From assembly GCA_963920705.1 (NCBI GenBank), contig OY987228.1, forward strand, positions 13,685,187-13,749,186: DNA of 64,000 bases, read 5' to 3'. This DNA comes from Odiellus spinosus. Its lineage: Eukaryota; Arthropoda; Arachnida; Opiliones; Phalangiidae. A model generated the notes under the pieces. That model was not told where the DNA came from. It ran no database searches and saw nothing but the letters and a program-made list of their open reading frames with translations. Positions 1-64,000 of this stretch are shown here, piece by piece (position 1 is the stretch's first letter; each line of letters begins with the position of its first letter). Both the position numbers and the translations under genes were made by a program.

Positions 1-360
1 CTCCTCTCCTCGCCCAAGTCTCAGGCAAAAAAAAAAAAAACCTAATTTTCTGATTACTCTCCCAAGTTCTTTTTCCCAGAAATAGGTATGTCTTTCCGTG
101 GGAAATTTGTGTTTTTTTCTTTTTCTTTTTGAACTTCTTCCTTGTTGTCTTCAATGTAGTAAATATTTAAGGCTATTAAATTTATGGACGCATCCCAAAT
201 GACCGCGTAAACATAGCTTATCTACTGAACCAGAATTTATTTAATTCTAGGTATTTCTGGCTACTAAGGGGGGATTAAATTCTTCAAACTAGTCATAAAG
301 GGATATTGAAGACTAAACATTCAATTTAATTGAAAAGTTTAAATGTTTTTAAAATCCATA

Positions 361-718
361 TTTAAAGGGAGAAAGCAACCTAACAACAAGTGATTTTTTT
401 ATCGATTTCTTATAAATTAAATGGGCCTATTCCAACATTAAAAAAAATTGCAATCATATATTAAACTAAAAATAACTTTAAAACTTATCATAAAAATAGG
501 CTTAGTTGGATTCATGGAAATCCTTAACTCCCCGTATTAAGGGCCATCGATCGCTAGTCTTTATATGGCGAGTTCAGCTCAGTCTATTTTGATGGCCAGT
601 TTTAAATTTATTTATAGATTAATATTTGTTTGTATTTTTTTTTAATGTTGGATTCGGCCTATTTAAACGATAAAGAATCGATAAATCACTTGTTTTTAGG
701 TCGCATTCTCCCTTTAAG
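361..718. repeat. Foldback (MITE-like) element with TTTAAAGGGAGAA ends
   Basis: The left end (361-412) and the right end (669-718) are inverted copies: TTAAAGGGAGAAAGCAACCT on the left matches TTAAAGGGAGAATGCGACCT read inward from the right. The shared part continues through ACAAGTGAT and ATCGAT. The interior has no coding capacity, as expected of a non-autonomous DNA element. A related end lies at 43516-43590 (AAAGGGAGAATG, then AAGTGATTGATTATCGA), so this is a dispersed family. The superfamily cannot be assigned; the TTAA at the ends would fit a TTAA-targeting element. Confidence 0.7.
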
Positions 719-1848
719 GTGGCCATTCCACGTTCATTTCGTGATAAAATTAGTTTTTAAAGGGAGGAAATAGAGTGTAAATTAAGTTTTAGACTTCTTA
801 GACCCTAAAATATATTTATATATGATAAAAAAAATCAACGAAGGTTTTCTTGTGCCTAGGGGTTAAAAGTTTAATAATCCAACAATAGGTCAATTTTTAA
901 CAATTAAATAAGTCGGGGGAGTTGGGTAAAACGCTGGCTTTAAATCTTAATCGCGTAATTAAAAAAAAAAAAAAAAAAAAATCACTGAAGGAAGGGACAT
1001 TTTTTTTAATGTATTATTGTTTTCACTATCAATTGTGATAAGATGGGGTGAGGTTAGGAACCAAAATTAAGCACATCTTATTTGAACGGTTCACCCTCCA
1101 TTGAAAGAAGCTTTCCCCGTAGACGCGACTGTATCTTAAGTTTTTTGTGGTTTTTTAGTAGATTGCGCCGTTTTCTACGGGGCCTAATTTCAATACGAGG
1201 AAGAGTATCAATGCCCTCGAAAATAAAAAAAATAAAATACCCCCTCCTGCAAAAACCGCATCGAGCCGCTATGTTTCAATGAAGGGCATAGATGCTCCAA
1301 CTACGATGGCCCATTTATCGCCAAGAGCCTGCACCATACCAAAGGGAGAAATTTAAGCGGTGATCCCCAAATTAAATGTTAACTTTCTCAGCGTGAATAT
1401 AACATTCCTGACTTTGTGTCGTAAAGAGGACACCTCTTTAAAATAAAAGAATTCAGCTAATATTGATACTAGGCTAAACAAATTCGTCAAAAATAGTGTA
1501 CACTTGACGAAACTGGCGATTGGATAAAATCTAATAGCACCAGGATATTGCAGGAATTCTTTAGGTCAACTTCATGGACCTGTCAATTATTTTACAGTAA
1601 ATGTTTCCCGATTTTTGCAGGTGCACCAAACCCTAATAAAACCCATAGTTTTAGCAGATTGCGATTTTCATATTAAGAAGGTGATACCAAAATACTTGTG
1701 CTTCTCAAAATTCCCCGATTTATCCGATATTTTTTGATTTTCTCGCATATTTCTAAGATTAGAGCCGCCGGACCTACGATAAGAAAGCCTATGCAATTAT
1801 AAATATTTTTTAAAATTATTTGATAAAGCTTGTCTGTCTGAAGCATAT

Positions 1849-1970
1849 AGTTCTAAATCGGTAATTTACCCTGGTAATTTAAAACTTTGTCGAAAAAGAT
1901 TGCTAAAAGAGGTCAAAGTTTAACGTTTTAAATCGTCTACAAGTCTACTTTTCAACAGTTATTCGTGTTT
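1849..1970 (+). repeat. Direct repeat, copy 1
   Basis: This copy begins with AGTTCTAAATCGGTAATTTA and continues through TTGCTAAAAGAGGTCAAAG and GTTTTAAATCGTC. The same blocks recur in the same order and orientation at 2509-2672, so the two copies form a diverged local duplication about 660 bp apart. No coding capacity is seen. Confidence 0.7.
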
Positions 1971-2508
1971 GGCGTCGTTAATGTAATTTTTCGTGTAATG
2001 GGTTAGCTTTTAAATTGCAATGATTTTAAGGGTGTAACGACTTGGTAAATCTTAATTTAACCGAGAACTAATCCTCCCTCCATTAAATAACTTTCTTTCG
2101 AAGTTAAATGTTAAATTACAATATTAACCCCAAAACGAAAATGGGTAAACCCGGATTAAAAATAGAAAAATTTAACAAGGCTCAGAGTTAAACAAAAAGG
2201 AAAGGTAAGTCAAGTCTGCCTTCCCTATAAACGCGTATAGCCTCATTTTCGTATAATCGTAACTTTTCCAAAAGGTTCATTGATAAAAAAGTATATATAC
2301 AACCCCTCCTAAGCATCTTCTTCTATCATCCCCCTTACTATCTCATCTCCTTCCCAGCTATAAGTCAAAAGAAATCCTGCCGACCCACTGACCCAATACA
2401 CCGCGCCACCGAGTGAGGCTATTTTCTGATTTTATAAAGCGTATGATAGTACGAGAAACGTCATATCGCGAATGGCGAATAGATAATCGTTGATCGGGTT
2501 TTTCCTAG

Positions 2509-2672
2509 AGTTCTAAATCGGTAATTTACGCGCGCCTAAATTACCCTGGTAATTTACGGTTTGCTCTGGTTAAATTACCAAAATAATAATTTATAATTTA
2601 AATTTAACAAATTGCTAAAAGAGGTCAAAGCTTGACGTTTTAAATCGTCAACATGGCTACTATTCAATTATT
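2509..2672 (+). repeat. Direct repeat, copy 2
   Basis: This is the second copy of the block at 1849-1970. It carries an extra segment in which the CCTGGTAATTTA motif is expanded (TTACGCGCGCCTAAATTACC). It is probably an old duplicate or two members of one transposon family. Confidence 0.7.
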
Positions 2673-5600
2673 TGTAATAAAAAATACTTTTTTTTTCATG
2701 TCCTTGTCACTTTGTCCAATCAATGCAATGTCAAAGGGTAAAGCATATCAAGAAAAATATTGTGTTTTCACGAGTGTATGGGTTGTTTAGTCAGAAATAG
2801 GAACTTTGAAGTGTTTGAAAGAGGATTTCCGCCGAAATTCAAATCATTTTGTGAATAATTTACCGCGTAATTTAACAATTTTAAAGATTATGCTAATTTT
2901 AGAACTCTAGTTTATCCACTATTTTACATAATGATTCAGATGGCACAAAATTATACCGCGACATCTTTGGAAAACAAGAGATTACCAGGATTTAAACTCA
3001 AAGCTAGAATTCGTTTAAGAAAAGCACAAAAGACCTACCAATAGTATTTAACTAAGTATGATCAGAGAAGACCTTGGAATTGGAACATAATTAATGATAA
3101 ATTTCAAATGAAAGGCTGGAGTTAACTGTATTAGGTACTTTCAAAAAGAGACCTCCCAAAAGCAACCGTATCGTTGTGACAGAACGAGTAAGATTCAAAT
3201 GTTGGCGATTATAAAATATTTAATTTTACTGTTATATATGGCAAATGTATATAAATTTTGAATTTATTTTCAACAATCTGCACTAAAATGATACTCAAAT
3301 TCCATTTGGAAATGTAAAATCAGTGACAGCTATGAGGGCTTAACTCTTCCTAAATATATATAAGTCTTATGTATTTGTTTGTTTTCATTCTTTTCTTCAA
3401 TAATTTTTAAGCCATACACTTAATTCAAATTAAAAATATTAGAATGTTAGTGGTTTAAAGATGCGGTACTTTTTATCATCTATATCAGGTCAATAACTAG
3501 TCAATCTAGCTTCAGGTCATTCAAAGAGTGTATAAATACCAAAAAATCTAGTTATTTTTGGTAAATGTTTTCTTGGATCACGAACTCCCGTTTCTTATAA
3601 AAAAAAGTTGTTGGAAGGGGGGATTAGAAAAAGGGGCTTAGGATGAGGGATTTTAGCCAGTAGCCAAAATAATTCCCAGAGCTCTCCCTAATTTAACCTG
3701 GTTTTGCTTCACAGCACTCTCTGCTCGCATGGAACGTTTTATAGAGCAGAAACAAACCAATATTGAACGTTTAAATCATGACTAAAATGGTTCCGAATCA
3801 TCATTTAATTTTAAACCCTTTGACTCCCATTATCTTAGATCATAAACTTAAAAATAAAATTAGACTTTAAATATATTTGTGCATAATATATACATGTATT
3901 TCGAAAGGTCACGAACTTTGGGAACTTACAGTAACATAATGGGATAAATTTATCCTAAGGTTTGTTTCGCAACGTTAGGTGTCTTGCTCGAAAGATGACC
4001 ACCCTTCTTAAGCCTAGGCAATTGAAATTATTTCGACAATTTTGTTCAACATTTCTTTCACATACGACGAAGTTAAACAAACATTACGATTAAATAACTG
4101 GCCGAAAATCATTATTTTAACTTAAAAACACTCCAAATTAAAATATGACGCACATTTTGACATTTATTCCAAGATACTCTTGTAAATATTACGTAATAAG
4201 CTCGAAGCGTACCGCACAGGCAGGCAGAGCGGCTAGCAGACGACATAATATCCAAGGAGATGAAAAGGTCGCGACAGGAACGTTGGTTAAACTTGGTTTT
4301 CCAATTTTAATTATCTTACCTGCGTGTATCCTAATTGCGAGGTCCGAAGCCACCTCACATTAGTTATTTTTTTAAGCCGTAATGTTTCTTTTATATCGCA
4401 AAGACACAATCTTTCGGCGAGACCCGACAGTCTATGTAGAGAAGTACCGGCCATGCCGATCAAAGTCTTCCGGGAGTCCGCGAGCACAACCTCGGCCAAA
4501 TCTTACTAAGGGCTACCCTAAAAGAGCTCACCCACTTTCGCCTAGGGGCTAGTAATCTATAAACAAAACTGGATTTAAAAAAAAAAGAAAAGACACCGGG
4601 TTTCTTTACATCATGGTTTAAATAATATCGGCACGAACGACTACCTCCATTGGCGGTTATTCTCTTTCTGCCCCAGTGAAATAGATTTTTTTACGTTTGC
4701 CCGTATTTTCCTCCCTCCCGCAATCGTAGCGACAGAGGGCGCGATAAAATTCCACGAATCAAAATATCGCGCGGTAAACTTAAACTTCCAATCTGGTGAC
4801 TCAATAAATCCGATTTTTAGTTCAATTTTCCATTGTACGATAAGCTAATTTTATGTCTTACTCTTGGAAACCTATTTTTAGATTTTAAACGAAAGTTTAT
4901 AAGGTTGTTTGAGGGATAAAATTTGAGCGAGAATAAAAACCAATTCGCTGAAAATGAGCTAACGATTCTTAAATTTTTTTTCGAAGAGTAGGTCAAAGGA
5001 AAATCCTGTCTCGTCTCTCTCTCTCTCTCTACGTTTTCTAATTTATAAGAAGAAAAGTTATAAAAATATTTCTTCCCTACGAAATGACGTTATTCGGGCA
5101 CGTGATCGTGCTAGAATTCTCAACCCTCGTTTTTCGGAATCAAATAATTTCCGCATTTTACTTCTCTGTCTTGAGGTTAAACGAGCTTTATTTTCTATTG
5201 TTCGAGGATATAAAACACCCCTATTAAATATTGACACTTAGGCCTAACTAGAACGTAAACATGATTGAAAATAAAACGCCAATAAACGATATATGATCAT
5301 TTTCCCCTAAATTTCTAAAGGAAGAAAAGATTAGAGCCTGGGGGAGAACAGATTTTTTTTTTTTTTTTAATTTTTTTCCAATGGAAAATTTCACTTCCGG
5401 AAATGCTTGGCTGTAAACAGAGAGAATGTAAATTATCTCTGCTGTAAATATTGCCTAGGTTTAAGAATTGAAATATCTGTAATCTAACTAGACTTAAATC
5501 TTATTTAATGAAGTATATTGTAGTTTTATTACTTTTCGAACAATGGAGCTATGAAAACTATAATGTTTAAATTAATTTATGGTTCTTTATTTCCGCCCTT

Positions 5601-8600
5601 TTTTTTTTTTTTTTTTTTTTTTCATATCCCGCCCAATTTATACTCGCATTGCCTAGTAATTTCTTACGTAAAACTGTGGTAAAACCCCTAATAGTTGTTA
5701 ATCTATATTTAAATTCATAAGCGAAAAATCTTTTAAAAAATGGGTCAAACTTATGAAAAGCCTCAATGTCTGAAAGGGTTAGCGAGAAAATAAGTCGATT
5801 TTCCGAAGATTATATTACAATTTTTATTGGAAACTCCATTGAAAGAAAAATCATGGAAATATTCATTCTTTTTTTACTATAGAAATAATTAAAAATAAAT
5901 AACTTCTTGCCCTAACTTTAATAATATACGTATTTGTTAATCTGATTTTTAATTAGTTTGAAAAGGAAGATTTGCAAAATCTTTTAACGTTTCTCGCTCG
6001 CTTTTCAGGTACCCTGAGGAGGGAAAAAATATTAAACCAAACTGGATTTAGGTTAGAAATAGATTTTAGCTTAGCGTGTTCAATTTAAAAACTTCTAGTT
6101 TTTATCACTTCCGGATCCAATTCGTAAAAAAATAAATCAAACTAGGAATTAATTGAGGAAAATTACGTTAGTAAACAAATTCAAACTGGTAACAATGTTG
6201 ATAGTTTTAAAGCCATCAATTTTGATTCATTATCTAAGTTCATCGATGTGAAATAACACGCTAAAATCTTACAAATATTTCTAGTTTTGGGATGATTATG
6301 TTTTAAGTTTTTATCGTACGATTTAAAGAAATTTGTTTTTGGGGAGGAGAATATGACGTTAATGAAACTGTGGAAGTTTATACGTTATGCTTGAAAAATT
6401 TCCAAAATTTAAATTTGAAAGATTTTTCGTAGTTTTATTCCAATTTGTTCTTTCAATTATAGCTATAGGCATAGTACTAGAGAGGACCCAAATAATTAGA
6501 AAATAGGTTATTTATATGCAATATTTACATGTTATATATAGGAACAAATTATTTCAGGAATATTAGAAGGGCTAACAAATTCTGAGTTACTCTTCTTTAG
6601 TTGTTTGAAAGTTTAGAAAAATCTACAAGGGTTCCTTTCTAAAAATATAAACTTTTTTACAATCTTTTGAGGTCCGAGATATCGAGAAACGACGTAGAGG
6701 GTCTCTAAGCCTATGCTAGTGGTCTTAGGTTAAGTTGAACTATTTTGAGGTGATTTCTTCAATAAATCATTGTTTTATGAGGCAGAGTTTTTTATTCCAT
6801 TTCTATGAGTTTTTAAGATATCTTTAGAATTCGTTTCAATTATTCAGAGATACCTATTTGAGAATTATTGTAGGTAGATTAGTAGGGCGTACAAAGATAG
6901 GCTACCTTGATCAATAAATAAACAAATCATAGAGATTTAGAGTAGAATAGCAATTAAAGATGAATGCCAGCAACAAGTCATACTGTTGCCAAAAATGTTT
7001 CAAAGACTTGAATTCGTGCCAGAAATTATAATTTCCAGTCCTTACCTGAACTCTGCATCTCAAACCCTTGGGAAATAACGAAACAAATTAGTTAACACTA
7101 AATGACAGATATTATAAATCATTTTTATTACATTGTTGGCACACAAAATGTGGTGACCACGTTAAAATTTGCTTATTTTTAAATTTTTTTTAACAATAAG
7201 TCACTTGAGTGAGGAATTTTGGCTTTAAGTAAAACATTTTTTCCCCCTGGGCCATAACCTGTTATTTGTATTGGTATTATTAATTATTATTAGGTTTTAA
7301 GCTATTTTCATTAAAATTCTTATTACAAAAAAACTGATATGTTAACTTCGTATTATTGAACATTTGGAATAATAATATTATTTCTTAGCTTATTATTTCT
7401 ATTTTATTTATTTTTTTGTAATATGTATTATTTAACACCTTATTTTATGGTATTGAATATAGCGCTTTTCACTGGAAAATAAAAATAATAAAAGCACTAA
7501 GCCTTTATTGGAAGTTCATAATTTGGGCAATGTTTTCAGTAGAAAAGGCTATTTTAATATATATAATTTTTGTAACACTAATTTAGCAAAGGGAAAACTG
7601 AAAAGTTTATAGCGTTTTCCACTTATGATGTAATGAAACAGTTAAAACTTATAAAAGCATTATTAAATGCTTGGGCAATGATATATTTTGGCAAATACCA
7701 AACCGTAAAAATCTTTATTTCAGTGAAAAATGCAAATTTTCTAAGTTTCTTTTTTTTTAAACTAAAAACATCATTATTTCCCAGTATATATGCAAAAAAG
7801 CATTATGGAAGTCCTGACGATGTAAAAAATGATTAATTCTAATAAAAATCTGTGCATAATTTTAGTATTTTACGTAATATAAATATGCAAGAACATCGAA
7901 GGCAGTCTATGATAAAGTTATACTTTTTAAAATTGTTAAAACTGCCTAACTGCACCTGTTGTAATTTGATATATTTTGGAAAATTTGAATATCTTAGGTT
8001 CAGTAGTAGTGTAATGTAAGTTTTTAGGGCTACTAGAACCAGATTGATGATCCTCACAAATATAACATCATGATACCAGGTATCTACGTTGCATTTCAAT
8101 TATCTTGCCGCTCTTGCATTCTTCTAAGGGTTCTCTTTGTAATATATCTTCTCAAAGGAAATTAAAATTCTTAGGCTTCAAAATAAAGAGAATTCACGAA
8201 CCCTATAAATCTAAACAGGCTGATGTAATTGGATTAAAACCAATTAGTTTTTCATTTTTTTTCAAAAATATAAGGCAAAGATTAATAGTAAACAGTAAAG
8301 TACTTATATAAAAAATGCTCCGTCAAAAAAGCATCGTCAGTGGTAAATTTTCGTTTTCCTCGACAAAATTTTATGTAAATGGTTTTATGGTGTATAAAGC
8401 TCATCTTGAAAAGTACAAAGCGATAGAGTGATTACTCCATCAAATTGCTGGACTAATTTACTAATTTTTGAAAGTAATTTACGAGTTTATTATGATTATT
8501 TTCGTTAACTGTAATAATAAAAGCATGCCTATAAAATACATTGCGCATAGTCTAGTTTTAAATTCCACGCTTTTCTCCAAAATGGCCTATACGATAATTT

Positions 8601-10178
8601 TCTAAATAAAAATCCGCTAAATATATATCGTAACTGATTATTCATTTAATTTGAAATTTCAATCATTAATTAATAAAATTAAGTTCCCACGCTAATAACA
8701 ATTGCACCACATTAATTATTGTAGGAAAAAAAAAACTAAATAAATTTTTCTGCATCTTACATTATCTACAAATAAAAAAAGCAGAAGAGAAAAGTAATAT
8801 TATGGAAATTTACTGTAGTTAATTCTCTTTTAACTATATTTAAACTAATTTTCAGCTGATATTAGGTAGTCCAAAACTTGCTTTCAAATTAAACCATAGA
8901 AAAAAAAATACACTGTTTTATTAAAACAGTATAAAAAAAATGCTTCTTGCCAGTATTAAAATTTTCAGGGTTATTTCTTATAATTAATGTTGGTCGAGAT
9001 TGTAATTTAACTGGTACCGATATGATAAATCTAAACCTACACCGATATTTTTGGTTTTGAGTTTTGTAAAAAGGATTTTCATGTTATTTCTAAAGCGAAA
9101 TTCATATTTTCCAGCCTAATTGATGTAACGAAAGCCATCTATCTTGAAATAGCACTATCTATTAGTTTTTAGACCATATATCGGGAAATCCTTAAAGTTG
9201 GCAACATAACTGTACCATATTGGTTCCAGCCCATCATTAAAGTCCCATTCACACTAGACCTTGGAATTGATTAAAACCATTTCAAAATGTTTCACACGGA
9301 TCAATTTTTAGCAACTGTCGAATGAAACGCTGACAAATCAGTTTATAATATAGGGGTGTGCAAGTCTTGTTCTTTTAGGTTTAGCATCAAAGAAAACAGC
9401 GAATCTTTGAGTCCTTAAGAAATGGCTTAGAGTTCAAAATTAATAAGTAAAGCCAATTTTGATTTCTATATTTTGTGCTTAAAACAATTCCTTGCAAATA
9501 TAATATTGGTTTGATATAACCATTTCAAATCAATTCAAAATGCTAATGTGAAGGTAGCTTAAGTTATAACATTTGATGACGCTCTAATATGTGGCAAAAA
9601 AAAAAAAGCGTAAAATTCTATACTTTTCGAGTTAAAAACTCAAGATGAAGAGAAGAAGAGGCAAGAAAAAAGAATCTTCCCTCAGCAATTAGGTTATAAT
9701 TAGTCCAAAAAAGTCTAATTATATACCAAATATAATGGCACTTATGGTAGGTAATACTTAATTTGTTTTGAAAGTAAAAAATTAAAAGTAAAACTACACG
9801 TACTGAGATAAAAGCCAAGAAGGCCTGAATAAAGCAAACTCTAAGTTCTAACACAAAGAAAAAAATGCAAATTTGTTTTTAACTTTTTCTCCCTAATTTT
9901 AAATCTCTACTATTTTTTCTTTTATAAATATCTTCACTAAGTTTTCAAAATAATCCATTCTTTTTAGCACCACAGCAAAATCAAACCAGTTGATAATTCA
10001 TTATTTCTCTAGAATCTTAGCTTCTCGCGCGCGTAATTTTTTTGTACCTGTAAATCCTATCTTTCTCGAGAAAATTCGCAAATTAAATGGGGGGCTTAAG
10101 AAAAAAAATAAAAAAATTAAAATCCAGCACATTTTGATATACTATGTTTAGTTTTTTTTGTTAGTATGACGATTTGTT

Positions 10179-12187
10179 TCATGGTGAACCGTACCCATGA
10201 TATTCATCCGGAGGTCTATTACCATATTTAGCCCTTCTTAAGGCGGCCAAGTGTTCGCGAGCTTCCTCCAGCTCTTTCTCCTTCCTTAATATTATCTCCC
10301 GAGCAACAATTTCTTGGGCAATTCCACCGACCATATGGTTATCAATAATTAAACTACGTTCGTCATCCTGTTCGATAGCTTGTTGAGCGGAACGAACTAA
10401 ATTGTCCGTGGCTTTTTTAACAGCATTGCCAGCAGCCTTTTTACGTAACATTTTATCAGAATTACAAGTTTAAACATGAACTTTGCTTAAAGAGATAGTG
10501 AAGATGGGGAATGAGTTATTTTAAATCAATTAAGAGTGAAAAAATATGCGTAAAAACTTAATATTGAGTAAATTAACGAGAAACCTTTGGTGAGTTTTAC
10601 TATGTTTTTACACACATCAAAAATAATAAAAAATAACAAATTCCATGTCTTCATTATCCCTTTAAAAATTTATAAAACTTATATAATATACCTGCAATCT
10701 TCTCATGGATTGCGAATCAGGATCAGCTTTAACCTTACAAGCGACCAAAAGTTGGGCTGTGGAACTCGCAACTTGTCGCGCAGCTGAAATCAACTTTTCT
10801 TCAGTAGCGTGTCCTTGTACTAAAGCATTGGCTGCTTCCACTAAACTATGAGTAGCAGCAGCGACCAATCGTGCCTTTGATTTTAAAAACCATTTTTAAA
10901 AATTATATTTTAAGCTATACTTGTCTATAAAAACAACCTAATAAGGTCAAATCTTACGGCTGATATAAGACCTTCGGACCATTGTCCATCATCGGAAGTG
11001 TATAAGGGTCGGGCACCAATTTTTCCAGCAGCGACTAACTCTCGCTGGGCCGCAGAGGCAGCTTTAACAAGAGCGGAAGTTGCGGCAGCGATAGATTTCG
11101 CAGCCTCTAATATCATTTCGTCAAAGTTCAAGTCATCATTTGTTTCCTAATCAATTTCAAGATCACTTTTAGATCCCTTCTAATAAAAACAGCTGCTTAA
11201 GAATAAAAATGGGTCATAAACTGATGATAATTTCTCCCGCTCTAAGTATATGTCTGATTCTTGGTTGACATTGAAAACACAACCAAGAATATCAAACATA
11301 TCTCAAAGCAACAGATATCTGCATTCATCCTCTTGTAGCGGGGAAAAAAATTTCCAAATAAAAATGATCTATAAACTAAACGAACCTTAATGCTCGTCCT
11401 TCTTGGTTTAAGACTAGCCAATTTTTTGGCAGCCGCGTCTATAGAACTGGCCGCACCCAAGAGTTCAGTTTCAGCTATGACAGTTGGATCATCGGGATCT
11501 ACCCAATCTGAACCTTTCATAGCTTCGGCACCATTCACCACTTCCGTTACAGCGTGAGCGATGCTCCTAGACATGCTAACTAAATGCTGCTTCCCTTCAT
11601 TGCTAGGTTTTTGAATGACCTGCGTAAAGCGCAATACAAAGATGGGTGGGAACAAATAAGCCAAACAATCCATCAACAAGGATATTTTAAATTAAATTTT
11701 TTTATACTAACATGATGGACTTTTTGAAGCAATTCTCGATATCTGATAGCGCAGTCCCTTCCTGATAAAAGAATCTTGGTATAAACTTCGTGAACATCAG
11801 TCGAATAAGCGGCAGACTAGGGATAAATTAAAATTACAAATTATTCAATCATTAGAAATAATTATTTGAGAACATATCACTTACTTTACTAGTAATAAGA
11901 AGATCGTATATCGCTTTTCGACCCATATTGGCAGCAACTATAACATCGTCTTGCTTGCAACTATTACCAGCAGCTACGGCTTTAGCAGTTGCTAATGTAA
12001 CTGGTTTTGTAACTCTAATCAAATCTTCCGGTATAGCTTTACGATTGGGGATTTCAGGCGAATCGTAAGCTCTTATTTCTTGTTCGATGGCTTGTATCGT
12101 TGATTCTAAAGCGCGAGTTCCTCTAGCGTGTTCGTCTTCCACTGCTCGAACAGTTTTCAAGAGTGACGTTACGTTCGTTACCATAAC
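10179..12187 (-). CDS. TLN1: Talin C-terminus: last R11 helix, R12, R13 (THATCH/I-LWEQ) and dimerisation helix, exons 32-37
   Basis: The last six exons encode about residues 2144-2566. They start with VMVTNVTSLLKTVRAVEDE and pass through WVDPDDPTVIAE, then LNFDEMILEAAKSIAAATSA, the actin-binding I/LWEQ (THATCH) core. The final exon holds a charged C-terminal helix, LRKEKELEEAREHLAALRRA, which corresponds to the antiparallel dimerisation helix, followed by a short tail ending HGYGSP and a TGA at 10181-10179. This module is the main C-terminal F-actin binding site of talin (ABS3) and would be lost from the alternative isoform proposed at 14217-14384. Confidence 0.95.
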
Positions 12188-15100
12188 CTAAATTTATAAA
12201 ACTATAAATTAGTTTTGCAAAATAGAGGTTTGATAATTAACACTCAATTATTTCAAAAACAAATATTAGTTAAATTTAGAAAATTTTAAATACTGAGCAA
12301 TGACGTTATTTAAAGGGAAACAAGCTGAGGCGGTGTACCCAATTGGAAAAACGTCACATGAAGCTTCAGCGAGATTACTTCATTTTCTGTCCACTACGAT
12401 TACTATGTAGATCTCACCATTATTCATATGACATTTACGCTCACGAGAGTATGTCGTTTTTCGACCTGGGTTCGCCGTCTCAGCTTATGTTCCTTTAAAC
12501 CAAACTTACACGTTATCATACCATTTTTAAAATAATATATTTCAATAACTTGATTTTTGATTAATCAATCATGCAATGCTGTTAAAAAGTAACACTTTCC
12601 CTATAATTTTTCCATGCGATGATTTATCACATTACATTGAACAACCTCTTATTTCTTTGTAAAAACTGAACATAACTGATCATGCCAATAAAAGTGGTCT
12701 TACTGGGATAATTTTTTTAATCCGTGGCGAATCTCCAAACAACAATTTTATGAAATTTTCTATTATTTCCGACGGATTTAGTTTTAAAATATTTTTGTCC
12801 AACTTAATATATGCAAATTTGCTTTTTATTATAAAACCTTGTACAATATTGATATATTATTTTTAAGTACCAAATATTAACGAGTGACTCTATGATTTAT
12901 AAATTTCATAGGGGCTCTAAGTATGTAATCAATTCTTAATTTTTTTGTATCAGTTATAAAGCTAAAAATATAAATATAGTTTTTACGGGATATTTAGGAA
13001 CTTTTAGTAAAAAATTTTGTTTCACTGTAGAAATAAAACTTGAATATGAGAGGAAAGACTAAGCTTACACATATAATGATAAAGAAAATCTATGTCTCAA
13101 ACATTTGAACAACTAAATAAGGTTCGCTAAGAAGCTAATCCTCAAACCTTTGTCATGAATCTTATTTTGATTAAACACACAATCTAAAACCAGTTTCATA
13201 GTGAAAAACTTAAAACATAAAGGCAGTGAGTTAACCCTTGACTAGCTCTAATCTTTGGTATATTTTTAGTATCAAGAGCCCATTAAAGGGTGTTATTAGC
13301 TGGTTTTTTTTCCCCCGATTCCTTATGTTAAAATATGCCTCCCTGAATTTTTTCACGATTTTGGAACAAGAAATTGTAGTAGAAAATCTATTTTTATATA
13401 TCCTAAACATGGGTGGGTTTGAATATAGCTACAGTGACTGACACGCCAATCAGTGGTCGTACTAAAAGAAAATATAAATTATCTCATGTGACTTTTTGCT
13501 CACTTAGTTTTACAATTTAAATTCCTAGAATTTCAAAATTAGGCTTAGGTGTAAATATGGTCATTTTTTTCCATGTTTAATTTAATCCACTGAAAAGCCT
13601 GGTTAGTTAGCATTCTAAGTCTCTAAAGCTCCCCTAGATAAAAAATTATATTTTAGATTCTAGAACATCACACGATAGACCCTAAGTTCTGATTGGTCGG
13701 TTGGTAGCTTCATTAAAAGTTACCTAAAATGGCTAGTTACCTAAAAAGGTTTAAAAAAATTGTGAAAAAATTCCAGAGTTTATATTTAATTACACAAAAA
13801 CCAGGGAAAATAAAAAACGCTAGTAAAATTTTCAGTCAAAAGTCTTCCTTCAAAGGTATTTTTTCCCCTGTCATCACAGACAATGAATATTTGGTTGTAT
13901 ATATTTCGAGAATAAATTTAGTTTGGTACCTTAAATTTTTCTCTTTACCGAGATTCTCCAAAAAATTGATATTTTATCCAATATAAACCTTGTGATATGT
14001 TTAAAAGTTTGGTCAATATTTAAAATTTTAAAGTGTATGTAGTATAATAAAACTACAATTTTCTCACGATCGCAGAGGGCTTAAAAAAGGAACAACGCGT
14101 GGAGCTAAAACGAGGCCATAATTAGCTATAAGGCACAAAATAAAATATGTATGTTATATATTAAAATAAATAACGCCTCAAGTTGGGTGTGTGTAGTCTA
14201 GAAAAGTTCTCCCCGACTAATTTTGGGATGAAGGGGGCAAATTCATAGCTTGAATTTCATCACTAACGGGTTCGACTAACTCCAAATTTTCAACCGAAAG
14301 CAACCGTATTAATTCTTCTTCTTGATCCGAGGCTAACCACTCGGGCAATTCTACGTCCGATGCGCAACTCTCGTAAGCTTGCACCTAACCAGCGAAGAAA
14401 AGCGTGGACCCAAGAGAAAAGAAATAAAAAATACGGGGAGAGAGGAAAGCGAGGGAGCGAAAATGGAAGAAGTAAAATAGAATAAGAAAGAGAGAGTGAA
14501 AAAGTGTCAGAGAATAGTACGTTTCCCACAATTAGACTTCTCATAAATTAGAAGAAACCAGACCAAATTTTAATAAGGAATTGGCTTAAATTAAAAACAG
14601 ATACACAGACTGGAATGATAGGAAAAACACAGAGAAACCAAAGCTTGGAAAAAGCTTTTTTCTTTAACAAAGGAAAAGCACCATGACAAAAAGGCCAAAG
14701 TGGACTTTAATCTTCAAAGGGGGTTATTTTTTAAAGTTTAAACTCGTCAAGCCTCTCTCGTATTTGTTGTCAAAGTTAGATGGGAAACGGTTTTACGATC
14801 ATTCAAAATTCAAACCAAAAGGGTTAATTTGTTTAAACTAGATTAAGGCCTTTTTTATTTAATATTATAAATTTTAAAAAACACCATTTCTCTCTCTCTT
14901 TCATTCTTGGTAATCTGGTTTTCAGGAGAAATAAATATTTTTCATCGCGACGCGCGTAGAGGAACTTTTTTTTTTTTTTTTTTTTTTTTCAGATAAGTCA
15001 TTGCTCAGTTTTTGCAAAATTTAAAAGTTAGTTTGTTGGAAAAATAAAAGCCACATAAATACTACATTTTTCTACTCAACTTTTTAAATATTATTAAAAA

Positions 15101-18100
15101 AAATGGAAGCCCAAAAGATGAAAGTCCACAGAAATGGAGACAAAATAAACAAAACGTGCCAATGAAATCAGGAAAAAAATAAATAAAAACTAGACTGCAC
15201 TAAACAATAAAATATATCTATAAAAAATAAATATATTATGTCGAAAGGAACTAGGAAAGCCTGGAAAATACATACTAGACTTTGATAACAAGTTATTTTT
15301 TATTTGATTTGGACTGATATAAACTCTAAGATTGACATCAGCAATTGAGTCTGTTTCAAATTAATCTGAATTTCGCCAATTTGATAATTAACTGTGAATA
15401 ATTACGAAAACTTTATAATTTTTAACCCATATTTTAAGAAGTCCAAATCGATAAGTTAAATAACTTTATTCCTGAGTCTAGAATCTTTTTAAGCCATGGG
15501 AAATAGCTACTAAAGGGATATCCTTTATGTCAGAAACCAAACCCCTTCATGTATTTTATATTATCTTCAAGTTTTCACGCAAAACGACCATGCCTTTTAA
15601 AGAAAGAAAATAAACTCACCTTAGCAGATTCTTTAAGATTCATCATAGCCGGATCATTAACGTTCTTTCCAGATGCCGCTTTAGTGGCTTGAATGAGATC
15701 ACCAAGAGCCGAAGCCACGTCTTTCACAGCGTTTATCAAAAGAACCTAATTAAATATTCAAAAAGTACTCTTTAAAGATCATTCATTAATTATCAATAAG
15801 AAATAATTATCATAAAAAAGTTTTTAATAACAAACCTGAGCTTCGGGATTATTTGAGCCTAAAGAAGCTGCTCCAAGTTTGACAACTTCAGCTAATTCGA
15901 CGATAGTAGTGACTGCATTTTGAGCCGCTACTGCTAACTGTTCTTGACTGGAGGCTGCTCCCGCTACTAAGGTTTTGGTGTCCTCAACTAACGCCTTTGC
16001 AGTTTTCAAGATGTTTTCGCTAAAACGTGATTTAAAATATAAAATTGATCCTAAAGTGGATAGGAAAAAAAAAAATTAGCACTAACCGATGATCTGAGAA
16101 GGTTTCAGTTTCATTGTCAGCGTGTAGAGTTCCAGCAGTGGCAAACATAATGGTAGTATCTAAGTCCCCAATGATACCACTTACGGTACTGGCAGCGTTG
16201 ATACAAGCTTGTGTACCCCTAGAACCAGCCTGGAGAGCAGCCAGGACAAATGAAACTTTTTCGGTGACTAATCTGGCATTATCAGCTACGTCTCGTTGAC
16301 TAAAACTATCTCCTGGATTGCTCTGACAAGAACCGGCGGCTTTAGTCAAATCAATACAAGCTGTGCCCAAATCTTGAACACTAGATCTAATTCGATTCGC
16401 AACATCATTATTGGACGTCGCAGCCACAGCTCCACCTGTATCGGAAGCCAGACTAGCAAATTGGTGGGATAAATTCGCCGCTAATGGTCCGAGTAAAGCG
16501 ATATTGGTGGTTGATTTCGTTACCTAAGTTATTTCAAAGTGAAAAGTTTAATTATTTGATTTTAATTCAAAAATATTAAAAGTCATACCATATCCTGGGA
16601 TATCCTGGCAATTTCTTTTGCGGAATTAACCATTCTTGTTTGATAATCCACAAACGAATCATCCCCATGTATCATGTAGCTTTCGTTAACTTTGCTGACT
16701 GACTTTGTGATGGTTTCGACTAAACCAGTCACAATTCCAGCCTCAGTGGCTGTAATTTCGAGCGTGTTGATCAAATCATGGAGGGCATCCCTCATGGCAT
16801 CCGAGGATTCGTCCAGTTCATTATGAACATGAACAGCCTAGAATTGAAATTAATTGTTTAAAAAATATATATTTCAATAAAGTGAATTAAGACGAGTATT
16901 TAATTACCTTAGGATTTCCACTAGCCTCCTTCGCAGCATAAACTAATTGAAGAGCGCATTCAGCGACAGTTTTAGTCTGATCAAGAAGGGCCATTTGTTG
17001 TTTCGAGTTAACAGTCTTTGAGGAACTACCAACAGCGGCGCTGACTAATGGTTCAAAGTAGCTAACCATTTGGGTAACACTGTGTCCTAATTTTTCAGCC
17101 TCTCCTTTAGCCGCGCTTCGAACCGGGTCAATCTTTTCCAAAATTTCAGTCGCGCTGCTTTCCATTTGTTGTTGAAAGCCTTTAAGAGAATTTTCCATTC
17201 TCGGTTTCAGATTTTGGCTGATGATATTTAGCGAAGCTTGATCTAGTTCTTTAATACAGGCGCTAAGGCTTTCAATAGCCTCGTCGCATTCATTTTGACC
17301 TGGAGCTTTGTCCCTAAAACCATTTTAAATTAAATTAAATTAATTAGATTAAAATAAATTATTAATGAAAGCAACTTACTTGATTGACATCATAAGTTTC
17401 TTCATCGCGTCAGAAACAGTTTTACTATGATTGGAAAGCGTTTGCCACGAGGGTGGATCTTTCGGGTTGAGAACTAAGACTTTCGCGGCGCGAATTACGT
17501 TACAAGAACTATCGATAATAGACTTTCCGGCTGATGTAATTGGTTCTTGGGCAGCTCTCGCTTTAGAACTTATCTTGGCTGGTACACTAGCGAATTCGGA
17601 GGAGCTCGCGAAAGTTGTTAAATTTTCGACAGCTTCAATAAGGGGTTTAGTAGCGGCTGAACAATTAGCGCGATTCTCATCGTTGGGATCTTGATCTAGC
17701 ACTTTAATTTCTTTAACTAAACTAGCGGTTGCGTTGGCGACGTCCTTAGCGGATTGAACAAAGTGACGTTTAGCAACAGGGTTGGTTGTTTTCGACGAAG
17801 CTACCCGACAAGAATTGCATAGAGAGGAAGTGTGTTTGGCTATTTTTGTGGCTGCTGATAGGATCTAAGGAAATTAATTTAGTCAGAAAGATATTTTGTG
17901 AGTAATAAATCAGTGGTCTAACTCACCTGTTGTTGATTGCTGGTTGGGTTAGTGAGATGTTGGCAAGCCATTTGAATTTCCTGGCTAGCTCTTGCAAAGT
18001 GGCCTAAATCAACGAGACCAGGTCTACCAGCAACGCTAGATGGATCAGAAATGGCAACTAAATATGCGGCTTGAGAAGAAGACTCAATAAGGCCGCAGAT

Positions 18101-21100
18101 AGCATCAGAAACGTCTTGTACGGCTTCTCCAAACTTTTCGTGTTCATTTTTCTTAGCGTGGTTAGCTATTCCATTAATGCCATCACCCAATCTCTGCAAG
18201 AATCAAAGTTTAAACACTAACTAGCTTTAAAATTTAAGAGGGATACTAGACTCTGAAAACAAGTTATTTTTAAATCGATTTAGACCGCTAAAATATGCCT
18301 AAATACAATATCAAAACTCGCAACAAAGGTTTCATGATAATTTGTGGTTAATCATCAAAGTTGTGAAATTAAGGTTCGAAGAAATTTCTGATTTATTTCA
18401 AAAAGACTCAATTGCTGATGGCAATGAACCAAAAGATGGGTTTGTAAGAAATACAAACAGTTAAATCGTATAATTTTTATACAATATATCATTGTCATCA
18501 GCATCTAACTTTCTCAAGAATTTTTGCAGTTGAAATTTCTTCAAGTCTAGTTAACGACTTGGATAATTAACTGTAAATTACCTCCAAATCTTTAGTGATT
18601 TTTTTATGAATATTAAGCATATTTTAACAATACATGTGCACTAAAACTAACTTGTTATTAAAGACTACTCAGACTAGTATACCTTCAAAGAGACAAATAT
18701 TATTAAAAGTACCTTAGATTTCTCCATGACGTGTTCCAAACATTCGAAATAAGAACCATCAGTTACAGGTTCGGATGGATTTTCTAGTAAAGGTCTCATC
18801 ATTTGGATATTGCGAATAGCGTTATCACACTCTTTTTGACCAGGAGCTGCTGAAGTGCAGACATTGATGAGATGGTTGATACTCTCAGTAACAGATCTAA
18901 TAGGAGATATAGTTGATTAGAGAATAAACCAATTGAATTGACTAATAATAATCTCACCGAGCAGCAGCAGCAAGTTGATTCTTGGCGTTTGGGGCACTAG
19001 GGTCAGCGGCGACAGATTTTGCAGCCACTAGAAGCTTGCTGGATACCATTGATACATTCTTCAAGCTTACAACCATAGAGCCTCTGACCTCAGTATCCTG
19101 TAAAAGATTTATCAGCGTGTTAATTCTTAAAAAATTAATTCAATAACCTTAAAACGTTAAAGTTAATGACCCCTTTACTACGTAATAATAATACCTTAGT
19201 CTGGCCAATCATTTCAACACCGCAATCGAGTAGATTTCCAAAGGCATTTCCAAATTTCTTAGCCGAACCGGCTAGTTCAACTGGAGCTGATCTAGACGAA
19301 GCTACAACGTCTGAAGCAGCCTCGTTCAAATTAGCGGCAGCATTATTCAAATTGCTTTGAATTTCGCTGAAAGGCTTAGAGGAGGACGGGAAATCATAAG
19401 TATTCAGGACTTGTGAGGCTTCGGTAATGCTTTTAATGGCATCATCGACATCTCTTTGTCCCGGTAAACAGTTGACGCAATTGTTTAAAGCCATTGAAAC
19501 TGTTTTAGCCACCTATTCAAAATTTTGGTTTTATAGATTTGACGAATTTGAATAGTTTTTTAGAAGTTTAAATTACTTGAGATAATCTTTGTTGGTTATT
19601 AGGATCATTTGGATTTTGAACAGCGTGTCTAGATTCTTCGATCAAGTAGGAAGACTTGTTCATAACATCACGGGCATTATCTATGATTTTCAACTGAACA
19701 TGTTGATCTTTACTAGTTGCGGCTACTCCTCTGACAGCCCCAGTAAGAATCTTAAGAGCATTTGCGGTGTCTCGGGAGGCAATACCGGTATAATTCTCAT
19801 TGCCCTATTTACAAATTTTGCCATTAATTTGACAGTAAATATTAAACTATCGTTAGATCAATTAATAATATACCTGCGAAGCGGCAGTAAGAAGTTGGGC
19901 CATGGAAACACCAACAGTTTTGGAAGTGGCGCCCAATTGTAATGCGCAAGTTTCACTCATTTCTCCCGGTAAAGGTTTAAGATCAAAGGCTTCGGCAGCT
20001 CTACGGAAAGCTTGCAATTCGTCATCCAACGAAGCAATAAGATTGAGTGCATTCTCAATTTCCAAATTTCCACAAGCTTCTTGAGACTATATTTGATCTC
20101 AAATTAATTTAAATAAAATATGATGATTATTTGATTTAGAAATTTAATTTACCCTATTGACGATAGTTCTAAGTTCAGCTAAAGCGGTTGACATTTCTTG
20201 AGAGGCATTGCCCAATTGTTTGGCGGAGGCTTGATCGGGGATTGTAGGTATAGCAGCCTTCGATGCGGCAACCATATTATTAGCGGGAGTGATAAACTTG
20301 TCGCATGCATTAATGAGAGCTAATTGAGCGGCTGGATTATCAGGATCAACGCGAGTTCCCTTTACTCCTTGTACAACGCGAGGAATTACATCGGCAGTTT
20401 CCTATAATTTATACCCAATTTGTAAAATTGAACCTAAAAATAATATATCTCATTTATAAACTAACTTTGCAATGGTAAATAAGTTCTTCATGGGCAGCTT
20501 GATTTCGATTATGAGGTCCCGAACATTGGGCAGCGGCTATATTTTGAGTAGCCATCGCTGCGGCGTGTTTAGCCGAATTCTAATACCAAAGATCAGCGGA
20601 TATTTACCAAGTTGTTTAATTTTACGTCAGAATTAAAAATTATTCTGAAATTATATACCTCTAATCTGATGATAATTTTTCTTTTAATAGCATTGCTAGC
20701 AGCTAGATTAGTAGCGGTACGCAACTCTTCAGCAGCTCTTCTGAGAGCAGCTTGAGATTGAGTATCGTGAGGATTACTAGCGCATCCTTTAGCGGCGTCA
20801 ACCATTCTAGAAGTGGCATCTGCTAATAATTTAGCAGCGGCTAAAAGCCTCTTTTGAATATCAGAATCGCCTTGAGAATCAGCTTCTCCTTTAATGGCTC
20901 CAATCAGATGAGCAGTGGCCTGCGCGTTAGAAGTTTACTAGTTTACCCCACTCTTAAAAGTTATTTTAAGTATAAAAAAAAGATAAATACCTGAGCTAAG
21001 ACCTTCGCTTGACGCACCATCTCTGTAGCATCACCTGTACTCTGGAAAAGCCTATCGGTAGCATCCAGAATGGTATCAACAGCGCCCTCGTGCTCGGATA

Positions 21101-24100
21101 CTCTAGTTTTTCGTTCAGGTGGCGACCTTATATGATTTAGAAGATCATTCAAAGCTTGCGTAACTTGAGTAGCGGCAGAGCCCAATTCCTTCAGTAACAA
21201 CTCATCACGAGTAGCATCCTATTTTTAAATATTTCACAGTATAAAAAAAATGGGACTGTGATTTTTAACTAAAATAAACTTACCCTTGAAGTTCCGACAA
21301 CTCCTTCCACGGCTTTTGCAACTTCTTTTGCAGCTTCCATAACTTGTTGTTGACAAGCGGGGCTAGCTATTGTTGGAGCGACAACTTTCGTACAAGCTAC
21401 CAACTGAGAAGTAGCGAGTGCACATTGGGTGGCTGAATTGATGACCTTATTTTGAACACCCTGATCATCGCATTTACTTGCTACATTCTTGGCTTTCAAA
21501 ACCAATGAAGCTGTAGCGTTAGCAACAGCTTTAGCCAATGAAAGTAAAATATCCTGAGTTTCTTTATCATATTCGTCTTCTTCTTCAATAGTATAGAGAA
21601 CAGCGTGACTAGCCTCTCCAACTCTACTCGCGGCGTTAAGAAGATTTTGTCTCGGTTCTTTCGAACCAGGTTCGGCCGCTCGGAGGAAGTCGGAAAAGGC
21701 ACTACATAGACTTCTCGCAGCTCCAAGAAGTCTTTCTCCGGAGTTATCATCATCACCCATTAAGGCAGCAATCATTTTAACATCTTTAGACATTTCCGGT
21801 AGGTTCGAAGTTCTGTTAAAAATTAAAACTGCATTAGGACTGGGGTTTTAATTTAAATTAACAAATGATTTTACATAGTGGTAATAGCGGCACCAACAGC
21901 GGGATGATCAACATCTTCTGGTGGTCCAGATGTTAAGGTTATAACTTGAGCAGTGGCAGCATTCATGGCCGCAATCTGGGAAGACACGTTCTGTTTTTTG
22001 ACATCCATCATATTTTGCCTCCATTGCAAGGAAGCGGGATCGGTTCCCATCTCTGGAAGTTTGACTTTAGTGTCTAATTCTCGCTCGGCAGCGTCTACCG
22101 CATCTTGACCAGAGTATATGGTTGTGAGTAAGGCTCTTTGTGGTTCACTAAGTTGGGCACTTTGCATTTGAGGATGCAGTGGCTACAAAGAATATTAGAT
22201 GTAAGATTAAATGTACAAAGAATAAATAAAAATGTGCGAATTCAATACATAAAATTATTAGTTTAACATGATTTAACTCTAATCTCACCTCTACAGGCAT
22301 TTTCATCTAATGTTAGCGTGTATTAGTGTTAGAAATATTAAAATATGAAGAAGACGTGATAAAATATTAGCATTTATGTAATAAAAATGAAAAAGGTGGC
22401 TCTACCGTGACTGGTGAATAAGTGTTATGAGCGTTTCCTTTGACAGATCCATACTGAGCGCCTTGCATGTGACCAGTGTGATATGGTTGTGCCCCTAATT
22501 GCGGTAGTGAAAAATAATGCCAGTGAGCATTCAAATAAGCTTTAAAGGTATACTAGGCTCTGGAAACAAGTTACATCAAAGGTTAAATTAATTATCACAA
22601 TTTTGAAATTAGGCTCTAAGAAATTTCAGACAGATTTGATATGGTTTTATGTTTTTGACGCATATTTTAACTATAAATTGATTAAAAATAACTTGTTTTC
22701 AGAGTCTAATATCCCTCTAATAGAGATAAATATACGGGTAATAAATTACCATTTGCTCTTATAACAGCGGGCAAAGCAATATTGCCGGAACTAGCGTGAC
22801 GGGGTGTAGGGGGTGCTTTTTGTTCCAAATATGAGGCCCTAAAAATATACGTAAATAAATAAAATAATATTTTACTTAATGATTTAATTTATTTACTTTA
22901 TAGGCAAGACACTATCTTCAACCATTGGTGCTCCTTCATCTCCTTCAATTCCAAAATGATCTTTTGCTTTTTTCTATTTCAAATTATAATTTAAAATATA
23001 ATTATTATCGTAAAATTGTAAAAATCCTATAGTTTTAACTAAGGTAACTGTTTAAATACCTTCTTTAAAATGATATCGATATATCCGGCAATCAGTTGTG
23101 ATATTTGTTCTCCTTCGGTGGTTTGAACCGAATAGTACATATCGGAATAGTCTCCAAAATCTAGGGTAAAACTATTAGGGGAGGCAGCCCATCTTCTGAC
23201 AGTCGTTAAGGGCCAAGTTTTCAAAATCTGCCCACAAAATTAAAACTCTAGTGATGAGTTTGAAAAAACTAATAAATTCAATTAGTTTTACCTCCTTTGT
23301 CTTTTCATCTAATCTAAGAACGCTATCCTTGGTAACACCAAGTAATCGCGGCGCTAGCTTGTTCTTCCCTTTCATTTTTTCTTTGACTAAGAAGAATGTA
23401 ACTCCGTAGGTTTTTAATGAACGGGCTAAGGCAACGTATTTCACTTTTGCATCTAGTTCAATAAGGCCAGAGTATTTCTTATGATTCTGGTGAAATCGAA
23501 TTACAATAATCAAAAAATTAATGAACATCTACTTATAATAACGAACAAACTAATGAATTTTAAAATCAAAACTTACGGGAAATATTTTCTTTTCAATTGC
23601 CTTGATTTTACAAAAATCTTTTGGTAAAAATTCCTTCAAACTAGAACGGAAGACTTAATTAAAAATTCTATTCGAGTATTATTTATCTTTCAAGCGGATA
23701 AGTTTTTACTAGAGGTAAAAGCAATATCCCTGCCTTTAGCTCTAGTCAAATCTTACCTTGAAACATTTTACTCACTCTAAAAATCCAGGCTTGTGTTTAA
23801 TTTCAACATGATCCCCAAACTGAATTTGACATTGAATGCCAGCAAATTCGCAAGCTTGGTCTACAGTAACTGGATGAGTTCCATTAAGAATGGCATCCCT
23901 AGCCTATTGTATGAATAAAAATTATTATAATAAAGTATTAAACATTTGATTTAAAGGGACACTAATCTCTAGACATTTTTTAATCAATTTAGTTTTGATA
24001 ATGTTTTTACGCATATTTTAACAACCTTTATTGATTAAAATTAACTTATGAGAATCTAGTACTCCTTTAAAATTAAATTATAAAAATATTTACTTGAACA

Positions 24101-25098
24101 TATAAAAGATTTAACTGGACAGGATCTCTTGAATCCACATTTTGATCAGAGAAAAAATATTTTCGTCTCAACAACAGAGTTTCTTCTTCATCAATGCCTT
24201 GTTCTCGCAATGTCTTTGAATGATCAACCCAATCCACTGTTAAGTTAAAAAATAAAAAATTAAATGACTAATTACTTAAAATCATGATTAGTGAATTATA
24301 ATTATAACATTACAATCATCGTCAGTTTTCAATTTCTTCTTCAACTGTTCCATTTTTTGATCTTTATCCTTGTCTTTATTCTTATCCTTCCGTAAGGTAA
24401 GAGTTCCGGTGTTATTTTCTTTCGGATCTTCTGGCAAATCTCTGACAAGAGAGTATTCATCGTGATTCGTGATACCTTTGGAATAAAAAAATATTCTTAA
24501 TTGATTAATATTTTAAGTATCAATTATTGAGATAATAAATTCAGATATCTTACCTATTTTTGTGCAAATAACAACCATAAGATTAGCAACAGGTTGGCTA
24601 TCATCGATTAAAACAGTCTTGATGGTTCCATCCAACATTCTAACGCGAAGTGGTCTAATTTTTCGCTTATACTCCAAAAGATCCTTTAATTAAATTAATT
24701 ATAAAATCATTAAAACGAATTACGTAAAATCTTAATAAGAATTAAAATTTATAAAATCATTTCTCACTCCATTATGAAGTATGTAATATTCTAAACTTCG
24801 CCCTGGTTCGAGCCATATTCCCTTCTTGGGATCTTCGTCAGCTAAAAATAAGCCATAATCCTTGGCTAAAATTGAAAATAAATCAAAAAGATTAACCTAA
24901 ATTGGACCTAGAAATAATCATTTAGCGCTTATTTATAAATAAACAATGAAACTAACATTGGCCAAGATTCGCTTCGGTGATTTTTTCCCTGATGATCCTG
25001 CATACATCGTAGACCACCATGGCAGGGTCAAACTGCATGGTTTTGATGACATTTTTCTCAACTACGCTGACTTTCAACGAAAGTATACCGGTAGCCAT
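10179..25098 (-). CDS. TLN1: Talin, complete coding region in 37 exons
   Basis: Talin is the cytoplasmic adaptor that binds and activates integrin beta tails through its head and couples them to actin and vinculin through its helical-bundle rod. The coding exons, in transcript order on the minus strand, are 25098-24957, 24865-24768, 24683-24554, 24475-24314, 24236-24094, 23903-23776, 23640-23577, 23486-23292, 23227-23060, 22973-22897, 22838-22750, 22494-22406, 22306-22289, 22182-21875, 21812-21284, 21218-20991, 20919-20659, 20579-20466, 20401-20153, 20086-19874, 19804-19577, 19512-19195, 19097-18958, 18896-18713, 18193-17927, 17864-17380, 17313-16908, 16837-16589, 16523-16087, 16019-15836, 15745-15620, 12187-11885, 11816-11712, 11619-11386, 11146-10958, 10874-10692 and 10436-10179. 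I placed each boundary by AG/GT sites and frame; all phases agree and the sum is about 2566 residues, against about 2540 in vertebrates. The protein aligns to vertebrate talin throughout. A single talin gene is usual in invertebrates, where the Drosophila name is rhea. The donor after 11386 (GTTCGT) is weak. Confidence 0.97.
14217..14384 (-). CDS. Candidate alternative last exon of talin (truncated isoform)
   Basis: Within the large intron, a good acceptor (pyrimidine-rich stretch ending ggttag at 14390-14385) is followed by exactly 55 open codons and a TAG at 14219-14217. The preceding exon ends in phase 0 and this piece opens in phase 0, so the frame carries straight on from NLKESAK. The tail starts VQAYESCASDVELPEWLASD, is strongly acidic, contains EEELIRLLSVENLELVEP and ends PPSSQN. 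Its base composition is richer in G+C than the surrounding intron. The resulting protein would have about 2198 residues and lack the last R11 helix, R12, R13 and the dimerisation helix. No clear poly(A) hexamer is visible just downstream, which lowers confidence. EEELIRLLSV resembles an LD-type helix, but that is only a guess. Confidence 0.55.
   Translation of the reverse strand: MQAYESCASDVELPEWLASDQEEELIRLLSVENLELVEPVSDEIQAMNLPPSSQN
15272..15485. repeat. Intronic foldback element, CTAGACT family, copy A
   Basis: The left arm reads CTAGACTTTGATAACAAGTT and ends near ATTTGATTTGGAC. The right arm, read inward, is CTAGACTCAGGAATAAAGTT and ends ATCGATTTGGAC. It lies inside the large talin intron on the 5' side. 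It has no coding capacity. Related ends occur in three other talin introns, so this family has inserted repeatedly in one gene. Confidence 0.65.
15620..22182 (-). CDS. TLN1: Talin rod, helical bundles R1 to R11, exons 14-31
   Basis: Eighteen exons encode most of the alpha-helical rod (about residues 502-2143). The residues are typical: dense in alanine, with heptad-like helices and repeated vinculin-binding-type helices. Recognisable landmarks are TQCALATSQLVACTKVVAPTI, CLPGQRDVDDAI, AYLVAISDPSS, DPPSWQTLSNHSKTVSDAM, YFEPLVSAAVGSSSKT and RGTQACINAASTVSGIIGDL, each matching the same order in vertebrate talin. No bundle is missing. Exon 31 ends with NLKESAK in phase 0, directly before the large 3.4-kb intron that contains the candidate alternative last exon. 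Confidence 0.95.
18239..18695. repeat. Intronic foldback element, CTAGACT family, copy B
   Basis: The left end reads AGGGATACTAGACTCTGAAA followed by ACAAGTTATTTTTAAATCGA. The right end, read inward, starts GAAGGTATACTAGTCTGAGT and reaches TAACAAGTTAG. It occupies most of the intron between talin exons 24 and 25. The length of about 455 bp makes it the longest of the four copies. No open frame is present. Confidence 0.7.
22289..22973 (-). CDS. TLN1: Talin head-rod linker, exons 10-13, with an 18-nt microexon
   Basis: Four small exons encode the unstructured linker between head and rod (about residues 411-501). The sequence is rich in P, G, Q, H and A, with little identity to vertebrate linkers beyond KDHFGIEGDEG and SGNIALPAVIR. 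The last exon, 22306-22289, is only 18 nt long and encodes MKMPVE between good splice sites (acceptor attag, donor gtgaga). It is phase 0 on both sides, so it can be included or skipped without changing frame. In vertebrates this linker holds the calpain cleavage site; no equivalent site can be asserted here. Confidence 0.85.
22543..22722. repeat. Intronic foldback element, CTAGACT family, copy C
   Basis: The left end is AAAGGTATACTAGGCTCTGG followed by AAACAAGTTA. The right end, read inward, is GAGGGATATTAGACTCTGAA followed by AACAAGTTA. At about 180 bp this is a compact, well-preserved copy between talin exons 11 and 12. It has no coding capacity. Confidence 0.75.
23060..25098 (-). CDS. TLN1: Talin FERM head (F0-F3), exons 1-9
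   Basis: These nine exons encode residues 1 to about 410. The start MATGILSLKVSVVEKN aligns with the talin F0 start, and the ATG at 25098-25096 lies about 20 nt inside its exon. F1 carries an unusually regular basic/acidic stretch, KDKNKDKDKDQK, in the flexible loop that in vertebrate talin contacts membrane lipids. F2 and F3 are well conserved, including LLYVQ, KMKGKNKLAPRLLG and RRWAASPNSFTLDFGDY. The W of RRW (about residue 367) matches the integrin-contacting W359 of vertebrate talin-1. The head ends with GYIDIILKK. Intact signature residues argue for a functional integrin activator. Confidence 0.95.
23951..24063. repeat. Intronic foldback element, CTAGACT family, short copy D
   Basis: The ends are AAAGGGACACTAATCTCTAG on the left and AAAGGAGTACTAGATTCTCA read inward from the right, and the body keeps the TTTTACGCATATTTTAAC block seen in copy C. 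It lies between talin exons 5 and 6 and is the shortest, most reduced copy. Confidence 0.6.
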
Positions 25099-25118
25099 TT
25101 TTGTCTTCTATTTAGATG
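25099..25118 (-). other. Talin 5' untranslated part of the start exon, with its acceptor
   Basis: The sequence upstream of the talin ATG is CATCTAAATAGAAGACAAAA, preceded by a T-rich stretch ending gttttttag. That is a good 3' splice site, so at least one non-coding first exon must lie at higher coordinates. The sequence AAAATGG is an acceptable start context. Where the upstream exon lies is not certain; the exon at 28722-28901 is one candidate. Confidence 0.7.
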
Positions 25119-26668
25119 CTAAAAAACAAAAAAAGGTACATTTATGATTAAACCTAATCTTACCAAAATTTAACTTTAATTCTGGCTACTTTAATCTATT
25201 TCTACAAAGATATGATCCGTTAATCTCTTAAATAATTGGCCTCTGATGCCAAAAAAAACCAAAAAAATAACTCTATAGTATCATCTTGTACCTCTCATTT
25301 CAAACAATAGTGTATAAGTAGAGTATAATCTACGTAATATGATATTTTTCCATTTTATCCATTTTTTTTTTATATTTTGTGTGTTATTGGAGCCGTCCTG
25401 TATATAAAGGGTGTATTATTATACTGCAAAATAATATCAATAAATCGAATTTTAATCCTGGAGGCGTTAATTAGAATATATTAAATTAAATCTCCTATTT
25501 AATATTTTTTTTTAAAGGTAGCTTTAAGTACATAAAATGTTATAATACTTTTCTAATTATGTATTAAATTTATGAAATAGTGACTTGAAACCTTTAAAAA
25601 TACTTCAATATATAGTGACTAATAAAATAAAATTTCATAGAGTGTGAGAACGTCTTAAAAATGGTCTAAATCTAGTTGCTCGATACATGGAACTATCTTA
25701 GTTAATTAATTTCATGCTCGATGTTTCAAAGTCAATTTTTAGATCTATTACTCTTTTGTTTTAAAAAAGTAAACTAATTCCTTCTAAGCCTTAAAACAAA
25801 AATCATTCACTATTCAAAACAAAATTTGATATTTTTCAATCAAAACTTTTAATAGGACATTACAGCCAGACACCCATAAAATTACGCTTAAAAGTGTGGT
25901 TATATATAAACTGGAGCAATAAAACTATAAAATCAAGAATCTAAAGGTGGTGTTAGGATAAACCATATGGCAAAACCTTCTAAGAAAACCTACACATTAG
26001 ACTTTAAAGAAGAAATTTTAAAGAAAATATTCCTGGCTTCAAACACCCAAGGGTGCAAATCAAGGTACCTAGTTTCTTTTTTATTTAAACAGGGGAGTTC
26101 GAAAAACGGGGAGGAAATGAGCTAAAGCGGGCAGGAGTCAGGACGACTAAAGGGAATCTTAAACAGTTACCAGATCCAGGTTTCCTTGACAAATGGAGTG
26201 AAATATGGTCATCACTCCCACCCACAAAAAAAAAACCAAGAGTGTCATCTGCCTATGACAAGGCTCCTTCTCTAACCACCCCCTTTCTTTTCCAGCCTCT
26301 AGCGATCCCTGATCCCTCCAAGGATGCTAGGGAGGTTCAGGAGAAATACTGTGAGAGAGAAAATGGAGAACTGATGCTATCTTACGTGCAGGAGGTAGGA
26401 AAAGCTAGAGGGGGTGAGAAATCGGAAAAGCCATTTATAGCCATTTATAGCTTTTTTTTCCCCGAAAAACAACAGGCTTTTTCCACTTTGGCCTGTTGTT
26501 TTTCATTTGGTACCTATCCCTTTGATCTACCATTGTATTTTATAACTTGGTAGATGAACTATATTGGTATAGTAATTCTTTAACAGTTTATAAAATATGG
26601 AATAGATTTAAACTTAATATATGCCTACAAACTAGAATTTAAAATTTTGGTAATGACGAATATATAAA

Positions 26669-26745
26669 AGAAGTCGGCGTAGTGAGAAAACTGTGGAGGA
26701 TTGATACACAATGTTAAACTCTCAAGGAAAAACGTAGTTAACTAC
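26669..26745 (+). repeat. Dispersed repeat, GAGGCGG family, copy 1
   Basis: This copy reads GAAGTCGGCGTAGTGAGAAA, then GTGGAGGATTGATACACAATGTTAAAC in several blocks. The same order of blocks occurs at 28240-28305, 28411-28495 and 34645-34735. It is non-coding, and its ends are not defined. Confidence 0.55.
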
Positions 26746-28239
26746 ACCCTTTTGAACAAATAGTATTTTAACATTTTGCAGATAGAGGAAGCAATTCAAG
26801 TATTAAATAACAATAGTGAAAGAATTTTTATTTTGATATTTCTTACGTTTTGAAATTATTAGAATTTTGAATAGCTAAATCAATTCTGACACAAAAATCA
26901 AAATGACATGAATATCATGAATTGGGAGTTAATTGGCGAATAAATTCTAAATAATCTCACACTGAATGGCAGTGTGCAGAAGTATTTTTATCTTCTATTA
27001 CATTTAACACTGCGTATTAGTTCGCTTCAGCTTTAACTAGTTTCCAAAACGATTTTGAAAAAAGTGTAAATATAATCCTCCTTGATTTGGCAGTACCTTA
27101 AAAGTTAAGGAACCTGCAATTTGCTTTCATTTATTTTCTTAGATATAAAGTGGACAATATTGCTTCCACTCGCCGACAACTCAAAGTGAAATGAACTACT
27201 AAAAAATATTAAGGTAACATAAATTATATCTTTCACGTGAACTTTAAACCCGTATAGAGAGATGATATTCGAGCCCCAATTATGGAAAATTTATGGTTTT
27301 TAACACGATTTAATTATCTGTAAAATTTCCCTCTCCCCTTAACACCCTATGTAAGGTTAGTTAGGGGGTAAAAATTAAAAAGGTCATACGATACCATCTA
27401 TGTTGAAGTTGAAAGGGTACACTATATACTTGACGAGATAAAGATGGTAAAAGGTCATAAGAGTAAAAGAGGGGGGGAAAACCCCGGGAAACTAGTATTA
27501 ATACGCCAGAAACAGTAGAAAATGAGGATGAAATCGGGGATAGAAGGATGGGAGTAAAAAAAGAGCGGTGTGTGGAGCTAAAAGGCTTGCGGTCTATTTT
27601 GCAAAGAGCGGGCTTGGATTCGGGCTGAGCAGCGCGTGAAAAATGTTATCCATCATACTGTCACCTTCAGACCAGCCGGGGTCTCCCAGAAACTAAAACC
27701 TCCCACTTTTGCTAGAATTTTCTAGCCATAAACTTCTCAAACCCCTCTTTCCCAACCTAAAATTTCGATAATATTACGTAAGATCACATTAACGGGAATT
27801 CAATCGAACCTGCAACGGAAAAATCTATAGAATTTTATGGATGACCCCTAACAAAACACTAACCATCGCTAAAAATCGTAGAGACAAATTTAGTGGGTGA
27901 CAAACATTTGAAACTTACGGGGTACGAGAAAACAGATGGGTTATATTTCCTTTTAATATTAGGGGGGGGGGGGGCGATAATGGAATTCTATTCAGAAATT
28001 ACTGCCCTAATTATAACCTTACATAAGGTCTTAATTGCTTTCAATGATTCAATCACACGTGAGGGGAAACTCGATTTGTTCATAAACTATTTTTAACAAT
28101 GCGTACTAATTCTGCTCATATTTAGCTCCTTCTTTGCAAAAAATTAACGTTGTTCCACCATAGATTCATAGACCGTAAAACATCAAACGAACTCTAGCTG
28201 AAAACCAACTGAACGAATTGACTCATTTTAAACATATAT

Positions 28240-28305
28240 TCAAGAAAAGGTTTCCAAAAAGAAAAAGCTAAGGCGGGTTAATATACAATGTTAAACGTTA
28301 TTTCA
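28240..28305 (+). repeat. Dispersed repeat, GAGGCGG family, copy 2
   Basis: This copy contains TTCAAGAAAAGGTTTC, then AAGCTAAGGCGGGTTAATAT and ACAATGTTAAACG. It matches the other family members block by block with several substitutions. Confidence 0.55.
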
Positions 28306-28410
28306 TAATTAGGAAATAAAATTAGAATACAAATTGAGCATGAATACGCGTCTAGTAAGAATTTTAGAAACAAAAATCACTATATCTTGCAAGGTAGATA
28401 AAAATACTTT

Positions 28411-28495
28411 TGTTCAAGAGAAGTTGGTGTGATGGGAAAAGCTGAGGCGGATAAATACAAAATGCTAGACCTCCTATAGGAAGAAAATAGTCTAA
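28411..28495 (+). repeat. Dispersed repeat, GAGGCGG family, copy 3
   Basis: This copy contains TTCAAGAGAAGTTGGTGTGA, then GGGAAAAGCTGAGGCGGATA and CAAAATGCTAGACCTCC. It lies only about 110 bp from copy 2, so a local duplication is possible. Confidence 0.6.
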
Positions 28496-28721
28496 GCCAA
28501 CTCCCATTGGAAAAAGTTACGTAAAAAAAAATAAAACCACTCTCATAAGGATGAAATTAATCCCACCCACCAATTCGGTACTTTTTTCATCAAACTCCTT
28601 CTCGGGAGTTAAATTACTTCTCTGCTCCAACTTATTCGCGAGTTTTTTAAATTAGGAAAAAAAGGGGGGTTAAAAAGGCTTAGATTTTCGGGTGGAAGAA
28701 AGAGCCAGAGAGAACACTCAC

Positions 28722-28901
28722 CATAGAAGACTGAATGTTCAAAACGCGAAAAAGTCGAGGAAGAAGCTGCGTGTTAGGATAAATGAGACGGTAGGCGACG
28801 GGATAGTCATCAAAATCACGAGATCGGAATAAAGGATTGATAGTCGTAAAAGATGGGGGGTTGTAATTAGGGGTTAAAGCACGTCCCAATTTCACTGCCA
28901 T
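28722..28901 (-). CDS. Orphan candidate first coding exon (60 codons), function unknown
   Basis: An ATG at 28901-28899 (context AAAGATGGC) opens 60 codons starting MAVKLGRALTPNYNPPSF and ending RLFRVLNIQSSM, directly before a textbook donor, GTGAGT, at 28721-28716. The codon use and G+C are those of coding sequence and differ from the flanks. I do not recognise the protein. If it splices to the talin acceptor at 25118, the frame is out of step with talin and would end just after the talin ATG, making it an overlapping upstream open frame. Otherwise it is the first exon of an unidentified gene, or a 73-codon single-exon frame that runs to a stop at 28680. A TATA-like box lies 360 bp upstream. 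Confidence 0.4.
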
Positions 28902-29257
28902 CTTTATCTATATAAGATCTCGAGGATAAAACTCTGTCATATACTCTCTTAAGTCTTTTAACTCCCGGATAAAATCGACTATACAGATTGAGACTCGTCT
29001 AAAAAGAAGGGACAGTTTTCCTCACGGTTTTGGTCAAGACGCCCGTGAGTCGGGCTTCCCCTTACGGAGCTTGAAACGAAAAAGGATGAGAGAGAGAGAA
29101 ACCATGGAGAAACGGAGATGCTGTTGGGGATTGAGAAAGAGAACGGGGGAAGGGGGAAAACGCGGGATATAGGGGGAAGAATTGTGGCGCCAAGGATCTT
29201 TCTCCTTCCTCCGGTTTCCCCATCTTTATCCTTTCACTTTCTTCTAGTTTTTCCGTT

Positions 29258-29267
29258 CTTTATATAA
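29258..29267 (-). promoter_or_regulatory. TATA-like box upstream of the orphan exon and talin
   Basis: The minus strand reads CTTATATAAAGAAC here, within a GC-richer, CpG-containing stretch (about 28900-29400) that differs from the AT-rich surroundings. It lies about 360 nt upstream of the ATG at 28901 on the same strand, so a transcript starting about 30 nt below it would include that exon. The plus strand also reads TTATATAAG, so direction is not proven. Confidence 0.35.
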
Positions 29268-32200
29268 GACTGGTCCGCTTTACTGGCGTAACCCCGGCCC
29301 ACCGCAGTCTTTCCGAGTTTTTTTTTAGTCTTGGACCCCGATGTGTGTTTGCGTAAATCGAGGAGGCATTCGCGCACGAATCAACCGGCCGAAAGCGTGG
29401 TTTCCAATATAAGGCACTCTTTTAAGTGGAATGAACTAACCAAACTAACCCTAAAGACGATCAACATTTCCTAAAAGAGGGAAGGAGAGGAAAAATCCTA
29501 AAAGGAGGGTGAAAAGAAGCTACAATCTAATCCCATTCACATCAAAAGGTCCGAATTAACTTTGCAAATCTACGGTTAATTAACCTAATTATAATATAGT
29601 TAAATATTAAATTGCACCTTCTTGAAGGGCTGGTGTCACGGGCAGACTATAACTTCCTTTAAGTCTTTTATGTAATCGACCATATACCTTTAAACATAGT
29701 TTAAACTAATTAGCAAATAGAGTTTTCCCCACTGTTGTCAGTCGAAGAACCAAACATGACGAAGAGAGAAAGGCCTAATGGTTCAACTTGGAAAATGTTT
29801 CTAACTGAACTCGGTTCATCAAGAAGGAAAGTTGGCTGTAATATTCTCCAGCCTCAAAGTATTCCTCCTAAAATTCTATCAAATTTATCAGAAGTAAATT
29901 GACTAATATTTTTCGGTAATTCAGGTGTAACTAAAGATAAAGGAATGCGTTTAAAAATGGTACTTTCATCTTCTCTTCAAAAAATGAAGGGCGAGAGGGG
30001 GGCGAAGATAAATATGCCTATACTATCGTAAAGTGTCTGCGGAAAGAAGAAAGAGACTGACTGATAATAACTATTGGGGGAGAGTACCATCACAATCCAT
30101 CCTTCAAGATAAAAAAACGTGGAATTCCTGGGTCTCATATCATTTTCTAAGCAGGGACAGTGCAGGAATAGAATATATATAGGATATAAGGGAATGACGA
30201 AGTTATAAGAATGATAAAGACGTCTTGAACGACTTTAAAATATTTCTGTTCCATAAAAGACTATATTAAAAACTGTCAAATTGAGAGGGGTGTTTTCGGT
30301 ATAACATATGGAGTAGTCACGCAGAATAGTCACAAATATTGCCATTTAAAATTCCGTGACTATATATTCCTGGTTTTCCCAGACCATATTTTTATCTAAA
30401 CTAAATGAACCAACTATTTTGTGGCACAGTTTGATAAATAAATCATTTTTTAATGAGATACTGATTTTCTTTTTAAACTTAGGACTATTCTATGAATATT
30501 TCGGCCTAATTTTACAATTTTAGGACTTGTTCCTTGACCCCTAGCGCAATTTTTAAATACCTCGCCCAATGTCAACCACGTCTATTCTGATAAACACACA
30601 AATGTTGGTTTAACCTAGGTCTATTAACAATGGACACATATCATATATCAAACAGTGGTAAAATTAGCAAGCCTACTTCCTATTTTCTAAGGTTTAACAT
30701 TGGGTATCATTCCACCTCAGATTTACTCCTTTTGAAAAACATTATACACTATTTTTTGTTAGATCTTAAACTAAGATCTTGAACAACGCAAGAAGTTAAT
30801 TTTTGACGCTGAAAGCTTACGATATAAAAATCTAAAGGATTAAAATCAACAATTACTAACGAACTATATAAAATGGGCTACGAAAATACCAACGAATCTA
30901 AAACTAATAAGAATACTTTTTGATAAATCACGAGCTATTTTTTTTTATTTTTTTTTTTTTTGGGAAGTGGCCAATAAACCACCAGATTAGAAGGACGTAA
31001 CGAATCACACGTGGTAACCAGTTTAACAGAACCAGAGAGAAAAAGATTCAGAGAAGCAAAACATTCCCAGTAAAGGATTTGTGGAGCCGGGTTCAGGGAC
31101 CTCCCCTAAGAGACGAAAAACGAGAGAAAAGTCGATTCATAACCGTTTCTTACGTTTAAGGAAAAGATACCCCCATACTCCCCCTCCCCTTATCATCCCA
31201 CCAACAGATTAATTGGCACCCCATGGTCGAGTCCCCATCCTCCTACAACCAAGGGAGGAAAGATGGTGCTAGCCTACTACACTTAGTTCAGAACCCACCG
31301 GAAAGTCGGGAGGATGACTGCGTAGAGCTATTCTCTTGGTCAAAGAGAATTTTGAAACATTGTCAAAGCCAACGCGCATTAACACGTAATGTAAACTTCT
31401 ATGATATAAAAGTAATCTTTGGAAAGTGCTTTTGAACGGGAGTATATTGTTTGGGATGGGAAGAAACTGGGGATGCGCGGATGAGGATGGAGATAGGGAG
31501 AAGAGAGATCCGCCGTCATCCCTAGTCGAGGGATTTATTTCTTTTAATGACAAATAGAAAGAATGACTGGTAATAACACGACGCCGTTGTTAGCTTTTAA
31601 GATGAGTAGAGGACTCTGGGACGGAGACGGGATCGCGCATGCGGGGGAGGAGAAACATCCTCTTTGGACTTTATATCGGCAGCCATAAATTTATTGTAGG
31701 GAAGCCCGGGGAAACTGGGAAAGGATGACCGTTTTTACTTCCGACCAGTATATGGGATAGTGGACTGAAAGGCGACAAAAACTAAGAGCTAGTAGTAATG
31801 TTAAAACTTGAACGAGATGGTAAGTTCTTCATGGTTACCAATGTTATGTCATAAAAATTTACATAGCGTATGCGATGTTTTAAAATATCCCCAAATTTAC
31901 TGGAATAATTTTAATACTTAAGCAAACTTTCAGGCAAACCTATGGTTTTGATTTCGAACTCTGGAATTCGGTTGTCTGTTAATGAAATATAATTTTCCTT
32001 CGAAACTTAGTGGGGCTTTATTGGTAGCTCATGACCAGCATTATTATTGACGCTTAACAGTTTTGATTATTAAAAATCATCTTTTCAATGTAATAGTTCT
32101 AATTTTTGGAAATGAAAATATAAAGTTGAGAGAAAATGGTCAACATTTCCGTGCCACTTCGCCAGTTTGAACAATGTCAAATAACTTTTAGTAAAAGCTA

Positions 32201-34644
32201 ATTAAGCATACAGTTGTCGCGAATGATACTATAACAATCAATCTAAAACATCCAGAGCTACCAAAACTAACGTAACAATGGAACATCAAACGGGGTAAGA
32301 GGGTTTATGAACCAATTCAACATAAAACACGCACTAAGAGCTCGCAATTCATCCTAAAATATGGGTCCAATTTTTACGAGGGACACATAAACATGTCTTT
32401 TCAATCAAACGCGAAAATACTCCGTGGAAAAACTATATACGATTTTCATGCACACATACACATATCTAGACACCACAATGGGTTGAATTAAAAACAATCG
32501 GTTTAAATCTATACTATCTGATTTGACAAAAACAATTAAGGACCAATTAGGGTTTATTCTTACGCTGTTAGTAAAGATAAAGATCATGGGGGCCATTTCA
32601 TCCAAGTTGAAACGCTGGACATTGTTTTTCTCTGGCAGAAAAAGACATCTTGGAAGGCCGTGGACATCCCGCTTCTGGAGTGGGTAATAAAAGGTGCGAC
32701 CCGTTCAAGGTAGACCGACCGGAAAATAACGTGGGAATATTTGAAGGGGTTTGGTCGAAGTGACCTGGTCGCCGATAGTTTCACGAAAACCGATGTTACC
32801 AGAGAGGGACGAGGATTTTTACCCACCGCGCCCGAAAGGTGAAACTTCTCTGCCGAACTCAAACTCGTTCTCGTGGGGTCCGTTATCTTTCGGGGGGAAA
32901 AGGGAGGAGGGGAAATAAAACTAGGACCCCAACTAAGGGGGAGGCGACGATAGTCTTAAAACTAAAGGCACCAACACTGTCCACCAACTATGACGTCAAA
33001 AAGCGGTGCACGAGGGATATAAAATAGAAAAATACTAGGGGGTTTGCCCCCGAGGCGTGGCTCCTTAGAGGGAAAATTTTGGCGCAGTGGTCTCTGATTC
33101 GCTATACAGTTTGTAGATGAAGGGGGTGAATTATAACTAAGAACACGTCGGGGGGGAGATGGGGACAAAATACGAAGGGGGATGAAACTATGGGTGACAC
33201 AACATTGATACGGATGAGTATTCGGATAAAGGAGGACAGGGTATTCGTCTTTAGGAGAATGAGTAAGGGAACGGTACCACTCTTTCCCCTTCTCCTCTCA
33301 CTCAATGGGGTGATACTTAAAATCACCCCAGCGTAAGCTCATTAGATTTCTAGAATACATGTATATATAAGTAGAGGCAAACGCGATTTCATCCCCTTAT
33401 ACCATCCTCTCGAATAGCTAGCAACGCCTAGAACTAACTTCAATTAGCGACATTGATACGCTTTATAGCATAGTGGAGTCCAAATAAAAAATATCTCAAC
33501 TTTTAGAGACAGCGGGGTGAAAGGGGGTTGCAATGAGGGGACAAATTTTCTCTCTCTCTGCTCTTGAACCTCCTCGAATTTTTACGGATGAGAAAACTCG
33601 GACAAAAGGGAGAAACACCCAGCGCGCTTCCCATCTCTTCAGACTATTATCCTCAATTCCAATATAGATAGCGATGACACGCCCAAACTAGCCCGAAAAC
33701 ATCTTTAAGATGAATAAAAACATGACTTATCTTACAATATAAGACGCGATACTAAAAGTGCGTTAAAAAATTAACTCAACTTTTGATAAAGCAGGAAAAA
33801 AATACATATATATGTATATACACCCAAATTCCAAGAGCCTATAAATAACAAGTTTAAACCGAAGGTGAGATATATCATGGAATTATTTTTCTACACTTTA
33901 CTTTCACTAAATTTAACTTCATGTTGAAACTTTCGGATTGGGCTTAATTTCAAATAACTTTTTTTTTACACCTTATATTTGACTTTGTTCAAAACTCTAT
34001 GCAGTGCAGCTTTACGCCTTCTCTTTTCTCTTTCCATCTCTAACTCGGCGCAAAGAAGTCTTCATACTCTTTGTACTACTATTTGTAACATTCAAGTTAA
34101 AAAACAATGACCAGAAATTGGACTAATGTAGACCCAAGTAATATGTATATCCTGCCTGGCTACCAAAAATGAATTTAATTATAATTCAAAGATAATTACT
34201 ACATTATTAGAACGTCCAGTTTTGTGACATCACGCGAGAGGGAGGAAATATAGCACGTTATCTTATTTTTTCAGCTTCGACATTCACCTTCAAGACGACC
34301 TTATGGGCTAAAAACCTTCTAAATATAGTAATTATCTCTAAATTCGAATTTAATCATTGCGGCTACCTTCTGAGTTGGAAATTTTCGTACAGAATTCTAA
34401 TTTGTACGTAATACTTTCATTATTACATGATTTCCAATAAATTTTTTAAAGATTCTGACCTATTATGAATAATATAAGGTGTAAACAACCTCGACACTTA
34501 ACGTCAAGAAGAAAAAAGAAAAAAAAATAGGTTCAAGTTTAGTTTCGGTAGACGTTTCAGAGAACACGCAGGGAAGGGTGGAAAATGATTTACTTTGGCA
34601 CAACGCCTGGAACAAATTTCCAATGTAAACCCCTTATATACTTT

Positions 34645-34735
34645 AGTTCAAGAAAAGTTCAAGGAATAACGAAAGTTAAGGCGGATTAATAAATTATGTT
34701 AAACCTTCTAGTATAAAAAAAGTAGTTTTCTCGAA
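34645..34735 (+). repeat. Dispersed repeat, GAGGCGG family, copy 4
   Basis: This copy contains TTCAAGAAAAGTTCAAGG, then GAAAGTTAAGGCGGATTAAT and TATGTTAAACCTTCTAG. It lies about 6 kb from copies 2 and 3, which shows that the family is dispersed and not merely tandem. Confidence 0.6.
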
Positions 34736-35139
34736 CTACATTTGAATAGGAGGATATACACCTCTGGTAACCCTCAATGACTGCGCGATAGCGTGTGGTA
34801 TAATGAAGACACTTCCAGGTTTTTGTCCAAATTTCTATTTATAAATTAAGTTTTCATTGGGAGGTTGTAAAGATGTACTTTTGAGTCTTATTTTTTTACT
34901 ACGTTCGTTGATGTTTCGAGTAGAAATAAAAAATGAGTATATAGTTTTGACTCACCGTTTGATTTTTTCGTTATTCAATCATTCGTTCGATTTTGGGATG
35001 GATTTTGAAAATAAAAACAAATCACCTGTGAAAGAGAGAGAGAAATAGTGACAACCGTTAGATTTGATTTAAATAGGACAAATTCAAACTAAATATATGA
35101 TTTAAGGCAAAAGGATATGAACCCAAAATAACTATACCA

Positions 35140-35712
35140 TGCGATGTAATCGGTGTAATCATTTTTTAATCGCGATGTAATCGGGGTAATCATTATTTAA
35201 TCGTGACGTAATCGGGTAATAATTATTTAATCCCGATGCAATTGGGATAATCATTATTTAATCGGGATATTCATTTTTTAATCGCGATGTAATCGGTGTA
35301 ATCATTATTTAATCGCGATGTAATGGGGGTAATCATTATTTAATCGCGATGTAATCGGGGTAACCATTATTTAATCGCGATGTAATCGGGGTACTCATTA
35401 TTTAATCGCCATGAATCGGGGTACTCATTATTTAATCGCCATGAATCGGGGTACTCATTATTTAATCGCCATGAATCGGGGTACTCATTATTTAATCGCC
35501 ATGAATCGGGGTACTCATTATTTAATCGCCATGAATCGGGGTACTCATTATTTAATCGCCATGAATCGGGGTACTCATTATTTAATCGCCGTGTAATCGG
35601 GTAATCATTATTTAATCGCCACGTAATCGGAGTAATCATTATTTAATCGCCATGTAATCGGGGTAATCATTATTTAATCGCCATGTAATCGGGGTAATCA
35701 TTATTTAATCGT
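35140..35712. repeat. Minisatellite, 30-bp unit, about 19 copies
   Basis: The unit is about 30 bp and centres on ATTTAATCGCGATGTAATCG followed by GGGTAATCATT. Outer copies are diverged. From about 35395 to 35580 six copies are identical, with GCCATGAATCGGGGTACTCA, which indicates recent expansion in the centre. Because the unit is a multiple of three, it stays open in frame on both strands and gives artificial repeat peptides; I do not treat these as genes. Confidence 0.9.
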
Positions 35713-37112
35713 TTAATTAGTAATCTAAATGAATTAATCAAAATTAAAAATAAATATTTAATACATTTAATAATTTTAGTTGATTTTCTCTTGATCTATT
35801 TTAGTTATTATTAAATAACTAGAAATGTTTTTAAATTAATATAAGTGTAAACAATTTTTTTATATCACAGGATTTTAGACACGATTTAGGTAACTTAATT
35901 ATCACACAAAATCATTCTCCCTTTAATAATAATAATTTTTTATGCCCTCTTAATATTAAAAGTTTAAACGGAAGCTAAATTTTCCTATCAACTTTGCTCA
36001 AGAATAGGATGTTTTCCAGCGGAAATGTAGCAATATTTTCCCTCGAAATTCCCCATACAGACCACACAACGAGTTTTATTTATCATAAAAGCAACATTAT
36101 ATAGATTTAATGTAAAAACCGAACCATAATGAAGTTATTATTATTATTATTAGAAAAAAAAAACTTTAATTACCAAAATATTCCATTCCCGGGGGCTAAT
36201 ATTTTAGTTATGCATATATATATTTAAAACTAACGATGTTTAAAGTCCTATTATAACATCTCATTATTTAATCGCGATAAAATGTAAAAATTACTATTTT
36301 GAGGGGATACCCATCTAAAAACTTGAGTGGAAAAAATTCATTGCCAATGAATTATACTATAATGCAACTACAACTCTAATTACATAACGAGAGCGTAAAT
36401 GTAAGAATGATGTAAGAAAAAACATTAATTTAGTTTCTTATAAAATTAGCTTCTTCAATTTCTCAATATAAGACTTTTTTGGCAAAAGATGTTGCAAATC
36501 GACCGTAAAGTAACAGAAAATTAAGGGGTCAAGATTTCTACCACCTTGTACTTTTTTTGGCAAGCTCGCAAAAAATCTTCATGGTTTAAGTTTTAAACGA
36601 GGTGATGGCGAAGAACTAACTAGAGATAAAATCAACCTCATCTGGCAGCTACTGGCATCAAATTTTTTTACACCTTTGCACTAGCGGTTGGGGAAAATAG
36701 AATGCTATATCATGTAAGGACATTCCTGCCAAATCAAGATGACTTAAGTGAGAAACGGTGGGCGAGACTTAAGCGGAGGTTATGGAATATATACTTTTAA
36801 CTTTAAAAACTTTTCCGAATTGAGAATACGAGACAAGCCCACGCTTAACCGTGGGATTTAACGAAGAAATAAAATGAAAAGAGATAAAAAATTGGGAACG
36901 TAGTATATTATAGTAATAAACCTGTTGTATATAACGGGAAAAACGGGGCAAAATTTATATTTGGGACCTAAAAATCTACAGATAAACGAAACACTCCTAA
37001 ACTAAAACTCGAGAGACCTTTTTTTAAAGCCAAAGTGAAAGATGAAATAAAATAATTATTAATTAATTATATTCAATTTACTAAGTGTTTTATAAAGGGG
37101 AATTATAATTTC
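35713..37112. other. AT-rich intergenic stretch
   Basis: Nothing coding is seen. A single diverged unit of the 35-kb minisatellite, CTCATTATTTAATCGCGATA, occurs alone near 36261-36280. A TTA trinucleotide run lies near 36130-36150. Confidence 0.5.
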
Positions 37113-37605
37113 AGGATCTGGATGCGAAAAATATGGATATGATATTATTTTCAAGAAGTTTGATTAGGATTAAGACTCCGAGAGACAGACTTTATCTATA
37201 TATGGATTAATAAAGATATCGGGATAGACATAATAATAAGGTTTATATAAAATTAAATTTTAGGGTCTAGACGCTAAAAATATGGATATCATATAATTTT
37301 CTAGAAGTTTGATTAGGATTAAGACTTAGAGAGACAGACTTTATCTATTAATGGATTAATAAAGATATCGGAATAGACATAATAAAGTATTATTCAGATA
37401 GCCTGCTGCTGTGTTGCGAAACTAGGTTTATCTGAAATTTAATTTCCAGATCTAGAAGCTAAAAATATGGATATCATTAATTTCTAGAAGTTTGATTAGG
37501 ATTGAGAGAGAGACAGACTTTATCAATATGGATTAATAAAGCTATCGAGATAGACAAAGTATTGTTAAGATAGCCAGAGCTGTGTTGCGAAACTAGGTTT
37601 ATCTC
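37113..37605 (+). repeat. Three tandem copies of a 150-180-bp unit
   Basis: The copies begin near 37113, 37262 and 37446. Each contains AAAAATATGGATAT, then AGAAGTTTGATTAGGATT, then AGAGACAGACTTTATC and ATGGATTAATAAAG, and copies 2 and 3 add CTGTGTTGCGAAACTAGG. Length differences come from internal insertions. No open frame runs through the array. Confidence 0.75.
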
Positions 37606-39051
37606 ATTGGTCAATGTTTATCTTTCAGTCACCGAAATTCAAACGAATCAAACCTACCACAATTTAGAATTAAATTTAAACATTAGATCTATTTAAAAAT
37701 ACCGTGCTTCGTTTGTACACGTTAAAATTAAAAAAAAAAAAAAGTAAAAACATATTAAAATTAAACTTTAAAAATAAAAATTACTCTTTCTCTAAAACAT
37801 AAATCATTCGCTTCTTCATTTTAGAAAACGAATTTAATTGATTTGATCGTAATTGAAATACCCACTCGCATTTGGACTTTAAAAATTGAATTGTAGGATC
37901 TTTATACACACCCAAATTCTATATTCCTACACTTAAAACGTCGGTCGGAAGGAGCAGCGTAGTAGTGGAAATTCTTTCCCTTCTAGGAGTTTTGTACAAT
38001 GAAAAGGGCCTTTTGTTGTGGGAAGTTTTTACTCGCGGGACAACCATATGTGGGAGTCATTTGGGAACGTGTCGATTAGGAAAAGAATTTTTCGGCCGTC
38101 TTATTACTTCACATCTTTTTTTAAAAAATGAACTTATAGGCGTAATATGACGCTTTCCGAAAAAAGGGAATTATTATAAAACACCCCGTCATATTCGGTT
38201 CTATTAATTTTTCTGACGTCCGGGAAAGTGAAATTTAAAAATAAATAAATAGAAGTGTTGTTTATATTGGATTTTATATCCCTAAAAAACGACGTTAAAT
38301 TATCGATTAAATAAATTGTGAAACTTAATTTTGATTGAAATTTAACTGTTTTAAATATGTTTAGATTAATTAAATAGATTGCTACTTCACGATTAAGAAA
38401 ACTGTTTATTAAATAAACAGTTTTCGGAGAGGTTTCGAACATACTAGTTCCTTATAAATCAATTTAATTTAATAATAATATTATAAGTTATTCACCATAG
38501 TTAATAAATTTTGTGTAAGAATTATTAAAAATCGTAAAATTAATATTAATAATTTAATTTTGATTAATTTCAATTTAAAATAGTAACTATTACATCAACG
38601 ATAAAAAACTAAGCTAAATAACATGCCATTTCAGTTAAACCTCAGTCAAATTAGATTTAACAAGGTTAAATTTTAATTGTAGTAAAAATTATTTAACAGC
38701 AAATTGCTTCTAAGAAAACAATTATTATGCCTACAATCAATAAGGGATAACAAACTTCCATATTCAAACTACTAAAACGTGCGCGTATCCCTATATTTTA
38801 AGAAATTTATCCAATAATTTGATCGGGCACTCAGGACTAACGCTACATTAATTCCCTAGTAAGAAATAAAATCCCTCATCACCCTCTTCCTTTCCCGGTT
38901 TTTTTTTCCCGCGAAAATATTTTTTTTACCAAAGTTATGAAAAAGGATAAAGAATAGTAGTGAAGCCGAGGCGGTGATCGGCGCCTACCCCTTAATATCT
39001 AAAAAGGAGGAGGAAGAGCAGAAAGAGAAGTTCCGAGCCAGGGAGTGAAAA
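37606..39051. other. AT-rich intergenic stretch with a dispersed hairpin repeat
   Basis: No gene is recognised. The segment 38373-38450 contains the perfect palindrome AAAACTGTTTATT-A-AATAAACAGTTTT (38398-38424) and a flank TTGCTACTTCACGATTAAGA that recurs near 43072-43155 as GTGCTACTTCATGGTTGAGA, where the palindrome is degenerate. Confidence 0.5.
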
Positions 39052-39600
39052 GATGTACAGTCCATTCGCCATAACTCAGTTATTAAAGAAATGTTACGGT
39101 AAGCTTAAAAAACAGAGAAGAATGACCTTAGATCAATTCATCCCCCGTCAGGTTTGTTCGAATTAACTATAAAAACGCGAACGAAACGAGAGAGAAGAGA
39201 AGAGATGTACAGTCAATTCGACCCATTCGAATCAATATAGGAAAGGCACGTTTGCTCGCGTTACGAACAATCCCTCTGTCCAGTATTCTTAGAATTAACT
39301 CAAATAAATCGAACGAATGATGTACAGTCAATTTGACCTAACCTAGTTAATAAAAGAATATTAGGGGAAGAAACAAAGATAGTAAGAGAGAGCTAAGAAA
39401 AATCAGCTTCATCCAGGCTTTGTACGAATTAACTCATTAAAGTCAACCTAAGAGGAACGATGCACGGTAAATTCGACTTAGATAATAGGTAATACTACAG
39501 GAAATGACTAAAACACAGTATGATGGCGATTAAAACTAGCCACAGTTTACCTTCGTACGCATTAACTCAATAAAAACGAACACCATGCAGGAAAGATGCG
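39052..39600 (+). repeat. Degenerate tandem array, four units of about 110-155 bp
   Basis: Each unit pairs a block like GATGTACAGTCAATTCGACC (near 39052, 39206, 39319 and 39459) with a block like GTACGAATTAACTCAATAAA followed by CGAACG (near 39155, 39290, 39420 and 39555). The order is constant while the sequence between is diverged. A fifth, isolated copy lies at about 50584-50705. The array is non-coding and is followed by a GA-rich stretch (39560-39930). Confidence 0.65.
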
Positions 39601-39930
39601 GATGCAGAGAGATGGAGAGAGGAGTGATGAGGAGGGATGAAAGAGGATGGAGAGCGAGGGAGCATGGGGGAGAATCTAGAAGAAAAAGGCAGAGGAGAGG
39701 AAGAAGGGGCAAAAATGAGGCGCCCAAGTGGCGCCGTGACAACACAGACGACCGAGAAAAGAGAGAGAGAATCTTATAGAAGCCAGGGAGGAAGGGGAGA
39801 GAAGAAAAATCAGATGGGGGTGGGATGGGAGAAGTTTTGGGAGTCCTGTTCGAACGTTGGCAAGCAACAAAAAAATAAAAAAAAAACCCAAAAGACCCCA
39901 ATGTCCAAAAGGCCGAGCAAAAGAGAGAGA
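39560..39930. repeat. GA-rich low-complexity stretch
   Basis: The plus strand is dominated by A and G, giving open frames on both strands that are pure composition effects (R/E/G-rich on plus, L/S/F/P-rich on minus). No gene is claimed. The following stretch to about 41800 is AT-rich and shows nothing recognisable. Confidence 0.6.
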
Positions 39931-41820
39931 TGAGATGTAATTTAGTAGTTTCATAAATCGAAATCTATAGAAGTCAGCACTAAAAAAAGAGCGCTAGCTG
40001 AACTCGAAGCTCCCTAAAGTCACTGTCACCTATGACTACTAAGTCTATACGAAACGCTTCTTCGTCCCTTCTTGAAGTTACAGGGTTGAGTTGAACGCGA
40101 ATATACCACTGTTGAGGGATTATCCCAGAAACTACTACTCTGCAGCTTAGAAAAGAAATTCTACTAAAATATATTGGGGAGGAGAATCCGGAAAACGGGT
40201 GGGGGAGGGGGTAAGTTGGGACTGGGATGGATGAGAATTTTTTTCCATTCCTAATTTTCTAATGGAGAATATTTCCCCTATTGGGGTTTAACTTTTTTTA
40301 GTACTGTTATTAAGATATGGATGCTTGCTTCTTCAATAGACGTAATTATATATTTGTTGGATGTTTTGTCCGATTTCTTGGCTAGAACATATTTTTAACG
40401 TCGAATGCAACTTAGCTTTAAACATCGGTTTAAAATTTTTAAGTTGGACGAGTTAAAATATTCCCTTTTTCATTCGTAATAAATTATGGTTATTTATCAA
40501 CTTTTTATATCAAATTTACTCTATTGAGAACCAAAGTTGTTATCACAGCTTTGAAGACTCTTTAGAATTAAAAGGGTTGATAGGACTATGCTTCGCAAAA
40601 TTTCTGAGAATTGTTAACACTGATTTTATTTCGGATAAGAAATAAAAATATTATAAATAGCAAAAAATACTCTCTGTCAACACTGGTTTTATTTAAAGAA
40701 AGGAATAAAAAATACTCTAATTCGAAAAAGATATCCTCGCTGTCAACCACACCTGAGATACGGAGGAAGATGATAGGGTCTCATAGCCTTTGTTAGTAGT
40801 ATTCGGTGACAGTGACTAACTGAAGTATGTTTGTGGTAGGATCATGACTTAGCTTTCACGCCTAAGTTGAGATAATTAGAACAGTGTTCCACTAATTTCA
40901 CTAATTAGGACAAGAACGAAATATAAACAGGATGCAGCAACTAATTTAATTATATCACGTCCAGAGACAGGGATAACTATTAACAATGTAGCGTCGAAAA
41001 AATTCCAAAACAAAACAATTTTATGCTGAACCTAAAGTCCGAATAATATTTTTGTGTGGATGATTTGATACAAAGTTCAGAGTACCTGCCATAGTTACAT
41101 ACAAATTATTCCAGACTACAACTGTGGGCGCAGGGAGCAAGGCCAATCATATGACATTACCATTCAAGGCTCGTTAATTTAAAATTAATTAGACCAGAGA
41201 TTTCCTAGGCATTTTTTACAATACACCATAAATCTTAGATGTAATGAGGTTATTTTTTTTAATAAAGCCTTTCTGTATGAGACTTCGCTACCTTATTTTC
41301 AAACTTCAATTCACAACTCCCTCGGTTTATAAAACCAATATTTTAGAATTAGAGACGAATATGAAAAGAATATTAATATACCTCAGGCTTTTTTCTTGTT
41401 ACGGGCATAGGCTTAAACTGATAACAGACGATTATTTAAAGCCCGAAAAAGCAATATTCATCTCATTGGATTCGGACTATAGAAGCCCGAAAGAACCCGA
41501 GGCTTAACTCACAACGGCGATAACCTAGCTTTGTTGGCGGTAGAAAATTACGGAGGACTCGGCTAGGGAACCGAAGTTCGCGTTGGGATTTAGGCCTAAT
41601 TCATCGAGGTTATAAATCAACCTAAAAACGCGATTAATTGATCCCCTAATGAATTTACGTAACTAAAGGAATCAATAAAATGAACTGACCTTTAAAATTT
41701 CGAGTTGATGCGCTCCTTCCAAGTTAAATCGGATCACAAAAAAGTACTTTTTTAGACTCTCGTACCGCGGCTCGACTCGATGAGCACTGGCACACCCTCA
41801 CTAATGGCGTCTAGGGGGCG

Positions 41821-42832
41821 TGACGTCAGCAGTCACCGGAAATGTCGTTCCCCGTATAAGGATTCAAATTGGAAATTCTGTCAAAACATTTCGTAATTAG
41901 AGTGTTTTAATGCGGATTAAAATTACTGTAACTGATTTTATCTAGCTGCGTATTTCTCGGGAGAGTTTAATATCCGTTTCGCTTCTTCCCGAAGAGAGAT
42001 AGAATATTGAGTCCCGTTGAAAATATATTCTAATAAAAACATTTAGGAAATGAAGAGATGGACTTTCCCGCCAAACACCAGAATTAGCTCCAAATAAGGA
42101 AAACGCTTATTTCGCGGCCTCGATGTGAGAGATGAATCTAGGCATTCAATTTTTTTTTTAATCAACCCTTAGGCAATATTTGGTTAAACTTGATTTTTTA
42201 AATTTATTCGAACATGTAAAAAGCATTGCAATTTTAGGATCAAAGAAATCGTCTATATCAGAATACTATATAAACAACTGACGTCACAAATAGGTCACCC
42301 ACGTGCATTTGTTTATGTAAATCGAAATATTTGTAACATAAACAAGTATTTCGAGAAACGTCGGCTGAAAAATAAACAACCGATTTGAAACTAATAAATT
42401 TTAATTAGTCACGGTTAAAATCCCGTATTTTCAATAAAATTAAACGCTTTACTCATGCAGGGGTATAAATCTCAGTATAAACATTTTCTTCGAATAAAAA
42501 TAAATTTATATCCGGCTTCTAAAATACAATGCTTATTTATCTTATTTTATTTTCATCTTATATTTCAATGTCACAGTAAAATGACTCATATCATACTCAT
42601 AGTGCGTTTCACTATAATTTTACGTCATTTCGTATTTCCGGGGAGGTATGGGTATTGAATTTAAAGGGAATAAAAAAACTATGTATATAAGTGTTAAAAA
42701 TAAATTACCCTTCTTTTACAAGTTCCAAGAAACAGGTTTTTTTGTGTAATAATGAGGTACGAGATTTAAAGATGACGTCACAGCCTATATCTTTCTTCTA
42801 TAAAATCTACCGAGCTAGTAGCGCCATCTATT
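41821..42832. promoter_or_regulatory. Cluster of perfect CRE palindromes, possible enhancer or promoter
   Basis: TGACGTCA, the palindromic site of CREB/ATF-type bZIP factors, occurs at 41821-41828, 42279-42286 and 42773-42780. In about 1 kb of moderately AT-rich DNA even one would be unexpected. Nearby are a TATA-like ACTATATAAAC (about 42266), a CACGTG E-box (about 42300), TTTGTTTATGTAAA, and TAGCGCCATCTA (42818-42830), which resembles the CTCF insulator core. Which gene it might serve is unknown; talin lies 17 kb downstream on the minus strand. Confidence 0.4.
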
Positions 42833-43763
42833 TTATTGCTCCTGTAAAAGTGTTCCAAAAATCGCGCACCGATGTTCAGGAAGAAGTCGTCCTTCGGGGG
42901 ATAACGTTAAATCGTTAATGTGTCAGGGGAATTAGAGATAATGTTGTGAAAAGCAAGAGAGAACGATCGACAGTTTAGAATCTAGGTTAATAGAGATATA
43001 TTTTAATCCTTTACACAAATTTATTGACCATGGTGATTAACTTATAATATTATTAAATTAATTTACGAGAGTGCTACTTCATGGTTGAGAGAAACAATTT
43101 ATTAAATAATTAATAAACGTTTCTGTAGAGCTTTTGGAAGTACTAGCTCCTTTTCAATCCATTTCTTTTTAATTGTATTAATATAATTATTAGACTTGAA
43201 TAAAATGCTGTCGTAAGATCTAATATTTTTGCTCTATTTATATTTACGTTTCATGTAAAGTATTTTCAACATTAATTTTATCGTTCTATCCGCCTTATTC
43301 TTGACAAAATTAGCCTATTTCTCTAAAACAGAAATTTATCTCTTGAAATATATTCATTCTGCGAATTCAGAGACGGATTTAAACAAAATATGAAACTACA
43401 TACGTAATTAATGTAGTTTTGCAAACTTCTCTTGAACATATTTATATAAAACTATTAGTTATATCAGAGTTGGTTTTAATTCTTCAATTTAATGTTCTCT
43501 TTAAGCTCTAACGATAAAGGGAGAATGAAGCCTGACTAAAAGTGATTGATTATCGACTCCTTATCGTAAAAATAGGTCTTATTCACATTTACAAACAAAT
43601 TTAAAGTTGGAAATCAATTTTTAACTTACTAGGAAAGTAGGAAAAGACAGACACAACAGCGAATTAGATATAGTGAGCTGCGAAATCTTCTTGTTCGTGA
43701 TTTTTATCATTGCTAGTATGGGCGCTTTTATATTTATTTATATAGGCATACTCCTGGTTACAC

Positions 43764-43877
43764 CTTCTTCAGACGAGGCGTAATTAGCCCGGATAAATCA
43801 GATTTAACCGGTTTATATAACTGAGAATGCTATGTAAACTTCAGTTAAATCGAATTAAACCGGCCTCGTCTGAAGAG
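43764..43877. repeat. Short foldback with CCTCGTCTGAAGA arms
   Basis: CTTCTTCAGACGAGGC (from 43764) is repeated in inverted orientation as GCCTCGTCTGAAGAGG (to 43877), and inside these AACCGGTTTA faces TAAACCGG. The structure could fold into a hairpin of about 114 nt. It lies downstream of the AAAGGGAGAATG repeat end at 43516-43590 and could be part of a larger element. Confidence 0.65.
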
Positions 43878-44040
43878 GGTATTAGACGTATGGCATGAAT
43901 GTCAACCTTGTTTCAAACTCCTCTTGAGTTTGAGTTTTAATACAAAACACGTGGCGAATTTTTATTTCATAAAAGGCGGTTCAGCCGGGTTCAGCATATC
44001 GCAAGAATCAAGTCACGCGCTTCATTTCAATGTCCATTAA

Positions 44041-44198
44041 CCCTAATTTCAAACGTCGATTAAGCCTAATTTCAAAAGATGATTAAGCCTAATTTCAAAC
44101 GATGATTAAGCCTAATTTCAAACGATGATTAAGCCTAATTTCAAACGATGATTAAGCCTAATTTCAAACGATGATTAAGCCTAATTTCAAACGTCAAG
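44041..44198 (+). repeat. Tandem array of a 23-bp unit, seven copies
   Basis: The unit is CCTAATTTCAAACGATGATT followed by AAG. Copies start near 44041, 44064, 44087, 44110, 44133, 44156 and 44179; the first two and the last are diverged, the middle four are identical. The array runs directly into the 57-bp GC-rich inverted repeat that starts at 44199. Confidence 0.9.
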
Positions 44199-44255
44199 CC
44201 ATAGCCTCCTCGATCACGCGCTTCGGCTGCGCTCGCGCTATAGAAGCCCCGGCAA
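44199..44255. repeat. Left arm of a perfect 57-bp inverted repeat
   Basis: The arm starts CCATAGCCTCCTCGATCACG and continues through CTTCGGCTGCGCTCGCGC to CCCCGGCAA. An exact reverse complement lies at 45735-45791. It is strongly GC-rich in AT-rich surroundings. The pair probably bounds, or was captured by, a mobile element of about 1.6 kb. Confidence 0.9.
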
Positions 44256-45177
44256 AGAAAAAAATTAACATGTGTTTGAGAGAATAAATGGGAAATTAAA
44301 ACTCCCCCAAAAGACGGCGCGAAAAAGCACTAAAATGTAGGGGGGAAAAGTCGAGGGGAGAAACAAATTCTTGTCTAAAGTTTTAAATTTACGCTCCAGC
44401 TTCCTGATTTTTTAACCACATCTAATTAAGTATGTACGGATAATTTACAAATTAATTCCAAGCCTTTGAGAATTGCAGATTTGGCGTTAATAATTGTTGA
44501 AACTAGCGAACCTATTATTTTTCTTTACTGACGGAGCTTTTTGTGGTTTTCACCTATTGCGCGGGGTTCTTTTTAAATCTAAAGCCTTGATCCATTAACA
44601 CAGGCACTGCAGTCACGCTGTAGATGCTATTTAAAAACTTATATTCTAATTTCACCCTCTGATTTGATTTTTATTCTATGACAATATACTATTTTACTCA
44701 AAAACAAGTGTTAAAATTAATAAGGTTGCAATTGTGAGAATTGATAAGAGAGAGAAATTACTAAATTTTGAAGCCGGGTAATTCGGGACAACTGTTTTCA
44801 AACCACTCTTCCCTGTTTCGGCGCGAAAATCTAAATACGGCGGTCCTCTCTTGTCTTTTCGTAGGATACAGTTGTCTAAAAATTTTAAGAGCTCTATGAT
44901 GGGTATTTATTTCCTAGTAGCACATCACATTCTTGTACAACTTGTAAGAAATCCCTTAATATTTTCGTAAACAATAGCATTGTGGAATGAGAGTCCCCAA
45001 ATAATTTGAGATTCTCTTTAAATTTAAAACATTCACCACCATCTAAACCTATGATAATAGTAGTAGTATCAATATGTTGTAAAAAATATATAAAACTATA
45101 CCAATATAAGATTGCCCCGAACAACATTTTTTCCAAACCTAGTTATTTAATCTAATCTAGGGTTGTAAGCCGAAATA

Positions 45178-45560
45178 TTTCCCTAACCAGATTTCGTAAT
45201 TTTAGGGTGATAAATTTAAATTAAAAATTAATTATCAATGTAAGGTGGTAGCGTGTAAGTTGTGAAATTTTGGGAGAGAAGTTTTTTTTTTGCCGTTTTC
45301 AAAACGCCATACATAGTTATTTAACTATAATGAGAGTAGATTAACACTAATCTATTATCATTATAGTTAAATACCTATGTATGGCATTTGGAAAATGGCA
45401 GGAAAACTTCTCTCCCAAAATTTCAAAACTTACCCGAGTTAATGATTGAAGCACCTAATTGTACGCGGTAAAGCTTTGCACACGCTACAATCTTACGTTG
45501 ATATTTAATTTTTTACTTAAAAACTAATCACCCTAAAATTATGAAACCTGGTTAGGGAGA
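45178..45560. mobile_element. MITE with TTTCCCTAACCAG ends and a TA target duplication
   Basis: The left end TTTCCCTAACCAG and the right end (TCTCCCTAACCAG read inward) are inverted repeats. The symmetry continues almost to the centre, for example GAAATTTTGGGAGAGAAG facing CTTCTCTCCCAAAATTTC. TA lies directly outside both ends (45176-45177 and 45561-45562), as for Tc1/mariner-type insertion. At 383 bp without an open frame it is non-autonomous. It lies inside the 44199-45791 inverted repeat, so it inserted into it or forms its core. Confidence 0.85.
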
Positions 45561-45734
45561 TAAAATAAACTAATTTGCAAAACATATAATTTAATTGTGG
45601 CTTTTAAAAATCATTAAAGACCTGAAAAGGGCAAAACCCTTCAAATTTGGTAAGTTTCCCCCCTTTGAGACGTGCATCAGTTTGGGGGAGTTTTGTAAAT
45701 CTCGAGAATTCATTTATTCGCGATTTTCGGCCGA

Positions 45735-45791
45735 TTGCCGGGGCTTCTATAGCGCGAGCGCAGCCGAAGCGCGTGATCGAGGAGGCTATGG
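45735..45791. repeat. Right arm of the perfect 57-bp inverted repeat
   Basis: This is the exact reverse complement of 44199-44255. No 23-bp tandem array follows it on the outer side, so the two flanks are not symmetric. Open frames read through it on both strands but have no family resemblance. Confidence 0.9.
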
Positions 45792-46212
45792 TCAAGCATA
45801 ACTCTTTTTGCGATGTCAATAAAAGAAAGACCTGGAAAAATTAAAGTAAGAGAAAATTCAGTAATTTAAATATATTAAGGATATGATTATGTCACATAAC
45901 AAATTAATATAAAAAACGTTATTTGTTATCAATTTTAAACGTCCGCCATTTTTAATGGGTAATCTATAGCATCAGAATAATTCGATAGCTCGGAAAAGTT
46001 AAAAATTCACAATCTATCAATCGCAAAGTTTTTTTTTTTTTTTTTTTTTGCAGTTGCAACTGTTTTGTTTCACATTTTTGTATATTATACTGCTACTCCT
46101 CCCTGACCTTCTAATCAAATAAAGAGTTGGATTCTAAGTGGAATTTAAAGAACAAGTCTCATTCAAAATATCAAAAAATTGAAATAGAACTCACGGATAA
46201 CTAAAAACTGGG

Positions 46213-46250
46213 ACGCGAAAATCGAAAAAATAATTTTTCGATTTTCGCGT
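46213..46250. repeat. Perfect 17-bp-arm palindrome
   Basis: ACGCGAAAATCGAAAAA is followed by a 4-nt loop and its exact reverse complement TTTTTCGATTTTCGCGT. It could form a cruciform or, if transcribed, a stable hairpin. No gene context suggests a terminator. Confidence 0.8.
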
Positions 46251-47107
46251 GAACCAGAAACAATTGTGACGTAACTGCGTGCGAGGCGTGAAAACACTCA
46301 AAATTAAAATTACGTGACGGTTTCTATTCTAGCTGATGGTATTCGCAACACTGATAATTCCACCTACTTTCTAGTTGGGTTGAGTTGCGTTACATTCTTG
46401 GTTACACTGAGGCGCCACTTTTTAAAAACTCTGTCCTAAGGTAAAAATTATTGGTGCCAATAATTTGATTTGGTGTAACATCTGGCAAAAGTGTAGCCAT
46501 TAGTTTCCCATTGATTACGACACGTGTAGCATAGAATTGATCCGCCTAAGTTTAAGAACTAGGGAAAAACTCCTCGCGTGAATGACGTGATATATTTCGA
46601 TACTTTAACAACAGATAGTTTTCGGAACTTTAAAATTGAACTGTTTTATATGTTGTCAAACTATGTTGTATTTCGACATATTTGTTTCTACTAGAATTTA
46701 TTGTTAAGAAAATTTAAATTTAAGGAATGGTTTGATTATTTTCAAGCGCGTCGATTAAGCGAAGGTTAGTCGACTTTTTATTCCATGCCAATATTTAAAT
46801 CTTTTCCAATTTTTTCCACAATTCAGAGATATTTCCCGATTGATTTAATACGCGATCAAGACTTATTTTTAAAAGTAGAATCGTTAAAAAACACTTGATT
46901 TTCCTCATCAAAAAAATTTTAATATCATAGCTTGAAAATAACCTCATTATAGTTATTCATTTCAGTTTCTATTTTTATCAGCTGTTTTTTTTTTTTTATT
47001 TTTATATTAATTTTGGGGATAACGTATATTGTACGGAACTTCCGGCAAATGAGACAAGATTTCTACACCTCTCTCTGATTGAAGATAGTAATCATGGTTT
47101 GACTCTT

Positions 47108-47402
47108 TAGCTGCGGTCACACTGGCATTTCTTTATCGATTTGAAATTGTAAAATCTAACCGATATTCAAATCGCCAGGAATCGTTTTAAGCGTCACGTG
47201 TTCACGCATTATATCAATCTATTTATTGTACCTTCATCTATTGGTTGTTGAAACCGAATCGGTATGAAACTGGTTCCCGTAGCAATCTCGAGAAATCGTA
47301 TCAAATCGATTCGAGAAAAGACGGTTTCCCGTTCACATGACTCAGGCGAAACGTTTCGAACCGGTTTAAATCGATTCCAATGCCTAGTACGAACGCGGCT
47401 TT
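47108..47402. repeat. Possible non-autonomous element with imperfect inverted ends
   Basis: The left end reads GCGGTCACACTGGCATTT and the right end, read inward, GCCGCGTTCGTACTAGGCATT, both followed within about 10-20 nt by ATCGATTT. The match is imperfect. A related block, CATTCACACTAGACCTTGGA, lies near 9248. I rate this as a weak MITE call. Confidence 0.35.
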
Positions 47403-50400
47403 ACACTATGACATCAGTTCTAATTTACCTTCAAAGCCTAACCATCTCGAATAAACCCCGTATCACAATACAAATATACAATGGGATTTTCATTGCCTGT
47501 TACGACCATTAAACCTTTCCATATCATAAGTGCGGAGGATAGTCTATTCGTGACTGTACGGAAATGGGAATAATTTTGGCAAGTTACCAACAACTAGTCA
47601 ACTAAAGTATGTATAGCTTCTCAAAGTTATAAAACAGGTACCCTTACATAAATTCAGCTAAGGAAGGTTTTGTACATTCCCATCTCAAAGGAAGCGAACA
47701 TTAATGACGTCGTAAATCCTCAATATTTTAGAATACAATTTTTAAATTACGTAACGTGTAAAGTAATCGCGTAATCATAAATCAAACACGAACGATCAAT
47801 AATTCTTCAAAGATATTTCAAAACTTATTATAATGGTGTTTCTAAGAACAGAAGAAAAAAAGGATTTAAAATTTGGGAAAAATGGTATAGACCAATTCGA
47901 CGGTAACTCTAATTCGACTCGTATACCCACTTTAGGCAAGCTTTCTATCTGCTAAACATTTCAACGTTACCAAAGGCGTATTAGACCTAGCTCCCGTGTT
48001 CAATGAAATTAGTCCTTTTCCATATAAAGGGAACGGAGCCCCGCCGGCAAGAGGACAATAGAAAAGATTTGGTAATCAAATTATAATTTACGCTTTGTCG
48101 CGAGGCAAAACGGCGCCCGAATTCTGCCCCGGGGTCGCGATATTTTCATTGGTCGCTCGAAAGGAGGGACCTATCCTAGTAAAAGACCAATAGGGACGAA
48201 GGGAAGGATCCGGAGAAGGCGGTAACGGATCACGATGCGGAAAAATCCAGCGAAGAGAGAGTAGTAGGATGGAAAGACGAGAGAAAGAGAGGGAAGCTGA
48301 GGAGGAGATCCAAGATATTTTGATGAATAAAGCCGTAAGAAGCAATGACGTTCTCTAGGAGATAGATAGAAAAGTAGAGATTTTTTTTACAATTTCCATT
48401 TCTTTTTCATCTCTTTCCGACTCTCGAACATTTTGTTTCTTTTCATCGATTTGGCTATTTCTGAGATCTTTTCTCGTCGACAGGAAGAGGAAAAAAACTT
48501 TTGGGTATTCGTCTTGTTGGGAAAAAACGAAGCGATGCCTTTTGAACTTTTCAACATCTCGAAAGAGATGATGGCGTCGTTTCAAGTCGTGTTGATATAA
48601 ATTAATCTCGATGTTATATCAACGGATTATCTTTTCTTCGCGTGATTATTTTTTATATTACGTAGGCCTATGTTAAGATATTGATAGTCATGTCCGAAAA
48701 AGGTCTCAAGATGGATTAGAAGTATTATAGTCATTGAAGTGTAAAAAAATTTATCTCTTTTGTGGGTATAATAAAAGAAAACTGAGATTTAATTTGAATA
48801 CTCTTTCAATCATAATTCAAGATATTTTAATCTGGATTACTTCAAGTGGTCTTGCGTTCCTTGATTATTTGTTAGCGTCCATGACAATAGCGACTTTTGG
48901 CAAAATTTAAATTGAACGGAATGAAAAAAAAAAAAAACGAAAAAGCGACGTCACCCAAAAAAGGTTATTGTACCTACTTCCTCCTTAACGCGTCCAATAA
49001 TTGTAAAAACTTCTTGAACACATTTATTTGGCGTGCTTATACGAACATTAACGAAACTGGAGTTTCATTTTGAACTCCTTTTTTCCCTTTAACTATAAAT
49101 CATAGAGAATGAAGGTGGTGTCTGAATAGAAACTCAACCGCTCCACAAGCTTTAATAACGACGTTGCTCTTAAAAATTGGTACATGAGTTTCCGGTTAGT
49201 TTAATACAGTCAGAACCGGAAGTTTCTCTGTGCTGCGCTTAGAGATGCGCGTAGATATACTTAAGCAACAAGTTTTGCCCCACTTTCAACTCCTCCCCCT
49301 TTATTTTCTTTGAAAAAATACTGGAAAACTGGAAAAATTCTCCTCATCCTGCTAGGCCACTAAGCGATGTTACTCAGGGTATAATCTAATAACATTAACA
49401 CATTACACGTCTTCATTATATCATTTTAAAGAACATTCTATTTATTTAGAAATAAAAACCTTACCACAGATATAATCTAGAATAAAATCAATTCTTTCTA
49501 ATCAAAAAGTTATGTCTACAATATGTCACTATACTTATTAGGGCCTATTTTCAGAGTGAATTTAATTTATATGTAAATAATTATTCTTTAGGGCTCAAAG
49601 AAGTTTGGTTCCTAAAACAATATAGTGGCTATATTGAAGCCGAGTTATCTACCGTGTACTAAATGATCCTTGCTTCCGGTTCTACTATGCCCCTAATAGA
49701 CTGTAAAACAATTAAGTTGGGTTTCCACGTAATACATCAGAACAGTTACCTAATGTTTGGGTTTTTTTTTGTCTTTCGTTCTTTTTACCGTAAAACATCG
49801 TTGACGAAAGGTTGGAACAAGTAGGTTTTTAATTTAGGCTGCCTTCGCAAGAGAGTGTAAAGTTGAACAAGTATAGTTCCTTAATTTGGAGGATCATAAA
49901 GCTTCAAAATGTTCAAATTTAGTTATAGGCTCACACACCCAAAATCAATCAACAGCGTAATTTAGGAATTAGGGTATTGTAAACAGGCGCTGAGGTTTAT
50001 CAGTTTCTTATTAAAACTGTTTTGATTTTTGTCTCCCTTCTCCTGTCATCTCTTTCTGGTGAAAGTCAAACTAATAAAATATCTTGATTAGCCGACTTCT
50101 GAATTATAAAACTCCTACTCTGAATCATTCACATCTGCCGCTCAGTTAGAATCAAAACTGCCTACTGACCCATCTTATATAGCCTTCAAAATAAACTGTT
50201 TTGCAAAGATAAGGCCTAATTTAAACACTGGAAACCCCCACTAAAATTTGCATAGATAAGACCCCTAAGAATGATATGCCCAATTGCGATCAGATATCTC
50301 CCGTACTATTTATAGCGTATACACGAAAAATAACGGTTTTTACAAGGGTTCAAAAATCTAGATAGAGAATTATGGTTAGACGAAGCTGAATCTTCGGAAA

Positions 50401-52850
50401 AGGCGAAACAAATCATTGCGGATATACCACAAACCCTATCTTTTGACCACCACATCGAATCGGTATCTGTATACGAAAGACCCCCTATAGTCCTTCCCCA
50501 AAACATAGGGCCTTGTTTTCGCGAGGGTATTGGAGGAAATCAAGACCATTGACAAAAGGGAGGACGAAATAACTTGTAAAAATAGTATATAGAGTCCATT
50601 TGACTTATTAGAATCAATGAAGTAATGTTAGGGGACAAGGTACACTGACGGTCGAGAATTTACTCGATCTTGACATCGTACGCGTTGACTTGGCTCACAC
50701 ATTTTGGTTATTCGAGGACTGTAGAGAAGTTAGGGTCTAGATAGGATGTAGTAAAGGGTAGGAGGAGAAGGGAAATAGTTCTAATGGGCATTGCTTTATG
50801 CTCATCTCTCTCTCCGTCCGGAAACGCGTCTCAGGATGGATGGATGACTGCGTTTCTTCCTCCCACGACCATCCAGCGTCAACCCCTCCGCATTTCGTTA
50901 AGCCTACTCCTTCTCCCTCGCATTTCTACCGCTATTTCTACTCCTACCACCACCCTTACGACGTTCTTTTCACGATGGAATCGGGGCAATTTGTCTTGGA
51001 CCCCCAAAAACTTATACATTATTCTTCTTACTTCGCAAAGTTTCCGAAGCTTGGCTCCAGCCAGCTAGCGCCGGCTTTTCGAGGGCTTTGGCCTAACACG
51101 AGCCTAACCCACCCACTCGGTACTATTACTAAAGGAACCTAAATCTAGAGTATAGGGGTGATGATTTTCCAAGAGCAAAATCTAAAGGAGGAGAGGGGGT
51201 CGGAAAATGGCGTCACTTTGCTCCAAGATATCCGAAAAAGGGGGGAAGGGGGAGAAGAGGATGGAAGATGGGTAGATTTGTATGTAAGGTTGGCGCCAGA
51301 CAGACGGCTAGCTTTTACTTCAACCACTACTTCCCGCGCTATCCTTCGCTTCGATGGAACTACGATGACTTAGCTTCTACATTTTGGCGCTCTTTTTGTC
51401 TTTTTTCTTCGCGTTCTGGCCTCTGGGGTCGATGCAATGCGGATTTTTCTTATATATAAAGATACACTGTCCTCTCCTCGTCCCGTTTTGGCGCACTGAC
51501 ATTCTAAGAGCTCCGCGAAGTAGCTTCCTATAAGTATCTTCTATACTCTAACGTCCCTTTGTTCTTGATTACGCCGGCAAGGTTATAGGACACTCGAATG
51601 TCAATTTTTTCCTATTGGTTATATCATGAGGTTTCCGCATTTCTTCTTTTGTTTTATTTTTCTTATTTTCTTTGGAGGGAATTGAGATAAGTTGACAAAT
51701 ATTTTGTGACCAAATGTTACCCCGAATCAACGAAGGGAATAAAATGTTCTTAGACTCGTGGGATTTTTATTGGGGCGTTGGAAAGGGGGCTACAATTTTG
51801 GATGTCGTCCTAGAATGCTTTATTATTTTGAATTTGTGATATGTGTACTGTATTGTTAACTTACTTAGATTTAGTTAAAACTAAACTTGTTTTTTCATTG
51901 CTAATGAAGTTAATTTTATCTTATAATATATCACGGGTTTTACATTAAACTAATCACATCTGTGTATATCTTGACACTTTTTAAAACAATTTTAGTGCTA
52001 GTAGTTTAATTATGTCTTATTATAAATTACATGTAAAAATAGGTTTTTCTAAACACCACTTCCAAAAATATATCATTTGTAATACATTTCGGGTAGCGCC
52101 TGTAAAAGTGTTTCAACAACTTAGCTCTTATGTTTAGGGCAGAGTTTACTCATAGGAGCTGAGATCCTAATGTATTTTCTACGTAACGCCTGTAGAAATG
52201 TTGTACTTGCAATGCTTCGAAATTCAGGGTTAAGATTTCTTCCGCAGACGTTTCATAATTACAAGGTTTACGTAATTTACAACAATAAGGATTAAATAAA
52301 CTAAAAATAGTTAGGCCTAAATTTAACTTTCAACACAATGACTAACGCTTTCTCTTCTCTAATCATTTAAGAGACACGAACCTATATAATCACTAAAGTA
52401 ATTAAATTTAGTCCTGGCCGAGATCGTAAATATATAAGTTTTGTCGAGGCGCATTGTCAAGAGAATAGAGTGGTAACTAATACGCGTGGCTGGGAAAACT
52501 ATTCCGTCGTATTCGCGAGGGGCCGCTTAGACCTAGCCGCGTTCAATAGGGCGTTCACGGCAAACACTTAATCAAATCAAAGGGTCCCCCTCAAAACTTT
52601 CCCGGCCCGCGACTACCGCGGATGAAAAGAGCCCGAGCATGCCGATATAATGTCCCGCTAACTGCGCCTCTCGTACTACTAGAACATTTACAACGATACT
52701 TCTCTGGTGTACACGAGGACGCGCGGAGGGCAACTTACATCGTTGATGGAATGGAAAAGCCCCTGATGGCGTCCTCCATTCACTTTTTGGCGGGAGGTCA
52801 AATAGGGGTCCCGGCGCGAAAAGCTCGTTAGTCTAATGTAGTTCTTTATA

Positions 52851-53180
52851 CAGGGTGTTATACAAAAATGTCTCTATAATTTTTAAGGTTTATGAAAATT
52901 AATTGAAAATGCCTTCAATGTTTGGAGAAGATGTAGATACATTTTTCTTTTCTAAATAGGGTTACTAATTTTTTAATAATTCCACCAAGATTTCAAAAAA
53001 TCAAATTGGGCTGTTTAATTCTAACCTTAAAAATAATATCACATTTTGGTGCAAAAAGCAACTCCCCATAGTTGTCTTTCTATTTCACTTGTTATAACGA
53101 CCCGGGTCATAGTATTTCTCGCCTACATTATCTAGCTAAATTACCGTGAAAAATTACCAAGCCTCTTTTGTAACACCCTG
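52851..53180. mobile_element. Mariner-type MITE with CAGGGTGTTA ends
   Basis: The element begins CAGGGTGTTATACAAAAATG and ends with the inverted form TTTTGTAACACCCTG. TA dinucleotides flank both ends (52849-52850 and 53181-53182), as expected for Tc1/mariner insertion. At 330 bp with no transposase frame it is non-autonomous. CAGGGTGT ends are common among mariner-like elements of arthropods, which gives modest support for the organism guess. Confidence 0.85.
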
Positions 53181-53182
53181 TA

Positions 53183-54964
53183 CATAAATTCGGGAGTCAT
53201 CCCTCGGTACCATAAACTAGTCCTAGATATGATGTAAAAATTGCACTGTAGGCGAACGTTATTCGAAGGCTTAGAGATAAAGTCGATATTAGTTCATCTA
53301 GAAAATTGGCATTGGGGTAGCTATTCGGAACAAATATTTAACTTCAGACTAAAGTGGTATTTATGATTTAGTTTCGGTTTGGCGTAGAATTACAAGAGCA
53401 ATCAAAATACATGTCTCTTATAATCTACAATTTATATAGTTATTATAGCTTAAAATAAGCTCCAAATTTATTTATTTTTATTATGAGCTTAAAAATGATT
53501 GAAATCTCCATTCCCTTTGAAAATACTAATATAAGCTAAAACTCGTGAAAAGACAGCATTAGCCTCTGGTTCCATACTAGCCGAAATTTGTCTGCTATTC
53601 AACTTCTTACTTCTCTAAAATATGCTAGATTACACACCCTGCAGAGTCTCATTTTTCTCCCGAGGCTAATTATCTAAGCTATACCTTTAAATTAATTGTT
53701 ATTTTACGCCAATAGTTTCGAAATTTACTTAATTATTTTTGATAAAGGTACTTTATATATCAAATTTGGTAACTAAAATTTTCAAATATTTTTATCCCGT
53801 GCTCTTAGGAACATAAGTGAGTTCTTTATTTCAGAACTTTCTTCGCTATTTTGTCAACTCTTCTTCTTGAACAGAAGCTATGATCTAACGCTTAAAATAT
53901 AATATTTATTGAGCCTTTTAGCAGTACTCCTTTAATATTTGGGAGTAGAAGAGGTCAGGAAAATGTTTGATTCGGAAAAATTCTTCGCTACAATTTTCGT
54001 AAAAGAAAAGCTTTATAACCAAGTTTTGCAACTATCTTATTTCTCAATATTTTGCTACTTCATGGATGAAGTTTTAACTATTCAAAACCATGAACATAAT
54101 TTTAATATTTATAATTAATTATAAACATAATGAAATCCAATGTCCGTACGTATACGTCCGTCTGTCTGTAACTTTTCTCCCCCTCTCTTCCCTCCCACCA
54201 AAAAGTCTGGAGAGGTCCAGAAAATTCTAGAAAGGTTCTGGAAATGTCCCGTGATTTTTCACGGTTTTAGATGTATATCAATTATAAGTTTAAAGGCATA
54301 ATAGTCTAATTATTATTAAACTAAATTGCTTTGAATTCTTATAACAAAGTTGTAATAAAGTTACTTAACTCTTATACAGGTTTAACCCTATATATTATAA
54401 ATAATTACAAAAATATAACTAATTTTAGTATTTTATTTTTTTAAGGATATTGTTTAGCGACAATGTCGAAGAATATACGAGAAATCGGGATGTATAGCTC
54501 TGACTATCTCTTCGGGTACCAAGGCGGGACTCAAAAGAGCTTCTCCGGGAAGAGAGAAATTGTGTCCCGGATGGCGAAACGCTTGGCTAAGCGCATCCCA
54601 TCTCCGCTTATGACAAGTTCTCTTCTCCATCCCGTCTTTCTATTCTATATGACCAGTTTTTTTCCCTTTATTTTATATTGTTATTCAGGGGCCGACACCC
54701 CCGATTTATGGAACTATTTTACATTAGTGACTCACGAGTTTGTCGGAGAACGGATACTGATCCGTATAAATATAAAATTCATGTACGCGAACAAACCCGA
54801 CATAGGGAAGTAAAGAAAACTATAGTAAACCCTGATCCAATCCCTCGGGCTTTCTACGCTTGATTCTATTCAATCTAGACTCCTAGAAAGATTGCGCCTT
54901 GATATACGAAGAGCCGTCATTTCTTGTTCAAATCACGGTTCAAGAAAGAACAAAAAAGTTATCG

Positions 54965-55002
<38 letters not shown>

Positions 55003-57010
55003 AAGAGGAGGATTTTTTTATTCTTACTACTCAAGCTGAGTGGGAAATTATTTAGACGAATTATAAGTGGACCGTAAAAAATTAATAAAAAGCGTAGGCT
55101 TGTAGATTGAATCATAGATATACGGGACTAGATACGTCCGCTTTAGTATGAATTATACGAAACCCGAGGAAACTGTACCTCGCGCATGAATAGAAATTTA
55201 AAGGATGACACACTGAATTTGCATACTTAAAAGATAGAGCAGGAATAACCTAATTCTGATGTTATTCATTTCTATCCTTAAAAATTCCAAAACAAAAATA
55301 TTGAAAATTTAAAGTTGCAGGGAAAAGATGGGAGTCATGTGACTAGCATATTACGAGATTTGTAGGAGAATCAAACGATTTCTCTCCATGGCTCGAGTGT
55401 GTTACTTAAATTTTACTACAGAACGTTTAAATATTGGTAAACGCCAATATATCTCGAAACAATTATTCATTCTCAAGCCCCATTCTATACCCACAAGCTA
55501 GCTCCCAACAATGCTAGAAGAAGTGACATGGATTTCACAGAGCAAAACTGTGGAATTGAAAAGCCAACTGACCTACGGTTAACATACCATTGTTGTTGTG
55601 TCACAAGATCATTCGTACGCGAGGTTACTTCTACTTTTATATTCTCAGTAATAAACTCTTAAAAACCATATTCGTTAACTTGTAGTACACCCGTATAGTA
55701 TATTTTCCAGTTATAACAAGACCAGGAAGCTTCGTCACTAGCTCATTTTAAAATTTTGAGAATCTAAGTCCTTTACTATACGAATCTATTCTACAAAGAG
55801 TAGAGAATAATAAATTTATTGTTTTTTACTTTGAAAAAGATTGTGAAATCCAAAAGGGATTTTCCGTAATATTTTTCTAACGCCACAGGCGAATGGCATG
55901 CCAGACCTATTAAAGAGCCAAAGTCCTATGGATTTGTTTTTTTAAATCATCAAAAGAATTGTAGACCGGGAATTAACTGACAAAGAAAGATGAAACCTCT
56001 CAACAACCTAAAGAAAACGACTTAAAACCAAATATATCTCCCATTCCACGACCGGACAAACGTTAAAATTAATTAATTCGGCGAAAAGGAGGCGACTATT
56101 TTAATATCTACCTAAACGTGTTTTTGGTCAATACCTATAAAAATTAAATCTAAAGTAAAAAACTAAGTTTGAAGTTCTCAACTAATAAAATTTTTTACTA
56201 TACTTAAAATAAAAAAATGGCTCAAATGTAAAAGATAACATTTCGGCCGCTAATTTTTAAACAGGGTTCTTCATACATGCTTGGATGAGTATAAATACTT
56301 TGAATGGTGTTAAAAAAACAGTGATGGGGGGGGGGGGGGGTCAATTTAAAAGAGCCCCGCTGGGCCCGTTTTGTAAATTACGATTGCACATTCAAGGCCG
56401 AAAATAAAGTCAAGTGAAATCTGTATATATTTTGTTTTTAAAATCATTTGTATATATTTGATGAATGAGCAACTTATAATTAGTAGGAGAATCGATAAAA
56501 AATCATTTGATTTTCCTCTTCACCTTCTTTTTAAATGAATTCAATGCTTGCTTTTGATGCTATAAAACAGCTCCCGTACCACGTCCACACCATACCCAAA
56601 CAAAAATTCATATTTACCAACCTTGATCGTCCCATTTCTTTCGCAGGCCAAAACTTATTTTCATTACCAGCTACGTCCTTTAGCTTCTATTCTTAGAAAG
56701 GTACTAATTTTCATTATAATAGACATTAATTTATCGCACATATCATAGACAACTTCATTACTTTAACTACGATCGTTTCTGCGTTCAGAGTACACGTGGT
56801 ATTTTGCTGCTTGGATAAAAGAATGATGTAATGATGAGGGAGAGGGACGGACAGAAAGATAGTAATTTAAAGCCGCCCTCTATCGACATGCAATTTTTCG
56901 CGCGTTTATTCAAAAAAATAAACAAATTTCAGATTCAAATTCCCCGACTTTGCCTGGGATTTTCCAAAAACTACAAAATTTTTAAACCTTTTAAAGGCTT
57001 TCATATAACC
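53183..57010. other. AT-rich intergenic stretch
   Basis: No gene is recognised. It contains a heat-shock-element-like array at 54220-54243, a 32-nt A run at 54969-55000 and a 15-nt G run at 56326-56340. The plus-strand open frame 54463-54813 (116 codons) lies about 220 bp downstream of the heat-shock-like motif but has no recognisable domains; I do not call it. Confidence 0.45.
54220..54243 (+). promoter_or_regulatory. Heat-shock-element-like array
   Basis: The sequence reads GAA-2-TTC-2-GAA-3-TTC-2-GAA, five alternating units of the heat-shock factor motif with a single spacing error. Three units with correct spacing are enough for a canonical element. No heat-inducible gene is recognised nearby, so the motif may be chance or part of a repeat. 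Confidence 0.3.
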
Positions 57011-58014
57011 AAAAGTCTGATAAGACTTCATACAAAAAGTCCTTAACTGGCGCCCGGTTCTTGCTTTGGCTATAGAAAACATGTAATTTACAGTGCAGAC
57101 GACGCTAGTCTACAGCACCCAATGAGAACGAGATAGCTAAATTCAAAACTAGCCAATAGCTAGGCGAGTTATACGGAAGTCCTGAAAATAGTACGAAGGG
57201 AGGTTTCTTTATTTATTTATTAGGGGGGACAACGTACAAGGGGCCTTGAAGGCCCTTAGTGCACGGGAAGGGCAGGATAGTAAAACATTGACAAGTTTCG
57301 GGGAATGGAGGTTTCTTAAATGTAAACAAACGTTTAAAAAGGATTAATTGCGATTTAAAAGTTTAAATAGTACGAAGTGAGGTTTCTTAAATTTAAACAA
57401 ACGATTAAAACTCGGGCGTTACATCTTTAAACGATTTTTTAAATCAAGATGTTTCCTTAAACATTTCTTAGCATCAGGAAAATAATTGATATTTCAAAGT
57501 TTTTATTCAAACCCAATTCAATAGTTCAAAAAACTTATTACATTTCATTTAAAATTAGTTTAAAAGTAAAATAGGTTTACTTACAAAGTTTTGGGAGTCA
57601 TAGTGGTGAGAATACCAAAACAATGCAGCAGACGAACATAGTGAAACAACCAACAGCGATTCATGTGGTTAAATCAGGCCAATAATGGTTTAATAATTAA
57701 TATTGCTAATTAATTCTTGACTTAAAAACTTTCTATCGGAAAAATTGCTTTGAATTTCATTTCTTATTTGTTACCATGACTTTAAAAGTGGTAAAAGATG
57801 TCTTATATGTAAAAACCGGGGGAACTACTTTTTGCAACGCGTAGCCACTAATTTCATTAGATGTTTGGTGAAGTGGCGCAAAAGTCACGTGATTTTAGGT
57901 GCCGCTTTACAGAGATATCTGCCTACGCGTAGAAAGGGGAAAGCACTGAAAACAACACGTTTCAGGCCCCTGCGCCAGTTAAGGACTTTTTGTATGAAGT
58001 CTTATCAGACTTTT
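57011..58014. mobile_element. Element of about 1 kb bounded by perfect 43-bp inverted repeats
   Basis: The left arm 57011-57053 (starting AAAAGTCTGATAAGACTTCA) is the exact reverse complement of 57972-58014. The interior of about 920 bp holds the short hairpin GGGGCCTTGAAGGCCCTT near 57240 and no transposase. Short direct repeats of GAGGTTTCTTAAAT followed by TAAACAAACG occur near 57308 and 57380. The class cannot be assigned; a non-autonomous DNA transposon or a foldback element are both possible. Confidence 0.7.
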
Positions 58015-58699
58015 GATATAACTTATATTTTCAATAACCAGGTAATCCTTTAGATTTTGTTTTCTTTAATTGTGTTCGCCAAATTTAGTTTTTCCGCTCG
58101 TTATGCATACGTATTAGTTTTATACAACTGACACTTCAAAGCTTTTCTACAGATAATGATTGTAATTTCCTGGCTTCTTAAAAGATCTTCAAAGTCCCTG
58201 ACTTTTTAAAATATGTTAAAATTCTGACTTTTTTGGTTCATTTTCAAATTCCCTAATTTTTTTTTTTTTTTTTTTGATTTATTTTCAAATTCCCTGACAT
58301 TCGTGGTTCATTTTCAAATTCCCTGACTCATACCTATTTTCCCTGACTTGTCTTTTATACAAAAGATCTAAAACTTAATTTCAAGAAATATTTGTAAACA
58401 TACAACTTTTATTTCATTTGCACTGTGTTTAGACAGTTATGAATACATAATTAACAAACTCCTTCACAATCAGAAGCCAGATTTAATTTCCAAAAATTTG
58501 CATATTATCTTTTATAATTTTATATATATTAAAAGAAAATATGAAAAAAAATTACCCAATTAATGAATTAACCTTTCCGAAATATAAAAAAAAAAACTTT
58601 CCTCAATTCAGTAAATTAATCATCTCATCGGAGATCAAACTTATAACCAACAAATTAAATACACAGAAAATTTAATTATTATTACTTTTTAATTTAATT

Positions 58700-58734
<35 letters not shown>

Positions 58735-58873
58735 TTTTAAGTTGTAAAAAAATTGTACTACAATATATATTCAATATTCAAGTTTTTGAATAAGAAATTA
58801 CCAGTTTTGGGTTACGAAAACTTACAATGAAGCCTAGATTTCCCCCCAGAAAAATTGAGGTTGTACAGATTAT
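58015..58873. other. Sequence downstream of the aconitase/IRP gene
   Basis: This is AT-rich and holds a 29-nt T run (58703-58731) and a threefold short repeat TTCATTTTCAAATTCCCTGA at about 58235-58330. On the minus strand an ATTAAA lies at 58693-58688, about 180 nt past the stop codon, and an AATAAA at 58413-58408; either could be the poly(A) signal. No other gene is seen. Confidence 0.5.
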
Positions 58874-61800
58874 TTAGGCCTCTAACATTCTTCTAACCAT
58901 ATATTGTAAAATTCCACCGTGCCTAAAGTACGTTAATTCTACTTCCGTGTCGAAGCGCATAATAACTTCAAAGGTTTTTATATTATCAATCTATTCCAAA
59001 AGAAAAAAAAACCAAGATTTCTCTTTTTTAAAGCGATTCTTCCATGTTAAAACTCAATAAGAATATTAAAAATAGAATACCTGTACTGTTGTTATTTGTC
59101 TAGGATTGAGAACATCCGGAATATCAATTGAAAATTGTTCCCTTCCAGTTAAACCCAAAGTTTCCGCAGTTTGTCCAGGAAGATATTGAAGAGGAATAAT
59201 TCCCATTCCAATCAAATTGCTACGATGAATTCTTTCGTAGCTTTCAGCTATCACAGCTCGAACACCCTAGATTTTATTCAAATCAAATGATTAAAATAAT
59301 AAATAAGAGAAAAGGCTCTTATTGATTCCCAATAAAATATCATACGATAAAATTTAATATCTCAAAATTATAGGAAAGCTATAGAACAGCTGACTTTGAG
59401 CTTATCAATTTTTAATTTTACGGATTTTAGAGAGAACCCTGGATCTTCTCGAAATTATAGGCATTACAAAATCACAAGGAATGCAAGAAATATCAACGTA
59501 AATTAATAAAATTTATCTTACAAGTAAATAAGGTCCTTTAGCTGCCCAATCTCTAGATGATCCAGATCCGTAATCTTTCCCAGTTAAAATAATTAACGGA
59601 ATTAATTCCAATTTGTAGCGTTCAGCGGCATCAAATATGTCCATCTAAAAAGGAAAAAATAATTATTCAAAAGTTAGCTTTACGCAAGAGTAAAAACCTC
59701 GTTATAACTAAATTGTGGGGGGGGGGGGGGGACATTTTGTTAAATCCGTAATTTCATTATAGCTGCTAGGCCGTGGCTTTGCAGATGGTGTGGCAGGGAA
59801 TTACAAATACCAGAAATAGATGAACCGAAATTATCAACGAGCTATTCCTCTAACGCCACAGGCAAGTTCTCCGTTTCCCCTCTCTTAGACGACAGTTGTA
59901 GCCCCCTCCCCCGCGGAATTTCGCCTAGCCGAGAAACGTTGAATGCGCCACCTGGCTTGGTTTGCAGCCGTCGCTACGTGGGGCGATCAGTTTCCCAAGA
60001 TCCTCCTCGGTATTTCATTGAGGCCGAGGAAGCCCATTCCCCCAGTGCTTACCCTCCCCATTCACTCCAAATAAAATGCATTTCCCAATCTAAGCTCTCG
60101 TTGATAATTTCGGTTCATCTATTTCTGCAAATACTGTATTTTCGTTATAAAGAGGCTTTTCCTGTAAATGTATTTTAAAAGGAAATGTTTACCTCTTCAC
60201 CAGACGGAATGTAGATAGTTTTGGGACCGGCTTTGGTCATAAATTTATTTACAATTCTGATATTGGCGAAGGTTCCCCTAGCCATCACTGCATCGTTACC
60301 TCTTCTCGACCCGTAAGAATTGAATTCCCTAGGAGTTAAACCTCTGGCAGCCAAAAATTTAGCCGCTGGACTATTTCTAGCAATACTACCAGCTGGAGAG
60401 ATATGATCGGTCGTGACCGAATCTCCCAAATTAAGTAAAACTCTAGCATTTTTAATAGCCGAGAAAGGAGCTGGAGTTTCGGTCTAGAAAATATAAATAT
60501 GTTTATTAATTAAAAAGAAAACTAATAGTTATATTATATTAAAAAAATTCGTAAATTCACCATATTTTCAAAAAAAGGTGGCGATTTAATATAAGTAGAA
60601 CTCTGGTCCCAAGGATACATCATACTTTGAGGAGCTTCTAAACTATTCCATTTGACAGTACCCTTTTGTATTTGAGAATATACTTTCTGGAACATGGCCG
60701 GAATGACAAATTCTTTCTCGACCTTTTGAATATCGTCTCTAGTTGGCCAAATATCGCGTAGGAAGACATCTTCGCCATTAATACCTTTACCTAAAGGTTC
60801 CGTTTCAAAATCAATAGAGACAGTTCCAGCCAAAGCATAAGCCACAACGAGAAGAGGAGAAGCCAAGTAATTGGCTCTGGTATTAGGATGAACTCTTCCT
60901 TCAAAATTACGGTTGCCCGAAAGAACTCCGGCAACTACCAAGTCCCCTTTATCAATGGCTTCGGAAACGGGAGTAGGTAAAGGTCCCGAATTACCGATAC
61001 AAGTCATACAACCGTATCCAACAACGTCGAATCTAAAAATGATTTGAATTTAATCCCTAAATTCTGTAAATTGTTAAAGATATGATCTTATTTACCCGAG
61101 TTTCTCTAAGTAAGGAGTGACTCCGCTTTCTCGAAGATAATACGTAACAACTCCACTTCCGGGAGAGAGACTGGTTTTGATATAAGGGGAGACTGATAAT
61201 CCTTTTTCGACAGCGTTCTTAGCCAACATACCAGCTCCTAGCATGACCGAAGGGTTGCTAGTATTGGTGCAACTAGTAATAGCGGCGATAACTACTGACC
61301 CGTGTTTTAAGATGTATTCGCGATCTTCGAATACGAATGGTACGACAGTTTCAAGTTTGTCATTAGGAATTCCAAAACCTTTGAAGCCAACCTATTAAAA
61401 AGTAAAATGATTAATTCTCAGTTCTTAAATTTAACTTAATTAATCTTACTTTGCTTCGCAAACATTGAAAAAAGTCATTCTTCATGTCCACGACTGGAAC
61501 GCGATCATGAGGTCTCTTAGGTCCAGATATTGAAGGAACGACACTCGCAAGATCTGAAATAAGTATCAATTTTTAAGAAATTAATAAAAATTTCTCAATT
61601 TATATTTTAACATGTTTAATTTAATTTACCTAATTCAACAACTTCGGAGAACACGGGGTCCTGACTGGGATCATTATAATCTCTAAACATTTTCACGGCT
61701 CGCAAATAAGATTCAACGTAAGAGATCATAGTTTCACTCCTCCCTAAAATGATTAAAAAATTTGGTAATTTATCAGAGATTTGGAAGCGGTAACGCAGAA

Positions 61801-63971
61801 ACTATAGGAAAAAATTTGTCAGGGTTCGTACAAAATTTTTCCTTTCAAAATCTATGACTTTTAAAAGTTTTACTATCGCCAATATTACCAATATTAATTT
61901 ATTAATATTTCGCAATGTTGACCAAAACCAAAATCACTAACTTTCTGCAATTTTTTTAAATCTCTGACTTATCCAGATTCCATACGAACCCCGTTTGACC
62001 TCTAGATATTTTACGGCTTCTAAAGGACAGAAACAGATATAAAAGGATGAAACCCAACTAACCACTTTGACGTAAATATTCTAAGCTTTTCTGATCAACA
62101 GGAAAGAAACCAACGGTTGCTCCATATTCTGGACACATATTTGAAATTGTTGCTCGATCGGCGATAGATAAATCAGCAACCCCAGGTCCGAAGAACTCTA
62201 CAAATTTTGAAACCACACCCACTTGTCTTAGGTGCTATTAAAAATTAAAATTTAATTATTATTAACAATAAAATTGCGAAATAAAGGATTAAATTCCAAG
62301 AAATTAATATACACCTTAGTTATGGTCAAAACAACGTCAGTAGAAGTTGCCAAAGAATTAAGCTTCCCTATTAGTCTATATCCAACAACTTTGGGAAGAA
62401 CCATACTGATACTTTGACCCAACATAACAGCTTCGGCCTCAATTCCTCCAACACCTAAATTAAATAATATAAGCTGAGTTAACAAAAATAATATTTATGG
62501 TCAAATATCATGAATTTTTCTTTTTTTTGTAGCAACTGATTCAAGGAGAGCTCAACAAAAAAGTCAATGCAATTAGTAATTATACGGTTTGCAGAAGATT
62601 TCAATTTCCAGACTACGTTAAATTCATCTGAATATATTTTTACATTAAACTGGTGTTTAAAAGCAAAAACAATACAGAAAAATAGGGCGGAAAATAAACA
62701 AGATTGAGAACTGCTTTCAGGAGAGCTATAAAATTCGCATATTTTTTTGGATTTGCAACCGTTTTGAGAGTCAAAAGCTTCTTTATCATATAATCGTCTC
62801 CAATTTTCTGAAATAATGAAGAATTTCCCAGAGTTTTTTTACTCGAAATCATTTTCCCTGATATTGGTTTACAGTTTTACTTTTCACAAACCATGGTATG
62901 AAATCTGACTTATCCAGGTTATCCCTGACCAATTTCAGCTATTATCTGTTTATCCATGATCATTTCTGCATTTTTTTCAGTGGGAGAACATCGTAAAAAC
63001 TAAAAAGGTCTTAATAAAATCTCCAACTTATTCCAGACTTTCATGGGATTATTTTTAAAATCCCAGAACTTTTGCCCGGTTATCCAAGTTCTGTACAAAC
63101 CCGGAATTAGTCTACTGTTCAAATTCAAAATGAGCAAGCCACAAATTCCAAAAAAATTCACGAGACTTGTCCTTTAAGAGTTTAAAAAAGTTCTTATATC
63201 AAATTTGTACCCCATCCGACAACTCCCAGACCATTGATCATAGTCGTATGAGAGTCAGCTCCGACTAAACTGTCAGGATAAAGGAGTCCGTCTTGATTAA
63301 AAACCACTCTGGCCAAAAACTCCAGATTGACTTGATGACAAATTCCAGAACCAGGGGGAATTATCATTGTGTTTTTAAAAGCTTCAGCTCCCCACTAGAA
63401 GAGTTCAAAAAATATTTAATTTCAGTTCCTAAAACAATAAAAAAAAAATTAAACGAAGCTAATCTTATTTTTAATTACTTTGAGGAACAAAAATCTTTCT
63501 TTGTTGCGTTCAAATTCAGTATCTTGGTTTTTCTCGAGCGATTCTGCACTAGATAAATGAAATTGAAATTTTAATATTTATTTGTTTCGAGAAGAGAGCA
63601 CGTTACGTCTAACTAACCCGAGAGATTTTTGGGAATGAAAAGGACACTGTCCTAATTTTGTATAAAGTTCTAATTCACTTTTACTAAGACTAACGGATGT
63701 AGCTGAGGTATAATTTAGACTAGAAATGGCGCGACTAGAATTTGACACTAAATGATTATCGTTGGGCGATGATTTAGAAGGGAACAAAGACATTTTAGAG
63801 TGTCTCAGAGGTATATCGGCTTCTCGAGCTCGTAAGGCTGATACCACCTTACACTTTCCTCCATCACGTAAGCAGTCATTGCATTCTTTGACGGAGGAAA
63901 TAGACTCCCTGGTCAAATGAGACTGCCCTTTAAGACCACCACCGCCAGGGTTCGGTGCATTGGACATATTA
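58874..63971 (-). CDS. ACO1: Cytosolic aconitase / iron-regulatory protein, 3' part (13 exons), 5' end outside the window
   Basis: The family isomerises citrate to isocitrate when it holds a 4Fe-4S cluster, and without the cluster binds iron-responsive elements in mRNAs. Exons in transcript order are 63971-63618, 63548-63479, 63394-63211, 62454-62315, 62234-62063, 61743-61630, 61553-61450, 61391-61096, 61032-60561, 60483-60193, 59644-59522, 59266-59081 and 58990-58874 (stop TAA). All phases agree. About 874 codons are present; about 140 N-terminal residues lie beyond 64000. The cluster cysteines are intact: [10 protein letters not shown] in exon 61391-61096, and GYGCMTCIG (61010-61008 and 61001-60999). 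[23 protein letters not shown] and GSGSSRDW keep the active-site residues of IRP1, which vertebrate IRP2 has partly lost. The first exon in the window carries an IRP2-type insert. Confidence 0.97.
59811..60127. repeat. Foldback element inside an IRP intron
   Basis: The arm 59811-59843 (CAGAAATAGATGAACCGAAA, then TTATCAACGAGCT) is repeated in inverted form at 60093-60127. The 250-bp interior is GC-rich and includes CTAACGCCACAGGC, which recurs near 55880, suggesting another family member there. The plus-strand open frame at 59939-60178 lies mostly in this element and is not called. A 15-nt G run lies just outside at 59717-59731. Confidence 0.7.
61820..61993. repeat. MITE with AGGGTTCGTAC ends in an IRP intron
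   Basis: The left end reads CAGGGTTCGTACAAAATTTT and the right end, read inward, GGGGTTCGTATGGAATCTGG. Phrases such as CTGACTTATCCAG recur in the intron 62455-63210, for example near 62910 and 63090, and CCCTGAC blocks occur at 58235-58350, so relatives of this family surround the gene. It is non-coding. Confidence 0.6.
62455..63210 (-). other. Largest IRP intron in the window (756 nt)
   Basis: It lies between the exon ending VVGWG and the exon starting [12 protein letters not shown]. It is AT-rich and contains fragments related to the AGGGTTCGTAC family (ACTTATCCAGGTTATCCCTG and TCTGTACAAACCCGG). A minus-strand open frame at 62640-62852 has no resemblance to a protein I know and is not called. 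Confidence 0.6.
63618..63971 (-). CDS. ACO1: IRP2-like insert exon (118 codons) in the iron-regulatory protein
   Basis: Acceptor tttacag precedes 63971 and donor GTTAGT follows 63618. The exon opens [12 protein letters not shown], matching the NAPNPGGG that opens the vertebrate IRP2-specific insert. It then has CNDC-x6-C (codons at 63883-63881, 63874-63872 and 63853-63851), a Ser/Asn-rich middle, and LGQCPFHSQ (Cys at 63646-63644), matching the CPFH heme-regulatory motif near the end of the IRP2 insert. It is longer than the 73-residue vertebrate insert, and the cysteine spacing differs. It starts after 2 nt of a codon and ends after 2 nt of a codon, with 354 nt in all, so it can be skipped in frame. 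The next exon continues [19 protein letters not shown], as in IRP1. Confidence 0.85.
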
Positions 63972-64000
63972 CTGTAAAGTGTAAAGTCGTAAGACTAGGA

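Follow-up and report, generated by a model that had tools for sequence, protein, structure and literature searches.

The right end of the window, the 64,000-nucleotide stretch of DNA analysed here, carries a minus-strand cytosolic aconitase/IRP1 gene in which a predicted in-frame exon encodes a segment of the IRP2 type. We think it probable that this is a single arthropod IRP gene of the kind that existed before duplication, with an IRP1 core and an exon 5 whose product carries the IRP2 loop, and that the exon predates the IRP1/IRP2 split. The segment has long been described as specific to vertebrate IRP2: its 73-residue domain is called unique to that protein, and C168, C174, C178 and C201 within it have been proposed as iron or heme ligands (PMC2267205, available text). 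The same source states that, according to several laboratories, iron-dependent degradation does not require the human insert, and that opposing data exist. The segment is now found in an arthropod IRP1-type gene and appears older than vertebrates. If it predates the duplication, animals with a single IRP gene offer a way to study its disputed function, and whether the IRP1/IRP2 split divided two functions between copies can be put to the test.

Gene Model and Exon 5

The window (C4:13685187-13749186) lies in a 25.3-Mb contig, one of 286 in a genome of 443 Mb. The coding region is complete once the adjoining DNA (locus L002) is added. Our hand-built model has 17 exons, with GT-AG borders at 16 of 16 introns. 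In window coordinates, except for exons 1-4, its features are as follows.

Exons 1-4: extended coordinates 64973-64161, past the right end of the window (locus L002), minus strand
Exon 5: 63618..63971, minus strand, IRP2-type insert; 354 nt, in frame, phase-2 introns on both sides; placed by splice borders, alignment to 6vcd_A and coding statistics
NAPNPGGG (exon 5): 63938..63961, minus strand, residues 145-152; first N 8 positions past the D of DF, the same distance as in human IRP2
Cys cluster C171-x2-C174-x6-C181 (exon 5): 63851..63883, minus strand; codons 63883-63881, 63874-63872 and 63853-63851
CPFH (exon 5): 63635..63646, minus strand, residues 250-253; 11 residues from KNQ, equal to human IRP2
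Exon 6: 63479..63548, minus strand; joins exon 5, or exon 4 in frame when exon 5 is skipped
Exon 7: 63211..63394, minus strand
Exon 8: 62315..62454, minus strand
Exon 9: 62063..62234, minus strand; donor likewise begins GTTAGT
Exon 10: 61630..61743, minus strand
Exon 11: 61450..61553, minus strand
Exon 12: 61096..61391, minus strand; cluster Cys561, equivalent to human IRP1 C437
Exon 13: 60561..61032, minus strand; cluster Cys627 and Cys630
Exon 14: 60193..60483, minus strand
Exon 15: 59522..59644, minus strand; GSGSSRDW, its Ser equivalent to human IRP1 S778
Exon 16: 59081..59266, minus strand
Exon 17: 58874..58990, minus strand; includes the stop codon

A sequence-only reading had placed an exon at 63618..63971, followed by one starting at 63548, and its coordinates, strand and splice-site borders proved right. 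As read from the sequence, the acceptor AG lies at 63973-63972 and the donor GTTAGT begins at 63617. Both products of the model are open. With exon 5 included, the frame has 1014 codons and encodes 1014 aa; because both flanking introns are in phase 2, skipping the exon leaves an open, in-frame protein of 896 aa, which is a standard IRP1 in the model and has the usual IRP1 junction (human counterpart DFNRRADSLQKNQ).

An IRP1-Type Core

The N-terminal 344 aa match PF00330, and the whole protein aligns to 2b3x over almost its full length. Core identity is 621/886 (70.1%) with human IRP1 and 540/879 with human IRP2; the two human proteins share 543/879. Human and rabbit IRP1 (ACO1; 2b3x, 3sn2) have no segment like exon 5, and the 896-aa product is the form that corresponds to them. 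At the active site, positions 536 and 778 hold R and S in both the window protein and human IRP1 and K and N in human IRP2, so that the IRP2-type substitutions are absent from the window gene. At 19 positions that we take to be catalytic or cluster positions, the window protein equals human IRP1 throughout (19/19), whereas human IRP2 differs at 2. The proposal that the remainder of the protein is IRP1-like therefore stands. Part of the original argument for it does not: intact cluster cysteines cannot discriminate between IRP1 and IRP2 because human IRP2 carries all three, and it is R536 and S778 that separate the two. With the domains, cluster cysteines and catalytic residues of a cytosolic aconitase/IRP1, the protein is predicted to have the corresponding enzymatic activity.

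Among 10 positions that we take to contact the IRE, 7 are as in human IRP1, K379R and N685S differ, and 438 is T in all rows. R379 and S685 are the letters of human IRP2 and also the commonest letters in the bacterial outgroup described below (8/9 and 6/9). Taken with the IRE-bearing ferritin genes of the same genome, the contact residues agree with an IRP1 for which RNA binding is predicted. The two variable sites are the same IRE-contact positions reported as variable in sponges (PMC7034838, available text).

Descent and Copy Number

We compared 12 proteins without insert residues: the window protein, human IRP1, human IRP2 and 9 bacterial aconitases. The insert was removed from both insert-bearing rows before alignment, and the human IRP2 row was 9 residues short at its start and 2 at its end. 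For the outgroup, 10 loci were taken of 80 prokaryote loci (80 of 377 relatives), and one with a partial frame (L030) was dropped. In the resulting tree, which holds 3 animal proteins, human IRP1 and IRP2 form a pair with support of 99/96, and the window protein lies outside it. Forcing the window protein to join IRP2 or IRP1 lowered the log-likelihood by 9.5 (AU p = 0.022 and 0.024, respectively). A tree showing a true vertebrate-type IRP2 ortholog would have overturned the earlier reading; this tree, within its few animal rows, places the gene elsewhere, and descent from the IRP2 copy, by which an IRP2 is defined, is not what it gives. Since the window gene falls outside the human pair, the exon is probably older than the IRP1/IRP2 split.

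The two human proteins differ at 336 sites, for which an outgroup letter was accepted when at least 7 of the 9 bacterial rows agreed. Where the outgroup has the IRP1 letter (69 sites), the window protein has the IRP1 letter at 63, the IRP2 letter at 4 and another at 2. Where it has the IRP2 letter (21 sites), the window protein follows IRP2 at 10, IRP1 at 7 and neither at 4; at the 246 sites undecided by the outgroup, the counts are 79 for IRP1, 57 for IRP2 and 110 for other letters. When the genome was searched with pieces of the core, the window IRP gene alone was found, plus one match in the mitochondrial aconitase, and we read it as an unduplicated animal IRP gene.

These data bear on the possibility that the gene is instead the IRP2 ortholog of an old IRP1/IRP2 duplication, after which IRP1 was lost and IRP2 stayed IRP1-like. 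The insert, the single IRP gene and the human IRP2 letters at the variable IRE-contact sites 379 and 685 would all suit such a history. A published neighbour-joining tree also allows an old IRP2 split: in it, the IRP1s of vertebrates and invertebrates form one branch and the IRP2s of vertebrates a second, and its root is open because its 16 sequences include no outgroup (PMC8947174, available text). If rooted between the branches, that tree would mean an older IRP2 split, at odds with a late duplication. However, the same tree groups invertebrate IRPs with IRP1 rather than IRP2, and our own tree joins the human proteins to each other and rejects the window-IRP2 pairing, though at a modest AU p. 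Just 4 of the 69 sites changed in IRP2 are common to the window protein, and the letters at 379 and 685 are those most common in the outgroup. We therefore regard an IRP2 ortholog as unlikely. Under either root, an insert common to IRP2 and to an IRP1-type arthropod gene would be ancestral to both.

Neither NAPNPGG nor CPFH occurs in any of the 80 prokaryote aconitase loci (80 of 377 relatives; three forward frames), and a scan of viral contigs with exon 5 and the core gave one relative only, an aconitase without the insert. One contig from a viral collection (L110, 4566-7313) carries a 915-aa aconitase near phage-tail-like genes and is maybe a prophage edge. The aconitase on L030, a 3.3-kb bacterial-MAG contig, is 62% identical in its best segment (276/473 aligned), the top value among the 80 kept loci, and is possibly eukaryotic contamination.

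Coding Character of Exon 5 and Comparison with Published IRPs

Codon log-odds for exon 5 are +12.3 in frame and -13.8, -39.8 and -27.8 in three other readings. Its GC3 is 0.325, compared with 0.322 for the other exons of the gene, and at the stop rate of introns of the same gene, 117 open codons would arise by chance with a probability of ∼1.3e-4. By codon use, GC3 and open frame, exon 5 thus looks coding, and we predict that it is spliced in.

The competing view treats exon 5 as a relic that splicing seldom or never includes, with the 896-aa product as the functional protein. Skipping indeed preserves the frame and yields a textbook IRP1, and the cDNA-derived IRPs of Culex (901 aa) and earthworm (890 aa) have no room for the segment. 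Against a relic, the exon is open across 118 codons with the codon use and GC3 of a normal exon, its splice sites are intact (the first six donor bases are those of the exon 9 donor), and the motifs at both ends of the insert are kept letter for letter. An equivalent segment is, moreover, present in a cloned ark-clam cDNA (PMC8947174, available text). On balance, we judge a relic to be rather improbable.

The ark-clam protein, SbIRP-1, was obtained as a cloned cDNA of 942 residues, and its Ser138-Gly189 (52 aa) is described as not found in vertebrate IRP1s and as having low homology to other molluscan IRP1s (PMC8947174, available text). The borders of this segment equal those of the window insert: DLVIDHSIQV 124-133, Ser138-Gly189 and EFERN starting at 200 in the clam compared with DLVVDHSVQV 127-136, Ser141-Gly259 and EFERN starting at 270 here. 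The likeness is one of position, and the inserts are 52 residues and 118 codons long. According to the same paper, the clam IRP1 binds the ferritin IRE; the recombinant protein was examined by gel shift, and the effects of knockdown on ferritin were examined as well. In its available text, the paper compares the insert with vertebrate IRP1s and draws no link to the IRP2 insert; IRP2 is said to be missing from the ark-clam genome, and only IRP1 is reported for the ark clam and for sponges (PMC8947174 and PMC7034838, available text).

Several other invertebrate IRPs have the same core and no room for an insert of 50-118 aa, judging by the reported lengths in Culex and earthworm and by cysteine numbering in the razor clam (Cys443/509/512). 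To our knowledge, the Drosophila and Caenorhabditis elegans proteins of the family are also without an insert. Three sponge IRPs, aligned with rabbit in 902 columns, likewise share the core and leave no room for it (PMC7034838, available text). A statement that known invertebrate proteins lack such an insert agrees with these proteins but needs qualifying, given the 52-aa insert at the same borders in ark-clam IRP1 (PMC8947174, available text). Among the literature matches listed (titles and abstract openings), none described an invertebrate IRP2-type insert.

Likeness of the Insert to That of Human IRP2

Compared with vertebrate IRP2 (IREB2; 6vcd_A), the window insert occupies the same place in domain 1, starts with NAPNPGGG, carries a three-Cys cluster and ends with CPFH (human insert end, CPFHLQPVPEPETVLKNQ). 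The reading frame bears out the order and place of these motifs suggested from the letters alone, and the distances to the core are equal at both ends. After the N of NAPNPGGG, the first and last Cys of the cluster follow at 26 and 36 positions here and at 27 and 37 in human IRP2. Between the ends the two differ: the spacing within the cluster is x2/x6 in the window protein vs. x5/x3 in human IRP2, the stretch from cluster to CPFH is 46 residues longer, and the middle is barely alignable. Overall, the window insert is the longer (118 codons vs. 73 residues), and it sits in a protein that keeps R536 and S778 and lies outside the IRP2 lineage by the tree. The domain-1 insert with these motifs, a mark of IRP2, is present in the window gene. 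Freedom from a domain-1 insert, a mark of IRP1, is seen in the exon-skipped product alone and is lost with exon 5.

Given the insert's own composition, the probability of finding the motif at its fixed offset by chance is 2e-10 for NAPNPGGG and 1e-6 for CPFH, and the joint value, as a product of the two, is near 2e-16. The insert was shuffled 20,000 times, and no shuffle scored as high as the real sequence when aligned to the human insert globally or locally. The best shuffles came near it (29.0 vs. 32.5 and 61.5 vs. 63.0) because the middle barely aligns and the signal sits in the two ends. A chance likeness to human IRP2 is very unlikely. An independent insertion whose motifs converged might explain the poorly alignable middle and the additional 46 residues, but it would have had to arrive at both motifs at equal offsets and at insertion borders identical to those of human IRP2, and we consider it highly improbable. 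Vertebrate IRP2 DNA arriving as contamination or by transfer, or a misassembly, would fit the likeness to a segment described as vertebrate-specific but is scarcely credible: the segment has one match in the genome, between exons of the IRP gene within the 25.3-Mb contig, its GC is 0.416 compared with 0.410 for the other exons, and it has diverged from the human insert.

For the exon-5 protein alone, AlphaFold gave a mean pLDDT of 46.6, with 0 of 117 residues at or above 70; this low confidence fits disorder or simply a missing alignment. By eye, the window's GQCPFHS misses the seven-site heme motif HRM_r at position 2, where Q is outside the list, whereas human ILCPFHL satisfies it (motif from PMC3904948).

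Host Animal and Iron-System Setting

The argument from the insert had been made conditional on an invertebrate host, and the mitochondrial contig indicates one. It has an arthropod-type gene order in which cox1 abuts cox2 and both leucine tRNAs are on the nad1/rrnL side. Pancrustacea generally have trnL2 between cox1 and cox2, whereas in chelicerates and myriapods both leucine tRNAs are generally by nad1 and rrnL (PMC2194727, available text); the order thus fits an arthropod of the chelicerate/myriapod type. The arachnid gene orders described in PMC2231378 (available text) include none that matches. On this contig (C286), trnI and trnQ lie beside trnL1 and away from trnM at ∼8800-9960, and ∼870 bases between trnL1 and trnL2 have no assigned feature. 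Partial cox1-like copies occur in several places on contig C17, three of them with an identical 219-base extent and score, and are probably nuclear mitochondrial DNA.

The genome also encodes an FBXL5 gene, with the F-box and repeats visible by eye. Its hemerythrin exons match the human FBXL5 domain, one at E 8e-21 and two neighbours at 0.02 and 0.05. The Pfam hemerythrin model PF01814 had no match in the genome, likely because the domain is split across exons. The C terminus matches at E 5e-12 and has four cysteines in common with human FBXL5, which we take to bind an iron-sulfur cluster. Near the gene, a tandem repeat with an ∼18-base unit (L024, ∼1577-2003) is open in several frames. Two of three ferritin matches, both on contig C16, have an IRE ∼125 bases 5′ of the ATG, with scores of 44.1 and 31.6 bits, the second below the Rfam cut-off of 34; no IRE was found at the third match, on contig C14. 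Around the IRP gene itself, no IRE was found at Rfam cut-offs in window positions 55000-64000 or, up to E 1, in positions 1-3000 of L002. Judging by the FBXL5 gene and the ferritin IREs, the animal appears to have an IRP-IRE-FBXL5 system; degradation driven by FBXL5 is a prediction.

Proposed History and Mechanism

Because the insert matches human IRP2 at both ends with equal spacing and the gene is, by our tree, no vertebrate-type IRP2 ortholog, the segment most likely arose before vertebrate IRP2 did. The proposal that it is ancestral and was lost in some lineages gains support from this match and from the tree, with the polarity of gain and loss being our inference. The last common ancestor of vertebrates and arthropods would already have carried the exon in its IRP gene, and the position of the clam insert would extend this to molluscs. 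It would have been kept in IRP2 and lost from vertebrate IRP1 and from several invertebrate lineages or isoforms.

In the arthropod, the long protein would most likely act as an aconitase or as a repressor of ferritin mRNA depending on its 4Fe-4S cluster, as IRP1 does. The flexible insert, with its Cys cluster and CPFH, may add a redox- or heme-responsive site that senses heme, iron or oxidation, and this site could tune turnover or activity alongside FBXL5. As a cassette that can be skipped without loss of frame, exon 5 could allow IRP1-like and IRP2-like forms to be spliced from one gene. A bolder extension, which we offer tentatively and think doubtful as a whole, is that the ancestral animal gene made both forms through the cassette, that vertebrates divided them between an IRP1 without the exon and an IRP2 that retained it but is no longer an aconitase, and that arthropods and molluscs keep the undivided bifunctional gene with a heme- or redox-responsive insert.

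Other Genes near the IRP Gene

Just upstream of the IRP gene and on the opposite strand, exons on the plus strand of L002 (2638-3871) resemble those of what is presumably a class I fructose-bisphosphate aldolase. Farther away in the window, a minus-strand gene at 11242-21847 is one that we take from its appearance to be talin-like; positions 16032-16523 match PF08913 in one of the two frames scanned.
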